64,000 nucleotides of DNA from Erythrobacter ramosus (GTDB lineage: Bacteria > Pseudomonadota > Alphaproteobacteria > Sphingomonadales > Sphingomonadaceae), in assembly GCF_009828055.1 (NCBI RefSeq), contig NZ_WTYB01000001.1, positions 1 to 64,000 on the forward strand, written 5' to 3'. This document shows, in pieces, positions 1 to 64,000 of this stretch (within the stretch, counting starts at the first letter, position 1; each line of letters opens with the position of its first letter). The notes under the pieces were generated by a model. The model worked only from the letters and a program-made list of their open reading frames with translations. It searched no databases and had not been told where the DNA came from. A program made the position numbers and the translations under genes.

Positions 1-153
1 ATCGTGACTGAATGGGACGCCTTCCGCGCGCTCGATCTGAGGCGCGTCAAGGAACTCGCCAACGCGCCCGTGCTGGTCGACCTGCGCAACATCTACAACC
101 CCGATGATATGGCCGCCGCCGGATTCACTTATGTGAGCGTGGGACGGGTTTAA
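1..153 (+). CDS. UDP-glucose 6-dehydrogenase, C-terminal end (partial)
   Basis: The window opens inside a reading frame that runs to a TAA at 151-153. The 50 visible residues (IVTEWDAF...VDLRNIYNP...FTYVSVGR) match the end of the UDP-binding domain of UDP-glucose/GDP-mannose dehydrogenases. These enzymes oxidise UDP-glucose to UDP-glucuronate for surface polysaccharides. The catalytic cysteine and NAD-binding domain lie outside the window, so the exact substrate cannot be told. The gene converges on the pentapeptide-repeat gene, with a GC-rich inverted repeat between them. Confidence 0.8.
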   Translation: MVTEWDAFRALDLRRVKELANAPVLVDLRNIYNPDDMAAAGFTYVSVGRV

Positions 154-161
154 GCCCCGCC

Positions 162-245
162 CCCCCGCCCCGGGCTTGACCCGGGGCCCCGCTTTCTTTG
201 CCGTTTCAAAAGGGCGCTGGGCCCCGGGTCAAGCCTGGGACGGGG
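162..245. repeat. GC-rich REP-like inverted repeat, copy 1
   Basis: Two arms related to CCCCGGGCTTGACCCGGGG and its complement (GGGCCCCGGGTCAAGCC) are separated by about 25 bases. The same structure recurs at 1866-1956 and 54692-54779. It lies between two convergent genes, so it may help end transcription, but no clear T-run follows. Such dispersed palindromes are common in sphingomonad genomes. Confidence 0.75.
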
Positions 246-252
246 ATGAGGT

Positions 253-1788
253 TTAACGCGGCGTCAGATCCAGCCCGTCGGCAAAGCCCGCTCTTGCGCC
301 GCAGCTGATGAACTCGCCCGCTTCCTCCGGCGTCCCGCCGAGGTTGCCGCTGTAGCGGAACAGGATGCGTCGCCCCTCGATCCGGAAAAGCGGAACCTTC
401 GCGCCCGTCTCCGCGCTGACCGCGCTCCACCAACCGGTGGCCCGGTCAAACCGCGCCGCCTCCACCCCCAGATCGCACATATGCGCATTGCCGCCGATGG
501 CGCTGCCGGTGGCGGCAATGCTGCCGTCGGGGTTTCCGGTGAGGGTCACGCTCTGATCGCTCGCATCGATCAGCACCGGCACGATGCGCCCATACAGCGC
601 GCCGCTGCGCATCGCTTCAGGCAGCGGCAGCAGGCGGCCGTGATAGGTTACGCTTTGGCCGGGTGCGAGCGTGATGCCGGGGCCAAGCTGGCCGCGCAGC
701 ACGGCAAGGCGCGCTTCGTAGAGATCACTGAGGCAGGCCCGATCCTCGCAGGCGGAGCGTGATTTCAGCCAGCGGCGCTGAGCGGCCAGATCGCCCTTCC
801 CCGCCGCCCGCAGGTCGCGCCACACCTCGGCCAGTTCGAGATCATACCGGCGCAGGACATATTCGTATTCGTCGCAGATCATCGTCTCGACCGGGGTTGC
901 GGCCTTGGCGCAATCAAAGCTGGGGCGATCCACCTCGGCGCTGGCGGCAAGCGTGCCGTCGATGATCGTGCGCGCCTCCTCGGCGCTGATCGTGGCGGTG
1001 ACGGGGACATATTCCCCGTTGGGATAGGTCGGGGTGAAATAGGTCGCCAGCCGCAGCGGGCCGTTGATCCGCGCGCCGCCAAGGTTGACGAGCGAGCGCG
1101 GCGAGACCGTGGTGTTGTCGAGGGTCACGCCGAGGTTCATCCGCGCATCCCACAGGCCCAGCGCGCTGATGTCGGCTCCGGTCAGATTGGCGTCGGTCAG
1201 GTCGGGCGTGGCATTGATGCACCATTCGTCGACCGTTATCCCGCAGGCGAAGCTCGCGTCGGTCAGGGTTGCGGCCCTGAAGCTGACCTCGCCAAAATCC
1301 GCGCCCTGCCACGCGGAGACGAAGCGGATGCCGTAAAGGTCTGCGCCGGTAAAATTGGTGCCTGCGAAATTCGTCCCGTGCATCGAGCCCCATGACCAGC
1401 GCGCGCCAGTGGCCTTGGCATTGGTCAGTGCGACCCGCACCAGTCTCAGCCCCGGGACGATGGTGTTTTCCCAATTGGTGCCGTCGAGATCGGTCGAGAC
1501 CAGGCACGCATTGGCGAGCAGCGTGGCGGGCTCGCGCATGTCGGCGCCCTTGAAACTGCCGCCCCGCACGATCCGACGGTGGCCCGCAGGCGCGGCACGC
1601 AGCGCTGCGGCGAGGTCGGCGGGCGATGTCATGGCGCGCGCATCGATGATCGCCCACTTCGCGCGGGCACCCGGGGCCTCGCCGGGGAGCGCGCAGGACT
1701 CGATGGCTTCAAGCTCGGCTGCGTCCTCAGCATCCCCCGGCACAGGGGCTTGGGCAGCAAGCGAAAGTGCGGCGGCAAGCGTGAACAT
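253..1788 (-). CDS. Secreted pentapeptide-repeat protein with LprI-like domain
   Basis: The 511-residue protein starts with a short signal-peptide-like segment (MFTLAAALSLAAQAPVPG). Residues about 70-240 carry pentapeptide repeats of the A(D/N)LxG kind (GADMREP, TGADLYG, TDANLTGADI), which fold as a right-handed beta helix. Residues about 295-370 hold a Cys-rich segment (FDCAKAATPVETMICDEYEY, later CEDRACL) typical of the LprI/DUF1311 domain, known from a mycobacterial lysozyme inhibitor. The C-terminal 130 residues are not recognised. The combination suggests a periplasmic or surface protein; its target is unknown. A REP-like repeat lies on each side of the gene. Confidence 0.7.
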   Translation of the reverse strand: MFTLAAALSLAAQAPVPGDAEDAAELEAIESCALPGEAPGARAKWAIIDARAMTSPADLAAALRAAPAGHRRIVRGGSFKGADMREPATLLANACLVSTDLDGTNWENTIVPGLRLVRVALTNAKATGARWSWGSMHGTNFAGTNFTGADLYGIRFVSAWQGADFGEVSFRAATLTDASFACGITVDEWCINATPDLTDANLTGADISALGLWDARMNLGVTLDNTTVSPRSLVNLGGARINGPLRLATYFTPTYPNGEYVPVTATISAEEARTIIDGTLAASAEVDRPSFDCAKAATPVETMICDEYEYVLRRYDLELAEVWRDLRAAGKGDLAAQRRWLKSRSACEDRACLSDLYEARLAVLRGQLGPGITLAPGQSVTYHGRLLPLPEAMRSGALYGRIVPVLIDASDQSVTLTGNPDGSIAATGSAIGGNAHMCDLGVEAARFDRATGWWSAVSAETGAKVPLFRIEGRRILFRYSGNLGGTPEEAGEFISCGARAGFADGLDLTPR

Positions 1789-1865
1789 CGGCGACAGGTC
1801 CTCCCGATCAAGGGTTTACGCGAAGGGGCGGCGGGCACCAAGCCCTTGCGACGAGGCGATCCGTC

Positions 1866-1956
1866 CCCCTTCCCCGCCCCGGACGAGATCCGGGGCCCCG
1901 CTTTTGGCGCGCGAACAAGGGGAGCGGGGCCCCGGGTCAAGCCCGGGGCGGGGGAA
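1866..1956. repeat. GC-rich REP-like inverted repeat, copy 2
   Basis: CCCCGCCCCGGACGAGATC and GGGGCCCCG on one side face CGGGGCCCCGGGTCAAGCC and CGGGGCGGGGG on the other, with about 25 bases between. It is closely similar to the copy at 54692-54779. It lies just upstream of the pentapeptide-repeat gene (minus strand), so it may occupy that gene's promoter region. Confidence 0.75.
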
Positions 1957-1987
1957 AGAGATGCAAGTCATAGCATTGGATCGGCCC

Positions 1988-2098
1988 GCCGAAGGACAGG
2001 CCGCAAGGCCGACCGGCCGCCCGCAGGTGCTCGAGCCCGCAGGGATCGAAACAGGACCGAGGACGAGCGCCCGGATGGGCGCTCGAAAAACAAAGGTG
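1988..2098. repeat. Dispersed structured repeat, copy A
   Basis: A block beginning GCCGAAGGACAGGCCGCAAG and continuing GCCGACCGGCCGCCCGCAG is followed about 38 bases later by a perfect 9-bp hairpin (CGAGCGCCC, loop GGAT, GGGCGCTCG, 2064-2085) and GAAAAACAAAGG. The same order is found at 12948-13038 and, on the other strand, at 22085-22195. This copy abuts the 3' end of the RNase P RNA gene. The A-run lies on the wrong side for it to be a standard terminator of that gene. Confidence 0.6.
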
Positions 2099-2100
2099 CA

Positions 2101-2520
<420 letters not shown>

Positions 2521-2581
2521 CCCGGCGGCCTATAGGCGGGAGCGGCGGAATTTGCAAAGCTGCCCCGCCGCTCGCCCGCCG

Positions 2582-3313
2582 TCACGCAGCAGGATCGCTG
2601 TCACGCCCACCGATATTGGCGAGGCTCTCGTCCGGTGCCAGCAACAGCTTCCACACCAGCGCACCAATCGCGGCCCCAGCCAACGGGGCGACCCAGAACA
2701 GCCACAACTGCCCCACCGCCGCCGTATCGGCGTAGAACGCCACACTGGTCGAGCGCGCCGGATTGACTGAGGTGTTGGTGACCGGGATCGAGATAAGGTG
2801 GATCAGCGTCAGCGCCAGCCCGATCGAAATCGGCGCAAAGCCGCCCGGCACCTTTGACGAGGTCGAGCCGAGGATAACGATCAGGAAGCCCGCCGTCAGC
2901 ACCACCTCAATCACCAGCGCAGACAGCATCGAATATCCGCCCGGCGACAACTCGCCATAGCCGTTGGATGCAAATCCGCCAGCTGCAAAGCCGGGTGCTC
3001 CGCTGGCGATCACGAACAACACGCCCGCCGCGCAGAAGGAACCAATCACCTGCGCCGCCCAGTAAGGTGCCAGCTCAGCCCACGAAAAGCGCCCGCCAAT
3101 CGCAAGGCCCAAGCTGACCGCCGGATTGAAATGCCCGCCCGAAATACCGCCGACCGCATAGGCCATCGTCAGCACCGTCAACCCGAAGGCAAGCGATACG
3201 CCCGCAAAGCCGATCCCCAGTTCCGGAAACCCCGCCGCCAGCACCGCCGACCCGCAGCCTCCGAACACCAGCCAGAACGTGCCGAAAAACTCGGCTGCCA
3301 ACTTCCTCGTCAT
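2582..3313 (-). CDS. aqpZ: Aquaporin Z
   Basis: A 243-residue inner-membrane water channel of the MIP family. Six hydrophobic segments and the two half-helix motifs are visible: HFNPAVSL near residue 62 and SVNPARST near residue 185, the latter with the selectivity-filter Arg after NPA. The sequence begins [20 protein letters not shown], a very typical AqpZ start. Glycerol facilitators usually carry an Asp after the second NPA-R region, so water is the likely substrate. The gene stands alone between rnpB and an amidase on the same strand. Confidence 0.92.
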
Positions 3314-3375
3314 CCCACTCTCTCCCGTATCGCCCGCCGGATCCCAATCCGGCCAGACGTTGAAAAACCCCTGTC

Positions 3376-4095
3376 CTACCGCGTCCGCCCCTGATCGCGG
3401 TCAAGCAGCAATTGCCACAGGATCGCGGCGATCTCGCCATCGGGGATGCCGGTGATGTGTTCGGGCCGCCAGCGCCGCTCGAACGCCTCGACCGCCTTGG
3501 TCTGATCGGTGATGTCGTAGCCGAAGCGTTCCAGAGCGAGGAAGAACGAGCCTTCGTTGTGGAACGGATTGCCCGCGGCAAGGCTTTGCGGACGCGGCAG
3601 GCACAGCTTGTGTTGTGCGAGCCGGTCCCAGGGGAACAGCTCGCCCGGATCGACCTTGCGCATCGGGGCGACGCAGGAATGGCCGACCACATTGGCGCGG
3701 GGGATGTCGTATTGCTTGACGATCCGGCTCAGCAGCGGGATCAGCGCGTCGATCTGGCTATCTGCAAACCCGCGATAGCCGAGCGCGTGGCCGGGGTGAT
3801 CCAATTCGATCCCGATGCTCGCCGAGTTCACATCCGGGATGCCGCGCCAGTAGCTTGCGCCCGCGTGCCATGCCCGGCGGGCTTCGGGCACCAGCCGTAT
3901 CACTTCGCCCTCTTCGGTGATGCAGTAATGCGCGCTCACCGAGGCGGCGGGGTCGCACATCCGTTCCAGCGCGGCTTCGACCGGCTTCATCTCCGTATAG
4001 TGGATCACCACCATCGAGATCGGCAGCGTCCGCTCACCATGATTGGGCGAGGGAACCTCGCGGTGGACCAGTTCTGCGTCGTCGCCCCCCAGCAT
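3376..4095 (-). CDS. N-acetylmuramoyl-L-alanine amidase (AmiD/AmpD type)
   Basis: A 239-residue amidase_2 enzyme that cleaves the bond between muramic acid and the peptide stem, used in wall turnover and recycling. Zinc ligands can be placed at His32 (VVIHYTEM), His139 ([16 protein letters not shown]) and Asp149, with Glu97 (IGIELDH) as catalytic acid. The loop usually reads GHSDVAP; here Cys141 replaces the Asp. A peptidoglycan-binding-like stretch follows in the last 60 residues (ERFGYD...FERRWRP). No signal peptide is evident, which favours a cytoplasmic recycling role, though related enzymes differ. It lies 9 bp downstream of chpT and may be cotranscribed with it. Confidence 0.85.
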
Positions 4096-4104
4096 CGATG
4101 CAGC

Positions 4105-4758
4105 CTAGCCGATCATGCCGTCAGGCTCAGGCAGCACCGCGCCCAGCACCAATGCCCCATCGCCCAGCTTGTACTGGAGCCCGCCCTCCATTTCCTCGGC
4201 GAGGACCGCGATCATGTGGGCGGCGGCGGTGCGGCTGGTGATTTCGCTTTCGGCGAGGTCGCCTTGCAGTGCCCGGCCGATGGTTTCGTCGAACGCGATC
4301 CGCTCGCCCCGCGCGCGGGCGACGATTTCGACCGCGCCGTCGCGCCGCTCCGCCCCGATATCGAGCGTCCCGCCGCGCACCAGCGCGTCCAATCCGATCT
4401 GCGCGAGGTTCAGCAGCACCTTGACCGCCGGCTTGGGCAGGCTGGGTTCCGCGATCGCCCAATGCACCTCGACCCGCTTGGCATCAGATGCCAGCGCGTC
4501 GATCACGGCCTTGGCCTCATCCACCGGGATCGCTTCGCCAAAGCCGCCTGCCGCGCCGAACGCCAGCCGGAAGAACTTGAGTTTGTCGGTGCTGATCCTC
4601 GCGGACTGTTCCAATAGCTCCATGCAGCGCGCGCGCATCTGGGGGTCCTGCTCGTCGGCAAGCAGCTCCAACCCGTTGGCGAGCGCGCCGACCGGCGAGA
4701 GCATATCGTGGCACAGGCGCGAGCACAGCATCGCGGCAAGATCAGTCTGGGAAATCAT
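4105..4758 (-). CDS. chpT: Histidine phosphotransferase ChpT
   Basis: A 217-residue homologue of the Caulobacter phosphotransferase that carries phosphate from the hybrid kinase CckA to CtrA and CpdR. The phospho-accepting His is His17 in the motif CSRLCHDMLSPVGALANGLE. The rest resembles a degenerate histidine-kinase ATPase domain, as in other ChpT proteins. The length is usual for the family. Transcribed with the amidase gene downstream (9-bp gap) and the JAMM peptidase gene upstream on the same strand. Confidence 0.88.
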   Translation of the reverse strand: MISQTDLAAMLCSRLCHDMLSPVGALANGLELLADEQDPQMRARCMELLEQSARISTDKLKFFRLAFGAAGGFGEAIPVDEAKAVIDALASDAKRVEVHWAIAEPSLPKPAVKVLLNLAQIGLDALVRGGTLDIGAERRDGAVEIVARARGERIAFDETIGRALQGDLAESEITSRTAAAHMIAVLAEEMEGGLQYKLGDGALVLGAVLPEPDGMIG

Positions 4759-4767
4759 GCCGCTTTC

Positions 4768-5166
4768 CTAGCCATCGATCATGGTAAAGGGAAGGGCGAC
4801 AAACCCCTGTTCCCCGTCCATCCAGAACTTCACGTCGCGTCCTGCGATGATCGCCCACACCCGGCCATCGCCTGAAGCCGAGGCGCGGTCGGTGGCAGAG
4901 GGCGCGGGCGGCCCTGCGGGATGCGAGTGGAAATAGCCGATCACCTCCGGCCCGGTTCCGCCCCGCGCGGCGCGATGCGCATCGATCAGCGCTTGCGGGT
5001 CGATTTCGAAATGGGTCTGCGGCGCGGGATGGACGTTGCGGGTTTCGCGGGCCTCGGTGATGCGCGCGCCCTCGCCCAGCAACAGCCCACACGCCTCCGA
5101 GGGGTGAGCGGCAGCGGCAGCAGCGCGCATGGCGGCGAGGGCTTGGCTTGTCACTTCGACTTGCAT
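4768..5166 (-). CDS. JAMM/MPN-domain metallopeptidase (M67 family)
   Basis: A 132-residue zinc peptidase of the JAB1/MPN family. The metal motif is complete: Glu24 (HPSEACGLLLG), His80-x-His82 (GYFHSHP) and Asp93 after ten residues. Bacterial stand-alone members trim ubiquitin-like sulfur carriers or peptides; the substrate here is unknown. The ATG at 5166 is chosen because the domain begins right there (MQVEVTSQAL); a longer frame upstream runs through the opposite gene. It is divergent from the pseudouridine synthase with only 16 bp between the two start codons. Confidence 0.8.
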   Translation of the reverse strand: MQVEVTSQALAAMRAAAAAAHPSEACGLLLGEGARITEARETRNVHPAPQTHFEIDPQALIDAHRAARGGTGPEVIGYFHSHPAGPPAPSATDRASASGDGRVWAIIAGRDVKFWMDGEQGFVALPFTMIDG

Positions 5167-5182
5167 CACGCATGGCCATACC

Positions 5183-6136
5183 ATGTCCGGACCCGAAATC
5201 ATCACTGGCACCATCGCCGCCCCATCCCGCCTCGACAAGGCGCTTGCAGACGCCACGGGCCTGTCCCGTGCGCGGGTGCAGGGGCTGATTGAGCAAGGCC
5301 GGGTCGATGTCGCTGGCAAGACCGCCACCTCCGCCTCGATGAAGGTCGCCGCCGAGACACCGTTCCGCATCATTATCGCCGCCGCCATGCCCGCCGAGGC
5401 GCGGCCCGAGGATATCCCGCTCGTCATCGCTTATGAGGACGCGCACCTGATCGTCGTCGACAAGCCGGCGGGCATGGTGGTTCACCCGGCGGTGGGCAAT
5501 ATCACCGGCACGCTGGTCAACGCGCTGCTGCACCATTGCCGGGGCAACCTGTCCGGCATCAACGGGGTCGCGCGGCCGGGCATTGTCCACCGGATCGACA
5601 AGGATACCTCGGGCCTGCTGGTCGTCGCCAAGTCGGACGCGGCGCATGAAGGGCTGGCCATTCAGTTTGCCGCGCACACCGTCCACCGCCGCTATATCGC
5701 AGTCTGCGCCGGGCACCCCTCGCCGTCCGAAGGCACGATCAACGCCCGCGTAGGACGGTCCGATGCCGACAGAAAGAAAATGACGGTGCTGCCCAACAAT
5801 TCCTCACGCGGGAAAACCGCGATCACCCATTACACAGTGATCGAACGGCTGGATGACGCCGCGGTGATCGAATGCCGGTTGGAAACCGGGCGCACCCATC
5901 AGGTGCGTGTTCACTTTGCGTCAATCGGCCATCCGCTACTGGGAGACCCTGCCTATGGCCGTACCCCCAAATCCCTTCGCGCCGATCTGGAGCGACTCGG
6001 CTTTGCCCGGCAGGCCCTGCATGCCGCCGAGCTTGGCTTTGTCCATCCGGTGACGGGCGAATCGATCCGTTTCAGCAGCGATCTCCCGCAAGACATGTCG
6101 GAACTTATCGACCAACTGCGACATAGTAATCGATGA
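5183..6136 (+). CDS. rluD: 23S rRNA pseudouridine synthase, RluD type
   Basis: A 317-residue RluA-family enzyme that isomerises uridines to pseudouridine, in RluD at helix 69 of 23S rRNA. An S4-like RNA-binding segment occupies residues 12-60 (LDKALADATGLSRARVQGLIEQGRV), and the catalytic motif HRIDKDTSGL contains Asp139. The later LETGRTHQVRVH motif is also present. The start at 5183 (MSGPEI) gives the usual length. RluD is the best subfamily guess; other RluA members cannot be excluded by eye. Confidence 0.85.
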   Translation: MSGPEIITGTIAAPSRLDKALADATGLSRARVQGLIEQGRVDVAGKTATSASMKVAAETPFRIIIAAAMPAEARPEDIPLVIAYEDAHLIVVDKPAGMVVHPAVGNITGTLVNALLHHCRGNLSGINGVARPGIVHRIDKDTSGLLVVAKSDAAHEGLAIQFAAHTVHRRYIAVCAGHPSPSEGTINARVGRSDADRKKMTVLPNNSSRGKTAITHYTVIERLDDAAVIECRLETGRTHQVRVHFASIGHPLLGDPAYGRTPKSLRADLERLGFARQALHAAELGFVHPVTGESIRFSSDLPQDMSELIDQLRHSNR

Positions 6137-6250
6137 AACCCGCATACATCTGAGGCGTTTTCGCGTATAGATAGAACCCGTGGCCCAGTCCGCGGGATGC
6201 CCATCAGGGGTCCTGCGCAAGCGGTCGACGCTAGAAAGGTTAGGTAAAAC

Positions 6251-7171
6251 GTGACCAAGTCCCCAAGTGTCCGATCGAAGTCGTCTTCGGTCCCGGCCCT
6301 CAGCGGTGAGCAGAGCCTCAACCGCTATCTTTCGGAAATTCGCAAGTTCCCGATCCTTACCGCCGAGCAGGAATATATGCTCGCCAAGCGGTATCAGGAG
6401 CATGAGGATCCCGAAGCGGCTGCCCAGCTCGTCTCCAGCCACCTGCGGCTCGTCGCGAAGATCGCGATGGGGTATCGCGGCTATGGCCTACCCGTCTCCG
6501 ATCTGATTTCGGAAGGCAATGTCGGCCTGATGCAGGGCGTCAAGAAGTTCGAACCCGATCGCGGTTTCCGCCTCGCGACCTACGCGATGTGGTGGATCAA
6601 GGCGTCGATGCAGGAGTTCATCCTGCGCTCGTGGAGCCTCGTCAAGATGGGGACCACTGCGGCGCAGAAGAAGCTGTTCTTCAACCTTCGCCGGATGAAG
6701 AAGCAGCTCGAAGCCTACGAAGACAGCGACCTGTCGCCCGAGGACGTGACCAAGATCGCGACCGATCTGGGCGTGCCGGAGCAGGAAGTCATCAACATGA
6801 ACCGCCGGATGATGATGGGCGGCGATGCGTCGCTCAACGTCAGCTTGCGCGGGGATGAGGAAGGCTCGGGCCAGTGGCAGGATTGGCTGGCGGATGATCG
6901 CCCGTTGCAGGACGAAACCGTCGCCGATGCCGAAGAATCGCAGATGCGCATGGCGATGCTGTCCGAAGCGATGGAAAGCCTCAACGAGCGTGAGCGTCAC
7001 ATCCTGACCGAGCGCCGCTTGACCGAAAAGCCGCAGACGCTCGAAGAGCTGAGCCAAGCCTATGACGTGAGCCGCGAACGCATCCGCCAGATCGAAGTGC
7101 GGGCGTTTGAAAAGCTGCAAAAGGCAATGCAGCGGATCGCTGGCGAACGGTTGCTGCCCGGAGTGGCGTAA
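6251..7171 (+). CDS. rpoH: RNA polymerase sigma-32 factor RpoH
   Basis: The heat-shock sigma factor, 306 residues, starting at GTG. Region 2 (SHLRLVAKIAMGYRGYGLPVSD...ATYAMWWIKASMQEFIL) is followed by the RpoH-specific box QKKLFFNLRR (about 139-148), which separates it from RpoD. Region 4.2 contains SRERIRQIEVRAFEKLQ. The gene has a 114-bp leader after rluD, likely with its own promoter. Two hairpins and four 11-bp phased repeats follow the stop codon. Confidence 0.95.
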   Translation: MTKSPSVRSKSSSVPALSGEQSLNRYLSEIRKFPILTAEQEYMLAKRYQEHEDPEAAAQLVSSHLRLVAKIAMGYRGYGLPVSDLISEGNVGLMQGVKKFEPDRGFRLATYAMWWIKASMQEFILRSWSLVKMGTTAAQKKLFFNLRRMKKQLEAYEDSDLSPEDVTKIATDLGVPEQEVINMNRRMMMGGDASLNVSLRGDEEGSGQWQDWLADDRPLQDETVADAEESQMRMAMLSEAMESLNERERHILTERRLTEKPQTLEELSQAYDVSRERIRQIEVRAFEKLQKAMQRIAGERLLPGVA

Positions 7172-7187
7172 GCGCTGACCGGCCGGG

Positions 7188-7207
7188 GCCGCCGTGGCGG
7201 CGTCTTT
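7188..7207 (+). terminator. Possible first terminator of rpoH
   Basis: A short GC stem (GCCGC / GCGGC, loop CGTG) followed by GTCTTTG, 17 bases after the rpoH stop. The T-run is weak, so this may only be a pause or 3'-end stabilising hairpin ahead of the stronger terminator at 7265. Confidence 0.35.
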
Positions 7208-7211
7208 GCCG

Positions 7212-7254
7212 GGTTATTGCACGGTTATGTCGCGGTTATAGCCCGGTTATAAAT
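7212..7254 (+). repeat. Four phased GGTTAT repeats, 11-bp period
   Basis: GGTTAT occurs at 7212, 7223, 7234 and 7245, each exactly 11 bases after the last, with different bases between (TTGCA/C, GTCGC, AGCCC). The period equals about one DNA helical turn. The array lies between rpoH and its strong terminator and has no recognised role. Confidence 0.7.
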
Positions 7255-7264
7255 CGGCATTGAA

Positions 7265-7297
7265 GGGGCGCTGCGAGCAATCGCAGCGCCCTTTTCC
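7265..7297 (+). terminator. Rho-independent terminator after rpoH
   Basis: A perfect 11-bp stem GGGCGCTGCGA / TCGCAGCGCCC with loop GCAA (7266-7291) is followed by TTTTCCC. It lies between rpoH (plus) and the convergent M20 gene (minus). Confidence 0.85.
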
Positions 7298-7341
7298 CTG
7301 TCAGGCCAGCCAATGTTTCACGTGGAACATTTGCGGAACGA

Positions 7342-8673
7342 TTACTTCGCCGGAGCCAAATCCAGCACCGCTGCAACCATCGCACGCGTGCCCAGCACCA
7401 CGCTTTCGCGCGGGGCGACCTGGAACAGCGGGGAGTGGTGCCCGGCAATCGGCGCACCGCCCGCCTTGGCCGTTGCGATCCGCTCCGGCGTCGTCCCGCC
7501 AACCGCGAAGTAGTAACCCGGCACGCCCGTATCGGCCGCAACGAAATAGGTGAAGTCTTCGGCCCCCATATTCTTCTGCTCGAACGGCACGAAGGCCGCC
7601 GTGCCCAATTCGCGCTGCATCACCGCGTTGAGACGGCGGGCAAGCGCGGCGTCGTTGATGGTGGTCGGCGTGCCAGGAAGGCGCGTAACGGTGACCGGCA
7701 TATTGTCGGGCAAGCCATGCGCCTTGCCGATATTGACGGCGATGCGCTCGACCGTGGCGATCACCTGTTCGCGAGTCTCCTCGTCATTGGCGCGCACTGT
7801 GACTTGCAGCTTCGCCTCGTCCGAGATGATGTTGTGCTTGGACCCGGCATGGAACGAACCGACGGTCACCACCACCGGTTTGGTCGGCGAGATTTCTCGG
7901 CTGTCGATGGATTGCAGCGCGGTCACCACCTGCGACGCGATGTACACCGGATCGCGCCCCAAGTGCGGCGCTGCGCCGTGGGTGCCGATCCCCGGCACGC
8001 GAATATCGAGCGAATCCGAGGAGGAATATTGGATGCCTTCCGAGGCGGAGACCTTGCCCGTCTCCAGTTCGGCGGCGACATGGAAAGCCAGCGCATAGTC
8101 GGGCTTGCCGAAGCGCTGGTACAACCCATCCTCCATCATCGCCTTGGCCCCGCGCACGCCTTCCTCGGCGGGTTGGACGATGAACATCAGCGTGCCCTTC
8201 CACTGGCTTTTCATCGCCACCAGCCGCCGCGCGGTGCCAACCAACGAGGTGATGTGCACATCATGCCCGCAGGCGTGCATCACGGGATATTCCTTGCCGT
8301 CCTCGCCCACCTGCATCGCCTTGGAGGCGTAACCGAGGCCCGTTTTCTCCTCGACCGGCAGGCCGTCCATGTCGGCGCGCAGCAGGATCAGCGGGCCATC
8401 GCCGTTCTTCAGGATGCCGACCACGCCGGTCTTGCCGACGCCTGTCGTCACCTCCAGCCCGGCCGCTTTCAGCTCCGCTGCCATCTTGGCCGCCGTGCGA
8501 TTTTCAAGGAAACCCATCTCGGGATTCTGGTGGAAGTCGAGGAACAGCGGGGCGAGGTAATTGTCGTACTCCGCCTCGATTGCCGCCTTGGTCGCGGGCG
8601 CTTCGGCGAGCGCGGGTTGCGAGGCAAGGACAAGCGCGATGGCGCTGGCGGCGGCGGCGTGGAACAGGCGCAT
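7342..8673 (-). CDS. Exported M20-family amidohydrolase
   Basis: A 443-residue zinc amidohydrolase of the M20D type (IAA-amino acid hydrolase / N-acyl amino acid deacylase / hippuricase group). A signal peptide (MRLFHAAAASAIALVLASQPALA) sends it to the periplasm, which sets the start at 8673. Metal-binding motifs are HACGHDVH, the PAEEG catalytic Glu pair, and late His residues in IAGHHSPLF. Family members split acyl or aromatic groups from amino acids; the substrate cannot be read from sequence. It is divergent from mtgA with a 100-bp gap. Confidence 0.85.
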   Translation of the reverse strand: MRLFHAAAASAIALVLASQPALAEAPATKAAIEAEYDNYLAPLFLDFHQNPEMGFLENRTAAKMAAELKAAGLEVTTGVGKTGVVGILKNGDGPLILLRADMDGLPVEEKTGLGYASKAMQVGEDGKEYPVMHACGHDVHITSLVGTARRLVAMKSQWKGTLMFIVQPAEEGVRGAKAMMEDGLYQRFGKPDYALAFHVAAELETGKVSASEGIQYSSSDSLDIRVPGIGTHGAAPHLGRDPVYIASQVVTALQSIDSREISPTKPVVVTVGSFHAGSKHNIISDEAKLQVTVRANDEETREQVIATVERIAVNIGKAHGLPDNMPVTVTRLPGTPTTINDAALARRLNAVMQRELGTAAFVPFEQKNMGAEDFTYFVAADTGVPGYYFAVGGTTPERIATAKAGGAPIAGHHSPLFQVAPRESVVLGTRAMVAAVLDLAPAK

Positions 8674-8773
8674 GGAATTCTCCCCAAGGTTTGGACACAG
8701 GTAGCCACGGCGCGGCCCCGCCTGCAAGCGCCGATGCTTCCCTGCGCCGGATTGCTGCGCTAGAGCCTGCGCT

Positions 8774-9442
8774 GTGATCACGATCCTGCGCCTCATCGCC
8801 AAGGCCTTTGGCGCCTTTATCGGTCTTACGCTGGTGCTGGTGGTGGCGTTCAAATGGCTGCCTGTCCCCGTCACCGCAACTATGCTGATGGACGATAAGG
8901 GCATCACCAAGGACTGGGAAAGTCTCGACAATATCGACCGCAATCTGGTGAGCGCAGTGATCGCGGCGGAAGATTCGCGCTTCTGCGAGCATTACGGCTT
9001 CGATGCCGAGGCCATCGAGCAGGCGATGCGCGAGAATGCGGAAGGCGGGCGCATCCGCGGCGGATCGACCATCAGCCAGCAGACTGCCAAAAACGTGTTC
9101 CTGTGGCAGGGCGGCGGGTTCTTCCGCAAGGGGCTGGAGGCGTGGTTTACCTTCTGGATCGAGACGATCTGGGGCAAGCGGCGGATCATGGAGGTCTATC
9201 TCAACGTCGCCGAGACCGGGATCGGCACCTATGGCGCCGAAGCGGGGACGCAGCGCTATTTCGGCCATTCCGCCGCACGCCTTTCAACAGACGAGGCGAG
9301 CCGGATGGCAGCGGCCTTGCCCAGCCCCAAGAAACGCTCGGTCAAAAGCCCCGGCGGCTGGCTCGCGCGCCACGGCAACCGGATCGAACGCCGGATCGGG
9401 ATCGTGAGGCGTGACGGGCTCGACGCTTGCGTCTACAACTGA
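8774..9442 (+). CDS. mtgA: Monofunctional peptidoglycan transglycosylase
   Basis: A 222-residue GT51 enzyme that polymerises lipid II into glycan strands at the outer face of the inner membrane. One N-terminal membrane helix (residues 2-27) anchors it. Catalytic motifs are EDSRFCEHYGFD, GGSTISQQTAKN and RRIMEVYLNVAE, all intact. No transpeptidase domain follows, which defines the monofunctional class. Translation appears to begin at GTG 8774. The CDF gene follows after 6 bp, suggesting cotranscription. Confidence 0.9.
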   Translation: MITILRLIAKAFGAFIGLTLVLVVAFKWLPVPVTATMLMDDKGITKDWESLDNIDRNLVSAVIAAEDSRFCEHYGFDAEAIEQAMRENAEGGRIRGGSTISQQTAKNVFLWQGGGFFRKGLEAWFTFWIETIWGKRRIMEVYLNVAETGIGTYGAEAGTQRYFGHSAARLSTDEASRMAAALPSPKKRSVKSPGGWLARHGNRIERRIGIVRRDGLDACVYN

Positions 9443-9448
9443 TCTGAC

Positions 9449-10393
9449 ATGCACGCGCACGCTCATCATCACCATCACGCCAGCGGCGCTTCCGACTGCC
9501 ACGGGCTGCATAATTCGCATGGGCACCACCATGCGCCGGCCGATTTCGGCAATGCGTTCCTGATCGGCATCGGGCTCAATATCGTCTTCGTCGTGATCGA
9601 AGGCGCGGCGGGCCTGATCTATGGTTCGATGGCGTTGGTTGCGGATGCCGGGCACAACCTGTCGGATGTGCTGGCGCTGGTGCTGGCCTGGGTCGCGAGC
9701 ATCGCTGCGCGCCGGCCGCCATCGGGCCGCTTCACCTATGGTTTCAAAAGCTCCACCATCCTCGCCGCGCTCGGCAATGCGCTGCTGCTGGCAGTGGCGA
9801 TTGGGGCGATCCTGTTCGAAACCCTGCACCGGATCATGACCCCGCAAGAACCGCAGGGCATGGCGATGATCGTCGTCGCCGGGATCGGGATCGCGATCAA
9901 TGCGTTGACAGCCATGCTGTTTCTGAAGGGGCAAGAGGACATCAATATCCGCGGGGCCTATCTCCACATGGCCGCCGATGCGCTGGTGTCGCTCGGGGTG
10001 GTTGTGGCGGGGCTGGCAATTGTCATTACCGGCCTGTGGTGGATCGATCCGATGGTGAGCCTCGCGATTATCGCCGTCATCGCATGGGGCACCTGGGGCC
10101 TCGCGCGTGACAGTCTCACCATGGGCCTGCTCGCCGCTCCTGCCCGGATCGATCTGGCTGAGGTCAAGCAGCACCTCGCCAGCTTTGACGGGGTGAGCGC
10201 CGTCCACGACCTTCACGTCTGGCCGATGTCGACCACCGAAGTCGCGCTGACCGCCCACCTTGTGATGCCCGGCCGTCCGGCAGCCGATTCTTTCCTGCGC
10301 GATATCGCCGCCTCGCTCGAAACGCGCTTTGGCGTGGGCCATGCGACGCTTCAGGTGGAAAGCGGCGAGAACCCCTGTGGAGGCTGCTGCTGA
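9449..10393 (+). CDS. Cation diffusion facilitator (Zn/Co/Cd efflux)
   Basis: A 314-residue CDF transporter that exchanges cytoplasmic divalent metal for protons. The His-rich N terminus (HAHAHHHHH, HNSHGHHH) is typical of CzcD/ZitB proteins. Metal-site motifs in the membrane part are HNLSD (helix 2) and HMAAD (helix 5). A cytoplasmic domain ends in CGGCC, which may bind metal. The stop codon overlaps the start of the ECF sigma gene (TGATG), so the genes are translationally coupled. Confidence 0.9.
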   Translation: MHAHAHHHHHASGASDCHGLHNSHGHHHAPADFGNAFLIGIGLNIVFVVIEGAAGLIYGSMALVADAGHNLSDVLALVLAWVASIAARRPPSGRFTYGFKSSTILAALGNALLLAVAIGAILFETLHRIMTPQEPQGMAMIVVAGIGIAINALTAMLFLKGQEDINIRGAYLHMAADALVSLGVVVAGLAIVITGLWWIDPMVSLAIIAVIAWGTWGLARDSLTMGLLAAPARIDLAEVKQHLASFDGVSAVHDLHVWPMSTTEVALTAHLVMPGRPAADSFLRDIAASLETRFGVGHATLQVESGENPCGGCC

Positions 10394-10980
10394 TGGCTGC
10401 CCGTCCCCGCCCTGCCTCTGATGAAGCGCGCGAAGCGCTGCGCGATGCCATGGCGCGGCTGGCGACCGGCGATCAGGCGGCGCTGGAAGAAATCTATCGC
10501 GCCACGCGGGTGAAGCTGTTCGGCATCTGCCTGCGTATCTTGGGTGATCGAAAGGAAGCCGAGGACGCCTTGCAAGACGTCTATGTCAATCTGTGGCAGC
10601 GGGCCGACCGCTATGACCCGACCCGCGCGAGCCCGATCGCGTGGCTGGCGGCGTTTGCCCGCAACCGGGCGATTGACCGGCTGCGCACGGGCAAGGTGCG
10701 CGGCGGTGCTGTGCCGGTTGAGGAAGCCGCGCCGCTCGCCGATGAAACCCCGCTCGCCGATATGCTGATGGTCGATGCCGAACAGGCCGCGCAGATCCAC
10801 AAATGCCTCGGCGCTCTGGATGCCCGCACGCAGGGCCATATCCGTGCGGCGTTCTTTGACGGGCAGACCTATGCCCAGCTGGCCGAGGCGGCTGACGTGC
10901 CGCTCGGCACCATGAAGAGCTGGATCCGCCGCGGCCTGCAACGCCTGCGCGCCTGCCTCGAAGCGAGTGAAGCAGCATGA
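10393..10980 (+). CDS. ECF-type RNA polymerase sigma factor (SigK-like)
   Basis: A 195-residue group IV sigma factor. Region 2 is seen at about 40-100 (DALQDVYVNLWQRADRYD...AWLAAFARNRAIDRLR), and region 4 at about 140-190 (YAQLAEAADVPLGTMKSWIRRGLQRLR). The next gene overlaps it by 4 bp and encodes its likely membrane anti-sigma partner. The pairing with an RskA-type anti-sigma and a fasciclin protein is a known arrangement in alphaproteobacteria, often tied to oxidative or light stress. The inducing signal here is unknown. Confidence 0.88.
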   Translation: MAARPRPASDEAREALRDAMARLATGDQAALEEIYRATRVKLFGICLRILGDRKEAEDALQDVYVNLWQRADRYDPTRASPIAWLAAFARNRAIDRLRTGKVRGGAVPVEEAAPLADETPLADMLMVDAEQAAQIHKCLGALDARTQGHIRAAFFDGQTYAQLAEAADVPLGTMKSWIRRGLQRLRACLEASEAA

Positions 10981-11756
10981 GCGGCCCCGAAGATACCGGC
11001 CCCGAAGTGACCCGGGACGATCCGATGATCGCCGCCGAATGGGCGCTCGGCCTGCTGGAAGGCGAGGAATTGCTCGCCGCGCGCGGTAAGGCCACGACCG
11101 ATCCGGACTTTGCTTGGCGCAAGCAATGGTGGGACGATTGGTTCGCCCCGCTCACCGATGGCATGGCCGGGGCCGAGCCGGGCGAGCAAGTCTGGGACGG
11201 CATTGCCGCCCGCATTGCCGCACAGCAGACCGCTGCCGGTGTTGCAGCCGCATCGCCCGAGGCGCCTACCGTCAACGTGGTCGCGCTCGAAGCGCGGGTG
11301 CGGCGCTGGCAGTGGGTGGCGGGGATTTCGTCGATGGCGGCTGCCGTGGCGCTGGCGCTGTTCCTCTCCTCACCCTTGGGCTCACCCGTCGCGCCCCCCG
11401 TTCAGATTGTCGCCACTGAACCGATGGTGGCGACGGTGCCGATTGGCGAAAATGGGCTCAGGCTGGATGTGACCTATATTCCCGAAAGCGAGAAGATGCT
11501 GGTCGCCGCGATCGGTCTTACCGCTGACGGCGTGCATGATCACGAGCTGTGGCTGGTGCCTGCTGATGGCTCCGCGTTGCAATCGCTGGGCGTAGTTGCG
11601 CCGGGCGAAGTGCGCAGCATGGCGCTCCCCGCAGCGGTCACCGCCAAGCTTAGCGACGGGGCGAGCCTGGTGCTCACCCGCGAACCGATCGGCGGCAAGC
11701 CCGAGGGCGTCGACGCCGGCCCGGTGGTGGCCAAGGGCGCTTTCAGCCGCGTCTGA
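10977..11756 (+). CDS. RskA-type anti-sigma factor
   Basis: A 259-residue membrane protein. The N-terminal 90 residues (IAAEWALGLLEGEELLAARG...DFAWRKQWWDDW) resemble the sigma-binding domain of RskA/anti-SigK proteins. One membrane helix lies near residues 112-135 (VAGISSMAAAVALALFLSS). The C-terminal periplasmic part (VTYIPESEKMLVAAIGL...HDHELWLVPADG) matches the RskA C-terminal domain. It would hold the upstream sigma factor at the membrane until proteolysis. It overlaps the sigma gene by 4 bp. Confidence 0.87.
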   Translation: MSGPEDTGPEVTRDDPMIAAEWALGLLEGEELLAARGKATTDPDFAWRKQWWDDWFAPLTDGMAGAEPGEQVWDGIAARIAAQQTAAGVAAASPEAPTVNVVALEARVRRWQWVAGISSMAAAVALALFLSSPLGSPVAPPVQIVATEPMVATVPIGENGLRLDVTYIPESEKMLVAAIGLTADGVHDHELWLVPADGSALQSLGVVAPGEVRSMALPAAVTAKLSDGASLVLTREPIGGKPEGVDAGPVVAKGAFSRV

Positions 11757-11897
11757 AGCAATTTCGCTTCGCCGTATGCAAGCGGCAAGTCATCCTCATT
11801 AGCAATAAGTGCGCATCCGCCTGCCGCAAGCCTGCGTAGCTTCGTGGCAAGCGGGAGGGCTTGCAGACGTGACATTCCCTTTACGGAGATCCCCACT

Positions 11898-12455
11898 GTG
11901 ACCCCCAAGAACACCCTGACTGCCGTGATCGCCGCCGCTCTGGCCGCCACCACCGGCTTTGCCGCACTCCCCGCCGTTGCCCATCAGCATGGCGACCATG
12001 CCAAGGCCGCGCCGAATATCATCCAGACGGCGATGAGCACCGGCGTGCACAACACGCTGGTCGCAGCCGTCAAGGCCGCTGGCCTCGTCGAAACCCTCTC
12101 CGGCCCCGGCCCCTTCACCGTCTTCGCACCGACTGACACAGCCTTTGCCAAGCTGCCTGAAGGCACCGTGGCCACGCTGGTGAAGCCCGCGAACAAGGGC
12201 ATGCTGACTGGCATCCTCACTTACCATGCCGTCGCCGGCAAGGTGACCAGCGCCGATCTGGTTAAGCTGATCAACCAGCACGGCGGCGAAGCGACCATCA
12301 AGACCCTCGCCGGCGGCGAACTGACCGCGCGCCTTTCGGGCGACAAGATCGTCATCACCGATGCCACTGGCGGCGTGACCGCCGTGACGCAGGCCGACGT
12401 CATGACGTCGAACGGCGTGGTGCACGTGACCGACGGCGTATTCCTGCCGGGCTGA
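11898..12455 (+). CDS. Secreted fasciclin (FAS1) domain protein
   Basis: A 185-residue exported protein: signal peptide (about 1-30, ending PAVAHQHG) followed by one FAS1 domain with the motifs FTVFAPTDTAF and VTQADVMTSNGVVHVTDGVFLP. The GTG at 11898 is chosen because it starts the signal peptide and has ACGGAGAT 8 bases upstream; an in-frame start at 11844 would spoil the signal. FAS1 proteins mediate adhesion or binding. It follows an ECF sigma/anti-sigma pair by 141 bp and is a likely target gene of that sigma. Confidence 0.88.
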   Translation: MTPKNTLTAVIAAALAATTGFAALPAVAHQHGDHAKAAPNIIQTAMSTGVHNTLVAAVKAAGLVETLSGPGPFTVFAPTDTAFAKLPEGTVATLVKPANKGMLTGILTYHAVAGKVTSADLVKLINQHGGEATIKTLAGGELTARLSGDKIVITDATGGVTAVTQADVMTSNGVVHVTDGVFLPG

Positions 12456-12524
12456 TTTTTCGAACAAGCTGGCGCTGTCCCTCATCCCCCATCCCCTCCA
12501 TCCGAGGGGCAGCGCTTCTCCCGA

Positions 12525-12562
12525 CCCCGTCCGGCCTCCCCCCGAGGCCGGTCGGGGTTTTG
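12525..12562 (+). terminator. Rho-independent terminator after the fasciclin gene
   Basis: A long interrupted stem, CCCCG-T-CCGGCCTC with GAGGCCGG-T-CGGGG, is followed by TTTTGG. It lies between the fasciclin gene (plus) and the convergent phosphatase gene (minus). Confidence 0.8.
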
Positions 12563-12589
12563 GCTATTTGGGCAGGTCCAGCCAGAGCG

Positions 12590-12934
12590 TTAATTCTTGG
12601 GCAGCCAACGCTTCATCTTGGCCCGCAGTAGCCGGACGAGTGCGGGGTCCATGAACGCGTAATCGTCCGGGATATCGAGCACTATCAGTCGCTTGTCCTT
12701 GAGCGCTGCCTTATGCTTCTGCTGGAGCTTGCCTCGATGCTGCCGCTCCATGACGAAGATGAAATCGGCCCAGTCGACCAATTCATCGGTGAGCGGATTT
12801 TCAGCATCGTTGTTAGTGCCGGCCGAGGCCGTGACGATACCCGGCACCTCGGCGAAGATGTGCTCAGCCGTGGGACTGCGCAGGCGGTTCTGGCTACAGA
12901 CGAACAGGTAGTGTCGCATCGCTACCATCGACAC
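12590..12934 (-). CDS. Small low-molecular-weight tyrosine phosphatase-like protein
   Basis: A 114-residue (or 109, from an inner ATG at 12919) protein with the phosphatase loop CSQNRLRS (Cys-x5-Arg) near its start and a late DIPDDYAFMDP segment that supplies the acid. It matches a short family of predicted protein tyrosine phosphatases rather than full-length Wzb/LMW-PTP. The phosphoprotein substrate is unknown and no capsule genes are adjacent. Its 5' side is bordered by a dispersed structured repeat. Confidence 0.75.
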   Translation of the reverse strand: MSMVAMRHYLFVCSQNRLRSPTAEHIFAEVPGIVTASAGTNNDAENPLTDELVDWADFIFVMERQHRGKLQQKHKAALKDKRLIVLDIPDDYAFMDPALVRLLRAKMKRWLPKN

Positions 12935-12947
12935 AGAAGGAGGGACG

Positions 12948-13038
12948 GTCGCGCAGCGACCGCAAGGCCGACCGCCGCCCGAGCTTATGCGAGGAAAGCC
13001 AAGCGCGCGGATGCGCGCGCCCGGCGCTCGAGGGCGAA
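12948..13038. repeat. Dispersed structured repeat, copy C
   Basis: GACCGCAAGGCCGACCGCCG is followed by CCCGAGC, then GCGAGGA and a hairpin (GCGCGC, loop GGAT, GCGCGC, 13003-13018). Order and loop match copy A at 1988-2098. The block ends 4 bases from the clpX stop codon and may form part of the clpX 3' end. Confidence 0.55.
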
Positions 13039-13042
13039 CAAA

Positions 13043-14308
13043 TTACGCCGCCTCTTCCTTCTTCTTTTCCAGGCCGATCACGCGGATCGGTTCCTTCTTG
13101 CCCGCAACCACATCGGCGTCGATCACGATTTCGGTGACGCCTTCCATGTCGGGCAGATCGAACATCGTGTCGAGCAGCAGGCCTTCGACAATCGAGCGGA
13201 GCCCGCGCGCGCCGGTTTTGCGCTTGATCGCACGCTCGGCAATCGCCTGAAGCGCGTCGGGCGTGAAGGTGAGTTCCACATCCTCAAGCTCGAACAGCTT
13301 GCGATACTGCTTCACCAGCGCGTTCTTGGGCTCATTGAGGATCGTCACCAGCGCCGGCACGTCGAGATCGTGCAGCGTGGCGATCACCGGCAGACGACCG
13401 ACGAATTCGGGGATCAGGCCAAACTTGAGGAGATCCTCAGGCTCGGACTTTTCGAGCAATTCGCCCACGCGGCGCTTGTCCGGATCGGCGACATGCGCGC
13501 CGAAGCCGATCGAGCGCTTTTGCAAACGGTCCGCGATGATCTTGTCCAGACCCGCAAAGGCCCCGCCGCAAATGAACAGGATGTTGGTGGTGTCGACCTG
13601 CAAGAATTCCTGCTGCGGATGCTTGCGCCCGCCCTGCGGCGGGACCGAGGCGGTGGTGCCTTCCATCAGCTTCAGCAGCGCCTGCTGCACACCTTCACCC
13701 GAAACGTCGCGGGTGATTGAGGGGTTTTCAGCCTTGCGGGTGATCTTGTCGATCTCGTCGATGTACACGATCCCGTGCTGCGCCTTTTCGACATTGTAGT
13801 CGGAGGATTGCAGCAGCTTGAGGATGATGTTCTCCACGTCCTCGCCCACGTAACCCGCTTCGGTCAGCGTCGTCGCATCGGCCATCGTGAAGGGCACATC
13901 GAAGGTGCGCGCCAGCGTCTGCGCCAGCAGGGTCTTGCCCGAACCGGTGGGGCCGACCAGCAGGATGTTCGACTTCGCCAGTTCGACATCGCCCGATTTG
14001 CCGGAGTGCTTCAGCCGCTTGTAGTGATTGTGCACCGCGACCGAGAGCACGCGCTTCGCGCGGTCCTGCCCGATCACGTAATCATTGAGCTGCGTGAAGA
14101 TATCCATCGGCGTGGGGATCTCGCCGTCTTTCTTGCCGGCGATCCCTGCCTTGGTTTCCTCGCGGATGATGTCGTTGCACAGCTCAACACATTCATCGCA
14201 GATGAACACGGTCGGGCCGGCAATAAGCTTGCGCACCTCGTGCTGCGACTTCCCGCAGAAGCTGCAGTAGAGGGTGCTCTTGCTATCGGATCCGCTCAAT
14301 TTGGTCAT
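13043..14308 (-). CDS. clpX: ATP-dependent Clp protease ATPase subunit ClpX
   Basis: A 421-residue AAA+ unfoldase that feeds substrates to ClpP. The N-terminal zinc domain has CSFCGK and [10 protein letters not shown]; Walker A is GPTGSGKT, Walker B is YIDEIDK, and the C-terminal sensor 2 region is present. In Caulobacter ClpXP degrades CtrA with the adaptors CpdR, RcdA and PopA; rcdA is also in this window. It lies 209 bp downstream of clpP on the same strand. Confidence 0.97.
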
Positions 14309-14517
14309 TCCTGTGTCCTCGAATCCAGCCCTGCACGCTGCGCTACGCGGATGGCGGATTCGTCAAGTGTATCCATGGCACCAGATGAATCAACACATGG
14401 CGCGATATTTCGTGTTGTTACCATAGCGGCACCGCTGCCGAATGAACGGGAAAAGCGGCCTGGCAAGGCCACTGTCCCGCCCCGGTGCAGGTGGCAGACA
14501 AAGCCTTGATGCTGGCC

Positions 14518-15222
14518 TTACTCAGGCGCGCCGCCCGAACCGAGCTCATCGCCGGTTTCGTCATTTTCGGGCCGGGTCTCGAACACCTTGTCGACCAGAC
14601 CAAAGGCCTTGGCTTCTTCGGCTTCGAGGAAGGTGTCGCGGTCCATCGCCTTTTCGATTTCCTCGAGGCTGCGGCCGGTGAACTTCACATAGAGATCGTT
14701 CATGCGGCTGCGAATGCGCAGGATTTCGCGTGCCTGGATCTCGATGTCCGAGGCCATCCCACGTGCGCCGCCCGAAGGCTGGTGGATCATGATCCGCGCA
14801 TTGGGGAGCGCCACGCGCATACCCGGCTCGCCCGCAGCCAGCAGGAAGCTGCCCATGCTGGCGGCCTGCCCGATGCAGACGGTCGACACGCGCGGCTTGA
14901 TGTACTGCATGGTGTCGAAGATCGCGAGACCGGCTGTCACCACCCCGCCGGGCGAGTTGATGTACATGCTGATCGGCTTGCTGGGGTTTTCGCTTTCGAG
15001 GAACAGCAGCTGCGCCACGATCAGCGAGGCCATGCCATCTTCGACCTGTCCGGTCACGAACACGATGCGTTCACGCAGCAGGCGCGAGAAAATGTCAAAG
15101 CTGCGTTCACCGCGGCTCGTCTGCTCGACGACCATCGGCACCAGCGCGCCCGTAATGGGGTCGCGCGTGAACTGTCCCTGGGTGCCGTGGGTCTCGCCGG
15201 TATTGCCGAACAGATCGATCAT
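14518..15222 (-). CDS. clpP: ATP-dependent Clp protease proteolytic subunit ClpP
   Basis: A 234-residue serine protease of the S14 family. The catalytic Ser122 (GQAASMGSF) and His147 (MIHQPSGG) are present. The start at 15222 (MIDLFGNTG) is chosen over an upstream in-frame start at 15285; AAGGA lies 12 bases before it. An even shorter form starting near [12 protein letters not shown] would match the mature enzyme, as the propeptide is removed. It is followed by clpX. Confidence 0.95.
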
Positions 15223-15396
15223 GTCAGTGCCGTGTCCTTCGTAGGTGTCGATACGGCTATGTCGGACGCTGGGGGGCAATTTCAAGGGCGTTTACCTTGT
15301 CCCTGTGAATTGGTGTGCATTGGCGGCGTATAAGCACCGCCATCCGGGGCGTTTTGCCCCTTGCTGTTGCGCATAACCGTGGCAAACCCTGAAGCG

Positions 15397-16935
15397 ATGA
15401 AAACAGCCCACCTCGCCCGCCCGGCCCTAGCCCTGCTGCTCGCCACCTCGGCCACCGCAGCTTTAGCCCAAACCGCAGGTCCCGCCCCGGCCCACAACAC
15501 GCAAGACCGGGCGGCCATGAACGAGCTGCTGGCGGCGGATGAGTACATTCTTCGCATTCAGGCGCTCGACGATAATGGCCCGCGCATCAATGCAGTGATC
15601 GACTATGATCCCGCCGCTTCGGTCAAGGCGCGACAATTACTCGGCACCGGCCCCTTGCGTGGGCGCACCGTGCTGGTGAAGGACAATGTCGAGACGGCAG
15701 AATGGCCAACGACCGCGGGCAGCCTCGCCTTGAAGGACAACGCGACGGGCCGCGATGCGACGCTCATTGCCCTGCTGCGCAAGAATGGCGGCGTGGTGCT
15801 GGGCAAGACCAACCTGTCCGAATGGGCGAATATCCGCTCCGACGGTTCAACCAGCGGGTGGAGCGCGGTCGGCGGGTTGACGCGCAACCCCTACGCCATC
15901 GATCGCAACACCTGCGGCTCCTCCTCGGGCAGCGGCGCGGCGATTGCGGCGGGCTTTGCCTGGGGCGCGATCGGGACGGAGACCAATGGCTCGATCACCT
16001 GCCCGGCGGCGATCAACGGCCTCGTCGGGTTCAAGCCCAGCGTCGGCATCGTCAGCCGCACCCATGTGGTGCCGATTTCGAGCACGCAGGACACTGCCGG
16101 GCCGATGACGCGCACGGTGCTGGACGCTGCCTTGCTGCTGACCGCGATTGCGGGCGAGGACAAGGCCGACCCGGTCACGCTCGAAGCCAAGCGGGTGAAG
16201 GATTACACCGCCGGGCTGGAAGCCGCCTCGCTGCAAGGCGTGCGTATCGGTGTGTTGCGCAGCGCCGTGGGAAGCCGCGGGGATGTGAAGGCGCTGTTCG
16301 AAGCGGCGCTGGCCGATCTCACGCGCGCAGGCGCCGTGCTGGTCGATATCGAATATGCCCCGCCGGGCGACCTGTGGGGCGCCTCGCTCCCGGTGCTACT
16401 CTATGAACTGCGGGTCGAGATGGACAAGTACCTGAGCGGTCGTCCCCTGGCTGAAGGTCCGCGCAGCCTTGCCGATGTGGTCGCGTTCAACCGCGCCAAT
16501 GCAGCAGCGGAAATGCGCTGGTTCGGGCAGGAGCTGTTCGAACAGGCGCTCGAAACGACCGACGCGGAAGCCTATGCCAAGAACCTCGCCACCCTGCGCC
16601 GCCTGACCCGCGCCGAGGGGATCGACAAGCTGCTGAGTGACAACACAGTCGCCTTCCTCGTCGCGCCGACCACCGGCCCGGCATGGACCACCGACCTCGT
16701 CAACGGCGACAATTTCGGTGGCGGGATTGGCGCAGGCTATCTCGCCGCGATTGCCGGCTATCCGCACCTCACCGTGCCGATGGGCGGGGTCGAGGGCTTG
16801 CCGGTGGGAATCAGCATCATGGGCGGCCAGTGGCAGGACCATGCCGTGCTGAAGGCGGGCGCGGCCTACGAAAAAGCGCGGACAGCCAAGCTGCCCGCGC
16901 CCACATTCCGTCCGTGGCGACCGGCGGGGGAATAG
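15397..16935 (+). CDS. Exported amidase-signature enzyme
   Basis: A 512-residue amidase with an N-terminal signal peptide (about 1-24, ending AALAQT). The Ser-cisSer-Lys centre is visible: Lys in VLVKDNVET, the Gly/Ser-rich CGSSSGSGAAIAAG, and the nucleophile Ser in TETNGSITCPA. Family members hydrolyse a wide range of amides; an exported form may act on peptides or environmental amides. The ATG at 15397 is chosen because it starts the signal peptide. It is convergent with the trigger factor gene. Confidence 0.87.
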   Translation: MKTAHLARPALALLLATSATAALAQTAGPAPAHNTQDRAAMNELLAADEYILRIQALDDNGPRINAVIDYDPAASVKARQLLGTGPLRGRTVLVKDNVETAEWPTTAGSLALKDNATGRDATLIALLRKNGGVVLGKTNLSEWANIRSDGSTSGWSAVGGLTRNPYAIDRNTCGSSSGSGAAIAAGFAWGAIGTETNGSITCPAAINGLVGFKPSVGIVSRTHVVPISSTQDTAGPMTRTVLDAALLLTAIAGEDKADPVTLEAKRVKDYTAGLEAASLQGVRIGVLRSAVGSRGDVKALFEAALADLTRAGAVLVDIEYAPPGDLWGASLPVLLYELRVEMDKYLSGRPLAEGPRSLADVVAFNRANAAAEMRWFGQELFEQALETTDAEAYAKNLATLRRLTRAEGIDKLLSDNTVAFLVAPTTGPAWTTDLVNGDNFGGGIGAGYLAAIAGYPHLTVPMGGVEGLPVGISIMGGQWQDHAVLKAGAAYEKARTAKLPAPTFRPWRPAGE

Positions 16936-16944
16936 TCCCCCGCC
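16923..16944. terminator. Hairpin at the amidase stop codon
   Basis: A perfect 9-bp stem GGCGGGGGA / TCCCCCGCC with loop ATAG includes the amidase stop codon. There is no T-run on either strand, so it may stabilise 3' ends or mark a Rho-type end between two convergent genes. Confidence 0.45.
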
Positions 16945-16953
16945 CGCGCCGGA

Positions 16954-18555
16954 TTACTTCTTCGCAGCCGCCTTCTTGGCTGGAGCCTTCTTGGCAGCAG
17001 GCTTTTCCTCGGCCGCAGCTTCGGCCTTCTTCGCCGGGGCCTTCTTAGCGGCAGCAGGCTTGGCTTCCGCCGCCTCAGCCGGAGCGTCGGCCTTCTTCTT
17101 GGCAGGCGCCTTCTTGGCGGGCTTTTCTTCGGACGCCGGGGCTTCTTCAGCCGCAGCTTCCGCCTTCTTGGCCGGAGCCTTCTTCTTGGCCGGGACCTTC
17201 TTCGGAGCCGGTGCGGCTTCCGCGCCGTCTTCGGCTTCGATTGCGGCCTGAAGTTCCTCGACGGTCACTTCACGCTCGGTCACTTCGGCCTTGTCGAACA
17301 GGAAGTCGACGACCTTGTCTTCATACAGCGGGGCGCGCAGCTGGGCGGCGGCCATCGGCTCGGACTGGATGTACTGCACGAAGCGCTCACGGTCTTCGTT
17401 GCGGTACTGCATCGCGGCCTGTTGGATCAGCATGGACATTTCCTGCTGGGTCACTTCCACGCCATTGGCCTGGCCGATTTCCGAGAGCAGTAGGCCCAAA
17501 CGCACGCGGCGCTCGGCGATCGCCCGGTATTCGTCCTTCTCGTCTTCGATCTGCTTGAGCGCGCCAGCGGGATCCTCGTCACGCGCGGCTTCCTGCTGGA
17601 GCTGGGCCCAGATCTGTTCAAACTCGGCGGCGACCATGGTGCCGGGGACTTCGAAGCTGTGGCCAGCGGCAAGCTGATCGAGCAGCGCACGCTTCATCTG
17701 CGTGCGGGTCAGGCCAGCGGTCTGTTGTTCCAGCTGCGCCTTCATGATCTCCTTGAGCTTGTCGAGGCTGTCCAGCCCGAGGCTCTTGGCGAATTCTTCG
17801 TCCAGCGTGGTTTCGGTTTCGACCTTCACCGCCTTCACGGTAATGTCGAAAGTGGCGTCCTTGCCGGCGAGGTGCTCGGCCTGATAATCAGCGGGGAAGG
17901 TGACGGTGATCGTCTTTTCCGCGCCGGTCTTCACGCCGACCAGCTGGTCTTCAAAGCCGGGAATAAAGGTGCCCGAACCGATCACCAGCGCGGCGTCTTC
18001 GGCCTTGCCGCCATCAAACTCAACGCCGTCGAGCTTGCCGACGAAGTCGATGATCAGCTGATCGCCATCCGCCGCCTTCTTGGTCTTGGGCGCGTCCTTG
18101 TAGCTCTTGTTCTGCGAGGCAATGTTGCCGAGCGCTTCGTCGATCTGTGCGTCCGTCACCGGCACGACCAGCTTTTCGAGCTTCAGCCCGTCAAGGCTCG
18201 GCGCTTCGATCGCGGGCAGCACTTCGAGGCTTACGGTGATTTGGGCGTCCTTGCCCTGCTCGTAATCATCATTGAGGCCGATTTCAGGCTGCATCGCCGG
18301 ACGCAGCGCTTCATCGCGCAGCAGCTTGTCGACCGATTCGCGGATCGTGTCGTTCACCACCTGGCCGTGCAGGGCTTCGCCGTGCATCTTCTTGACAAGG
18401 TTGGCGGGCACCTTGCCCGGACGGAAGCCGGGCATCCGCACCTGCGGCGCAACCTTCTTGATCTCGGCGTCGATCTTCGCGGTGAGATCGGCGGCCGGAA
18501 TCGTGATGAGATAGGCGCGCTTGAGCCCTTCGTTGACGGTCTGCTTGGTCTGCAT
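16954..18555 (-). CDS. tig: Trigger factor with a long Lys/Ala/Pro-rich tail
   Basis: The ribosome-bound chaperone and peptidyl-prolyl isomerase, 533 residues from ATG 18555. The ribosome-binding loop GFRPGKVP, the FKBP-like domain (DQLIIDFVGKLDGVEFDGG...LVIGSGTFIPGFEDQLVG) and the C-terminal arms fill residues 1 to about 445. The last 88 residues are a low-complexity tail of PAKKAEAAAEE-like units, strongly basic and resembling histone H1 tails. E. coli trigger factor has 432 residues and no such tail. Related tails occur in sphingomonads, but no role is known. Its distance from clpP is filled by the convergent amidase gene. Confidence 0.95.
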   Translation of the reverse strand: MQTKQTVNEGLKRAYLITIPAADLTAKIDAEIKKVAPQVRMPGFRPGKVPANLVKKMHGEALHGQVVNDTIRESVDKLLRDEALRPAMQPEIGLNDDYEQGKDAQITVSLEVLPAIEAPSLDGLKLEKLVVPVTDAQIDEALGNIASQNKSYKDAPKTKKAADGDQLIIDFVGKLDGVEFDGGKAEDAALVIGSGTFIPGFEDQLVGVKTGAEKTITVTFPADYQAEHLAGKDATFDITVKAVKVETETTLDEEFAKSLGLDSLDKLKEIMKAQLEQQTAGLTRTQMKRALLDQLAAGHSFEVPGTMVAAEFEQIWAQLQQEAARDEDPAGALKQIEDEKDEYRAIAERRVRLGLLLSEIGQANGVEVTQQEMSMLIQQAAMQYRNEDRERFVQYIQSEPMAAAQLRAPLYEDKVVDFLFDKAEVTEREVTVEELQAAIEAEDGAEAAPAPKKVPAKKKAPAKKAEAAAEEAPASEEKPAKKAPAKKKADAPAEAAEAKPAAAKKAPAKKAEAAAEEKPAAKKAPAKKAAAKK

Positions 18556-18616
18556 GGTGACTGATTGAAGCCTTCTTGCCATAAATCCGGTGAGCCGGGC
18601 TGGTTCGGGGCGAATT

Positions 18617-18701
18617 TGGTGCGGGCGAAGGGACTCGAACCCCCACATCTTGCGATGCCAGAACCTAAATCTGGTGCGTCTACCAATTTCGCCACGCCCG
18701 C
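18617..18701 (-). tRNA. tRNA-Leu (UAG)
   Basis: On the minus strand the sequence GCGGGCGTGGCGAAATTGG begins a class II tRNA. The anticodon stem CCAGA / TCTGG encloses the loop TTTAGGT, giving anticodon TAG. A long variable arm, GGTTCGAGTCC T-arm and an encoded CCA end follow. The variable arm and identity agree with leucine. Confidence 0.95.
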
Positions 18702-18837
18702 ATGCCCGAACGAAGCCGCGCGGGGAAACCGACTAAGGCACCCCGCGCGTATTAGCGAGCGCCTCTATCCCGCTCCGCCGAAAAGGGCAAGCGCAACACG
18801 CTTGAAGGGAGCGGCATTGGCGATTAAGGGCGCGCGC

Positions 18838-19149
18838 ATGACCGAAGAAACCCCTGAAATCGTCCCCGCAGCCCCCGCTGGCGCAGACGTTCCGCCCGAT
18901 CACCTGTCGGTCAATCCGCGCAGCCCGTTCTTCGATGCGGAAAAGCTGCAGCGCGGGGTCGGCATCCGGTTCAAGGACCGCGTGCGCACCGATATCGAGG
19001 AATACTCGATCACCGAAGGCTGGGTGCGGGTGCAGGCCGGCAAGGCGATGGACCGCAAGGGCCAACCGCTGACGCTGAAGCTGACCGGCCCGGTCGAAGC
19101 GTGGTTTGAAGACCTTGGCGACAACCCGCCGGTCGCCCGCAAGGCCTGA
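18838..19149 (+). CDS. DUF3297 family protein
   Basis: A 103-residue protein whose core (PPDHLSVNPRSPFFD...RGVGIRFKDR...EYSITEGWVRVQAGKAMDRKG) matches the DUF3297 family of proteobacteria, of unknown function. The ATG at 18838 follows GGGCGCGCGC and gives the common length. No signal peptide or membrane segment is present. It lies 64 bp upstream of der on the same strand. Confidence 0.85.
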   Translation: MTEETPEIVPAAPAGADVPPDHLSVNPRSPFFDAEKLQRGVGIRFKDRVRTDIEEYSITEGWVRVQAGKAMDRKGQPLTLKLTGPVEAWFEDLGDNPPVARKA

Positions 19150-19213
19150 CGTACAAGGGCGATTCTCCCTCCGGCTTGCCAAAACGGGCGTTTGCGCCCA
19201 CTTGGGCCGGGTT

Positions 19214-20629
19214 ATGCCCCTCCCCAAAAAGCCTGAAGTCGTCATCATCGGTCGCCCCAATGTGGGCAAGTCCACGCTGTTCAACCGGCTGGTGGGCAAG
19301 AAACTCGCCCTCGTCGACGATCAGCCCGGCGTCACGCGCGACCGGCGAATGGGCGATGCGGAGATCGCGGGGCTGAAGTTCACGATCGTCGACACCGCCG
19401 GGTGGGAGGACGAGGACGCGCACACCTTGCCCGGCCGGATGCGGATCCAGACCGAAGCCAGCCTCGAAGGCGCAGACGCTGCGGTGTTCGTGGTCGATGC
19501 GCGCGCGGGCCTGACCCCGCTCGATGAGGAAATCGCCCGCTACCTGCGCGAGCAGGAGGTGCCGGTGGTGGTGGTTGCCAACAAGGCCGAGGGCAAGGGC
19601 GGCGAAGCCGGCGCGATGGAAGCCTATGCGCTCGGCCTTGGAGAACCGCTCGCGATGTCGGCAGAGCATGGTGAAGGCATCGCCGACCTGTTCGGCGGGC
19701 TTTGGCCGATCATTGGCGCTGCATCCGAAGAGTGGGAAGAATTCAACGATATCACCCGCGCCGAAATCGCGGCGATGGACGAGGAAGATCGTCCCACTGG
19801 TCCCCTGAAGCTGGCGATTGTTGGCCGCCCCAATGCGGGCAAATCCACGCTCATCAACCGCCTGCTCGGCGAAGACCGCCTGCTGACTGGCCCGGAAGCC
19901 GGGATCACCCGTGATTCGATCGCGATCGACTGGGACTGGACCGATCCGAAGACCGGCGAGACGCGCGAAATTCGCCTGATCGACACTGCCGGGATGCGCA
20001 AGAAGAAGAACGTCACCGAGAAGCTGGAAAAGCTCTCGGTCGCCGATGCGCGCCGGGCGGTGGACTTTGCCGAGGTTGTGGTGCTGCTGCTCGATGCGAC
20101 GCAGGGCCTTGAGCATCAGGACTTGAAGATCGCCAGCCACGTGCTTGAAGAAGGCCGCGCGCTCATGATCGCGATCAACAAGTGGGACGTGGCCGAGGAT
20201 GCGAGCAAGCTGTTCAACGGCATCCGCGCCGCCTTGGACGATGGCCTTGCGCAGGTGCGCGGGCTGCCATTGTTCGCCGTGTCGGCCAAGACTGGCAAGG
20301 GCCTCGATCAGATGCTCGGCGGCGCGTTCGAACTGCGTGATGCGTGGTCCAAGCGCGTTTCCACCGCAGCGCTGAACCGCTGGTTCGACGATGCGTTGGA
20401 GGCCAACCCGCCGCCCGCGCCCGGCGGCAAGCGGATCAAGCTGCGGTATATCACGCAGGCTGGCACCCGCCCGCCGCGCTTTGTGATCTTCGGCTCGCGG
20501 CTCGACCTTTTGCCGACCAGCTATGAACGCTATCTGGTGAACGGCATCCGCGCCAAGCTCGGCTTTGACGCTGTGCCGGTGCGCGTCACGCTCAAGACCA
20601 ACAAGAACCCCTACGCCAAGGACGGGTAA
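19214..20629 (+). CDS. der: Ribosome-assembly GTPase Der (EngA)
   Basis: A 471-residue protein with two tandem GTPase domains, each with a P-loop (GRPNVGKST near residue 13; GRPNAGKST near 208), a DTAG motif, and NKxD-type motifs (VVANKAEG, INKWD). A C-terminal KH-like domain follows. Der is needed for 50S subunit assembly. Its stop overlaps the start of the next gene (TAATG), indicating translational coupling. Confidence 0.97.
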   Translation: MPLPKKPEVVIIGRPNVGKSTLFNRLVGKKLALVDDQPGVTRDRRMGDAEIAGLKFTIVDTAGWEDEDAHTLPGRMRIQTEASLEGADAAVFVVDARAGLTPLDEEIARYLREQEVPVVVVANKAEGKGGEAGAMEAYALGLGEPLAMSAEHGEGIADLFGGLWPIIGAASEEWEEFNDITRAEIAAMDEEDRPTGPLKLAIVGRPNAGKSTLINRLLGEDRLLTGPEAGITRDSIAIDWDWTDPKTGETREIRLIDTAGMRKKKNVTEKLEKLSVADARRAVDFAEVVVLLLDATQGLEHQDLKIASHVLEEGRALMIAINKWDVAEDASKLFNGIRAALDDGLAQVRGLPLFAVSAKTGKGLDQMLGGAFELRDAWSKRVSTAALNRWFDDALEANPPPAPGGKRIKLRYITQAGTRPPRFVIFGSRLDLLPTSYERYLVNGIRAKLGFDAVPVRVTLKTNKNPYAKDG

Positions 20630-21120
20630 TGCTGTTCGATCTGCTCGCTGCCGCCGCCGAGGCCCGCCTGCCTTTCGCGCTGGAGATTTTCGAGCGCACC
20701 GCCTCCACACCGCGGGTGCAGCAGGTGGTGCAATTGAGCCTCGCGCCAGCGTTCCTGCTGTCCGGGATCGGCGCGGTGATGAATGTCATCATGAGCCGGA
20801 TGATCTGGATCGCCAAGCGGATCGAGACCATCGAGGACAAGATGGAAGAACACCGCACCCCGCGGCAGGTGCGCGAATTCGGTTGGCTGATGCGGCGTCG
20901 CAAGCTGATGCAGGGGGCAATCCTGTTCTCCACCGCAGCGGCGGTGATGATCAGCGCGGTGATCATGCTGCTGTTCATCTCGGCCTACATCACCTCACAA
21001 ATCGGCACTGTGATTGCCTTTATGTGGGTGCTGACCATGGCGCTGCTGGTGACGGGCCTAGGCTTCTTCCTCCTGGAAACCCGGCTGGCCGCCATCGGGG
21101 CGCAGGCGCCGAAAGACTAA
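20629..21120 (+). CDS. DUF2721 membrane protein
   Basis: A 163-residue inner-membrane protein with three hydrophobic segments (about 33-55, 92-120, 122-148) and a basic loop RRRKLMQGA between them. The pattern LSLAPAFLLSGIGAVMNV matches the DUF2721 family, of unknown function. It begins within the der stop codon and ends at a bidirectional terminator. Confidence 0.8.
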   Translation: MLFDLLAAAAEARLPFALEIFERTASTPRVQQVVQLSLAPAFLLSGIGAVMNVIMSRMIWIAKRIETIEDKMEEHRTPRQVREFGWLMRRRKLMQGAILFSTAAAVMISAVIMLLFISAYITSQIGTVIAFMWVLTMALLVTGLGFFLLETRLAAIGAQAPKD

Positions 21121-21130
21121 TCAAAAAACA

Positions 21131-21168
21131 AAAGGGGCAGAGCCGCTGACCGGCCGTGCCCCCTTTTT
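21131..21168. terminator. Bidirectional terminator between DUF2721 and bfr
   Basis: GGGGCA (21134-21139) pairs with TGCCCC (21157-21162), extended by an inner GCCG/CGGC. On the plus strand TTTTT follows; on the minus strand TTTTGTTTTTTG follows. It can therefore end both convergent genes. Confidence 0.85.
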
Positions 21169-21189
21169 CATCAGCCCTGCGGCATGCCC

Positions 21190-21672
21190 CTAGCTGTCGC
21201 CAGCGGGCGCGCTTTGCAGCTGGCAGTAATTGTGCAGACCCATGCGCTCGATCATCTCGAACTGGGTTTCGAGGAAGTCGACATGCTCTTCCTCGTTTTT
21301 GAGGATGTCCTCGAACAATCCGGCCGAGGTGTGATCCTTGACGCTCCGGGCATATTCCGCGGCGTCCTTGAGCAGCGGGATCGCTTCGTGTTCGAGCGCA
21401 AGGTCAGCCTTGAGGACTTCCTCGACCGTCTCGCCGACCTTCAGCTTGTGGATTGCCTGGAAATTGGGCAGCGCTTCGAGGAACAGGATGCGTTCGGCAA
21501 GCTTGTCGGCGTGCTCCATTTCCTCGATCGATTCGTGGCGTTCATAAGCGGCGAGCTTCTTCATGCCCCAGTTGTCGAGAACGCGGTAATGGAGCCAGTA
21601 CTGGTTGATCGCGGTCAGCTCGTTCGTGAGCGCCTGATTGAGATAGTCGATGACCTTGGGGTCGCCCTTCAT
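21190..21672 (-). CDS. bfr: Bacterioferritin
   Basis: A 160-residue haem-containing ferritin that stores iron as a mineral in a 24-mer shell. The start MKGDPKVIDYLNQALTNELT is characteristic. Ferroxidase ligands Glu18, Glu51-like (HESIEEMEH), His54-like and the later EEEHVDFLE are present, with the haem-ligand Met in EEMEHADK. Palindromic candidate iron operators lie upstream. The bfd gene follows on the same strand upstream, making an iron storage/release pair. Confidence 0.95.
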   Translation of the reverse strand: MKGDPKVIDYLNQALTNELTAINQYWLHYRVLDNWGMKKLAAYERHESIEEMEHADKLAERILFLEALPNFQAIHKLKVGETVEEVLKADLALEHEAIPLLKDAAEYARSVKDHTSAGLFEDILKNEEEHVDFLETQFEMIERMGLHNYCQLQSAPAGDS

Positions 21673-21765
21673 GGGGAAGTCCTTTGCGAGAAATCAAAGC
21701 CGGGTTGCGGCAACGCGGCATAGATAGACGCTGCCGGACTATGTCCGCAAGGATATTCAGGAAAA

Positions 21766-21779
21766 ATTTGTTTGCAAAT
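21766..21779. promoter_or_regulatory. Palindrome upstream of bfr
   Basis: ATTTG-TTTG-CAAAT is a 5+4+5 inverted repeat, including TTTGCAAA, 94 bp before the bfr start. It may be a second, weaker site beside the one at 21787, but its spacing differs from those sites. Confidence 0.35.
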
Positions 21780-21786
21780 CAGGGGT

Positions 21787-21803
21787 TTGCGAGACGTTCG
21801 CAA
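21787..21803. promoter_or_regulatory. Candidate iron-responsive operator upstream of bfr
   Basis: TTGCGA-GACGT-TCGCAA is a perfect 6+5+6 palindrome, 115 bp upstream of bfr. It shares the plan TGCRA-N5-TYGCA with two sites before bfd. That plan resembles published alphaproteobacterial Fur/Mur boxes; the regulator itself is not in the window. Confidence 0.55.
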
Positions 21804-21810
21804 TCGCGGT

Positions 21811-22011
21811 TCACGCCGCTTCTACTGCGAATTCCTCGCATGATGCCGCTGCGCGTTCAGCGTCGATAATTTCCTGCGCTTCTTCAAGGCACTGGCCGCA
21901 ATTGGGTCGCTTGCCGAGGCAGGCATACGTCGCTTCAGCGTCGCCTTCGCAAGAAAGCGCGGCCTTACGCAAATCAGTTTCACGAATGGCATTGCAGATG
22001 CAGATGTACAT
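21811..22011 (-). CDS. bfd: Bacterioferritin-associated ferredoxin
   Basis: A 66-residue [2Fe-2S] protein that reduces bacterioferritin to release iron. The cluster ligands are CIC near the start and CLGKRPNCGQC further on. The ATG at 22011 (MYICICNAI) is chosen because it matches the family start; an in-frame ATG at 22095 would add 28 unrelated residues and cover the operator-like sites. It is 138 bp upstream of bfr on the same strand. Confidence 0.88.
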   Translation of the reverse strand: MYICICNAIRETDLRKAALSCEGDAEATYACLGKRPNCGQCLEEAQEIIDAERAAASCEEFAVEAA

Positions 22012-22027
22012 GAGCGTGTGAATCTTT

Positions 22028-22046
22028 CCTGCGAAGCGTTTGCAGG
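22028..22046. promoter_or_regulatory. Candidate iron operator 1 upstream of bfd
   Basis: CCTGCGAAGCGTTTGCAGG is an inverted repeat with one mismatch and contains TGCGA-AGCGT-TTGCA, the same 5-5-5 plan as the site at 21787. It begins 17 bp before the bfd ATG. Confidence 0.5.
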
Positions 22047-22056
22047 AGCGAATGTA

Positions 22057-22071
22057 TGCGAGTTGTTCGCA
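22057..22071. promoter_or_regulatory. Candidate iron operator 2 upstream of bfd
   Basis: TGCGA-GTTGT-TCGCA is a perfect 5+5+5 palindrome, 27 bases (start to start) from the previous site. Two tandem sites strengthen the case for a real operator. Confidence 0.55.
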
Positions 22072-22084
22072 ATAACAACTCCTT

Positions 22085-22195
22085 TTTTTGCGCATCGCCT
22101 CCGCGATGCGAAATCCTCGCTCACACGGCCTGAAGGCCGCGTCGCTGCGGGCGGCCAGTCGGCCTTGCGGCCTGTCCTTCGGCAGGCCGGATCAG
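22085..22195. repeat. Dispersed structured repeat, copy B (minus orientation)
   Basis: Read on the minus strand: GCCGAAGGACAGGCCGCAAG, GCCGACTGGCCGCCCGCAG, then GAGCGAGGA and an 8-bp hairpin (CGCATCGC, loop GGAG, GCGATGCG; 22091-22110), then CAAAAAAAGG. The order and loop match copies A and C. It lies between the bfd promoter region and the 3' end of the DUF418 gene. Confidence 0.6.
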
Positions 22196-22224
22196 CGCCA
22201 GTCGGCGAAGCTTGGCGCTTGCCG

Positions 22225-23523
22225 CTATTTCTTCAGCGGGAAGATCGTCCTGTAGGTTAGGCACCGCCAAAGCCATTCGAGCGGGCCATAACGGTAGCGA
22301 TCAAGCCAGGGCTTCGACCATGCCAGCATCAGGGCGCAGGTCAGCGCCACCACGATGTAGAGCTGCGGGCGGTTCAATTGCCCGAACAGCCCCAACGCCC
22401 AGCCTTGGAAGACGAACATCATCACAATCGACGTGCCGAGATAATTGGTGAACGCGGCCCTTCCCGCCGCTCGGACCCGTTCGGCCAGCCAGCCGGTCGC
22501 GCTCGGCGAATAAGCAACCAGCAGCGCGGCGATGCCCAGCACCATCCACAGGCGCGGCAGCGGGCTCCAGCCCATGAACGCCGCGAGTGTACCGTAGAAG
22601 GTGAAACCGCCCGCCTGCATAACCAACCCGATTGCCAGATGCGCAGCCGCCCCGGCGATCAACCCGATCCAGCCCCAGCGGATCATCTTTTCCCGATCAA
22701 ACGCGCCCGAAAAAAACCCCATCCGGTAAAGCGCAATCCCGATCAGCATCAGCGGAATAGTCTCGAAAGAGAAGAAAAGCGCATTGCTCCACGGCTCCAT
22801 CCACTGTTCGGCCAGACGGTGCGCGATCAGAGCGGGATAATCACCCGCGACGATCGCATCATTGGATACCGCGCCGTGCGCCACCGCCTCATCGATCCCT
22901 GCGACCATATCGGCGCGCGTCTCGAGCATGTCGGGCGAGCTTGCGCCGAAAGGCGTGTCGACCACAGCCCACGGAAAGCTCATCGCTGCAGCATAGAACA
23001 CCACCCCGACCATGTAGCCTGCCAGCCCAACCACCAGCTGGGTTTTCACTTTCCATCGGAGGCAGGCCAGCACGATGAGACCGAACAAGCCGTAATAGAA
23101 CAGGATGTCGCCCGGCCAGATGAAGAAGAAGTGGATCATCCCGAAGGCCATCAGGATCGTCAGCCGCCACGCCTGTAACTTGCGCGTCGCGCCGCGCGCC
23201 CAGGCTTTCTCCATGAACAGATACAGCCCCGCGCCGAACAGCACGGTGAAAAGCCCACGCATCTTTCCGTCGATGAACATGAACTGCACTATCCACATCC
23301 ACCCGCCCGGATCGCCCGCATCGGTCAGGAACGCAGCAGGATACATATAGGCTTCGAACGGCTGGCCGAAGGCGACGATGTTGGCCGCAAGAATGCCCAT
23401 CACGGCAAGGCCGCGAATGAAATCAAGCGTATCGATGCGTTCGGCCGCGCTGACAGGTGCGATGGCGCGCTCCTGCGTGCCGAAGATTTCCCCTGCCGCT
23501 TGCGGCGAAAGCGTCTCATTCAT
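22225..23523 (-). CDS. DUF418 family membrane protein
   Basis: A 432-residue multi-pass inner-membrane protein. The opening RIDTLDFIRGLAVMGILAANIVAFG and the C-terminal RAAFTNYLGTSIVMMFVF...YRYGPLEWLWRCLTY match the YeiB/DUF418 family, related to acyltransferase-3 type membrane proteins. The function is not established. About ten hydrophobic segments are seen. It has no obvious operon partner. Confidence 0.85.
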   Translation of the reverse strand: MNETLSPQAAGEIFGTQERAIAPVSAAERIDTLDFIRGLAVMGILAANIVAFGQPFEAYMYPAAFLTDAGDPGGWMWIVQFMFIDGKMRGLFTVLFGAGLYLFMEKAWARGATRKLQAWRLTILMAFGMIHFFFIWPGDILFYYGLFGLIVLACLRWKVKTQLVVGLAGYMVGVVFYAAAMSFPWAVVDTPFGASSPDMLETRADMVAGIDEAVAHGAVSNDAIVAGDYPALIAHRLAEQWMEPWSNALFFSFETIPLMLIGIALYRMGFFSGAFDREKMIRWGWIGLIAGAAAHLAIGLVMQAGGFTFYGTLAAFMGWSPLPRLWMVLGIAALLVAYSPSATGWLAERVRAAGRAAFTNYLGTSIVMMFVFQGWALGLFGQLNRPQLYIVVALTCALMLAWSKPWLDRYRYGPLEWLWRCLTYRTIFPLKK

Positions 23524-23619
23524 AGCTGATCCCCCGGCCTAAAAACAAAGGGATAGTATCACTTCCACAGCACTTGGGAAGCGCAGCTTGTCGGTGCACT
23601 TTCGCTTTTGGTCGGACGC

Positions 23620-24624
23620 TTAGCCCTGACCAGCGACGACGCAGGCTTTCCCGTCACGCTTGAGCGCGGCGCAGGCGCGGGTGGCTTCGGCCTCGCTAGC
23701 AAAGCCGGTCGCAAGCAGGCGCGTGAGATTACCGCTGGGCAGCAGTGTCTTCTTCGTGCCTGCGAGGGCCGCGTGATTGCCAAGCTGGCCCCAGAGCCGG
23801 TCGGCATTGGCCGCGACCCCGAAGGCACCCAGCTGTACGCGCCACCTGCCCTGCTTACGAACGGGCGCGGCGGCGGTGGGCGCGGGGGCGGCCTTGGGCG
23901 TCATGTCAAAAGCAACGGGAACGGGCGTCATCGGCTTCGGTACAGGCTGCGTCACAGCCGCAACCACGGGAGTCGCCGCGGCGGGGCGCGGTCCCAGGTC
24001 CGCAGCGGCCAGTTCGGCCGAGCGCTGCGCCTTGGCCCCGGCCTCAATCTGCCGGGCGAGCGACTGGGCCTGGCTACGCTGGCCTTGCGGAATATATTTG
24101 TCCATCTGCGCCAGCGCGTCGCGCGCCTGCGGCAAGCCGGCGCCGTTCGCTAGCGTCATCAGCGCATAGGCGCGCACCCAGTCGCGCGGTGCGTAGTCGG
24201 CGTTGAAGTGCGAAAGGCCCAGCACGTATTGCGCGCGCGGATCGCCGCGCTCGGCTGCCGCCTTGATCAGCGGCATCGCCTTTTCTTGCTCGCCTTCCTG
24301 AAACAGCAGCAGGCCGTAATTGTCCGCCGCCTTCACATGGCCGAGGCTGGCGGCCTGTTCATAGAGCTTGCGCGCGCGCGCGTTGTCGATCTCGACCCCG
24401 CGCCCCAAACGATAGGCCTGCGCGAGGTTGAACAGCGCATCGGGATCTCCTGCCGCTGCCGGACCCTGCCATTCAACCACGGCGCGCGAGAAATCACCCG
24501 CGCTCCACGCATCGACCCCAGCCTTCACGTCGGCGACGGCAGGCGCGGCCACCAGCGCCAACACTACTGCGCTCAGCCCGGTTGCCGCCTTGTGCGAAAA
24601 CTTTGCTGCCATAATCCTTGCCAT
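23620..24624 (-). CDS. Exported Sel1-repeat protein with SPOR domain
   Basis: A 334-residue protein: signal peptide (ending VAAPAVADV), then Sel1/TPR-like repeats from about 45 to 185 (DALFNLAQAYRLGRGVEIDN, KAADNYGLLLFQEGEQEKA, RAQYVLGLSHFN), a Pro/Ala-rich linker, and a C-terminal SPOR domain (RWRVQLGAFGVAANADRLWGQ...GKACVV). SPOR domains bind denuded glycan at division sites. ATG 24624 has GAGG at good spacing; ATG 24633 is an alternative. It is divergent from the ParA-like gene, and a second SPOR protein lies 1.7 kb away. Confidence 0.8.
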   Translation of the reverse strand: MARIMAAKFSHKAATGLSAVVLALVAAPAVADVKAGVDAWSAGDFSRAVVEWQGPAAAGDPDALFNLAQAYRLGRGVEIDNARARKLYEQAASLGHVKAADNYGLLLFQEGEQEKAMPLIKAAAERGDPRAQYVLGLSHFNADYAPRDWVRAYALMTLANGAGLPQARDALAQMDKYIPQGQRSQAQSLARQIEAGAKAQRSAELAAADLGPRPAAATPVVAAVTQPVPKPMTPVPVAFDMTPKAAPAPTAAAPVRKQGRWRVQLGAFGVAANADRLWGQLGNHAALAGTKKTLLPSGNLTRLLATGFASEAEATRACAALKRDGKACVVAGQG

Positions 24625-24779
24625 TGCTGTCATGCCTCGTCGGGTATGAGAAAAATTCCGTCTCGCATAATATAGCCGAAACAGGGTTAGCAAATGGTTG
24701 CCCGCCCCTCAGGCGGACTGCGGCAAGGCGCAAACCCTTGTGACAAACCGATTGCCACCTTGCAGGAAGGTCGGCGGTG

Positions 24780-24794
24780 TTAACCCTAAATTAG
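24780..24794. promoter_or_regulatory. CtrA-like box before the ParA gene
   Basis: TTAA-CCCTAAA-TTAG matches the CtrA consensus TTAA-N7-TTAA in all but the last base. It overlaps a perfect palindrome CCCTAAATTAGGG. It lies 90 bp upstream of the ParA-like gene and 156 bp from the divergent SPOR gene. This is pattern evidence only. Confidence 0.4.
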
Positions 24795-24883
24795 GGGTAT
24801 CCTGCGATCCCGTGGTCATCCAGCCGTTATCAGGTGCCGCAATAGGGCGGGCTTGGGCGGTTCAATCCAGGGGGACCCAGGCG

Positions 24884-25606
24884 TTGCGTGTACTCGCTTT
24901 GGCATCGCAGAAAGGTGGATCGGGAAAGACCACCCTGTCCGGACATCTTGCCGTCCAGGCTCAGCGCGCTGGCGCTGGCCCGGTCGTACTCATCGACATC
25001 GACCCGCAGGGCTCGCTGGCCGACTGGTGGAACGAGCGTGAGGCGGAATATCCCGCTTTCGCCCAGACCACCGTGGCGCGGCTTGCCAATGACCTTGCGG
25101 TCTTGCGCCAGCAGGGCTTCAAGCTCGCGGTGATCGATACGCCGCCCGCCATCACCATGGCGATCCAGTCGGTGATTTCGGTCGCCGAACTGATCGTCGT
25201 GCCGACCCGGCCCAGCCCGCACGATCTGCGCGCTGTCGGCGCAACGGTCGATCTGTGTGAGCGTGCGGGCAAGCCGCTGGTGTTTGTCGTCAATGGAGCG
25301 ACCCCAAAGGCCAAGATCACCTCGGAAGCCGCCGTCGCGTTGTCGCAGCACGGCACGGTTGCGCCGATCACGCTCCACCACCGCACGGACTTTGCCGCTT
25401 CGATGATCGATGGCCGCACCGTCATGGAAGTCGATCCCGAAAGCCGCTCGGCTGCGGAGATCGCCGCGCTGTGGCGCTACATCGCCGACCGGCTCGAAAA
25501 GAACTTCCGCCGCACCGTGTTTGCCCCGACTCCCAATGGTCAGGCGCAGCAACTCGGCGGCCTGCCACGTCCCTCCGGCGGCTTCGGTCGCCGGGTCGCA
25601 CAGTAA
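24884..25606 (+). CDS. ParA/MinD-family ATPase
   Basis: A 240-residue cytoplasmic ATPase. It has the deviant Walker A KGGSGKTTL (residues 10-18, with the signature Lys), a ParA-type LIDIDPQGSLADWW, and a VIDTPPAITM switch. No DNA-binding N-terminal extension precedes it, so it belongs to the short ParA group that positions cargo on the nucleoid or membrane. The TTG at 24884 is chosen because it starts the first beta strand (RVLALASQKGG) and AGGGGGA lies 8 bases upstream. No ParB homologue is adjacent. The next gene, 21 bp downstream, is the likely partner. Confidence 0.85.
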   Translation: MRVLALASQKGGSGKTTLSGHLAVQAQRAGAGPVVLIDIDPQGSLADWWNEREAEYPAFAQTTVARLANDLAVLRQQGFKLAVIDTPPAITMAIQSVISVAELIVVPTRPSPHDLRAVGATVDLCERAGKPLVFVVNGATPKAKITSEAAVALSQHGTVAPITLHHRTDFAASMIDGRTVMEVDPESRSAAEIAALWRYIADRLEKNFRRTVFAPTPNGQAQQLGGLPRPSGGFGRRVAQ

Positions 25607-25627
25607 GCGCAGCGGAGGCGACAGGCC

Positions 25628-26320
25628 ATGTCCGAACCAGGTTTTGCCTCGCTTGGCCCGTCGCTGCTGGCCCGCAAGGGCGGCGCGAAGCCCGCGATGC
25701 GTCCCCAGGTCGCGCCGCTGGTGGCTGACGAGACGGCGATTGCCACGCTCGGCGAAGACCAGCTCGAAGACTTGGGCTGGAACGACATGGGCGATTCAGA
25801 AGGCCATGGCGCTGGCGCGGACATCGTGCCGATCAACGCCGATGTCTCGGCGGACGATTATGTATCTGGTCCCGGCCCGATCGTGCGCCGCCAGCAGCGC
25901 CGCCTCGAAGAGCGCGTGCTCGCCGATGCGGTGATGACCGGCCCTGAAGATGCCGATCCCGAATATGACGAAGAAGACGAGCCGGTTTACGGTGAGGCCT
26001 TCGACGACGAGGAAGACTACGCGGACGAAGACGAAGGTGCCGATTACGCAGCCCTCGCCCCCGCCCCGCAGCCTGAGCCTGTGATTGTTGCACCGGCCCC
26101 GCGGCCGCGCGCTGTGCGCAGTGCGCGCGTGCCGGCCGCGCAGGCTGGCCGCCGTGCTGCCTTCACGCTTCGGCTCGATGCTGATCGTCACCTCAAGCTG
26201 CGCCTTGCTGCCACCATGCAAGGTGTAAGCGCACAGGCGCTCGTGACCGAAGCGCTCGACCGGCTGCTGGCCGAATATGACGAGCTCGATGTCATCGCCA
26301 ACCATATGAAACGCCACTGA
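25628..26320 (+). CDS. Acidic protein with C-terminal RHH-like segment, likely ParA partner
   Basis: I do not recognise a named family. The 230-residue protein has three parts: an N-terminal conserved-looking stretch (FASLGPSLLARKGGAKPAMR); a highly acidic middle (about 105-145, EYDEEDEPVYGEAFDDEEDY); and a basic C-terminal 65 residues (RRAAFTLRLDADRHLKLRLA...SAQALVTEALDRLLAEYDEL) that reads like a ribbon-helix-helix DNA-binding fold: one strand plus two helices. Proteins encoded beside ParA ATPases often stimulate them and link them to cargo or DNA. The tight spacing (21 bp) supports cotranscription. Function is inference. Confidence 0.6.
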   Translation: MSEPGFASLGPSLLARKGGAKPAMRPQVAPLVADETAIATLGEDQLEDLGWNDMGDSEGHGAGADIVPINADVSADDYVSGPGPIVRRQQRRLEERVLADAVMTGPEDADPEYDEEDEPVYGEAFDDEEDYADEDEGADYAALAPAPQPEPVIVAPAPRPRAVRSARVPAAQAGRRAAFTLRLDADRHLKLRLAATMQGVSAQALVTEALDRLLAEYDELDVIANHMKRH

Positions 26321-26373
26321 TCGTCAACTTTTCAAATTGACCTGAACCAACCGGATTTACGGGGGAAATGACA

Positions 26374-27741
26374 ATGGACCGCAGCTTCAAGACCGGCAGC
26401 CGCTCCAAGCCGTATCGGGCGCCGCGCCTCGCGATCGCCATCACCACCGCTATCGCAGGCCTGACGCTGGCCGGCATGGCCGCCAATGCCGCGCCGGGCG
26501 CGCAGGTTTCCTTCAGCAAGGCGCAGACCGCGCTGAGCAAGGGCCAGGTCAACAAGGCGATCACCTACGCCGAAGCTGCGGTCAGTGCCGATCCGCGCAA
26601 TCCCGGCTATCGTGCGCTGCTGGGCGCTGCCTATCTTGAAGCCGGCCGGTTCCAATCGGCTGCGACCAGCTTCGGCGACGCGCTCGACCTCGGTGACGAG
26701 AACCCGCGCACGGTCCTGAGCTTCGCGCTCGCCAAGATCGCGATGGGCGATTCGGGCGCAGCCGTCAGCGTGCTCGACGAATATGCGCGGGCGATTGATC
26801 CGACCGACCTCGGCCTGGCGTTGGCACTGGCCGGTCAGCCGGAACGCGGGATGCATGTGCTGGTGAACGCGGTGCGCTCGGCCGAGCAGACCACGCCCAA
26901 GCTGCGCCAGAACCTCGCCTACACCTATGCGCTGGCGGGCAATTGGCGCGCGGCACGGGTGATGGCGGCCGAAGATGTGCCGGGCGATCAGCTGGAAGCT
27001 CGTCTATCGCAATGGGCATCGATGTCCGCGCCCGAGATGTTCCAGCAGCGCATCGCTGCCCTGCTTGATGTGACCCCGCGCGCCGACAGCGGCCAACCGC
27101 AGCAATTGGCACTCGCCAACTTCCCGGGCCAGGAAATGCTGGCCGCCGCATCGGCAGAGGGCGCAGCGACAGACCTTGCGATGGGTGAACCTGCGCCGAT
27201 GACAATTGCCTACGTCGCACCGGCGCCGACCCCTGTTGCGCAGCCCGCACCGAGCACCACCTTCGCGCAGGCCTTTGCCGCGTCCGAACCTTCGAGCTCG
27301 GGCATCCGCTACGTGTCGAACCCGGTGGTGCAGGAACTGCCAATGCGCGCAGCACCTGCCGCATCGCGCGTCGCCGCAGTATCGCCGCAGCGCCGCATGG
27401 CCCCCGCGGCCGCTCCGGCTCCCGTTGCCAGCGACAAGGCTGCCGCCACGCACCTCGTCCAGCTCGGATCGTACAGCAGCAAGCTTGAAGCCGAGCGCGG
27501 CTGGAACGTGCTGAAGGCGAAGTTCCCGCAGCTCAAGGATCACAAGCCGGTCATCACCGAAGCGGTGGTCAACGGCCGCAACTTCTGGCGCGTTGCCGCC
27601 GCTGGCTTTGGCCCGAAAAGCGCGCAGTCGATGTGCGGCACGGTCAAATCATCCGGTCGCGGCTGCTTTGCTTACGCCGCGTCGGCGCCGCCTGCCGGTG
27701 CCGTGAAGCGCGACGTGCAGATGGCCTCGCGCAGCCGCTGA
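26374..27741 (+). CDS. TPR protein with C-terminal SPOR domain
   Basis: A 455-residue protein with an N-terminal hydrophobic signal or anchor (about 17-38), TPR-like repeats from about 45 to 190 (KAITYAEAAVSADPRNPGY, GYRALLGAAYLEAGRFQSAA), a long Pro/Ala linker and a C-terminal SPOR domain (THLVQLGSYSSKLEAERGWN...NGRNFWRVAAAGF). ATG 26374 is preferred to 26368: GGGGGAA lies 6 bases before it. It follows the RHH-like gene by 53 bp, where an inverted repeat GTCAA-N9-TTGAC is found. It probably works at the septal wall with the rest of the cluster. Confidence 0.8.
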   Translation: MDRSFKTGSRSKPYRAPRLAIAITTAIAGLTLAGMAANAAPGAQVSFSKAQTALSKGQVNKAITYAEAAVSADPRNPGYRALLGAAYLEAGRFQSAATSFGDALDLGDENPRTVLSFALAKIAMGDSGAAVSVLDEYARAIDPTDLGLALALAGQPERGMHVLVNAVRSAEQTTPKLRQNLAYTYALAGNWRAARVMAAEDVPGDQLEARLSQWASMSAPEMFQQRIAALLDVTPRADSGQPQQLALANFPGQEMLAAASAEGAATDLAMGEPAPMTIAYVAPAPTPVAQPAPSTTFAQAFAASEPSSSGIRYVSNPVVQELPMRAAPAASRVAAVSPQRRMAPAAAPAPVASDKAAATHLVQLGSYSSKLEAERGWNVLKAKFPQLKDHKPVITEAVVNGRNFWRVAAAGFGPKSAQSMCGTVKSSGRGCFAYAASAPPAGAVKRDVQMASRSR

Positions 27742-27775
27742 AATTCCCTGCCTTGGCAGGAATGAGCAAGCCTCG

Positions 27776-27811
27776 CTCCCGGATAGCGTTCGCGCTGTCC
27801 GGGAGTTTTCT
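27776..27811 (+). terminator. Rho-independent terminator after the SPOR gene
   Basis: CTCCCGGATAGCG / CGCTGTCCGGGAG (13 bp, one wobble, loop TTCG) followed by TTTTCTTAT. It ends the ParA/SPOR cluster and overlaps the end of the convergent pyrC' gene. Confidence 0.88.
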
Positions 27812-29046
27812 TATGCGGACAGGCTGACCCCGCCCTTCCACAGACCGAGCACCCGCCCCTGCGCGCCCTGCCGGTCGAACGGGGTGTTGTCGGCAGTCGC
27901 TTCCATCTTGCGACGGTCGATAATCCATGGCGCGTCGGTGTCGATAAGGGCGAGGTCGGCTTCCAGCCCTACCGTCAGCGCGCCGGCCGGAACGCCGAGC
28001 AATCGCGCAGGATTGCGGGCGAGGCAATCGAAAGCGCGGGCCGTATCGATAACCTCGTCACGCACCAACCCCAGCACCATCGCGAGCAGCGTCTCGGCCC
28101 CGGCCATGCCCGGCGCGGCATCGGCGAAGGGCAGGCGCTTGTCTTCCGGCCCGCGCGGATCATGACCGCTGGCGATCACGTCCACGGTGCCGTCACCAAT
28201 CGCTGCGAGTGCCGCCTGCCGGTCCGCCTCGGCGCGCAAGGGCGGCGAAATGCGGGTGAAGGTGCGGAAATCGGCGGTCGCGAGGTCCGAGAGCATGAAA
28301 TGGGCCGGGGTGATCCCGCAGGTGACAGGCAGGCCCCGCGCCTTGGCCTCGCGCACCAGATCGAACCCGCGTGCGGTGGTGACCTGCCGGATATGAAGGC
28401 GCGCACCCGCCAGTTCAGCGAGCGCAATATCGCGGGCAATGGCGAGCGCTTCGGCTTCGGCAGGCGCGGCTGGCAGGCCCAGCCGGGTGGCGATTTCGCC
28501 CGCGGTCGCCGCAGCCTCTCCGGTCAGCCCGCCATCCTCGGCATGCGTGACGACCACCAGATCCAGCATCGCAGCATATTGCAGCAACCGCAGCATCACG
28601 CCCGAATCGGCAATCCAGCGCCGTCCGGTCGCAATACCCCGTGCGCCAGCGTCCTGCATCAGCGCGATTTCAGCGAGCTCCCGCCCTTCCAACCCGCGCG
28701 TGGCAGCGGCGAGCGGATGAACCCAGAGATCCGGCTTGCCGCTCTTGGCGATGAAATTGACCCGGCTCGGCAGATCGAGCGGCGGTGATTGATCGGGCAT
28801 CAGCGCCGCACGCGTGATCCCGCCGAAATGGAACGCAGGCTTGTCGACTGCGAACACGCCCAAGTCGATGATGCCGGGCGCTAGCAGTTTGCCGCGCGCG
28901 TTGATGACCTCGTCACCGTCCTCGGCTGCGACATCCGCTCCGAGTGCAGCGATCAACCCGTCCACGCAGCGCAGCGCGCCCGCAGTGACGCCGCCAGGGG
29001 TCATCAATTGCGCATTGGTGATGGTGAGCGGGCGCGCCTGCTTCAT
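27811..29046 (-). CDS. pyrC': Dihydroorotase-like protein lacking the HxH metal ligands (PyrC')
   Basis: A 411-residue amidohydrolase-fold protein. In active dihydroorotases the first strand ends in PGxIDxHxH, supplying two zinc ligands; here the site reads [12 protein letters not shown], with Gly63 and Phe65 in place of the two His. The TDHAPH-type site is replaced by [11 protein letters not shown]. Later His residues ([16 protein letters not shown]) remain. Such inactive homologues (pDHO, PyrC') form a complex with PyrB that keeps ATCase stable, as in Pseudomonas. The 4-bp ATGA overlap with pyrB fits this. A separate active dihydroorotase should exist elsewhere. Confidence 0.85.
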
Positions 29047-30071
29047 GCCGCCCACCCTGCCACGCCACGCGCCTCGCGCGTCAAGATATCGAGGCACGCC
29101 ATGCGGATCGCGACGCCCATCTCGACCTGCCGGGTAATCAGCGAGCGGCCCTCCAGATCGGCGATCTCGCTGTCGATCTCGACCCCACGGTTCATCGGGC
29201 CGGGGTGCATCACCAGCGCGCCCGGCGCGGCGAGCGCCAGCCGCTTGGCAGTCAGCCCGTAGAGGTGACGATATTCGCGCGGGCTAGGGATGAACTGCCC
29301 GCTCATCCGCTCGGACTGGAGCCGCAGCATCATCACCACCTCAGCCCCTTCCAGAGCCGCATCGAACCGATGGAACACCTCCACGCCCATCGCCCCAATC
29401 CCGGTCGGCATCAAGGCAGGCGGCGCACAGACGCGAACATTCGCGCCCATTGCGGTGAGGCAAAGGATGTTCGAGCGCGCGACGCGGCTGTGCAGGATGT
29501 CACCGCAGATCACGATATTGAGCCCGGTGAAATCTTCGGCCCCCTCGCCCCGCTCGGCCAGCGCATGGCGCAGGGTCAGGGCGTCGAGCAGGCCTTGGGT
29601 CGGGTGTTCATGGCTGCCGTCGCCTGCGTTGAGCACCGGGCAATCGACCTTGTCCGCGATCAACCCCGTCGCACCGGACGAACCATGCCGGATCACGATC
29701 GCATCGGCGCGCATCGCGTTCAGCGTGATCGCGGTGTCGATCAGCGTCTCGCCCTTTTTCACCGAACTTTGCGCGGCGTGCATGTTGACCACGTCCGCTC
29801 CCAGCCGCTTGCCCGCAATCTCGAAGCTGAGCAGCGTGCGGGTGGAGTTTTCGAAGAAGGCGTTGATGATCGTCAGGCCCGCCAGCAGGTCCGTATGCTT
29901 GGTCCGCCGGCGGTTGAGCGCGACCCATTGTTCAGCCTGATCGAGCAGATAGAGAATCTCATGCCGCTGCAACTGGCCGATGCCAGTGAGGTCGCGATGC
30001 GGAAACGCCAACCGCCCGGCCGGAAAGCGGCCCTGTGCCGGTGAAGTCTCGCGTGCATCCATCAAGTCCAT
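29043..30071 (-). CDS. pyrB: Aspartate carbamoyltransferase catalytic subunit
   Basis: A 342-residue enzyme of pyrimidine synthesis that joins carbamoyl phosphate and aspartate. The carbamoyl-phosphate loop [14 protein letters not shown] (residues 71-84) and the later [12 protein letters not shown] are intact. The N terminus carries about 22 extra residues over the E. coli catalytic chain, as in PyrB proteins that pair with PyrC'. An alternative ATG lies at 30062. The next gene overlaps by 4 bp. No pyrI is nearby. Confidence 0.93.
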
Positions 30072-30178
30072 GCCCCTAGTCGAGCCTCATCCGCTGCTCA
30101 ACCCATCGCGTAAGGTTTCCGATAGCAGTTACCGTGCAAAGCCCCTAGATCGACGGGGCAAGCTGAAGGAACGAATGC

Positions 30179-32071
30179 ATGAATTTTGTCGGCAAGGTCT
30201 GGAAGATCCTCGTGGGGATCAAGGACGGACTGGTGCTCCTGTTCATGCTGCTGTTCTTTGTGGCACTGTTCGCCATCCTTTCGGCCCGCCCCAACCCCGG
30301 TCAGGTGCGCGAAGGGGCGCTGCTGATCGATCTGGACGGCATCGTGGTCGAAGAAAAATCGGTGCTCGATCCGATCGAGACCCTGCTGTCAGGCACCGCC
30401 CCGGTCGGCGAATACCGCTCCCGCGACATTGTCCGCGCGCTCGATGCTGCTGCAAGCGATGACCGAATCAAGGCCGTGGTGTTCGATCTCACCACCTTCC
30501 TCGGCGGCGGGCAGGTGCACCTCAAGGACATCGGCGAGGCGATGGACCGGGTGCGCAAGGCGAAGAAGCCAGTGCTGACCTATGCGGTCGGCTATGCAGA
30601 TGATCACATGCTGCTGGCCGCCCATGCGAGCGAGGTGTGGCTCGACCCGCAGGGCTTGGCCGTCATCTCCGGGCCGGGCGGCAACCGGCTTTACTATGCG
30701 GGCCTGCTCGAAAAGCTCAGCGTCAATGCGAGGGTGTACCGCGTGGGTGCGTTCAAATCGGCGGTGGAGCCCTATTCGCGCAGTTCGATGTCGGACGAGG
30801 CGCGCCAAAACCTTGGCGGCCTGTACGGCGCGATGTGGGAGGAGTGGCAGGCAAATGTCACCAAGGCCCGTCCCAAGCTTGCACTGGCGCGGGTGACGAG
30901 CGATCCGATCGCCTGGATCCAGAGTTCGGGCGGTGATCTGGCGCAAGCAGCCATCTCCGCAGGGCTGGTCGACAAGCTTGGTGACCGCGTCCAGTTTGGC
31001 GCGCGGGTGGCGGAATTGGCGGGCAAGGACCCGTGGAGCGACCTGCCCGGCACCTACGCCTCGAGCGAACTTGGCGCCTACCTCGCCGATGCCGGAAAGG
31101 ATCGTTCGGGCAAAACGATCGGCGTGATCACCATCGCGGGCGAGATCGTTGATGGTGATGCCGGGCCGGGGATCGCCGGGGGCAGGCGGATCGCCGACCT
31201 GCTCGACGAGGCGCTCGACGATGATTTCGCCGCGCTGGTGGTGCGGGTCGATTCGCCCGGCGGCTCTGCTACCGCGGCCGAGGAAATCCGCCGCGCGATC
31301 CAGCGTCACCGCGACCGCAAGATTCCGGTCGCCGTATCCTTCGGCAATGTCGCGGCAAGCGGCGGCTACTGGGTCGCCACCTCAAGCGACCGGATCTTTG
31401 CCGAGCCCGATACCATCACGGGCTCAATCGGCGTCTTCGCCGTGGTGCCAACCTTTGAACAGGCCGCCGCCCGGCTTGGGGTCAACGCCGATGGCTATCG
31501 CACCACGCCGCTTTCGGGCCAGCCCGACTTCATCGGCGGATTCAGCCCGGAAATGGACACGCTGTTCCAGACCTCAATCAGCGGCACTTACAAGGACTTC
31601 ATCACCCTCGTCTCCAAGGCGCGGCGCATGCCGGTCGACCAGGTCGATAGCATTGCACAAGGTCAGGTGTGGGACGGCGGGACAGCGCGCCAGAAGGGTC
31701 TCGTGGACGAATTCGGCGGTATGGATGCTGCGCTCGGCTGGGCGGCGGCCAAGGCTGGTTTGAAGGACGGCGGATGGCACGCGGTCTATCTTGGTGAGCA
31801 GAGCGAGAATTACGATTCGCTGATCCGCCAGCTGGTTTCCAGCCAGGCCGCGCGCGCGCGCGCCGTGAACAGTGGCGATCTGTTCGCCATGGCAGCGGCG
31901 CGCAGCGAGAACCTCGGCGCACGGCTCGCACGCGATGCCGAACGCCTCCTGGGAACGCGCGGTGTTCAGGCATTTTGTGCCGAGTGTCCGCCAAGCTCTG
32001 CGCACCCGCCCTCCCCCGCCAAGCGGCCTGAGGGGATGCTGGCGCTGCTGGCGTGGCTGACAGGCGGCTAA
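30179..32071 (+). CDS. sppA: Signal peptide peptidase SppA, 67-kDa type
   Basis: A 630-residue inner-membrane Ser/Lys protease that degrades cleaved signal peptides. One N-terminal membrane helix (residues 16-36) is followed by two tandem S49 domains. The catalytic Lys193 (GAFKSAVEPY) and Ser394 (NVAASGGYW) sit in different domains, as in E. coli SppA. The start at 30179 has GAAGGA 8 bases upstream; ATG 30175 is out of frame. It is divergent from pyrB. A short Cys/Pro-containing C terminus (CAECPPSSAHPPSP) is unusual. Confidence 0.93.
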   Translation: MNFVGKVWKILVGIKDGLVLLFMLLFFVALFAILSARPNPGQVREGALLIDLDGIVVEEKSVLDPIETLLSGTAPVGEYRSRDIVRALDAAASDDRIKAVVFDLTTFLGGGQVHLKDIGEAMDRVRKAKKPVLTYAVGYADDHMLLAAHASEVWLDPQGLAVISGPGGNRLYYAGLLEKLSVNARVYRVGAFKSAVEPYSRSSMSDEARQNLGGLYGAMWEEWQANVTKARPKLALARVTSDPIAWIQSSGGDLAQAAISAGLVDKLGDRVQFGARVAELAGKDPWSDLPGTYASSELGAYLADAGKDRSGKTIGVITIAGEIVDGDAGPGIAGGRRIADLLDEALDDDFAALVVRVDSPGGSATAAEEIRRAIQRHRDRKIPVAVSFGNVAASGGYWVATSSDRIFAEPDTITGSIGVFAVVPTFEQAAARLGVNADGYRTTPLSGQPDFIGGFSPEMDTLFQTSISGTYKDFITLVSKARRMPVDQVDSIAQGQVWDGGTARQKGLVDEFGGMDAALGWAAAKAGLKDGGWHAVYLGEQSENYDSLIRQLVSSQAARARAVNSGDLFAMAAARSENLGARLARDAERLLGTRGVQAFCAECPPSSAHPPSPAKRPEGMLALLAWLTGG

Positions 32072-32171
32072 GCATCAGCGAAATCGCACCTTACCTAGCC
32101 GCGAGCGCTTGCCAAGCGCGCAAGGCCCGATTAAAGGCGCCCCCCTGTCCGGGTCGTATGGCCCCACGGGC

Positions 32172-32246
32172 GGGCGCGTAGCTCAGCGGTAGAGCACACC
32201 CTTCACACGGGTGGGGTCACAGGTTCAATCCCTGTCGCGCCCACCA
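32172..32246 (+). tRNA. tRNA-Val (CAC)
   Basis: GGGCGCGTAGCTCAGCGGTA begins the gene; the acceptor arm GGGCGCG pairs with CGCGCCC. The anticodon stem CACCC / GGGTG encloses TTCACAC, giving anticodon CAC. T-arm GGTTCAATCC and encoded ACCA follow. Its 3' part is duplicated at 34649-34696, the mark of integration at this tRNA. Confidence 0.96.
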
Positions 32247-32249
32247 TTT
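32199..32249 (+). repeat. attL: 3' end of tRNA-Val
   Basis: The 48-bp segment CCCTTCACACGGGTG...CGCGCCCACCA plus TTT is repeated at 34649-34699 with one mismatch (GGGTGGGG versus GGGTGTGG). The tRNA remains intact on this side, as expected when an element integrates into the 3' half and restores it. Confidence 0.9.
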
Positions 32250-32301
32250 TTCCCTAGGTTTCAGAGTCTTTTAACTCTGTGGGTAAAGATGGTCCTTCGC
32301 T

Positions 32302-32535
32302 TCAGTGCGGAACAATGAGTGAAAATGCAGGCCAACGCGGCCCGAAACCGTACAATCCCCCTAACCGCAGACTCTCCCCCTGAAAGGCGTTCCGGGCGCG
32401 GATATCCTCACGACGATCAACCACCCGCGAAGGATCGCGCGGGTTCGCAATACATGCGGCAAGCCGCCCGCAGATCCTCATCATTCGCTCGACCTGCGAC
32501 AGCGCCAGCAGCATGCCGCCGTCCGAAGTGAGCCT
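32302..32535 (-). pseudogene. Remnant of an IS1380-family transposase (5' part)
   Basis: The minus-strand translation runs LTSDGGMLLALSQVE, then RLAACIANPRDPSRVV, and then loses similarity. This order matches the N terminus of IS1380-family transposases (TSDGGxxLLxxxDRRLG-xLxxRLAxCxxDPRDPxRVxH). The catalytic DDE region is absent, and no intact inverted repeats were found. It is a short fossil inside the island. Confidence 0.6.
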
Positions 32536-32665
32536 ACTCCCACACCAAACGCAGCTGTGGCCCTCTTGCCGCGAACCGCTGGAAACGAAAATACGGGCGC
32601 GCTATCAGCGCTTCCGACAGGTATAGTCTGCGGAACTTTCTACGTTGTATTTAAAGGAGTTAGCT

Positions 32666-34186
32666 GTGACAAATCGTGACGGTTGGCCGGAGGCAACGAG
32701 CTACTTGCTGCTTCTGGCCGCTATCCCACCGCTTCTGCTTATTCCCCTCAATCACGATGTCGTCTGGCAACTTTGGATTGGCAGAGAGATGACCGCTGGC
32801 GCGCAGCTGTATGTAGATATTCTAGAGATAAATCCGCCACTTTGGTTTTGGATTGCGCAGTCCCTTAATGTATTGGCTGAGAGTATTAGAGCACCTGCAA
32901 CAGGCACGCTGATCATAGCATTTGGTTTAACTATTGGCATAAGCATCACACTCTTATCGCGTCTGATTTCTGATAAGCGAGCAATCCAACGATTTGCAGT
33001 CTATGCCGCAGTGCTGACGGCCACCATCGTCTTACCTCTCAATGATTTTGGCCAACGTGAGCACTTCGTCTTAATTGTCTCAATTCCGTATTGTGCATTG
33101 ATCGCTGCTCGTCTTGATGGAAAATCTCCTTCAAACAGACTAGCTTCTGCAATCGGACTCTTGGCTGCTCTAGGATTTGCATTGAAGCACTATTTTGTGC
33201 TGGTTCCGTTGGCGCTTGAGCTATTGCTCTTTCTTTCCAGACGCGCCGATTGGAGAGCCTTGCGCGCCGAAACTGTTGTGCTTGGAACATCTGCACTGAC
33301 ATATGCCGCCTGCATCTTCATTTTCGCGCCTGAATTCATCAAAACGATGGTGCCATTGGTGCGGCTCGCATACGACAGTTATAATGTGCAGTTCTCCGAA
33401 CAACTTCAGCATTCCTTCGTCGGCGTTTACCTTTTTGCTGGATTTGGATTTCTCGTTTACGGATGGCCAGCTTCCAAGCTCTCGCAAGCTTTGATTGTTG
33501 CATCCGTGATGTTTCTCGGCGCCTACTTTCTTCAGCAAAAAGGCTTCCGCTATCAGGCGCTCCCAGCGACCGGTCTAATGTTTCTTGGAATTGTAATGGA
33601 GATTATGGAAGCGCGGCTCCGATCATTTCGACAGCGTGCTGGGGCAAGCATGCTTTCATTAGCGCTTCTTTTTCCGATCGTCGTGGCGATTGCCAGCGGC
33701 ACATATTTCAACAGCAAACGTATCGAAGCTGAACTCGCCACTGAGGATCTCAGTTCGGGAGACGTGGTTCTGACACTGGGCGCAAATCCGAGTGACATTT
33801 GGCCCATGAATTACGAACGCGGGCTGGTCTGGCCATCCCGCCATTTTGCATTCTGGATGTTACCGACGTTTGCCAAAAGGACCTCGCCAGAACTAGAAGC
33901 TTTTGCCGATCGGGTTCGCCTTGATACTGCACACGACATCGCCTGCCTGCCTCCAGATCGCATTCTTGTGAGCTCAACATATGGCCGGAGTTGGGAGGGG
34001 GTACGTAGTTTCGATATTCTCGGCTTCTTCCGAGCGAATAAGGAATTTGAGGAGGTGTTCCGGCAGTATAGTATTGGACACCGCTACGGCCGGTTTCAAG
34101 GCTATGACCTAGTCGGCAAGATTGACAGGCCTGACAACTGCCGGCCCCGATCTCCTTCAGCTCAAGGCGACATTGGGGCGAGTTAA
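32666..34186 (+). CDS. Putative GT-C-type membrane glycosyltransferase
   Basis: A 506-residue protein with about ten membrane helices in the first 350 residues and a soluble C-terminal part. Early motifs NHDVVWQLWIGREMTAGAQL and YVDILEINPPLWFWI are like the first-loop acidic motif and NPP of the GT-C (PMT/ArnT/GT39-like) superfamily, which moves sugars from polyprenyl carriers. Donor and acceptor cannot be inferred. GTG 32666 is preferred to the upstream TTG because AAGGAG lies 7 bases before it. The gene is visibly AT-richer than its surroundings and is the only intact cargo gene of the tRNA-Val island. Confidence 0.65.
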   Translation: MTNRDGWPEATSYLLLLAAIPPLLLIPLNHDVVWQLWIGREMTAGAQLYVDILEINPPLWFWIAQSLNVLAESIRAPATGTLIIAFGLTIGISITLLSRLISDKRAIQRFAVYAAVLTATIVLPLNDFGQREHFVLIVSIPYCALIAARLDGKSPSNRLASAIGLLAALGFALKHYFVLVPLALELLLFLSRRADWRALRAETVVLGTSALTYAACIFIFAPEFIKTMVPLVRLAYDSYNVQFSEQLQHSFVGVYLFAGFGFLVYGWPASKLSQALIVASVMFLGAYFLQQKGFRYQALPATGLMFLGIVMEIMEARLRSFRQRAGASMLSLALLFPIVVAIASGTYFNSKRIEAELATEDLSSGDVVLTLGANPSDIWPMNYERGLVWPSRHFAFWMLPTFAKRTSPELEAFADRVRLDTAHDIACLPPDRILVSSTYGRSWEGVRSFDILGFFRANKEFEEVFRQYSIGHRYGRFQGYDLVGKIDRPDNCRPRSPSAQGDIGAS

Positions 34187-34191
34187 TAGCG

Positions 34192-34207
34192 GACGCTTTC
34201 AAGCGTC
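34192..34207. terminator. Hairpin after the GT-C gene
   Basis: GACGCTT-TC-AAGCGTC, a perfect 7-bp inverted repeat 6 bases after the stop. No T-run follows, so termination is uncertain. Confidence 0.35.
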
Positions 34208-34520
34208 TGGATGCTGCGACGGGGCTTTGCCGTGGATGGTCGCTTGCGCGCGCTCGATCGCATCGGGGCTCAATTTGCCGCTTTCGTTCAACAGTGTGGA
34301 GGCTATCGCGCGGAAGCCGTGCGCGGTCATTTCATCGGTAGCGTAGCCCAGCCGCCGCAGACCGGCATTGATGATGTTTTCGCTCATCGGGCTGGTGCAG
34401 GTGCGCACGGATGGAAAGACGTAACCGATCGGCCCCGTCACTGCCTTGACTTGCCGGGACAGCTCTACAGTCTGCCGCGATAGGGGAACATGATGCGCCG
34501 GCCGGGCTGAAAGGTCTCCA
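34199..34520 (-). pseudogene. P4-type tyrosine integrase remnant
   Basis: The minus-strand frame reads HHVPLSRQTVELSRQVKAVT, then GPIGYVFPSVRT, SPMSENIINAGLRRLGY and EMTAHGFRAIASTLLNE. These are the core motifs of P4-type prophage integrases, including the box II His-x-x-Arg (HGFR). The N-terminal part is missing and the C-terminal Tyr region is lost: after PDAIERA the sequence diverges and stops at 34199. It lies 129 bp inside the distal att repeat, the normal place for this integrase type. Confidence 0.85.
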
Positions 34521-34648
34521 TGTCCATGATGCGTTCTAGCGCGAATGCAGTCAGGTTGGATATGATCAGGTACAAAGCTCGTACACTCGGCTTAGGCCTA
34601 CGCTATGATATTCTATCAAAATCATAATATTAACTTAGGCCACCAGCC

Positions 34649-34699
34649 CCCTTCACACGGGTGTGGTCACAGGTTCAATCCCTGTCGCGCCCACCATTT
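34649..34699 (+). repeat. attR: duplicate of the tRNA-Val 3' end
   Basis: Forty-eight bases matching 32199-32246 with a single G-to-T difference, including the T-arm and CCA end, followed by TTT in both copies. There is no 5' half, so this is not a functional tRNA. Confidence 0.92.
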
Positions 34700-34857
34700 C
34701 CTTCCCTTTGCGGCAGAGTGGAAATGGAATGACTGTGAACCGCCTTGGCCCGCTGCGCCTCCTACTTGCGTCATTCGCCCCTCCTGCCTTGACCGGGCAA
34801 CGGTGTTCGCGGCAAGGCTTGTCGCTCACGCCGTCGGGCGATCAAGCGAGGTTCTTC

Positions 34858-37482
34858 ATGCGCAATAAATTCTGGGGCCAGTGCCTTGTCGTAATGGCGG
34901 CTCTGATGAGTGCAGGCCAACCTGCCGCGGCGCAGTCCTTTACCGAGGGCAGCTTTGATCCTGCGATCCCCACGTTGACCGCTACGGTCGGCCATGCGCC
35001 GGGCGCCCGCATTACCTCGCCGGACCAGACCTATGTCTATCTGAAGGCGCTTGCCGAAGCTGCGCCGGATCGGGCACGGCTGGTGCAATATGCGGTGAGC
35101 TGGGAGGGGCGGCCGCTCTATTACCTCGTGCTGTCCGCACCCGCCAACATGGCGAAACTCGACGCAATTCGGGCCGATATGGCGACAATTGCTGCGGGAC
35201 GACCCGGCAATGGCTCGGCGATGCCCGTGACATGGCTTGCCTACGGCGTCCACGGCAACGAGATCTCCTCGACCGATGCGGCGCTGATGACCGCCTACCA
35301 CCTGCTCGCCGCCAAGGATGACGCGCGCGCCGCCAAGATCATGGCCGGCACCATCGTCGTCATCGACCCGATGCAGAACCCCGACGGGCGCGCGCGGTTT
35401 GTGAACAATTTCCTCGCTTCGACCGGCATCACCCCAGCTGCCGACCGGCAGGCGGCCGAGCATGACGAGCCGTGGCCTTCGGGCCGGGTCAACCACTACA
35501 TGTTCGATCTCAACCGCGACTGGTTCACGCTCAGCCAGCCCGAGACCCGGGGCAAGGTTGCCGCGATCCGCCAGTGGAACCCGGTGGTGGTGGTCGACCT
35601 GCACGAAATGGGCGGGGACGAGACCTATTTCTTCAGCCCCGCCGCGCAGCCCTTCAACCCCAATCTCTCGGCAGCGCAAATCCGCAGTTACGAGCTGATC
35701 GGGCGCTACAACGCAGCCGCCTTTGATGCGCGCGGCGAGCCCTATTTCACGCGTGAGGTCTATGACCTGTTCTACCCCGGTTATGGCGACACCTGGAACG
35801 CGCATCAGGGCGCGATCGGGAGCACCTACGAACAGGGTTCTGCGCGGGGCTTGGTGTTTGCACGGCGCGACGGGACGGAACTGACCTACGCTGACGGCAT
35901 CACCAACCACTTCACGGCCAGCCTCGCCACCGCTGCTGCTGTGGCCGACAATCCTGCGCGGTTCCTCAGCGACTTTGCCGCCAATCGCAGCGGCAATGCC
36001 AGTGGCTCGGCCGGACGCGGCACGTATGTGATCGACCTGTCGAAGCGGCGCTGGAATGCCGAGCGGCTGGGCCGCCGCTTGGCCGAACAGGGCATCACCG
36101 TGCTCCGACGCGAAGGCAGCGCGAGTGTTTGCGGAAAGTCCTATCCCGCAGGCTATCTCGCCGTCCCGCAGGCCCAGCCCGCCGCGCGGCTGGTAAAGAG
36201 CCTGCTTGACCGCGACACGCCGTTGCCGCCCGATTTCCTCGCCGAACAGGAGCGCCGCCGCTCGGTCGATCTGCCGCATGAGCTTTACGATGTGACCGCA
36301 TGGTCGGTGGGGCCGATGGCGGGCGTGGATGTGGCGCTGTGCAATGCGGCCGTCAGCGGCGATGCAATGAGCGCCGATGCGCCGATTGCAGCCAAGGCGG
36401 AAGGATCAGGCAGCTTTGGCATTGCCGTGCCGTGGACCGACAGCGGGCAGGCGCGGCTGGTCGCCTTGGCGCTGCGCGAAGGGATCGACGGGCGCGTGAC
36501 CGACCGCGCCTTCACCACCGCAGGCCGCGAGTTTCCGCGCGGGACAGTGGTGTTCCCGGCAGGCTCCAATAGCCCGGACAAGCTGGCACGCCTCGCCGAA
36601 CTCACCCGAGACGTCGGTGCGCATACGGTGGCGCTCGAAAATGGCTGGGTCGACGATGGGCCGAACCTTGGCAGCGAGCATTTCGTGAGGCTAACCATGC
36701 CGCGCGTCGCCGTGGCATGGAACGACGGCGTCTCGCAATTGAGCGCGGGCGCGCTGCGCTATGTGCTCGAACAACGGCTTGGCCTGCCGGTAACCCCGAT
36801 CCGCACCAGCCGGTTGGGCCGCGCAGACCTGTCGGATTACGATGTGGTGCTGGTGCCCGAAGGCGATCCGTCGAGCGTGCTCGGCGATGGGGGCCTGCGG
36901 GCGATCCGCAGCTTCGTGCAGCGCGGCGGCGTGCTGGTGGCAATCGGTGAGAGCTTGGAAACCTTCAGCAGCGGCGAAAATCCCCTGCTGGCTGTGAAGC
37001 GTGAAGCGGCGCTGGGACGTGAGCCTGCCGACGGCGATGACGACAAGGCCGCGCTGGCTGAAGCAGTCGCGATCGGCAACGACGCGGAATACCGTGAAGC
37101 GATCAAGGACCAGCAGGCACTCCCCGACACGCTGCCGGGCGCGCTGCTCAATGTCGTGGGCGAGCCCGATCACTTCCTCTCCGCCGGTTACGACAATGGC
37201 GCCGTGGTGCTCGCGACGGGCACGCAGATCTTCACCCCGCTCGACCGGGCCAATGGGATCAACGTCTTGCGCTTCGCCGCGCCAGGCAACCTGATCGCCA
37301 GCGGCTATGTGTGGGACGAGAATCGGCGGCAGCTGGCCTATAAGCCCTACCTGATGGCGCAGCCGCAGGGGCGCGGGTTGGTGATCGGCTTTGCCCATGA
37401 TCCTTCGGCCCGTGCCTATCTCGAAGGGCTCGACCTGATGATCGCCAACGCGGTGATGGTGGCGCCGTCTCGGGTGCGGTGA
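34858..37482 (+). CDS. Secreted M14-family zinc carboxypeptidase
   Basis: An 874-residue exported protein (signal peptide to about residue 26, AAAQSFTEG). The M14 zinc motif HGNE (His132, Glu135) and the third ligand His249 (VVVDLHEMGG) are present. The region after 400 (about 470 residues) has a partly glutamine-amidotransferase-like segment (DYDVVLVPEGDPSSVLG, FVQRGGVLVAIGES). ATG 34858 is chosen for its signal peptide and the GAGG 6 bases upstream; an in-frame extension would overlap the att repeat. Such proteins degrade peptides outside the inner membrane. It lies just outside the island. Confidence 0.85.
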   Translation: MRNKFWGQCLVVMAALMSAGQPAAAQSFTEGSFDPAIPTLTATVGHAPGARITSPDQTYVYLKALAEAAPDRARLVQYAVSWEGRPLYYLVLSAPANMAKLDAIRADMATIAAGRPGNGSAMPVTWLAYGVHGNEISSTDAALMTAYHLLAAKDDARAAKIMAGTIVVIDPMQNPDGRARFVNNFLASTGITPAADRQAAEHDEPWPSGRVNHYMFDLNRDWFTLSQPETRGKVAAIRQWNPVVVVDLHEMGGDETYFFSPAAQPFNPNLSAAQIRSYELIGRYNAAAFDARGEPYFTREVYDLFYPGYGDTWNAHQGAIGSTYEQGSARGLVFARRDGTELTYADGITNHFTASLATAAAVADNPARFLSDFAANRSGNASGSAGRGTYVIDLSKRRWNAERLGRRLAEQGITVLRREGSASVCGKSYPAGYLAVPQAQPAARLVKSLLDRDTPLPPDFLAEQERRRSVDLPHELYDVTAWSVGPMAGVDVALCNAAVSGDAMSADAPIAAKAEGSGSFGIAVPWTDSGQARLVALALREGIDGRVTDRAFTTAGREFPRGTVVFPAGSNSPDKLARLAELTRDVGAHTVALENGWVDDGPNLGSEHFVRLTMPRVAVAWNDGVSQLSAGALRYVLEQRLGLPVTPIRTSRLGRADLSDYDVVLVPEGDPSSVLGDGGLRAIRSFVQRGGVLVAIGESLETFSSGENPLLAVKREAALGREPADGDDDKAALAEAVAIGNDAEYREAIKDQQALPDTLPGALLNVVGEPDHFLSAGYDNGAVVLATGTQIFTPLDRANGINVLRFAAPGNLIASGYVWDENRRQLAYKPYLMAQPQGRGLVIGFAHDPSARAYLEGLDLMIANAVMVAPSRVR

Positions 37483-37525
37483 CAGGCTCTAGGCGCGGCA
37501 CGGCGATTGTGTCATCTTGACCGGG

Positions 37526-38260
37526 ATGGCGTTGTTTGAAGCCCTTGTAGTCCTTCATGTCGCCACCGGAGCAGTGGGGCTGACGGCGTTCTGGGGGCCG
37601 ATCGTAACGCGCAAAGGTGCCACCAAACACCGCAAGTGGGGCCGCGCGACGTGTTACGGATTTCTGGGCGCGGGCGCACTCGCCATCGCGATGGCGCTGC
37701 TGTCGCTCTACGGGCCCGACCATCGCCACCCCGAAGTCACTGACCGCGCGCTGTATGAAGGCCTGTTCGGGTGGATGATGCTGTACCTTGGCGTGCTCAC
37801 CATCGGCTTTGTCGACTATGGCCTCGCCGTGGTGCGCCACAGCCGCGACCGGCGGGCGCTGCGTTCGGTCCGGTATCAGGCGATCATTGGCGCTGTGGTG
37901 ATCTCGGGCGCGTGGTGCGGGATTTACGGTTTCAAGGTTGGCCACCCGCTGATGATGCTGGTCGCTTTCATCGGCATTGTCGCGATGATGATCCAGCAGC
38001 TTTACATCTGGCGTCCAGCCGAGTCGCTCCGCACGACATACATAGGCGAGCATTTCCGCGCGCTGATCGGCATGGGCATTTCGGCCTATACCGCCTTCCT
38101 TTCGGTCGGGCTGATCCGGCTGATCCCCGAACACGTGTTCAACCCTCTGATCTGGGCCGGGCCGAGCATCATCGGCGTCAGCCTGATCCTCTACTTCACC
38201 GTGAAGGGCAAACGCACCGCTACCGGCACAACCTCAGGACCGCGCCCACATCCGCAATAG
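37526..38260 (+). CDS. Multi-pass membrane protein of unknown function
   Basis: A 244-residue protein with about seven hydrophobic segments and the pattern HVATGAVGLTAFWGPIVTRKG-KHRKWGR near the start, similar to DUF2306-like membrane proteins. I cannot assign a function. ATG 37526 is used; a TTG lies 9 bases upstream in frame. Its end overlaps the convergent PKHD dioxygenase gene by 27 bp. Confidence 0.65.
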   Translation: MALFEALVVLHVATGAVGLTAFWGPIVTRKGATKHRKWGRATCYGFLGAGALAIAMALLSLYGPDHRHPEVTDRALYEGLFGWMMLYLGVLTIGFVDYGLAVVRHSRDRRALRSVRYQAIIGAVVISGAWCGIYGFKVGHPLMMLVAFIGIVAMMIQQLYIWRPAESLRTTYIGEHFRALIGMGISAYTAFLSVGLIRLIPEHVFNPLIWAGPSIIGVSLILYFTVKGKRTATGTTSGPRPHPQ

Positions 38261-38911
38261 GTTGGCGATGGTCTTGTCCAGCGTCAGCAGCTCGGCCGAC
38301 TGGGCGGGCAATTGCTGGCGGAGTGCGGTGCGCAGGTTTTCGAGATCGAACAGCATTTCACGCTGCGCCGGATCGGCGACCGTGCTTTCGATCCAGCCGA
38401 TGCAGACGATCCGCGTGCCCTTGGTGACCGGCTTGACCTCGTGGATGCTGCCCGAGGGATAGAGCACCAAATTGCCCGCCTCGCCCTTCAGCTCCTGCGT
38501 CATGCCCGCGGCGTGGATCACCAGCTCGCCGCCCTCGTATTCGCCGGGCGGCGTCAGGAACAATGTAAAGGAAAGATCGGTGCGCAGCCGCTGCGCGCCC
38601 CGACCCATCAGCGCATTGTCGACATGGGCGCCATACTTGCCGCCCACGCCCGTCCGGCTGATGATCACCGGCGAGAAGCGGCGCGGCTGCGCGGCGGCTT
38701 TCACCACGATATTGTCCGAAACCAGCTGGGACAGCTCGTCCTGCAAGGCCCGGCCCGCTGGCGAGTTCATCGCCGCCTGCTCGTTACGCTTCACCTGCCG
38801 CGCGACCGATCCTGCGGTCTCCCGCCCGTCGCGCCATTCTAGCATCGCGATCCGCTCGGCAATGGCAGCGCGGTGGTCGGCATCTTCGAGCGCGTTGATG
38901 ACAAGGATCAT
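38234..38911 (-). CDS. Fe(II)/2-oxoglutarate-dependent PKHD-type dioxygenase (PiuC/YbiX)
   Basis: A 225-residue enzyme with the facial triad His96-x-Asp98 (GAHVDNAL) and His157 (SIHEVKPVTKGTR), with Arg167 for 2-oxoglutarate. Family members (PiuC, YbiX) are usually encoded beside Fur-regulated TonB receptors, as here. The substrate is not known; a role with siderophore or haem uptake is inferred. ATG 38911 gives the family length. It is the last gene of the iron-uptake operon and is preceded by a 13-bp hairpin. Confidence 0.88.
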   Translation of the reverse strand: MILVINALEDADHRAAIAERIAMLEWRDGRETAGSVARQVKRNEQAAMNSPAGRALQDELSQLVSDNIVVKAAAQPRRFSPVIISRTGVGGKYGAHVDNALMGRGAQRLRTDLSFTLFLTPPGEYEGGELVIHAAGMTQELKGEAGNLVLYPSGSIHEVKPVTKGTRIVCIGWIESTVADPAQREMLFDLENLRTALRQQLPAQSAELLTLDKTIANLLRMWARS

Positions 38912-38951
38912 AGGTTCCGCTCTAACGCTTGGGCCGCCACCCAGCAAGAAG

Positions 38952-38986
38952 GCCGGCGGGAAGCGAGGACACAGCTTCCCGCCGGC
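38952..38986 (-). terminator. Strong hairpin between DUF6607 and PKHD genes
   Basis: GCCGGCGGGAAGC pairs perfectly with GCTTCCCGCCGGC (13 bp, 9-base loop). After it on the minus strand comes CTTCTTGCTGGG, a weak T-run. It may partly terminate the operon or act as an mRNA processing site that sets different levels of the two products. Confidence 0.55.
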
Positions 38987-39011
38987 AGGGGCACCGAGGA
39001 TTTGGGGACGC

Positions 39012-40013
39012 TTAGCCGCCCTTGCGGGACGTGCCTTCCTCGATCAGCGCCAGCGCCTTGGCGCTCGCGGCTTCGGGGGTCTGCTTGCCGTCCTTGATTG
39101 CGTCGGCGAGCAGCATCAGTTCATTGGCGATGGTGGTGCCGGCGCTGGCTTCTTGTGCGATGCGGATGCCGCCATTGGCTTCGGCCACTGCCTCCCACTT
39201 CTCCCGCACGGCGTCCCAATATCCCTTGGTCTTGGCCCAATAGGTTTCTGCCGCGGCCACGTTGTAGCCATTGAAGCGCTCGTAGGTGTTGAGGACATAT
39301 TCCTGCACTACCGGCGCGGCCTCGCCGCCGTCCTTGGGGGTCACCATCTTGGTGTTGTCCTGCCAATGGATCCACCCGTTCGGGGTCAGCTGGTGGCGGT
39401 TGATGCCCATGTAATGGTCGTAGACCGGATTGCGGATCGCATCGCGCCGGGCGAGCGGGCGGGCCGTCCAGTTGGAACGCCAGCGGCGGATGCCCTGTGT
39501 CGTCTCCCATTCGCCCCACCCAGCATAACGTGGGCTGTCATCGACCTGATACACCGTCTGCGACCAGCGCCCGGCGCGCATCTTTTCCGGCACGGCGGTC
39601 AATTCCCAGGTGTCACCGCCGGTGAAGGCGAGGATCTTTTCAGGCTGAAATTCCCAGTCCTGCCGCCAGTGCTTGACGACATAGGGATTGGCCTCGTCCC
39701 CCGTCACCAACAGGTGCTGGAGCACGATGCGAGCGCCGGTATCCTCAATCACGCGGACGCTTTCGTATCCGCCGGAAATCTTGCGCTCCAAGGGCGCGTA
39801 GCCCTCCAGCCACGGGGTCGATTCCTGCATGTCGAAGGTGACTTTGAAGTCACCCGCCATCGCAAGGATGGTCTGGCGGTCTTCCTCGAAAGCAGCCTTG
39901 GCGGCTTCGGCGGTCTGGACAATCGGGCCATCGGCGAGCGCCGGGGCGGGGGCACCAGCCAGCGCGAGCGCGGCGATCCCGGATGCAAACAGGGTTTTGG
40001 TCAGTCGGTTCAT
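39012..40013 (-). CDS. DUF6607 family exported protein
   Basis: A 333-residue protein with a signal peptide (MNRLTKTLFASGIAALALAG...ALADGP). The motif set WRQDWEFQPEKILAFTGGDTWEL, DDSPRYAGWGEWE and NPVYDHYMGINRHQ is typical of DUF6607 proteins, which are often encoded next to TonB receptors. The function is unknown; periplasmic location and operon context point to haem or iron handling. GAGG lies 5 bases before ATG 40013. It is 18 bp downstream of the receptor gene. Confidence 0.78.
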   Translation of the reverse strand: MNRLTKTLFASGIAALALAGAPAPALADGPIVQTAEAAKAAFEEDRQTILAMAGDFKVTFDMQESTPWLEGYAPLERKISGGYESVRVIEDTGARIVLQHLLVTGDEANPYVVKHWRQDWEFQPEKILAFTGGDTWELTAVPEKMRAGRWSQTVYQVDDSPRYAGWGEWETTQGIRRWRSNWTARPLARRDAIRNPVYDHYMGINRHQLTPNGWIHWQDNTKMVTPKDGGEAAPVVQEYVLNTYERFNGYNVAAAETYWAKTKGYWDAVREKWEAVAEANGGIRIAQEASAGTTIANELMLLADAIKDGKQTPEAASAKALALIEEGTSRKGG

Positions 40014-40031
40014 GGGGTCCTCCATTCAGGT

Positions 40032-42284
40032 TCAGAAGCGGTAGCTGGCCGAAAGGCTGAGGTTGCGGCCCGGCCGGGTGAAGGCATCGGCGATGCCCGC
40101 GTCCGCGACGCTGAGGCCGCGCACATCGGACCACAGGGCGTAGGTCTCGTCCGTCAGGTTGAAGAGGCCGGCGCGCAGCTTCAGCCGCTCGGTCACGGCG
40201 TAGAAGGCGGTGAGATCGAGGATGGTGGACGCATCGGGACGCCCGAACAGATCGTCGCCATTGGCCGCGCGCTCCAGCTCATTGGCGCCCTTACGGGCAT
40301 TGTGGGTGAGGATCAGCTCTCCCCCGAACCGGCCCGAAGGCGCGCGGTAGCCCACGCCTGCGTTCATGTTGAACGGATCAATGGTGTCGAGCGGCGCGCG
40401 GCTGCCATCGGGCGCATTCACATCGCCATTGGCATAGGCCAGCGCGACCCGCGCGTTCCAGCCGCTGTCCAGCTTCACCTCACCCCGCGCTTCCAGCCCT
40501 TCGATCTCCACGGCGTCGAAATTGACGAACTGGAAGATCGCCGGATCCTGCGGGGTGAAGCTGCCGCTGACCACCTGCTGGTTGATGAAGTTGTCGTAAT
40601 CGCCCTTGAAGCCGGTCAGCTGGAACGAAAACACCTCGCCCACATAACGCGCTCCGACCTCCCAGCTTTCGCTGGTCTCGGGCCGCAGATCGGGGTTGGG
40701 GATCGAGGTGTAGCCGCCCGCGACGAATTCGAAGAAGTTGTTCACCTGGCTTGGCGTCGGCGCGAGGAAGCCTTGCGCGTAATTGCCGAACAGGATCACA
40801 TCAGGCGCGAGTTTTACGGTGACGCCCAGCTTGGGGGAGAGACGACTGTCGCTTTGGCCTGAGGCGGTGAAGGTCGGCAGCAGCGGGTCTTCAGTCGGGT
40901 TGAGATCGTAGAAGTCGAACCGCAGCGCCGGGAACAGCGTCACCGCGCCATCGAGCAGACCGATCTCGTCGGCGACGAACAACCCGCCCAGCGTGAAATC
41001 GGTTGCCGGGAAGGCCCGGGTCGGGAACGTCTCGCCCCGCCCCGGCACCGTGCCGCTGCGCAGTCCCTCTTGCCGGGTCCAGCTGACATCGCCGCCGATT
41101 GCGACGCGGTGCGCCATGCCGCCGAGGTCGAAGCCTGAGCGCACCTCGCCCGCCGCGCCGTAAACGCGGTTTTCGAAGGTATTGAGCCGCTCACGATCCG
41201 GGGCGGGGGTCGCAGTGAGCGTGGTCCGCTCCTCAAGCGCGAACTGCCGGTCTTCGGCGTCCTGCCAATAGGCTGAGAGGAAGGCATATTCGATTGGGTC
41301 CTCGGGCGAACCGTCATAGGTCCAGTCGAGCGAGGCGCGCAACCGCTCGGTCGTGTCGCGGGCGTTGAGGGCGTCCACGGTCCACACGGGATTGGGGCCA
41401 AAGGTGAAAGCCGGGCCGATGCCGGTCAGCACCTGCGTCTCCACCGCACTATCCAGATGTTCGCCCGTCAGGCGTATGCGATACGGGCCGTTGTCCCACA
41501 CCAGCTTGGCGAGCATCGCATCGCTGCGCCCATCCTGTGGGTTGGGCGCGGTGCGGGTGGGGCCGGTGCCTTTGATCGTGCCTTGATTGTCCAGTTCGGC
41601 GAAGTCGCGCCGGGTATAGGCCACCATCGCCGACCAGTTGCCGGTCTGCCCGGCCAGCGTGGCGGTCTGGGCAAATTCATTGTCGTCACTCGAGTATTGC
41701 GAGGTAACGAAGCCGCCGATGCTGGCGCCCGCGATGATATCGACCGGATCGGGGGTGACGAAGCTGATCGCGCCCGCCAGCCCATCCGAGCCGTAGAGCG
41801 CCGAGGCCGGGCCACGTAGGATTTCGACCTGCTTGACTAAGCTAACATCGGCAAACCCGCCGCGTCCGGCGTCCTGCGGGCCGAAGCTGAAGCCCTGCGG
41901 CGCGCGGATACCGTCGACCTGGACCAGCACCCGGTTGCCGCCGATCCCGCGCACGGTGAAGCCTTCGTTGCGCGCGCGCCCTGTCGCCCCGATAGCCGCG
42001 CCGAAGCGGGCGGGCGCGCGACGGACGGAGACGCCGGGTTCGAACCGGACCAAGTCCTTGATGTCGGTCGCAAGTTGGTCGGCGATTTCCTGATCAGTGA
42101 TGATCGTGACGGTGGCGGGCGCCTCCTCCTGCAACACCGGAGTGCGGGTCGCGGTGACCGTGATCCGCCCGGTTTGCTGCTGCGCTTCAGCCTCTGCTTC
42201 GGATGTGAGATCCTCGGCCGCAGCGGGTACTGCGAGCAGGGCGAGGGGGGCGGTGGTCAGGGCAAGTCTGTTGATAAAGTACAC
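40032..42284 (-). CDS. TonB-dependent haem/haemoglobin/transferrin-type receptor
   Basis: A 750-residue outer-membrane receptor: signal peptide (to about residue 23), TonB box-like ITVTATRTP, plug domain (NRVLVQVDGIRAPQGFSF, VEILRGPASALYGSDGLAG) and a 22-strand barrel ending NLSLSASYRF with the C-terminal Phe. The sequence follows the haemoglobin/transferrin/lactoferrin receptor family. It probably imports haem or an iron carrier. The DUF6607 and PKHD genes follow on the same strand. A Fur-like region lies upstream at 42334-42382. Confidence 0.9.
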   Translation of the reverse strand: MYFINRLALTTAPLALLAVPAAAEDLTSEAEAEAQQQTGRITVTATRTPVLQEEAPATVTIITDQEIADQLATDIKDLVRFEPGVSVRRAPARFGAAIGATGRARNEGFTVRGIGGNRVLVQVDGIRAPQGFSFGPQDAGRGGFADVSLVKQVEILRGPASALYGSDGLAGAISFVTPDPVDIIAGASIGGFVTSQYSSDDNEFAQTATLAGQTGNWSAMVAYTRRDFAELDNQGTIKGTGPTRTAPNPQDGRSDAMLAKLVWDNGPYRIRLTGEHLDSAVETQVLTGIGPAFTFGPNPVWTVDALNARDTTERLRASLDWTYDGSPEDPIEYAFLSAYWQDAEDRQFALEERTTLTATPAPDRERLNTFENRVYGAAGEVRSGFDLGGMAHRVAIGGDVSWTRQEGLRSGTVPGRGETFPTRAFPATDFTLGGLFVADEIGLLDGAVTLFPALRFDFYDLNPTEDPLLPTFTASGQSDSRLSPKLGVTVKLAPDVILFGNYAQGFLAPTPSQVNNFFEFVAGGYTSIPNPDLRPETSESWEVGARYVGEVFSFQLTGFKGDYDNFINQQVVSGSFTPQDPAIFQFVNFDAVEIEGLEARGEVKLDSGWNARVALAYANGDVNAPDGSRAPLDTIDPFNMNAGVGYRAPSGRFGGELILTHNARKGANELERAANGDDLFGRPDASTILDLTAFYAVTERLKLRAGLFNLTDETYALWSDVRGLSVADAGIADAFTRPGRNLSLSASYRF

Positions 42285-42333
42285 GCGAAGGGCATCCTGC
42301 TGGGGGAGTGAAGGAACCCCAGCTTGATGTTAT

Positions 42334-42382
42334 TATTGCTAATGCGAGTCAATAAGGAATGCAAATAAGAATCGTTCGCATT
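42334..42382. promoter_or_regulatory. Candidate Fur-type region before the receptor gene
   Basis: The AT-rich stretch contains AATGC-A-AA...TT-C-GCATT (42358-42382), an inverted repeat with one mismatched pair in each arm, and on the minus strand TGCGAACGATTCTTATTTGC, which looks like classical and alphaproteobacterial Fur boxes. A further TGCGAGTCAATAAGG lies at 42343. It lies 50-100 bp upstream of the ATG in an otherwise GC-rich region. Confidence 0.5.
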
Positions 42383-42420
42383 TTAAGCGCGCAACTCCAC
42401 GCTCGCCGGATCACCCGACT

Positions 42421-43074
42421 CTACCGCCGCAGCAGCCCTTCAGCGAGCAGCCGATTGACGCCCGCCGCGACCTCCTCAGGCGACTTGTCGGCCAGGCCCC
42501 ACACGGCAAAGCGCAGGCCTGCAAAGACGTTCATCCCCATCATCGCCCAAGCTTCGATCTCGCCCAACCCGTCGCGGAATTCGCCCCGTGCTGCCCCTGC
42601 CTGCAGGCGCTCGACAAAGCGCGCGGCGATCGTTTCGTAGTGGTCGCGGTAGCTGGCCGGATCGACGAATTCGGCCTCGTCGATGATCCGGTAGACTTCC
42701 TTGTGCTCGGCCGCGAAGTTCAGGAAGGCGAGCAATCCCGCCCGCTCGATCTCGAGCGCGCCCATACCCTCACTGATCGCCGAGCGTGCGCTGCTTTTGA
42801 CTTGCTCGCTCATGTCGGCGACCAGCGCGCGGAACAGAGCGTCCTTGCTGTCGAAATATGTGTAGAAGCTCCCCAGCGCCACGCCTGCCCGCCGCGTGAT
42901 CGAGCTGACCGAAGCTTCGTGGAAGCCCTTCTCGCCGAACTCCTCCGCCGCAGCATCCAGCAGCTTGCGCAAGGTCCGCCGCCCGCGCTCGGTACGCGGC
43001 ACTTTGGCGTCACCACAGGCCGCGTCTTCGACTCCGGATTCGACCTTTGTCTTGGCTGTCTGAGTGTTGCCCAT
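42421..43074 (-). CDS. TetR/AcrR-family regulator
   Basis: A 217-residue repressor-type protein. The HTH lies at about residues 35-80 (KLLDAAAEEFGEKGFHEASV, SITRRAGVALGSFYTYFDSK). The C-terminal ligand domain is not diagnostic. It is divergent from the TonB receptor gene at 43197; two inverted repeats in the 122-bp gap are candidate operators, so it probably regulates that receptor and itself. It shares a strand with the haem receptor gene downstream but is separated by 136 bp. Confidence 0.88.
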   Translation of the reverse strand: MGNTQTAKTKVESGVEDAACGDAKVPRTERGRRTLRKLLDAAAEEFGEKGFHEASVSSITRRAGVALGSFYTYFDSKDALFRALVADMSEQVKSSARSAISEGMGALEIERAGLLAFLNFAAEHKEVYRIIDEAEFVDPASYRDHYETIAARFVERLQAGAARGEFRDGLGEIEAWAMMGMNVFAGLRFAVWGLADKSPEEVAAGVNRLLAEGLLRR

Positions 43075-43109
43075 CAGCTACTCCCTCCACGCTTTCGGTA
43101 GGCGGCGCA

Positions 43110-43127
43110 AGACTCGTGCACAAGTCT
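43110..43127. promoter_or_regulatory. Inverted repeat 1 between tetR and TonB receptor genes
   Basis: AGACTCGTGCACAAGTCT is an 18-bp palindrome with one mismatched pair, 36 bp from the TetR start codon. It is a candidate operator for the TetR-type regulator. Confidence 0.5.
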
Positions 43128-43131
43128 AAAC

Positions 43132-43154
43132 TTGAAAGGTGGTTCAACTTTCAA
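43132..43154. promoter_or_regulatory. Inverted repeat 2 between tetR and TonB receptor genes
   Basis: TTGAAAG-N9-CTTTCAA (perfect 7+9+7) overlaps a second pair TTGAA-N6-TTCAA. It begins 5 bases after repeat 1 and lies 43 bp upstream of the receptor start, where a promoter would be blocked by a bound repressor. Confidence 0.55.
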
Positions 43155-43196
43155 TATTGCTATCAGCATAAGAGGGCCAGGAGAGGAAACATCTCG

Positions 43197-45524
43197 ATGA
43201 ACATTAATCTTTGCGCGCGTGCTTTGCTGCTTGCCGGATGCGCTGGAGTCGCCACTTTCGCCGCGCCGCTCGCCGCGCAAGACAGCGCTGCGGATATAGC
43301 CGCCGAAGCCGCAGCAGCAGCTGAAGAAGACAACACGATCTACGTCACGGCCCGTCGCCGCGAAGAACGCCTGATCGACGTGCCGCTGTCCGTCACCGCG
43401 CTGTCGGGCGATGATCTGGTCAAGCAGGGCGTGCAGGATCTCACGCAAATCGCCCAGCAAGTGCCCAACATCACGCTCGAAGTCAGCCGCGGGACCAACA
43501 CCACGCTCACCGCCTTCATCCGCGGCGTCGGCCAGCAAGATCCGGTCGCCGGGTTCGAAGCGGGCGTCGGGCTCTATGTCGATGACGTCTACCTCAACCG
43601 GCCGCAGGCCGCCGTGCTCGATATCTATGATGTCGAGCGTATCGAAGTGCTGCGCGGGCCGCAGGGCACGCTCTATGGCCGCAATACCATCGGCGGCGCG
43701 ATCAAGTATGTGACGGCGGAACTACCCGACGAAACCAGCGTGAAGATCCGCGGTACCTATGGATCCTATGATCAGGCCGACCTGATCGTTACCGCCTCGA
43801 CCCCGATCACCAGCAACCTCAAAATCGGCGCCAGCGGCGCAAGGCTTTCGCGCGGCGGTTTTGGCGACAATCTGACGCTCGGAACCGAAAACTACAACAA
43901 GGACGTCTGGGCCGCACGCGGCACGATTGAATTCGACAATGGGCCGGTGTTCGTCCGTCTGTCGGGCGATTACGTCAAGGACAGCTCCGAAGCGCGCCAA
44001 GGCCACCGCTTCATCCCCGGCCTGCGCAGCGGCGCTCCCGTGCTGGACGACGTGTTCGACACCCGCGCCGGGCTCAACATCGTCGATCAGGAAGTCGAGG
44101 CTTATGGCGGGGCGCTGAACGTCGCGATCGAACTCAGCGACACGCTGACCTTCAAGTCGATCACCGGCTACCGCGAGGACAAATCGACCACCCCGATCGA
44201 CTTCGACAGCCTTGCCGCCGTCGATCTCGACGTGCCGGCGATCTACAACAATGATCAGCTGAGCCAGGAATTCCAGCTGCTTTATGAAAGCGACAGCCTG
44301 TCAGGCGTCGTGGGCTTCTACTACCTTGATGCCAACGCCTTCACCGCGTTCGATGTGGCGCTGTTCACCACCCTCAACGGATTGACGGCGCAGACGCTGG
44401 GCGATGTGAACACCAAGACCTGGTCGGTCTTCGGCGACTTCACCTATGACCTCAGCGACACGATCAGCGTCTCGGTCGGCGGGCGTTACACCAATGACAA
44501 GCGCACCAGCACGGTGCTGAGGACCACCTTCCTCGGCGGGTTCTCCAACCTGTTCGGGGGTACCGGCGTTGCCGCAGCGGTCACCAGCAACTTCAACGGC
44601 AGCGCGACCTTCAAGGACTTCAACCCGCGCGCGTCGATCAGCTGGCAGCCGAATGCCGACAACAATGTCTATTTCAGCTATTCGCAGGGCTTCAAGGGCG
44701 GCGGTTTCGACCCGCGCGGCCAGACCACGGCCTGCCGCAATCCGCGCGGCGGAGCCTGCACTGCGGACGAGGTGTTCGATTTCCTCGCCTTCGATCCGGA
44801 AACGGTCGACAGCTTCGAACTGGGCTGGAAGGCCTCGCTTCTCGACAACCGATTGAACATTAGCCTGGCGGGCTTCCTTGCGCAGTACAAGGACGTCCAG
44901 ATCCCCGGCTCGGTTGGCTTCGATGGCAATAATGACGGGGTGAACGAAAGCTTCATCGGAATCACCTCGAACGCGGCGAGCGCAGACGTCAACGGGATCG
45001 AATTTGAAGGCAACGCGCTGGTCGGGGAAGACTTCGCGGGCGAAGGCAGCCGCTTCAGCGTCAACTGGTCGCTCGGTGTACTTGATGCCAAGTTCAACAC
45101 CTTCATCGACGCCTTTGGCCGCGACGTAGCGGATCAGCGCGTGTTCCAGAACACGCCGGACATCACTGCACACATGGGCTTCAACATGGGTGTGCCGCTG
45201 GCAGGCGGGATGATGGATTTCATTGGCCTCGCCTCGCTAAGGTCGGATGCGAGCCAGTTTGAAGTGCCCAACCCGTTCCTCGATCAGGACGGTTTCGTGC
45301 TGGTCGATGCGAGCATCATCTACACCTCGGACAGCGGGCTCTACTCGATCGGGGTCCACGGCAAGAACCTGTTCGACAAGGAATATATCGTCGCCGGTTA
45401 CAACTTCGTCGCTGGCGGGGTTGGCGGTGCGCCGTTCATCCCGACGCTGGGCCGTGAAGGTACGCTGACCGGCTTCTACGGCGATCCGCGCCGCGTGTTC
45501 GTCACGGCGCAGGTCAACTTCTGA
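43197..45524 (+). CDS. TonB-dependent receptor
   Basis: A 775-residue outer-membrane receptor of the large sphingomonad group: signal peptide (to about 26, AAPLAAQD), an N-terminal segment with IYVTARRREERLIDVPLSVT, plug motif VERIEVLRGPQGTLYGRNTI and a barrel ending RRVFVTAQVNF. ATG 43197 follows AGGAGAGG and starts the signal peptide. The ligand is unknown; receptors of this type import varied carbon or metal compounds. A divergent TetR gene and two palindromes suggest ligand-controlled expression. Confidence 0.9.
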   Translation: MNINLCARALLLAGCAGVATFAAPLAAQDSAADIAAEAAAAAEEDNTIYVTARRREERLIDVPLSVTALSGDDLVKQGVQDLTQIAQQVPNITLEVSRGTNTTLTAFIRGVGQQDPVAGFEAGVGLYVDDVYLNRPQAAVLDIYDVERIEVLRGPQGTLYGRNTIGGAIKYVTAELPDETSVKIRGTYGSYDQADLIVTASTPITSNLKIGASGARLSRGGFGDNLTLGTENYNKDVWAARGTIEFDNGPVFVRLSGDYVKDSSEARQGHRFIPGLRSGAPVLDDVFDTRAGLNIVDQEVEAYGGALNVAIELSDTLTFKSITGYREDKSTTPIDFDSLAAVDLDVPAIYNNDQLSQEFQLLYESDSLSGVVGFYYLDANAFTAFDVALFTTLNGLTAQTLGDVNTKTWSVFGDFTYDLSDTISVSVGGRYTNDKRTSTVLRTTFLGGFSNLFGGTGVAAAVTSNFNGSATFKDFNPRASISWQPNADNNVYFSYSQGFKGGGFDPRGQTTACRNPRGGACTADEVFDFLAFDPETVDSFELGWKASLLDNRLNISLAGFLAQYKDVQIPGSVGFDGNNDGVNESFIGITSNAASADVNGIEFEGNALVGEDFAGEGSRFSVNWSLGVLDAKFNTFIDAFGRDVADQRVFQNTPDITAHMGFNMGVPLAGGMMDFIGLASLRSDASQFEVPNPFLDQDGFVLVDASIIYTSDSGLYSIGVHGKNLFDKEYIVAGYNFVAGGVGGAPFIPTLGREGTLTGFYGDPRRVFVTAQVNF

Positions 45525-45539
45525 ACGCTCTTTCCCCAG

Positions 45540-45573
45540 GGGGCGGCGGCCTCTGAATTGCCACCGCCGCCCC
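45540..45573 (+). terminator. Possible terminator after the TonB receptor
   Basis: GGGGCGGCGG pairs with CCGCCGCCCC (10 bp, 14-base loop), followed by TTACTCCATTA. The T-run is weak. It separates the receptor from the convergent small gene. Confidence 0.45.
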
Positions 45574-45589
45574 TTACTCCATTACTGGG

Positions 45590-45829
45590 TTACTGCTGGA
45601 CGGGAGCAGTCGGCGGGGTGGGCTTGGTGGCCTGCTCCGCCGTATTCTTGTCCATGATGCGCTTAGCGACATAGCCGCCGACACCCAGCGCCACCATCGC
45701 GGGCAAGCTGACTCGCGAGATGATGAAGGGAACGGCGGTCGCCAGCACGACGCCAGTTGCCCCGCCTGCTGCCGGATGCTTCTTTGCGACGCTTGCGCCA
45801 ATCGCGGCGCCGATGAGTTTACGGATCAT
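45590..45829 (-). CDS. Small hydrophobic protein of unknown function
   Basis: A 79-residue protein (MIRKLIGAAIGASVAKKHPA...GVVLATAVPFIISRVSLPAM...VAKRIMDKN) with one or two hydrophobic stretches, probably membrane-associated. ATG 45829 is chosen because AGGAGG lies 9 bases upstream. No family is recognised. It is divergent from serS, with 100 bp between. Confidence 0.6.
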   Translation of the reverse strand: MIRKLIGAAIGASVAKKHPAAGGATGVVLATAVPFIISRVSLPAMVALGVGGYVAKRIMDKNTAEQATKPTPPTAPVQQ

Positions 45830-45929
45830 TTTGCGATACCTCCTGCGCAATCAACCCTCCGAAGCACAGGGATGTTCCATGGCGATTGCGGCTTTTCTTG
45901 GGCTTCCCAAGCGGGCATAGCGCCACGCC

Positions 45930-47207
45930 ATGCACGACATCCGCTTTATCCGAGACAATCCCGAAGCTTTTGACGCAGGCCTCTCCCGGCGCGGGCTGGC
46001 CTCGCTCGCCGCGCATCTGATTGCGCTGGACGAAGAGCGCCGCGCGGCGACCACGTCCGTGCAGGTCGCGCAGAGCCGTCGCAACGAGGCGTCCAAGCTG
46101 ATCGGCGCGGCGATGGCGAAGGGGGACAAGGACGGGGCCGAAGCGATCAAGGCCGAGGTTGCGGCGCTCAAGGATCAGATGCCCGCATTGGAAGCCCGCG
46201 CCGATGAACTGGCGACGAAGCTGAAAGAGGCGCTGGAGATCATCCCCAACCTCCCCGGCGCGGACGTGCCTGACGGCGGCGGCGAGGAAGACAATGTCGA
46301 GGTCTCGCGCTGGGGCGATGCGCGGGTGTTCGACTTCACGCCCAAGGAACACGCCGACATCGCGCCTGCACTCGGCATGGATTTCGAAACCGGCACCCGG
46401 CTGTCAGGCGCGCGCTTCACTTTCCTGCGCGGCGGCATGGCGCGGCTGCACCGGGCGCTCGGACAGTTCATGCTGGATGTGCAGACCGGCGAGCATGGTT
46501 ACGCGGAGTGCAACCCGCCGGTGCTGGTGGGCGACGATGCCATGTATGGGACCGACAAGCTGCCGAAGTTTGCCGAGGACAGCTTCAACACCACCAACGG
46601 CCGTTGGCTCATCCCCACCAGCGAAGTCAGCCTCACCGCCAGCGTCATGGGCGAGTTGCTCGACGAGGCCGCACTCCCGATGCGGCTCACCGCGCTCACC
46701 CTGTGCTTCCGCTCCGAAGCAGGTGCGGCGGGGCGCGATACGCGGGGGTTCATCCGCCAGCACCAGTTCGAGAAATGCGAGCTCGTCAGCATCGTGCGGC
46801 CTGAAGACAGCGAGGCCGAACACCAGCGCATGGTCCGTGCGGCGGAAACGATCCTCGAACGGCTGAACCTCCCCTATCGCAAGCTGCTGCTGTGCACCGG
46901 CGACATGGGCTTCGGCGCGCGTAAGACCTACGACCTCGAAGTCTGGCTTCCCGGCCAAGGCGCGTTCCGCGAGATCAGCTCGTGTTCGAACACCGGCGAC
47001 TTCCAAGCGCGCCGCATGAGCACCCGCTACCGCGTCGCGGGCGAGAGGCGCACCGAGTTCGTCCACACCCTCAACGGCTCGGGCCTCGCGGTCGGGCGCA
47101 CGCTGGTCGCGGTCATCGAGAATTATCAGAACGCCGACGGCTCGGTGACCGTGCCCGAGGCGCTCAGGCCCTATATGGGCGGCGTCCAAGTCATCTCGCC
47201 TAACTGA
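45930..47207 (+). CDS. serS: Seryl-tRNA synthetase
   Basis: A 425-residue class II synthetase that charges tRNA-Ser. An N-terminal coiled-coil arm (about 30-110) contacts the tRNA. Class II motifs are visible: motif 2 [27 protein letters not shown] and motif 3 [16 protein letters not shown]. The length is standard. A REP-like repeat and surE follow. Confidence 0.97.
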
Positions 47208-47216
47208 CCCACCTCG

Positions 47217-47308
47217 TCACCCTGAACTTGTTTCAGGGTCCATGGTGCCCCAAACACTGCACAGCGACTGGCAGACACATGGATGCTGAAACAAGTTCAG
47301 CATGACAA
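47217..47308. repeat. REP-like inverted repeat between serS and surE
   Basis: CCCTGAACTTGTTTCAGGG on one side and GCTGAAACAAGTTCAGC on the other are arms of an imperfect inverted pair about 40 bases apart. It is unrelated in sequence to the CCCGGG-core repeats. It ends 15 bases before the start codon of surE. Confidence 0.7.
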
Positions 47309-47323
47309 GATTGGAGAAGATCT

Positions 47324-48088
47324 CTGAGAATCCTCCTCACCAATGACGACGGCATCCACGCCCCCGGCCTTAAGGTGCTGGAAGAAATCGCGCGCCAGTT
47401 CTCCGATGATATCTGGATCTGCGCCCCGTCCGAAGAACAGTCCGGCGCGGGCCATTCGCTCACGCTGACGCGGCCCGTGCGGCTGAACAAGCTGGACGAG
47501 CGGCGCTTTTCGGTGACCGGCACACCGACTGATTCTGTGATGATGGCGCTACGCACCGTCATGCCCGATGCGCCCGATATCATCCTTTCGGGCGTCAACC
47601 GCGGCGCGAACCTCGCGGACGACATCACCTATTCCGGCACCGTCTCCGCCGCGATCGAGGGCGCCTTGGCGGGCATCCGCTCGATTGCGTTCAGTCAGGT
47701 CTATGCCCGCGAAGGCATGGGCGATGACGTGCCGTTCGGCGCCGCGCGCGAGTGGGGCGCCAAGGTGCTCAGGCCCCTGATCGACGCACCGATGGCCGAC
47801 CGCACGCTGATCAACGTCAACTTCCCGGCCCGCGCGCCCGAGGACGTGAAGGGCATCCGCGTCGTGCGCCAAGGCTTCCATGATTACGCCCGCGGCACCA
47901 TCGTCGAAGGGCGCGATCCGCGCGGCTATCGCTATTTCTGGTTCGGGCTCGACCAGATCGAGCACACATTGGATCACGGCACCGACCTTGAAGCGATCGA
48001 GGACGGCTACATTGCGGTCACGCCCTTGCAGCTCGACCTGACGCACTATTCGACCATCGGCATTCTGGCCGAACGGTTCGGCGGCTGA
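47324..48088 (+). CDS. surE: 5'/3'-nucleotidase SurE
   Basis: A metal-dependent nucleotidase, 254 residues if translation begins at CTG 47324. The N-terminal catalytic motif LLTNDDGIHAPGL starts three residues later, so a shorter start (GTG 47375) would delete the metal-binding Asp pair. No ATG, GTG or TTG lies in frame between that CTG and the TGA at 47303; GGAG lies 7 bases before the CTG. The later SGVNRGANLADDITYSGTVSAA motif is intact. Its end overlaps the K+ channel start by TGATG. Confidence 0.88.
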   Translation: MRILLTNDDGIHAPGLKVLEEIARQFSDDIWICAPSEEQSGAGHSLTLTRPVRLNKLDERRFSVTGTPTDSVMMALRTVMPDAPDIILSGVNRGANLADDITYSGTVSAAIEGALAGIRSIAFSQVYAREGMGDDVPFGAAREWGAKVLRPLIDAPMADRTLINVNFPARAPEDVKGIRVVRQGFHDYARGTIVEGRDPRGYRYFWFGLDQIEHTLDHGTDLEAIEDGYIAVTPLQLDLTHYSTIGILAERFGG

Positions 48089-49158
48089 TGGCTGAGGCGC
48101 CCAGCCGCAATCCGTTCAAGCGCAAGGCGCTGCTGGCCGACCAGTTCCGGCCGCTCCGCCGTCAGGTTCGGATCCCGGTGTGGGGCGATCTCGGTATCCG
48201 CACGGGACTGGCCTTCGGGCTGATTGCGTTGGTGGTGGCCATCCACTGGTTCGACCGCGACGGGCTCAAGGACAATCACGACAACGTCATCAGTTTCCTC
48301 GACGTCGTCTATTTCACCATGATCAGCATCACCACCACGGGCTTTGGCGACATCGCCCCGATTTCCGACCGCGCGCGGCTGATCGAGGCGGTGATTGTCA
48401 CCCCCGTTCGCATCGCGGTCCTGTTCATCTTCGTGGGCGCCGCCTACGATTTCGTCATCAAGCGCAGCTGGGAGAAGTTTCGCATGGCCCGCATCCAGGA
48501 ACAGCTCACCGATCACGTGGTGGTGCTGGGCTTCGGCGTCTCCGGCTCGCAGAGCGTCGGCGAGCTGATCGAGCGCGGGGTCGATCCGCGCTGCATCGTG
48601 GTGATCGACCCGTCCGAAGAACGCCTGGCCGAAGCGGAGAAGCTCGGCGTCAACGTCATGGCCGCCGATGCCACCCGTGACGAGACGTTGAAGTCCGTCC
48701 GCATTGCCGAAGCGCAAAGCGTGCTGGTCAGCGCCGGGCGTGACGATACCTCGATCCTGATGGTGCTGACCGTGCGCCACCTCGCCCCCAAAGTGCCGAT
48801 CAGCGTTGTGGTGCGCGCCGAGGATAATGAATTGCTCGCACGGCAGGCGGGCGCGAACAATGTCATCAATCCGGTGCGCTTTACCGGCCTGCTGCTGGCC
48901 GGCAGCGTCAAGGGCGCGCATATCGCCGATTACCTCGCCGATCTCGCGAGTGTTGGCGGGCGGGTGCAGCTGGTCGAGCGCGAGGTGACCGAGGCGGAAT
49001 GCGGCAAGTCGATCAAGCAGCTGGAGAGCGGCGGCACGGGCCTGCGCGTCTACCGCAACGGTCGCGCGATCGGGTTCTGGGAAGACGAATGCCAGATGCT
49101 CCAGCCCGGCGACGTGGTGGTGGAAATCGTCCCCACCGCCGGGAGCGAGAGTGGTTGA
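48088..49158 (+). CDS. Two-helix K+ channel with RCK domain
   Basis: A 356-residue potassium channel subunit: two membrane helices (about 38-55 and 95-122) around the pore, with selectivity filter TTTGFGD at residues 82-88. A cytoplasmic TrkA_N/RCK domain (about 140-255: DHVVVLGFGVSGSQSVGELI) and a TrkA_C-like end follow. Such channels are gated by ligands or nucleotide on the RCK domain. The GFG rather than GYG filter is common in bacterial members. Coupled to surE by a 1-base overlap. Confidence 0.87.
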   Translation: MAEAPSRNPFKRKALLADQFRPLRRQVRIPVWGDLGIRTGLAFGLIALVVAIHWFDRDGLKDNHDNVISFLDVVYFTMISITTTGFGDIAPISDRARLIEAVIVTPVRIAVLFIFVGAAYDFVIKRSWEKFRMARIQEQLTDHVVVLGFGVSGSQSVGELIERGVDPRCIVVIDPSEERLAEAEKLGVNVMAADATRDETLKSVRIAEAQSVLVSAGRDDTSILMVLTVRHLAPKVPISVVVRAEDNELLARQAGANNVINPVRFTGLLLAGSVKGAHIADYLADLASVGGRVQLVEREVTEAECGKSIKQLESGGTGLRVYRNGRAIGFWEDECQMLQPGDVVVEIVPTAGSESG

Positions 49159-49259
49159 TTTCCTGATGGGGCCGCTTTGCCCATGTTTGAGAAAAAAGCT
49201 GCCGTTCGGCTGACGACCCTAATCGGACATCAGTGAGGGACTGTACGCCCCGACAATTG

Positions 49260-50603
49260 TCAGCCCCCAGGTGGAAGTTCAGTGATGGCCGCAGGCGCGC
49301 TTTTGCGAGTGTGCGCGAGCAGCAGATAACCAGCTGAAAGACCGGCAACCAGTACCAGTCCCACCAGCGAATAAAACGGGTCCTGCGCCACGAACACCGC
49401 GAGCAGGAGCAGATCGAACCCCAACACCAGATATCCGGTAAGTGGAAAGAACGGCATCGCAAAGGGACGCAGCATATCGGGCTCGGACCGGCGCAGCTTG
49501 ATCGCGGCCAGTGCCACCAGCACGAACACGCCCTGCGCCAAGGCGACCGACGTCGCGATGAGCGCGATATAGGCATCTGACCACAGGAACGTCATGGAAG
49601 CGATGGTTGCGAGGCCTAAGGCTCGCAGCGGCGTGCCGCGCCCGGAAACATGCGCAAACCACTGCGGCAATATTCCCTCGCGGGCGGTTGCGAAGACTAC
49701 GCGGCTTGAGGTCATCAGTCCGAGGTTGGTAATGGCCCCGACCGAGAATACCCCGAAGAGCGTGAACACCATGTCTCCGTTCGAGCCAAGCAAGCCCCGA
49801 GCCGCATCGGCTGCGGCGAAGTCCGAGCGCGCGAGCTCTGCCGGCGAGAGCGCATACAGCAACGCGAGATTGACCGCCAAGTAAAGCGCGGCAATTCCGA
49901 GGATGCCGCCGAACAGTGCGCGCGGGATGGCCCGTCCAGGATCGGCGATATCTTCGCCGTAATTCACCACGTCGCCCCACCCCGAGTACGCAGAGAAGAT
50001 GACCAGCAGCGCTGCGCCGAAGCCGTACCATCCGGCGTTAACAGCTGGCAGTACGGTGTCGGATGAGGGAGCTCCGGGCTGAGCGAACAGCGCAATGACG
50101 AGAGCGATCAGCACCAGCCCTTTAAGACTGCTCAGCGCCACCTGGATTGCGCCGCTGACGCGGGTGCCAATAGCGTTGGAGACAAAGAACAGCACCAGCA
50201 GAATGGTCGCGACAGTTCCGGTGCCGAGTTCCATGCCCACTCCGAGGCGCGCGAGAAACTCCGCGGTGACGTAGGCCAGAAGTGCGACGGAAGACAGGTT
50301 CATCAGGACGAGCGTGAACGCGGTCACAACCACCATGCGCCGGCCGAATGCGCGTTCGGCAAAGGCGATCGGTCCGCCCGCTTGTGGGATCGCTGCGCCG
50401 AGTTCAGCATAGGGGAGTGCAGCAAGCATCGCGAGCGCGGCACCTACTACCCAAAGTCCGATCAAAACTGTCGGAGACCCACTGGACTGCGCGACGACCC
50501 CGGGCGAACGCAGAATTCCCTGCCCAACTACGCTGCCCACGACCGCGGCAAGCCCGAACGCGAGCCCGAGTACGCGCACCAAGTGGTCTGTTCGAGATTT
50601 CAT
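49260..50603 (-). CDS. APC-family amino acid permease
   Basis: A 447-residue transporter with about 12 membrane helices and the APC helix-1 pattern GLAFGLAAVVGSVVGQGILRSPGV. The substrate is probably an amino acid but cannot be read from the sequence. It stands alone; the 215 bp upstream (50604-50818) show no gene that I can support. Confidence 0.85.
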   Translation of the reverse strand: MKSRTDHLVRVLGLAFGLAAVVGSVVGQGILRSPGVVAQSSGSPTVLIGLWVVGAALAMLAALPYAELGAAIPQAGGPIAFAERAFGRRMVVVTAFTLVLMNLSSVALLAYVTAEFLARLGVGMELGTGTVATILLVLFFVSNAIGTRVSGAIQVALSSLKGLVLIALVIALFAQPGAPSSDTVLPAVNAGWYGFGAALLVIFSAYSGWGDVVNYGEDIADPGRAIPRALFGGILGIAALYLAVNLALLYALSPAELARSDFAAADAARGLLGSNGDMVFTLFGVFSVGAITNLGLMTSSRVVFATAREGILPQWFAHVSGRGTPLRALGLATIASMTFLWSDAYIALIATSVALAQGVFVLVALAAIKLRRSEPDMLRPFAMPFFPLTGYLVLGFDLLLLAVFVAQDPFYSLVGLVLVAGLSAGYLLLAHTRKSAPAAITELPPGG

Positions 50604-50818
50604 TGTTGCTTCCCCCCGGAGCGCGGCCAGAGCGAAGTGTGCGCGGCTAGCTATGCATTAGCAAGCGATTGCGTCGCACGCGCCCGAATGCCAACCGGCA
50701 CTGCTCCAACTCTTCTCGGTCGGCTCGTCAGAACCGCCATTCCAACGTCCACCCAGCGTCGGCCGTTCGCCTCCGCCGCGGCGTTCGCCAAAAGCGGCCA
50801 TCCATCGCCTCAATGACC

Positions 50819-51220
50819 TCATCCCCGAAACCACACGAACACGCCGCCCATCGCCGCCATGCCGGTGAGGAAATGCCCGGCATCAATCAGGAAAAGCGCC
50901 AAGGGCTTGCGCTGATGCAGGTAGTTGATCCCGATTGCCGGGATCATCACGCCCACTGCAAAACCGACCGCCATCATCATCACCACAAAGGCAGGCGGAT
51001 CGGTGCGGACCAGCAGGTGCCACAGCACCATCGCGATCAGCATCTCGAAAGCGAAGGTCAGCGCGAAGATCACGCCCATATTGCCGCTGCGCAGCTGCGT
51101 GTTCGAAAGCCCCGCCGCGCGCTGCCACGGCTTGGCGAAGATCACGCCGTACCACAGAGCGCCCACGGCAAAACACGCCGCCGATCCGGCCAGCACCGGC
51201 CATAGGGCAAAATCACTCAT
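50819..51220 (-). CDS. DUF1761 membrane protein
   Basis: A 133-residue protein with four membrane helices and the DUF1761 pattern ALWYGVIFAKPWQRAAGL near the start. The function is unknown. It overlaps the next upstream gene by 4 bp, so the two are translationally coupled. Confidence 0.8.
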   Translation of the reverse strand: MSDFALWPVLAGSAACFAVGALWYGVIFAKPWQRAAGLSNTQLRSGNMGVIFALTFAFEMLIAMVLWHLLVRTDPPAFVVMMMAVGFAVGVMIPAIGINYLHQRKPLALFLIDAGHFLTGMAAMGGVFVWFRG

Positions 51221-51738
51221 CTTTGATCTCCTTCGGCCTCAGGCCATTCGAGTTCCAGCGTCGCATTAACGGCAACGTCCCGCCAGTCGCTCAGAAAGGC
51301 ATCAAGGGCGGCGCGGATGTCGCCCAGCTTGTCTGGCACACCGGCGGGCGGCGGCACTAGCGAGGTCGCCCAGGCCGGCTCCGCCATGGCCATGATTGCC
51401 GCGTCATCCGCCCCGCCACTCCAACTGGCGGCCTCGAAGCATTCGACCAGCCGCTCGGCCTGGATGAGTTCGACGATCTCCGGATCGGGCACGGCTGCGC
51501 GCGCGGCGCTGGCATGACCGCCTGCAAGGGCCATCGCCTGCACGGTTTCCGGCTCCATCCCGCGCGCAACCAGACCCCAGAAGCCAGCCTGCATCCCGAG
51601 GCCGCGCTCAACGAAGAAGTGGAAGGCATCGTGCGGATAGGGGCCCTTCTTGGTGAAGGCGAAGCGCGTGCGCGAACCGTCGGCCCGCGTTACCGCGACA
51701 TGATCCTGCGTCGTCCCTTTGGTGATCGCGATGCGCAT
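51217..51738 (-). CDS. Conserved hypothetical protein
   Basis: A 173-residue soluble protein (MRIAITKGTTQDHVAVTRADGS...) with no signal peptide, membrane segment or recognised motif. Its 4-bp overlap with the DUF1761 gene and normal codon use support a real gene. The N-terminal 60 residues read like a small beta-rich domain; the rest is helical. No function is proposed. Confidence 0.65.
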   Translation of the reverse strand: MRIAITKGTTQDHVAVTRADGSRTRFAFTKKGPYPHDAFHFFVERGLGMQAGFWGLVARGMEPETVQAMALAGGHASAARAAVPDPEIVELIQAERLVECFEAASWSGGADDAAIMAMAEPAWATSLVPPPAGVPDKLGDIRAALDAFLSDWRDVAVNATLELEWPEAEGDQR

Positions 51739-51786
51739 GGGGGGCCTGTAACCTAGTTCGCGGCCCGCGTGTAGGGCGCCCGCGCG

Positions 51787-52026
51787 CTAGATCACATAAG
51801 CGAATTCCTCGGCCTCAGGCGAAGGCTTCCGGCCGCGCATCTCGGCGTCGAGCTGTACGACGGTGCGGCTCGCGGTCTTGACGAACAGGCCCGGAACCAC
51901 CGCGTGGACCATGCAAGCCAGCCCGCCGACCACCATGCGACAGCCGAAGCTGAGCGCCGTGCGGGCGTGCTGGCCATAGGTTTCGCCAATGGCGCGCGGG
52001 TGTTCGGTGAAGAGCTTGACGATCAT
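51787..52026 (-). CDS. DUF6356 family small membrane protein
   Basis: A 79-residue protein (LFTEHPRAIGETYGQHARTALSFG...GLACMVHAVVPGLFVKTASRT) matching the DUF6356 family of alphaproteobacteria. One or two hydrophobic segments are present. The function is unknown. It is divergent from rimO, with 96 bp between. Confidence 0.75.
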   Translation of the reverse strand: MIVKLFTEHPRAIGETYGQHARTALSFGCRMVVGGLACMVHAVVPGLFVKTASRTVVQLDAEMRGRKPSPEAEEFAYVI

Positions 52027-52122
52027 GGCTCCCCAGATGCCCGAGGCGCGGCCCGGCGGTCAACCCCGCGTAGCGAGGATATTCTGGCGCAAAGCCCGTA
52101 CACAGTGTAGGGGCGCGCCGCT

Positions 52123-53514
52123 ATGTCCACCGCCCCCACCATCGCACCCACCGTTCTGGCCGACCAGAAGAAGATCGGCATGGTCAGCCTAGGCTGCCCC
52201 AAGGCGCTCGTCGATTCCGAGCGGATTCTCACCCGCCTGCGCGCCGATGGCTATGCCTTTGCCGAGGATTATGCGGGCGCAGACGTCGTGCTGGTCAACA
52301 CCTGCGGCTTCCTCGATTCCGCCAAGGAAGAAAGCCTTGCCGCGATTGGAGAGGCCATCGCCGAAAACGGCCGTGTCATCGTGACCGGCTGCATGGGCGA
52401 GGAAGCCGACGCGATCCGCGCTGCCCACCCGCAGGTGCTCGCGATTACCGGGGCGCATCAGTACGAACAGGTGGTCGAGGCGGTCCATATCCATGCCCCG
52501 CCGAGCCAAGGCCCGTTCATCGACCTGATCCCGCAGCCGGACATCAAGCTCACCCCGCGCCATTACAGCTACCTCAAGATCTCCGAGGGCTGCAATCACT
52601 CCTGCGCCTTCTGCATCATCCCGGACCTGCGCGGCAAGCTGGCGAGCCGCCGGATCGATGCGTGCCTGCGCGAGGCAGAGAAGCTGGTCGCGGCGGGGAC
52701 CAAGGAACTGCTCATCATCTCGCAGGACACCAGCGCCTATGGGGTCGATATCCGCCACGAGACCCGCCAGTGGAAGGGTCGCGATGTCCGCGCGCACATG
52801 ACCGATCTGGCGCGCGAGCTGGGCGGCCTTCGCACGCCGGAAGGCCATGCGCCGTGGGTGCGGCTCCATTACGTCTACCCCTACCCCCATGTCGATCAGG
52901 TCATCCCGCTGATGGCCGACGGGCTGCTGACGCCCTATCTCGACATCCCCTTCCAGCACGCTAGCCCCAAAGTGCTGAAGCTGATGCGCCGCCCAGCGAA
53001 CGAGGCCAAGGTGCTTGAACGGCTGAAGTCGTGGCGCGCCATCTGCCCCGATATCGCCATTCGCTCCTCCTTCGTGGTCGGCTTCCCGGGTGAGACCGAG
53101 GAGGACTTCCAGTACCTGCTCGACTGGCTGGAGGAAGCCCAGCTTGACCGCGTCGGCGCATTCCGGTTCGAGCCGGTCGAAGGCGCGGCGGCCAATGCCC
53201 TGCCCGATCAGGTGCCCGAAGCGATCAAGGAAGAACGCTACGCCCGGATCATGGAAGTGACCGAGCGCATCAGCGCCGCCAAGCTCACCGCCAAGATCGG
53301 CCGCACGCTGCCTGTGATCATCGACGAGATCGGCGAGCCCGACGAAGACGGCGATATCGGCGCGACCGGGCGATCCCAGGCCGATGCGCCCGAGATCGAC
53401 GGGGCGGTGTATCTGCGCAACGTGCCGGAGACGCTGGCACCGGGCGACATCGTCGAAGCCACGATCGAGGATGCCGACGCGCACGACCTGTTCGGGGTGA
53501 TCGCAGCGCGCTGA
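52123..53514 (+). CDS. rimO: Ribosomal protein S12 methylthiotransferase RimO
   Basis: A 463-residue radical SAM enzyme that adds a methylthio group to S12 Asp. The N-terminal MTTase domain has the cluster Cys residues in [20 protein letters not shown] and GCMGEEAD; the radical SAM cluster is [10 protein letters not shown]-terminal TRAM domain follows. All signature motifs are present, so the enzyme should be active. Confidence 0.95.
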
Positions 53515-53746
53515 GTCGCAGCCCGCCTCCAGCAGGCCGGGGCCGGGTTGTTGGAGACACATGAGACACTGTCCAGGAACGCAAAATCCTCCCGCCCAAA
53601 AGGCACGCGCACGCGCAGGGTGATTGACCGGTTCAAACATCAGGCCTGCACCGTAGCGCGGCGTCGGCCAGTAGGAAATTCGTGCGGACGGGCCGAGGCG
53701 CCGTTAACCCCTCCCGCCGCGCCGTCCCCGCAAGGGACGCAAACCG

Positions 53747-53767
53747 GTTAGCCTCTGGCAAGCTAAC
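53747..53767. promoter_or_regulatory. Inverted repeat before the L,D-transpeptidase gene
   Basis: GTTAGC-N9-GCTAAC, a 6+9+6 inverted repeat 25 bp before the start codon, preceded by CCGTTAACCCC at 53701. The rest of the 277-bp gap after rimO shows no gene. Confidence 0.35.
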
Positions 53768-53791
53768 GGCTGACAGGGCATAACCTGCCCC

Positions 53792-54625
53792 ATGATCCGG
53801 ATTCTCGCAGCCTCGCTTGTTCTTGTCGCAACCCCCTGTGTGGTGGCAGCGCAAACCACCGCCGGTCAAACCGGCGATGCCGCCGAGGCGGTTGCGGCCG
53901 AGGCGACCGGCACGTTCGAGCAGGTCGATCCCGATAGCGACTTGCCTTCGGCTGACGAAGCGGCAGCAGCCTATGCTGGCCTTCCGCCCCTTACGGCGGA
54001 CGAGGCGCCCGCGATGGTGGCCGCGCCCGCACTCAAGCCCGAGCCTCCCCGCGGCCCGGCCGTGCGGATGATCGCCAATGAGGTCGCACAGCCGCTCCCC
54101 GCAGCAGCGCCCGCACCTGCGCCCGCGCCCGCGCTCACTCCGGCGGCTCTCACCCGCAATGATCCTTTCGTCATCAAGTCGATCCTGCCGATCGAAGGCA
54201 GCATCCGCTATGGCGACTGGTTCTGGGATGAAAGCGCCGCGCCGCGCACGGGCAAGCTGGTCATCACTGTCGATCTCGAAGCTCGGGTCATCAGCGCCTT
54301 TCGTGACGGGCACGAAATCGGCACCGCCGTGGTGCTGGTCGGCACGCAGGATCACCCCACCCCGCTCGGCAGTTTCCCGATCCTGACCAAGGAGAAGGAT
54401 AACGTCTCGGAGAAGTACAACAACGCCCCGATGCCGCACACGCTGCGCCTGACTTGGGACGGGATCGCGATCCACGGCTCGCCGGTGATGAACGGCTATG
54501 CCAGCCACGGCTGCATCGGCGTGCCGGACGAATTCGCCGCCAAGCTGTTCGCCGCCGCCAAGCGCGGGGACAAAGTGATCATCACGCGCGGCAAGATGAT
54601 CGGGATTGGCGACAAGGTAATGTGA
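53792..54625 (+). CDS. L,D-transpeptidase (YkuD family)
   Basis: A 277-residue exported protein: signal peptide (1-20, CVVAAQ), an Ala/Pro-rich linker (100-118) and a YkuD domain. The catalytic motif is HGSPVMNGYASHGCIGVPDEF, with Cys241, His239 and His228. These enzymes make 3-3 crosslinks or attach proteins to peptidoglycan in the periplasm. A GC-rich REP-like repeat follows it. Confidence 0.92.
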   Translation: MIRILAASLVLVATPCVVAAQTTAGQTGDAAEAVAAEATGTFEQVDPDSDLPSADEAAAAYAGLPPLTADEAPAMVAAPALKPEPPRGPAVRMIANEVAQPLPAAAPAPAPAPALTPAALTRNDPFVIKSILPIEGSIRYGDWFWDESAAPRTGKLVITVDLEARVISAFRDGHEIGTAVVLVGTQDHPTPLGSFPILTKEKDNVSEKYNNAPMPHTLRLTWDGIAIHGSPVMNGYASHGCIGVPDEFAAKLFAAAKRGDKVIITRGKMIGIGDKVM

Positions 54626-54691
54626 TCGAAAAGGTCCCTCCCTGCTCCGCAGGGACGGGGGGAGTCGAGTTCCACCCGCCATGCCATCTGT

Positions 54692-54779
54692 CTCCCCGCC
54701 CCGGACCTGATCCGGGGCCCCGCTTTTTCTCGAGCACCCGATAGGCAGCTGGACCCCGGGTCAAGCCCGGGGCGGGGGA
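54692..54779. repeat. GC-rich REP-like inverted repeat, copy 3
   Basis: CCCCGCCCCGGACCTGATC and GGGGCCCCGCTTTTTC face GGACCCCGGGTCAAGCC and CGGGGCGGGGG. It is nearly the same as copy 2 and lies between the L,D-transpeptidase gene and the convergent tilS. Confidence 0.75.
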
Positions 54780-54784
54780 TGTTT

Positions 54785-55789
54785 TCAATTTACAATGCCC
54801 CGCGCAGGCTCCGGCCGGAACCGCCAGACGCGCATGGGGACGCCGACCTTTTCCACCCGCTCTACCCCCGGCACTGCCAACACTCCGCCCAATGAGGCGT
54901 TCTCGCCTGCCCAAAGCCGATCCCATGCCCGCGCCGCCTCGGCGCGGGTGGCATGGCCGCCGAGCGCGGCGATGATCTTGCAGATCGTCTCGATCGCGAT
55001 GACGCGCGGGACATTGGCGCAGTAGGTGTAGCCCAGCCCGCCCGGCGCGGCGTCATCGCGCATCACCATTTCGTGCCAGTCGAGTTCCGCATACCATTCG
55101 AGCGCCTGCCAGCCTTCAGCCAGATGCGCGGCGCTGGTCGCCAGCGCGACCGGATCGAGCCAGTCCGCCTCGGCCAGTTGTGCGCGCAAGCGGGCGCGGT
55201 CGAAGGCGGGATTGGTGTTGGAGGGGTCAGCGGCAGGCGTGATCCCGGCGGCGGCAACCATCGCGGCCAGCTCTGCCTTGCGCCAGCTTAGCAGCGGGCG
55301 CAGCAGGGTGATCTCACTCTCCGCGATGGTTGAGCGGGCGCGCACCCCTGCCAGCCCTGCCAGCCCGCTCCCCCGGTTGAGGCGCATCAGCAAGGTCTCG
55401 GCCTGATCATCGGCGTGATGCGCCGTGGCAACCGCGCCCAGTCCCTTGTCCTTCGCCCACCTCGCCAAAGCCGCGTAGCGCACGGCGCGGGCCTGCGCCT
55501 GAAGGTTACCGGGGGCGAGCGTGACGGCAAGCTGCGTGAAGGGAATGCCGCGCTCCCCCGCGATCCGTTCAACCAGCGCGACTTCGCCTGCAGCCTCGGG
55601 CCGCAAGCCGTGATCGATGCTGCACACTGCGATCTCACCCGGCAGGGCTTCGTGCGCGAGCAGCAGCAGCGCCAGACTATCCGGCCCGCCCGAAACTGCG
55701 AGGCCCAGCGGGCCGCTACGCGTGTCCTCAGGCCACAGCGCTGCCAGATCGGCAGCGAAGCGCCGAGGCGCTTTGGCGCTTAGCTGCAC
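54785..55789 (-). CDS. tilS: tRNA(Ile)-lysidine synthase
   Basis: A 334-residue ATP-dependent enzyme that converts C34 of tRNA-Ile(CAU) to lysidine, making it read AUA. The PP-loop SGGPDS is at residues 33-38, and TAHHADDQAETLLMRL is the second family motif. The length fits the alphaproteobacterial form, which lacks the last E. coli domain. It overlaps the cpoB-like gene by 10 bp. Confidence 0.93.
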   Translation of the reverse strand: MQLSAKAPRRFAADLAALWPEDTRSGPLGLAVSGGPDSLALLLLAHEALPGEIAVCSIDHGLRPEAAGEVALVERIAGERGIPFTQLAVTLAPGNLQAQARAVRYAALARWAKDKGLGAVATAHHADDQAETLLMRLNRGSGLAGLAGVRARSTIAESEITLLRPLLSWRKAELAAMVAAAGITPAADPSNTNPAFDRARLRAQLAEADWLDPVALATSAAHLAEGWQALEWYAELDWHEMVMRDDAAPGGLGYTYCANVPRVIAIETICKIIAALGGHATRAEAARAWDRLWAGENASLGGVLAVPGVERVEKVGVPMRVWRFRPEPARGIVN

Positions 55790-56778
55790 TTCACCTTGGC
55801 GAGGCTGTTCCTGTATTCATCAGCCAAGCGACCGGTCGCGACCAGCGGATAGGTCTCACCAAATTCGGCGAGCGCGATGCAGGCCTTGCGGGTGTCATTC
55901 TTCGCGATCATCGCCTTGCCGAGATAGAGCAGGCTGTCCGGCGCGCGGTCGCCCGCCTTGTTGGCCTGATAGTTCCTGAGGAACCAGCGCGCGGCTTCAT
56001 CCGGCAGATTGTCGTCGAGGAACGCGCGGCCCAGCAGGTTGCGGCCAAAGCTGATGCGCGGATGGCTGGGATATTGTTCGACAAACTTGGTGAGCTGCTG
56101 GCGCGCTTCGGGGAAGAACCCGGCGCTCCACAGGCGGAACCCGTAGGAGTATTCATCATCCCCGGCGTCTTCCGTTTGCGGCTTCGTGATCGCCTGCACG
56201 GCAGCGAGGCGCGAAGCGCTCGGCGCGGCGACGCTGGCTGCGGGCGCAGGCGTCGGCGCGGTCTGCACCGGCGGGCGCACGGCGGGGAGAGTGGTGGAAG
56301 GCGCACTGGTTGGGGCAGGCTGAAACGCCGGGAGCGTGGCGGCAGACGGCGGCGTGGTGGTGATCGGCATATTGGCCGCCGTCTCCAGCGCGGCGAGCCG
56401 CAGTTCCATCTGTGAGAGCGCGTTAGCCTGTTCCTCAGAACGGGCGGTCAACCCGCGCAGCTGCGTCTCCAGCGTGTCGAGCCGCACGAGGATATCGGTC
56501 ACCGCCGTGCTGGACGGGGCAGCGGTGGAAGACGTCGTCGTCGGCGCGGCCGGATCGCCACCGGGGCCGATCTGCGGTTCAAAGAAACGACCATCCCCGC
56601 CGGGGAAGACCTTGCGCTGAAGCGCACGCACTTCGGCCTCGATCTTGCGGATGCGGGCGTCCGCCGTGCTGTCCTGCGCCAAGGCGGGCGCAGGCGCGGT
56701 CACCACCGTGGCGGTGCCAGCGGCAAGCAGCATCGCACCGGCAAGGCGCAGAGCGGGGGTTCGCAGGATGGGGGTCAT
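55780..56778 (-). CDS. Tol-Pal-associated periplasmic protein (CpoB/YbgF-like)
   Basis: A 332-residue exported protein: signal peptide (to about 35), an N-terminal coiled coil (about 36-150), a Pro/Ala/Thr-rich linker, and a C-terminal TPR region (YSYGFRLWSAGFFPEARQQL, AARWFLRNYQANKAGDRA). This order matches YbgF/CpoB, which links Tol-Pal to wall synthesis. Other tol-pal genes are not in the window. Overlaps tilS by 10 bp. Confidence 0.82.
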   Translation of the reverse strand: MTPILRTPALRLAGAMLLAAGTATVVTAPAPALAQDSTADARIRKIEAEVRALQRKVFPGGDGRFFEPQIGPGGDPAAPTTTSSTAAPSSTAVTDILVRLDTLETQLRGLTARSEEQANALSQMELRLAALETAANMPITTTPPSAATLPAFQPAPTSAPSTTLPAVRPPVQTAPTPAPAASVAAPSASRLAAVQAITKPQTEDAGDDEYSYGFRLWSAGFFPEARQQLTKFVEQYPSHPRISFGRNLLGRAFLDDNLPDEAARWFLRNYQANKAGDRAPDSLLYLGKAMIAKNDTRKACIALAEFGETYPLVATGRLADEYRNSLAKVKCS

Positions 56779-56904
56779 GGCGCGTCAGGCTCCCTGTCTA
56801 TGGCCGCGCATCTTGGCGCGGCGCACATGAACGTGTTCCGAATCCCTGCCTTGTGCGGGCTCTCAAGTCGAGAGCGGCACAGGGCCTAATCAACGGGAAA
56901 AGGG

Positions 56905-57891
56905 TTAACCGCGCGGTGAAGGCGCCGATTCGCCCGCTGGCGCGGGATTGCTGGCGGCGGCGGGACCGGTTTGCCGCGCTGCCGCAGCTTCTGCCGTCGG
57001 CGCTGACGGGTTGGCTGTCGCAGTGCGCTGCGTGGTGGTGGGTCGGGACGGAGCGGGCGAGCGCGCTTGCGGCAAGGCAGCGGCCTGATCCGCCGGAGCT
57101 GCCACGCGCGCCAGCAGCGCTGCGGCCGAAACCTGCACGCCCGAGATCGTCTCGGGCCGGTCGGAAATCTTGGCGACCGCTTGCCCGCCAACTGTCACCG
57201 ACAGCGCATCGGGACGTCCGGTGTTGATTCGGGGATCGGTAGCCGCAGCCGGAACCGTGACCGCCTCGCCCTGCTTGAGCGTGCGTTCGAGCAGTCGCTC
57301 CCCGCCTTCTTCATACAGCCGCACCCAGACGCCATCCTCCAGCGCGGTCAGCACCACCGGGCCGCTCGTAGCGGGGGTTGGGGATACGGCAGGCTTGGCC
57401 GCAACTGCTGCGGCGCTGGCCGCAGGCTCGGGGGAAAGCAGCGAGCCAGGCTCAGTCCCGGCGGCGAAATAGGTGTTGAAGAAAGCGAAGGCGCCGATGG
57501 CCAGCACCAGCACCGCAGCCGCCGCAGCCCAGGCGAGCCCTGACGAGGGCAAGCGCGCCGGATCGCCCGGCTCCATGTCGCCCGACGGGACCGAGCGCCG
57601 CATCGATCCATCGGCGAGCTCTGCCCGCACGGCATCGGTGATGACCGCAGGATCCAGCCCGACTGCCTTGGCGAAAGTGCGCGAAAAGCCGATCGCATAG
57701 GCGCGGCTGGGCAGGCTTCCGAAATTGTCGTCTTCGATCGCTTCGAGATGGCGCAGCGGGATGCGGGTTTCGGCAGCGACCTGCGAAAGGTCGAGCCGCA
57801 AGGCCTCCCGCGCCGCGCGCAAGGTTGCGCCCGGCCCGTGAAGGGGCAATTCCGGCGCATTACTGGCGCTGGTGTGATTTTCGCTGTCCAT
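56905..57891 (-). CDS. RodZ-like HTH/DUF4115 protein
   Basis: A 328-residue membrane protein: N-terminal HTH_25 (about 20-90: LRAAREALRLDLSQVAAETR, PLRHLEAIEDDNFGSLPS), a membrane helix near residues 118-138 (AWAAAAAVLVLAIGAFAFF) and a periplasmic DUF4115 region (DGVWVRLYEEGGERLLERTL). This is the plan of RodZ, which ties MreB to cell shape, though many alphaproteobacterial homologues have not been tested. The C-terminal tail is Pro/Thr-rich. Confidence 0.8.
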   Translation of the reverse strand: MDSENHTSASNAPELPLHGPGATLRAAREALRLDLSQVAAETRIPLRHLEAIEDDNFGSLPSRAYAIGFSRTFAKAVGLDPAVITDAVRAELADGSMRRSVPSGDMEPGDPARLPSSGLAWAAAAAVLVLAIGAFAFFNTYFAAGTEPGSLLSPEPAASAAAVAAKPAVSPTPATSGPVVLTALEDGVWVRLYEEGGERLLERTLKQGEAVTVPAAATDPRINTGRPDALSVTVGGQAVAKISDRPETISGVQVSAAALLARVAAPADQAAALPQARSPAPSRPTTTQRTATANPSAPTAEAAAARQTGPAAASNPAPAGESAPSPRG

Positions 57892-58041
57892 GACCCGGGT
57901 CCGCGCCTTCTTCTCGAGGCGTTGAGTGTAAGAGTGTTGGTGAATTGTCCTTGAACGGGACTCACCCGCTCAGGGGTGTCCTGTCAAGCAGCGCCATAAC
58001 ACGCCAGCGCGCATGGCGCACGCTTCTCCGCAAGGCGGGTG

Positions 58042-60315
58042 TCAATCGTACTCGATATCGCGCGCATCGGCCCAGGCCGACAATTCTTTGCGCAGGTTCA
58101 GCGAAGGATCGGCGAGCCAGCCGGTCATCGCTGCGGTCAGCTCGGCAAGATCGACCTTGCGCACCAATTCCTTGATCGGGCCGACGGCGGCAGGCGTGAT
58201 CGAAAGCCGGCGATAGCCGATGCCCAACAAGGCCAGCGCTTCCAACCGACGCCCGCCCATTTCACCGCACACGCCGATATCGACCGCGCTGCCGACAGCG
58301 TTCTGCATCACCCGCCGCAGGAACCGGAGGATCGAGGTGCTGAGCCAGTCATACCGCTCGGCCAGCTTGGGGTTGGCCCGGTCGGCGGCGAACAGGAACT
58401 GGGTGAGATCGTTGGTGCCGATCGACAGGAAGCTCAGCTTGGGCAGCAGCAGATCGAGCACTTCGGCAAGCGCGGGCACTTCGAGCATCGCGCCGAACAG
58501 GATCCGTTCGGGCAGCAGCTTCTTCTGGGCGCGCAGGTAGATCAGCTGTTCATCGAACACGGCCTTGGCCGCATCAAACTCCCACGGTTCGCTGACCATC
58601 GGGAACATCACATAGAGCGAGCGTCCGCCCGCCGCCTCGAGCAGCGCGCGCGCCTGAATTTTCATCAGGCCTTCGCGTTCCAGCGCAAGGCGCAGCGCGC
58701 GCCAGCCCATCGCGGGGTTTTCATCCTGCGCGGCAATCTCGGATGCGAGATAGGGCACCGACTTGTCACCGCCGATATCGACCGTACGGAAGATCACCGG
58801 CTTGTCACCCGCCGCATCCAGCACATCGCGGTAAAGCCGCAACTGACGTTCCCGCTGCGGCAGGGTGGCGGAGACGAGGAACTGGAATTCGGTGCGGAAC
58901 AGGCCGACGCCGTCCGCGCCGGTCATCGCCAGCGCGCTCATGTCATCGCGCAGGCCAGCGTTCATCATCACCTGAATGCGGGTGCCGCAGCGGGTGAAGG
59001 GCTCCACGTCGCGCAAGCTCGCATAGGCCGCCTGCTTTTCGCGGCTCTTGGCGAACCGCGCCTGAAACGCATCGGCAACCTGCGGCAGCGGGCGGATGAT
59101 GGCATTGCCGACCGTGGCATCAAGCAGGATTTCATCGCCTTCGCGGATCGTGCCGCGCACCGCTTTGGTGCGGCCGATCACCGGCACGTTCATCGCCCGC
59201 GCCACGATCACCACATGCGCGGTGAGCGAGCCTTCTTCGAGGATTACGCCCTTCAGCCGCCGCTTGTCATATTCGAGCAGTTCTGCCGGGCCGAGATTGC
59301 GCGCGATCAGGATCGTGTCGCGCCGTAGCCCTTGCGAAGCTGCGGTGCCCACCTGCCCTGCGACGATCCGCAACAGCCGGTTCGCCAAATCCTCCAGATC
59401 GTGCATCCGGTCGGCGAGCAGCGCATCGTCGATCTCGCGCATCCGCATCCGGGTGTGCTGCTGCACACGCTCGATTGCGGCTTCGGCGGTCAACCCGCTG
59501 TCGATGGCTTCGTTGATGCGCCGCGACCATCCTTCGTCGTAGGCAAACATCTTGTAGGTTTCGAGCACCTCCTCATGCTCGCCACCCGCGCCGAATTCGG
59601 CCTGGCTGGCGAGCGTGTCGATCTGCTCGCGCATCTTGTCGAAGGCGCGGTACACCCGCTGACGCTCGGCCTCGGTATCCTCGGCCATGACCTGCGTGAT
59701 CTCAACGCGCGGCTGGTGATAGACCGCATGGCCAGCGCCCAGCCCCTTCACCAGCGTCAGGCCGGTCAAGGTCTGCGGCCCGGTCTGCTCCTGCGTCAGC
59801 CCGCGCGCCTCTTCTTCGTCGACCAGTTCGGCGTTGGCGATCAGCTCGCTCAGCACCATCGCCGTGGTCTGGAGCGCTTCGATCTCGACCTCTTCGTAGC
59901 GGCGCGGCTCGACATGCTGGACGCACAGAACGCCCACCGCACGGGCGCGGTAGACGATCGGGACACCGGCAAAGGAGTGGAACTTCTCCTCGCCCGTTTC
60001 GGGGCGGTACTGGAAATCGGGATGGGCCTTGGCCTCGGCCAGGTTCAACGTCTCGACCTTTTGCGCAATCGCGCCGGTCAGCCCTTCGCCGATGGCCATA
60101 CGGGTGACGTGCACCGCGCTCTGGTTGAGGCCGCGGGTCGCGAACAGCTCCAGCATGCCTTCGCGCAAAAGGTAGATCGAGCAGACCTCGCTCGACAGGC
60201 ATTCGCCGATGATCTCGACCACCTGATCAAGCTTGGCCTGCGCGTGCAACCGCGAGGCCATCACCTCGGTCAGGCGGGTCAGGATCTGGCGAGCGGCGGC
60301 TGCGGCGGTCATCAC
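58042..60315 (-). CDS. ptsP: Phosphoenolpyruvate phosphotransferase PtsP (EI-Ntr)
   Basis: A 757-residue first enzyme of the nitrogen PTS. An N-terminal GAF domain (about 15-165) precedes the EI part: the phospho-His site LTAHVVIVARAMNVPVIG (usually GxTSH; here TAH), and the PEP-binding domain with RTEFQFL, LSIGTNDLTQF and VCGEMGG. It phosphorylates NPr and then EIIA-Ntr; neither is in the window. The system senses nitrogen and carbon state in proteobacteria. Confidence 0.93.
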   Translation of the reverse strand: MMTAAAAARQILTRLTEVMASRLHAQAKLDQVVEIIGECLSSEVCSIYLLREGMLELFATRGLNQSAVHVTRMAIGEGLTGAIAQKVETLNLAEAKAHPDFQYRPETGEEKFHSFAGVPIVYRARAVGVLCVQHVEPRRYEEVEIEALQTTAMVLSELIANAELVDEEEARGLTQEQTGPQTLTGLTLVKGLGAGHAVYHQPRVEITQVMAEDTEAERQRVYRAFDKMREQIDTLASQAEFGAGGEHEEVLETYKMFAYDEGWSRRINEAIDSGLTAEAAIERVQQHTRMRMREIDDALLADRMHDLEDLANRLLRIVAGQVGTAASQGLRRDTILIARNLGPAELLEYDKRRLKGVILEEGSLTAHVVIVARAMNVPVIGRTKAVRGTIREGDEILLDATVGNAIIRPLPQVADAFQARFAKSREKQAAYASLRDVEPFTRCGTRIQVMMNAGLRDDMSALAMTGADGVGLFRTEFQFLVSATLPQRERQLRLYRDVLDAAGDKPVIFRTVDIGGDKSVPYLASEIAAQDENPAMGWRALRLALEREGLMKIQARALLEAAGGRSLYVMFPMVSEPWEFDAAKAVFDEQLIYLRAQKKLLPERILFGAMLEVPALAEVLDLLLPKLSFLSIGTNDLTQFLFAADRANPKLAERYDWLSTSILRFLRRVMQNAVGSAVDIGVCGEMGGRRLEALALLGIGYRRLSITPAAVGPIKELVRKVDLAELTAAMTGWLADPSLNLRKELSAWADARDIEYD

Positions 60316-60407
60316 CGTGCAGGTCTATTCATTCCGCACGACAAATGCAAAAGCCCAGATTGCAGCACACCGCCCGTCAGGGGCGTCAGGTGGACAATCC
60401 GTGCCGC

Positions 60408-60575
60408 TCAGCAGGCGGCAATTTCTTCCTTCAATCGCAATTTCTGCTTCTTGAGGGCCTGGATCATCGCGGTGTCGGGCACGGGCCGGGCCATTTCATC
60501 GCGCAACCGGGCTTCAAGGCCGGCATGCTTGCTCTGAAGGGCGTGGAGGTGTGACAACACTGCGGTCGATGCCAT
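60408..60575 (-). CDS. YdcH/DUF465 family small protein
   Basis: A 55-residue helical protein: MASTAVLSHLHALQSKHAGL followed by EARLRDEMARPVPD and LKKQKLRLKEEIAAC. The pattern HxxLexK-D-LKxxKLxLKdeI is that of YdcH/DUF465 coiled-coil proteins. It is too short for most automatic callers. A second member lies at 60883 on the opposite strand. Function unknown. Confidence 0.75.
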   Translation of the reverse strand: MASTAVLSHLHALQSKHAGLEARLRDEMARPVPDTAMIQALKKQKLRLKEEIAAC

Positions 60576-60882
60576 TATGCGTTCTCCTATCCAAGCGGGG
60601 GGATGCCCCCGGAAAGGCGACTCGGCAAACGAAGCGGCCGAGCCGCAGGTTTCATTGAAACCACAGGCAGCCTAGCTTGCAAAGCCCTGACACATCGTAA
60701 ATCGGTGCACCTGCCCGTGCGCGCGACGAACTGCGCAGACGGGCAGCGCAGACGGATCGCGCCAAAGCGGGGTGAAATCTGCACCTGCCATCTACCAAAT
60801 CGCCGCAGGAACGCGTAGCGCACGCCGTGCATTGGGCGCAGGCAGACATGCCGGCGGCAAAGTGGAAGGATCAGGGGCGAAC
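60576..60882. other. Intergenic region between two divergent YdcH-like genes
   Basis: No gene is supported here. The region includes GC-rich segments and both starts' upstream sequences (AGGAGAAC before 60575). It probably holds two divergent promoters, but no clear -35/-10 pair was found by eye. Confidence 0.4.
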
Positions 60883-61092
60883 ATGACCGAGCAGGAGCTC
60901 AGGAAAAATCTTGAGTTGCTCAAGACCGAGCATCGCGACCTCGACGCCGCGATTGCCGCCTTGACCGAGGCGGCACGGGTCAGTGCATCAGCCGACATGC
61001 TCCAGATCGCCCGCCTCAAGAAGCGCAAGCTGCGGCTGAGGGACCAGATCGCGATTATCGAGGATACGCTGCTGCCCGATATCATCGCGTAG
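60883..61092 (+). CDS. YdcH/DUF465 family protein
   Basis: A 69-residue helical protein (MTEQELRKNLELLKTEHRDL...MLQIARLKKRKLRLRDQIAI). It shares the EHRDLDAAI and LKKRKLRLRDQI motifs of the DUF465 family with the gene at 60408-60575. ATG 60883 follows an AAGGATCAGGGG stretch. The function is unknown. Confidence 0.75.
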   Translation: MTEQELRKNLELLKTEHRDLDAAIAALTEAARVSASADMLQIARLKKRKLRLRDQIAIIEDTLLPDIIA

Positions 61093-61168
61093 TTGTTTGC
61101 GGCTACATTTGGTGTAGCGGGACAACGCCTTCTGGTGTTTTTGATAAGAGCTTCTGGAGCACCTCAAC

Positions 61169-61540
61169 CTATCCGAGGGCGAGGCCGATCTCCGCAGCCT
61201 TTTGCCTGATAGCCCCTTTCGCGAGCTCGCCCATTAGGCCAATTGACCAGCTACCCAGCTGACCGGCCCCGCTCTTGGTCTTCTCCCAAATCTTCCCATC
61301 GCGAATGGTCTCAAGGAACTCGTGCCCATCCCACGTTAGAGTAAGGCCGGAAAACACGACCGCAGAGCCATGGGAGCGGCTGAATGGTTGCCTGAGCAAC
61401 CCAGCTTCCACCAAGAGGTGGGTGTGACCCTTTACAAGCTCCGGATCACGCCCGTCGATCAAGACCGCATCCCTCAGGTGCATTGGCGCAGCTTCAACAG
61501 CGAGAAGGATGTCTCGCACCAGATCCATATCTCTCTTCAT
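61169..61540 (-). CDS. DUF2513 family protein
   Basis: A 123-residue protein beginning MKRDMDLVRDILLAVEAAP, the hallmark of DUF2513, with the later LTWDGHEFLETIRDGKIWEK. These small winged-helix-like proteins are often in mobile or phage regions. No function is established. It is one of few genes here of accessory type. Confidence 0.8.
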   Translation of the reverse strand: MKRDMDLVRDILLAVEAAPMHLRDAVLIDGRDPELVKGHTHLLVEAGLLRQPFSRSHGSAVVFSGLTLTWDGHEFLETIRDGKIWEKTKSGAGQLGSWSIGLMGELAKGAIRQKAAEIGLALG

Positions 61541-61713
61541 GGCCCCGAGATTATCAGCTCCCGCGCCGGAGTCACCTTACCGTTTGCGCGATAGCTGAGA
61601 GAAGCCTCCTCCATCTCGAACCCCGCGAAGAGCTCGCGCACCTCTGGTCGGCCGTTCAGCGACAGAATGAAACGATCCTGATGCCCTCCTGAGAGGCATC
61701 AGAACGACAAACC

Positions 61714-61787
61714 AACCATAGTTAATGGGCCAGCAATTCTGTGCCCTGCCGGGACGGATCCAAAAATTGCTTGGAAAGTAACCATAG
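61714..61787. promoter_or_regulatory. Two AACCATAG sites upstream of rcdA
   Basis: AACCATAG occurs at 61714-61721 (followed by TTAATGG) and at 61780-61787 (as TAACCATAG). They resemble CtrA half-sites (TTAACCAT). The second is 45 bp before the rcdA start. Pattern evidence only. Confidence 0.3.
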
Positions 61788-61831
61788 CGATATGGCGGTG
61801 AGGCGCGCGGCGACGTAGCTTGCGGCGCAAT

Positions 61832-62293
61832 ATGGCTCGTACCACCAACCTTTCGCGCCCGATCGTCGAGGCGCTCTACACCGAAGCGCTCGTTCTGGCG
61901 GATGACGTGCGGGCGGTGTTTGCCGCCGGCACGCGCGAGCCGCTGGCAGGCGAGGACGCCTTCGTGCGGCTCGCGCTTTCGACCGAGGGGCTGAAGACCA
62001 CCACCCGGATGATGCATGTGCTGGCATGGCTCTTGAACCAGCGCGCGCTGTTTCAGGGGGAACTCAGCGAAAATCAGGTGCGCCTGCACGGTGCGCTGCC
62101 GCCGGATCGCGGCTCGGACGAAAAGCAGTTGGCGCTGCTCGAGCCGGAAACCCGCGAGCTGATCGCCGACACTGAAAAGCTGCACCAGCGCATCGCGCGG
62201 CTCGACGAAGCGTGGCGCCAGCATTTCGAAATGGCCTCGCCGGTGCGAGCCTTTCAGGATCGGATTGGACGGGAACTCGGGCGCTTCGGCTAA
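61832..62293 (+). CDS. rcdA: RcdA-like regulator of CtrA degradation (DUF1465)
   Basis: A 153-residue helical protein of the DUF1465 family. Caulobacter RcdA is an adaptor that helps ClpXP degrade CtrA. Typical segments are VEALYTEALVLADDVRAVF, STEGLKTTTRMMHVLAWLLN and RALFQGELSENQVRL. ATG 61832 is used; a TTG lies 12 bases upstream in frame. Its end overlaps the convergent glpK by 4 bp. The RcdA role is by family homology. Confidence 0.8.
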   Translation: MARTTNLSRPIVEALYTEALVLADDVRAVFAAGTREPLAGEDAFVRLALSTEGLKTTTRMMHVLAWLLNQRALFQGELSENQVRLHGALPPDRGSDEKQLALLEPETRELIADTEKLHQRIARLDEAWRQHFEMASPVRAFQDRIGRELGRFG

Positions 62294-63762
62294 GCCGCGC
62301 TCAGCGCCTTTCGCCACCGCCCCAGCCGTGCATCGCGCACGTCGGCGTCCATCTGCGGCTCGAACGTCACCAACCGCCCGCGCATGGCCTGCGCCGCTGC
62401 GCCCAGATCGGGGTACATCCCCACCCCGCACGCCGCCAGCATCGCTGCCCCCAAGGCGGTCGTCTCGACAAAGCCGGGCCGCTCGACCGTGATGCCGAGC
62501 ATGTCGGCCAAATCCTGCGCCATCCAGTCATTCGCCGCCATGCCGCCGTCGATCCTGAGCGTGTGCCACGGTGCGCCATCCTTGGTGAAGGCGGCGCACA
62601 GATCATGCGTCTGATGCGCCATCGCCTCCAGCGCGGCGCGCGCCAACTCGGCCTTGCCGCTGGAGAAACTGAGCCCCGCGATCACCCCGCGCGCTTCGGC
62701 CTGCCAATGCGGCGCGCCCAGCCCTGACAGCGCGGGCACGATCACCACCCCGCCGCTATCCGGGATCGAGCGGGCGAGCGCCTCGGTCTCCTCCGCCACC
62801 TGCACAATGCCGAGCGAATCCCGCAGCCATTGGACCAGACTGCCTGCCACGAACACCGAGCCTTCGATGGCATAGGTGCGCTGCCCTTCAAGCTGGGTCA
62901 GTACCGTGCCGAGCAAGCGGTTGGTCGAGCGCGGGATGCGGCGCCCCTGACAGGTCAGCACAAATGCGCCGGTGCCATAGGTCGCCTTGGTCTGGCCGGG
63001 CGCAAGGCACGCTTGCCCGATGGTCGCCGCCTGCTGATCGCCCGCGAGGCCCGTGATCGGGATGGCCCGGCCCAGCAACCTGGGATCAGTCATGGCGAGC
63101 AGCCCGGCCATATCGACCACGCCTGGCAGCGCGGCCAGTGGCACGCCGAACAGATCGCACAGCCCTTCGTCGAATTGCGCATCCTCCAGCCCCATCAGCA
63201 AGGTGCGGCTGGCGTTGCTGGCATCGGTGATATGCGCCGCCCCGCCGGTCAGCTTGTAGGTCAGCCAGCTTTCGACCGTGCCGAACGCCAGCGTGCCTGC
63301 GTCCGCCGCCGCGCGCACGTCCGGCACATTATCGAGCATCCAGCGCATCTTGGTGCCCGAGAAATAGGGGTCGAGCAGCAGGCCGGTACGTTCTTGTACG
63401 CCAGCCTCATGGCCCGCCTCGCGCAGTTCAGCGCAGAACGGCTCGGTGCGGCGGTCCTGCCAGACAATCGCGTTGGTCAGCGGCTCGCCGGTGCTGCGGT
63501 CCCACGCCACCACGGTTTCGCGCTGGTTGGTGATGCCGATGGCGGCAATGCTCGCCGCGCCGCCTGCCTTGGGGATCACTTCCAGCGCGCAGGCCAGCGT
63601 CTTGTCCCAGATCTCGCGCGGATCATGCTCGACCCAGCCGCTCTGCGGGTAATGCTGCTCAAGCGGCGCCTGCGCCGAGGCTACCAGCACACCGTCACTC
63701 GCAAACAAGATCGCGCGGGTGGAGGTGGTGCCTTCGTCAAGGACGAGGATGTAATCAGCCAT
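62290..63762 (-). CDS. glpK: Glycerol kinase
   Basis: A 490-residue FGGY-family kinase that makes glycerol-3-phosphate. The N-terminal VLDEGTTSTRAILF, the FGGY motifs (YGTGAFVLTCQG; ALSGLGAPHWQAEARG; MAANDWMAQDLADMLGI) and the substrate loop ITNQRETVVAWDRSTGEPL are present. ATG 63762 has GAGAGGAA 7 bases upstream; a further in-frame start lies at 63789. No glpF or glpD is adjacent. Confidence 0.94.
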   Translation of the reverse strand: MADYILVLDEGTTSTRAILFASDGVLVASAQAPLEQHYPQSGWVEHDPREIWDKTLACALEVIPKAGGAASIAAIGITNQRETVVAWDRSTGEPLTNAIVWQDRRTEPFCAELREAGHEAGVQERTGLLLDPYFSGTKMRWMLDNVPDVRAAADAGTLAFGTVESWLTYKLTGGAAHITDASNASRTLLMGLEDAQFDEGLCDLFGVPLAALPGVVDMAGLLAMTDPRLLGRAIPITGLAGDQQAATIGQACLAPGQTKATYGTGAFVLTCQGRRIPRSTNRLLGTVLTQLEGQRTYAIEGSVFVAGSLVQWLRDSLGIVQVAEETEALARSIPDSGGVVIVPALSGLGAPHWQAEARGVIAGLSFSSGKAELARAALEAMAHQTHDLCAAFTKDGAPWHTLRIDGGMAANDWMAQDLADMLGITVERPGFVETTALGAAMLAACGVGMYPDLGAAAQAMRGRLVTFEPQMDADVRDARLGRWRKALSAA

Positions 63763-63818
63763 GGGGTATTCCTCTCTCCGACGTGACATCTGCCACGGCG
63801 CTCGCCATATGCAAGGCC

Positions 63819-64000
63819 ATGGTCACGATCCCTCCCCAGCCCTGGCCCACCGGGCTTGCCGAAGCGGTCGAGCCGCTGGTGCTGCGCGTGCTGGCGCCCA
63901 ATCCCTCACCCTACACCTTTACCGGCACGCAGACCTATGTCGTCGGCGATCCGCGAGGGCCGGATTGCGCGGTGATCGATCCCGGCCCGAACGAGCCTGA
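63819..64000 (+). CDS. Metallo-beta-lactamase-fold hydrolase, 5' end (partial)
   Basis: The frame from ATG 63819 (MVTIPPQPWPTGLAEAVEPL) reads into VLAPNPSPYTFTGTQTYVVG and VIDPGPNEPE, the start of an LACTB2-like MBL-fold protein. The HxHxDH zinc motif lies beyond the window. It is divergent from glpK, with 56 bp between. Confidence 0.8.
   Translation, partial: MVTIPPQPWPTGLAEAVEPLVLRVLAPNPSPYTFTGTQTYVVGDPRGPDCAVIDPGPNEP

Follow-up and report, generated by a model that had tools for sequence, protein, structure and literature searches.

At the tRNA-Val(CAC) gene of Erythrobacter ramosus a small stretch of foreign-looking DNA holds one intact gene and two broken ones, which raises the question of how this DNA arrived, and what a gene delivered on its own could do for its new host. 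A sequence-only reading of the window (the whole stretch of 64,000 nucleotides that was analysed) had seen a decayed island whose recombination genes were broken whilst its cargo survived. In what follows, G000 is the genome of the window and G001 the nearest genome compared, which belongs to the same genus.

Insertion at the tRNA-Val(CAC) gene

The features of the island are, in order along the window:

32172-32246, plus strand: tRNA-Val(CAC), the integration target, intact (ARAGORN; Rfam RF00005)
32199-32249, plus strand: attachment repeat, proximal copy, 51 bp, within the 3' part of the tRNA (left homology of the empty site in G001 stops at 32249)
32250-32392, no strand: left arm of the island (32250-32359 recurs behind the same tRNA in G083, 77% identity)
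32393-32641, minus strand: DDE_Tnp_1_4 transposase scrap, about the first 80 codons (DNA identity to copies; Pfam on the L140 copy)
32654-32659, plus strand: AAGGAG, likely ribosome-binding site of the island gene (read from the sequence)
32666-34186, plus strand: gene for a predicted GT-C-fold glycosyltransferase, intact, 506 aa, no Pfam family (open frame; predicted model)
34246-34497, minus strand: integrase piece, 252 bp, about residues 310-392, tRNA-Gly-type group (sequence comparison)
34498-34648, no strand: stretch preceding the distal repeat (without match in the other 113 genus genomes)
34649-34699, plus strand: attachment repeat, distal copy, one mismatch (right homology of the empty site in G001 begins at 34649)

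An element entered the 3' part of tRNA-Val(CAC) by site-specific recombination, which left the tRNA whole and a 51-bp repeat behind. The repeat is direct, has a single mismatch and a spacing of 2450 bp, and is made up of the 3' part of the tRNA plus three bases beyond it, so that the repeated tRNA end reported from the sequence alone was borne out; the unit it delimits is 2.45 kb in size. An S49 peptidase gene and an M14 peptidase gene border the island, and no RNA family besides the tRNA was found by Rfam between 31000 and 36000. With a query limited to 31600-35000, homology to G001 on the left side extends as far as 32249 (93.5% identity over 650 bp) and resumes on the right side at 34649 (89% over 353 bp), and the two alignments converge on a single copy of the tRNA, that is, on an empty site. 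As the flanks of G001 meet in one tRNA copy, the repeat is not a chance match, and this clean empty site also rules out a local duplication of the tRNA end. An empty site with one repeat copy had been predicted for relatives, and it was found in G001 and seven further genomes of the genus.

The occupancy of the site was counted across 61 genomes of the genus, G000 included, using the tRNA and the downstream peptidase as anchors; 21 of these (again with G000) were kept, in which both anchors were listed on one contig, and 40 were omitted because one of the anchors was absent, lay elsewhere or on another contig, or was not among the matches listed. The anchors lie 151-221 bp apart in eight of the 21, which are empty, and 508 to 47,613 bp apart in the remaining 13. 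Because the spacings split in this way, the tRNA-Val(CAC) site is an integration hot spot that occurs in both empty and filled states. The other tRNA-Val(CAC) islands of the genus resemble the present one in using the same tRNA and the same repeat, but at least seven of them have another integrase near a repeat copy.

In the other 113 genomes of the genus nothing matches the island gene at more than 38% identity, and therefore none of them carries the island. Among the DNA matches listed within the genus, those to the island fall on the tRNA, on either the integrase or the transposase piece, or on short sequences next to the repeat. Matches to the left arm occur in four of 114 genomes (G000 included), in two of them only over 27-34 bp. 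In G083 (L014 / L066), where the anchors are 508 bp apart and the distal repeat is missing, the first 110 bp behind the tRNA resemble the left arm of the island; judging from this similarity, the stretch is probably the scar of a related element. The shift in composition that had been remarked upon also held: GC content in 500-bp windows is 47-55% inside the gene and 60-69% in the flanks, and GC3 is 0.50 in the island gene as against 0.79, 0.79 and 0.82 in three neighbouring genes.

Origin of the integrase and transposase pieces

The sequence-only reading had placed an integrase remnant near the distal repeat and treated the broken genes as the island's own recombination machinery. An integrase piece does lie there, 151 bp inside the distal copy, but the remnant at the left end is a transposase, and the idea of home-grown machinery was not supported: the one piece is of a tRNA-Gly type and the other belongs to a transposase that is multi-copy in two other genomes. 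Both have the look of debris from other elements.

The integrase piece derives from a tyrosine integrase with an arm-binding domain and is, as protein, 88, 88 and 87% identical to the integrases of three loci, L112-L114. Among 18 loci related to it that were scanned, 15 have a tRNA-Gly (CCC or TCC) and three have no tRNA that was seen. In L112 the integrase begins directly behind the tRNA and on the same strand, whereas the piece described here sits at the far end of the island and on the opposite strand. When it was compared with seven tRNA-Val integrases, no alignment went beyond 14 residues at E 8.2; given this, and its 87-88% identity to integrases of the tRNA-Gly type, it was rejected as the island's own enzyme. 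It is the sole integrase piece in the island, within which no integrase or remnant specific for tRNA-Val was found. The stretch at 34498-34648 was considered as a relic of a tRNA-Val integrase and likewise rejected, since it has no match in the other 113 genus genomes or in the collected loci. An integrase of the wider group that is still intact stands behind tRNA-Leu(CAG) in G000 itself (L116:6585-8063, which is G000:C2:306584-308062) and is 57% identical to the island piece.

At least seven integrases lie near the tRNA-Val repeat in relatives, among the matches listed. Those of G028, G107, G124, G024 and G092 (L133, L151, L146, L147 and L148) are one family with 78-94% identity, encoded on the opposite strand directly inside the distal copy of the tRNA-Val repeat and with a common arm before the repeat; by these comparisons they appear to represent a coherent family of elements specific for tRNA-Val(CAC). 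The tRNA-Val integrases of G079 and G084 are two further types, and the occupied sites of G016, G017, G022, G025, G063, G064, G065 and G073 show no integrase among the matches listed. The transposase scrap, about 250 bp long, is 74-81% identical at the DNA level to sequences present in five genomes, twice in each of two of them, and its Pfam family, DDE_Tnp_1_4, goes with IS1380-type elements. A broken integrase next to an attachment repeat need not, then, be the one that made the insertion.

The island gene and its predicted fold

The cargo gene had been described as intact, and is so: its frame is uninterrupted and opens with a GTG, six bases 5' of which stands the AAGGAG motif. A promoter scan gave four weak sites, all on the minus strand and none of them preceding the gene, and terminator-like sites number one, fewer than in shuffled sequences. 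No match to the protein was found in Pfam or PHROGs at E values up to 1, and NCBIfam returned one, at E 0.059 and below the cut-off. Among 14 aligned relatives only scattered weak matches came up, the best of them at E 0.0035 and confined to a single member; searching PDB sequences with a profile yielded one hit, at E 0.51. Origin as a phage gene was rejected, with no match in 50,697 phage records and none in PHROGs; six plasmid records do match. In the BFVD structure library a single row reached E <= 0.001, a nameless protein of 580 residues.

A structure model was built from a five-row alignment (mean pLDDT 76.8, pTM 0.78). The first 20 rows of a Foldseek search against the PDB are all GT-C glycosyltransferases or complexes containing one, eight of them at E <= 0.001, with TM-scores of 0.30-0.49 by query length. 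With VIA-align 2 the best matches were Pmt4 (Z 18.0; 323 residues, 4.9 A), ArnT 5f15 (Z 16.3; 404 residues, 5.1 A), ArnT 5ezm (Z 16.0; 426 residues, 5.5 A) and AftA (Z 15.8; 415 residues, 6.4 A), values which are slightly above the caution level of about 13-14 for helical models. Rows 1-44 of that search are by title GT-C enzymes or complexes, counting row 8, a GPI transamidase, which we take to be of GT-C type; other proteins begin at Z 6.2, and the absence of other folds from the pdb_via listing carries no meaning. The model thus predicts that the island protein carries the GT-C membrane fold. The solved structures of ArnT, AftA and Pmt4 have this predicted fold in common with it over 323-426 residues; however, sequence identity in those alignments is 8-12% and there is no credible profile match. 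A catalytic acidic residue is characteristic of the first outside loop of GT-C enzymes; a candidate for it in the island protein is Asp31, which the model places behind the first helix and which does not vary among 14 aligned rows.

Relatives of the island gene and the host locus

Relatives of the gene are distributed patchily, in 15 of 114 genomes of the genus and 27 of 296 of the order (G000 in both counts), and the best is 40% identical; named records that hold them include Novosphingobium, Sinorhizobium and Rhizobium. From 44 relatives 30 were read, in loci of 7.8-17 kb, and 14 were left out (six weak matches from the genus, four from the order and four on Rhizobium plasmids). None of those read is located at tRNA-Val, as judged partly by contig position. 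Within a few kb of the relatives there is a close GT2, treated here as GtrB-like, in 12 of the 30 loci, a close methyltransferase in 11, GtrA in 13, and all three in nine. Six of the loci have a weak GT2 match only, and L010 has a Pfam GT2 that tblastn missed. Eleven show no GT2, methyltransferase or GtrA; L123, L190 and L202 are cut short or split. The relatives in L117, L118, L119 and L123 (from G120, G065, G103 and G017) stand without Gtr partners in a neighbourhood common to all four. With only two GtrA genes in the 3.24 Mb of G000, the chance that a random 12-kb stretch would hold one is about 1%, a rough estimate from one genome.

In two loci GtrA (PF04138) and a relative of the island gene are fused in one protein, namely L185:4539-6386 (plasmid MBES04p1) and L008:4530-6443 (Novosphingobium sp. 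ERN07). The annotated order on MBES04p1 is glycosyltransferase, methyltransferase and GtrA family protein, the last being the one fused to the relative. A tree of 30 rows, comprising the island gene and 29 relatives without the split relative L202, puts the island gene on a branch of 0.93 changes per column within a clade of 13 rows (95/96 support), of which the others are four GT2-linked and eight unlinked rows, and within which the internal order and the nearest kin are not resolved. The donor of the island gene is not one of the genomes sampled.

No gtrA or gtrB was found in the island, and hence no gtrABC in a single operon. The host chromosome of G000 has a GT2, a methyltransferase and GtrA in that order at C2:1155731-1157892. 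Compared with L008, where the gene order is the same, the GT2 is 64%, the methyltransferase 54% and the GtrA 44% identical, and in L008 the place behind GtrA is taken by the GtrA-fused relative of the island gene. The C-terminal end of the host GT2 contains two hydrophobic stretches, and the protein matches the ArnC-type (PRK10714) and PgfS-type models, below their cut-offs. Overlapping the host GtrA and continuing behind it is an open frame that has about eight hydrophobic stretches and matches nothing in Pfam, perhaps a resident transferase; together with the three genes before it, this frame makes up L166:8732-12473, which is G000:C2:1155731-1159472. A GtrA gene with a similar score occurs in G001 too, which is without the island.

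Discussion

It is known that surface-sugar genes travel on islands at tRNA sites, usually together with helper genes; the gene described here came without them. According to PMC3688519, Salmonella gtr operons are found alongside tRNA genes, one locus being defined by direct repeats and an Arg-tRNA, SPI-16 is described as stably maintained and phage-derived, and GtrC sequences are said to show little homology between families. The island resembles these loci in having a foreign glycosyltransferase gene beside a tRNA gene and, as in SPI-16, direct repeats as its bounds, but they are presented there as carrying whole gtrABC operons, whereas the island has the GT-C gene alone and showed no phage gene; the host and the protein family differ also. 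PMC11127046 describes three-component periplasmic glycosylation, in which GtrB is the UndP-glucose synthase, GtrA the proposed flippase and a GT-C enzyme performs the last step. To the system as outlined there, the likeness lies in the predicted GT-C fold, in relatives near or fused to GtrA and in a nearby GT2 with two C-terminal membrane helices; the differences are the methyltransferase in the relatives' neighbourhood (11 of 30 loci) and the fact that the island is a single component. A search for literature joining Sphingomonadales, genomic islands, tRNA genes, integrase and glycosyltransferase found none.

We consider it probable, though far from settled, that the island gene encodes a GtrC-like surface-glycan transferase which was delivered without its partners, the whole resembling a stripped-down SPI-16. 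A GtrB-type enzyme would load a sugar onto undecaprenyl phosphate, GtrA would flip the lipid-linked sugar, and the GT-C enzyme, acting in the periplasm, would transfer it to a surface polysaccharide; the island would supply the last component only, and the host locus at G000:C2:1155731-1157892 could supply the donor. A donor of the Gtr type is suggested by the GtrA fusions and by the GT2-methyltransferase-GtrA neighbourhoods of the relatives, and these are what speak against a GT-C enzyme with some other acceptor or donor, such as an ArnT-like lipid A modifier, a protein O-glycosyltransferase or a stand-alone enzyme that makes no use of the host's Gtr-like locus. That alternative seems unlikely to us, but it draws on the different acceptors of the best fold matches (Pmt4, ArnT and AftA), on the 11 of 30 loci that have no Gtr partner and on the match of the host GT2 to the ArnC-type model as well. 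The GtrC-like reading itself should be considered with caution, as the island has neither gtrA nor gtrB, partners are missing from those same 11 loci, six more offer no more than a weak GT2 match, and the host may own a transferase already; moreover, the clade is unresolved, the model comes from five sequences, the TM-scores are low and the Z values barely exceed the caution level.

Whether the gene does anything for its host is a separate matter, and a gene that came with a recent insertion, is intact but idle and will decay in time would be compatible with a GtrC-like identity. The two flanking genes differ between G000 and G001 by 0.21 and 0.27 per fourfold site, about half of it per branch. 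An unselected frame would still be free of stops with a probability of 0.57 at 1% divergence since insertion, or 0.125 if indels are added at an assumed 0.1 per substitution, and of about 0.004 at 0.1 changes per site, the age of the G001 split. The sequence-only reading had argued from the intact gene to its usefulness; the argument would carry weight only if the island is near the age of that split, at which survival would be surprising, and not at 1% divergence. With one mismatch in 51 bases the repeat gives no date for the insertion, and the nearest relative, at 40% identity, is too distant for a calculation of dN/dS. A neutral passenger, for which the absence of a promoter-like site on the gene's strand in the scan and of the gene from the other 113 genus genomes (at >38% identity) also speak, is therefore a serious candidate whose chances we put somewhat below even, and usefulness to the host is possible. 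As to the unit as a whole, it could be an integrase-less unit flanked by attachment sites and moved in trans by tRNA-Val integrases, rather than the rest of a larger element. No tRNA-Val-type integrase sequence was seen inside it, and genomes of the genus with the same repeat do have such integrases; however, no second copy was seen in the genus genomes among the DNA matches listed, and the internal scraps fit a deletion within a larger element equally well, so that we regard movement in trans as rather improbable.

Under the GtrC-like reading, a group of membrane proteins for which Pfam has no model gains a likely function, tied to the Gtr pathway, and the island provides a case of an acceptor-specific enzyme arriving without its partners. 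It is a long shot, but the host GT2-methyltransferase-GtrA locus might be a shared donor platform into which mobile islands plug interchangeable GT-C transferases that have no Pfam model, such that one partnerless foreign gene could alter the cell surface, carried on a unit that may be integrase-less by design and mobilised in trans by tRNA-Val integrases. If the host platform does serve the island gene, a change of surface could be gained with 1.5 kb of DNA, which may have a bearing on resistance to phage.
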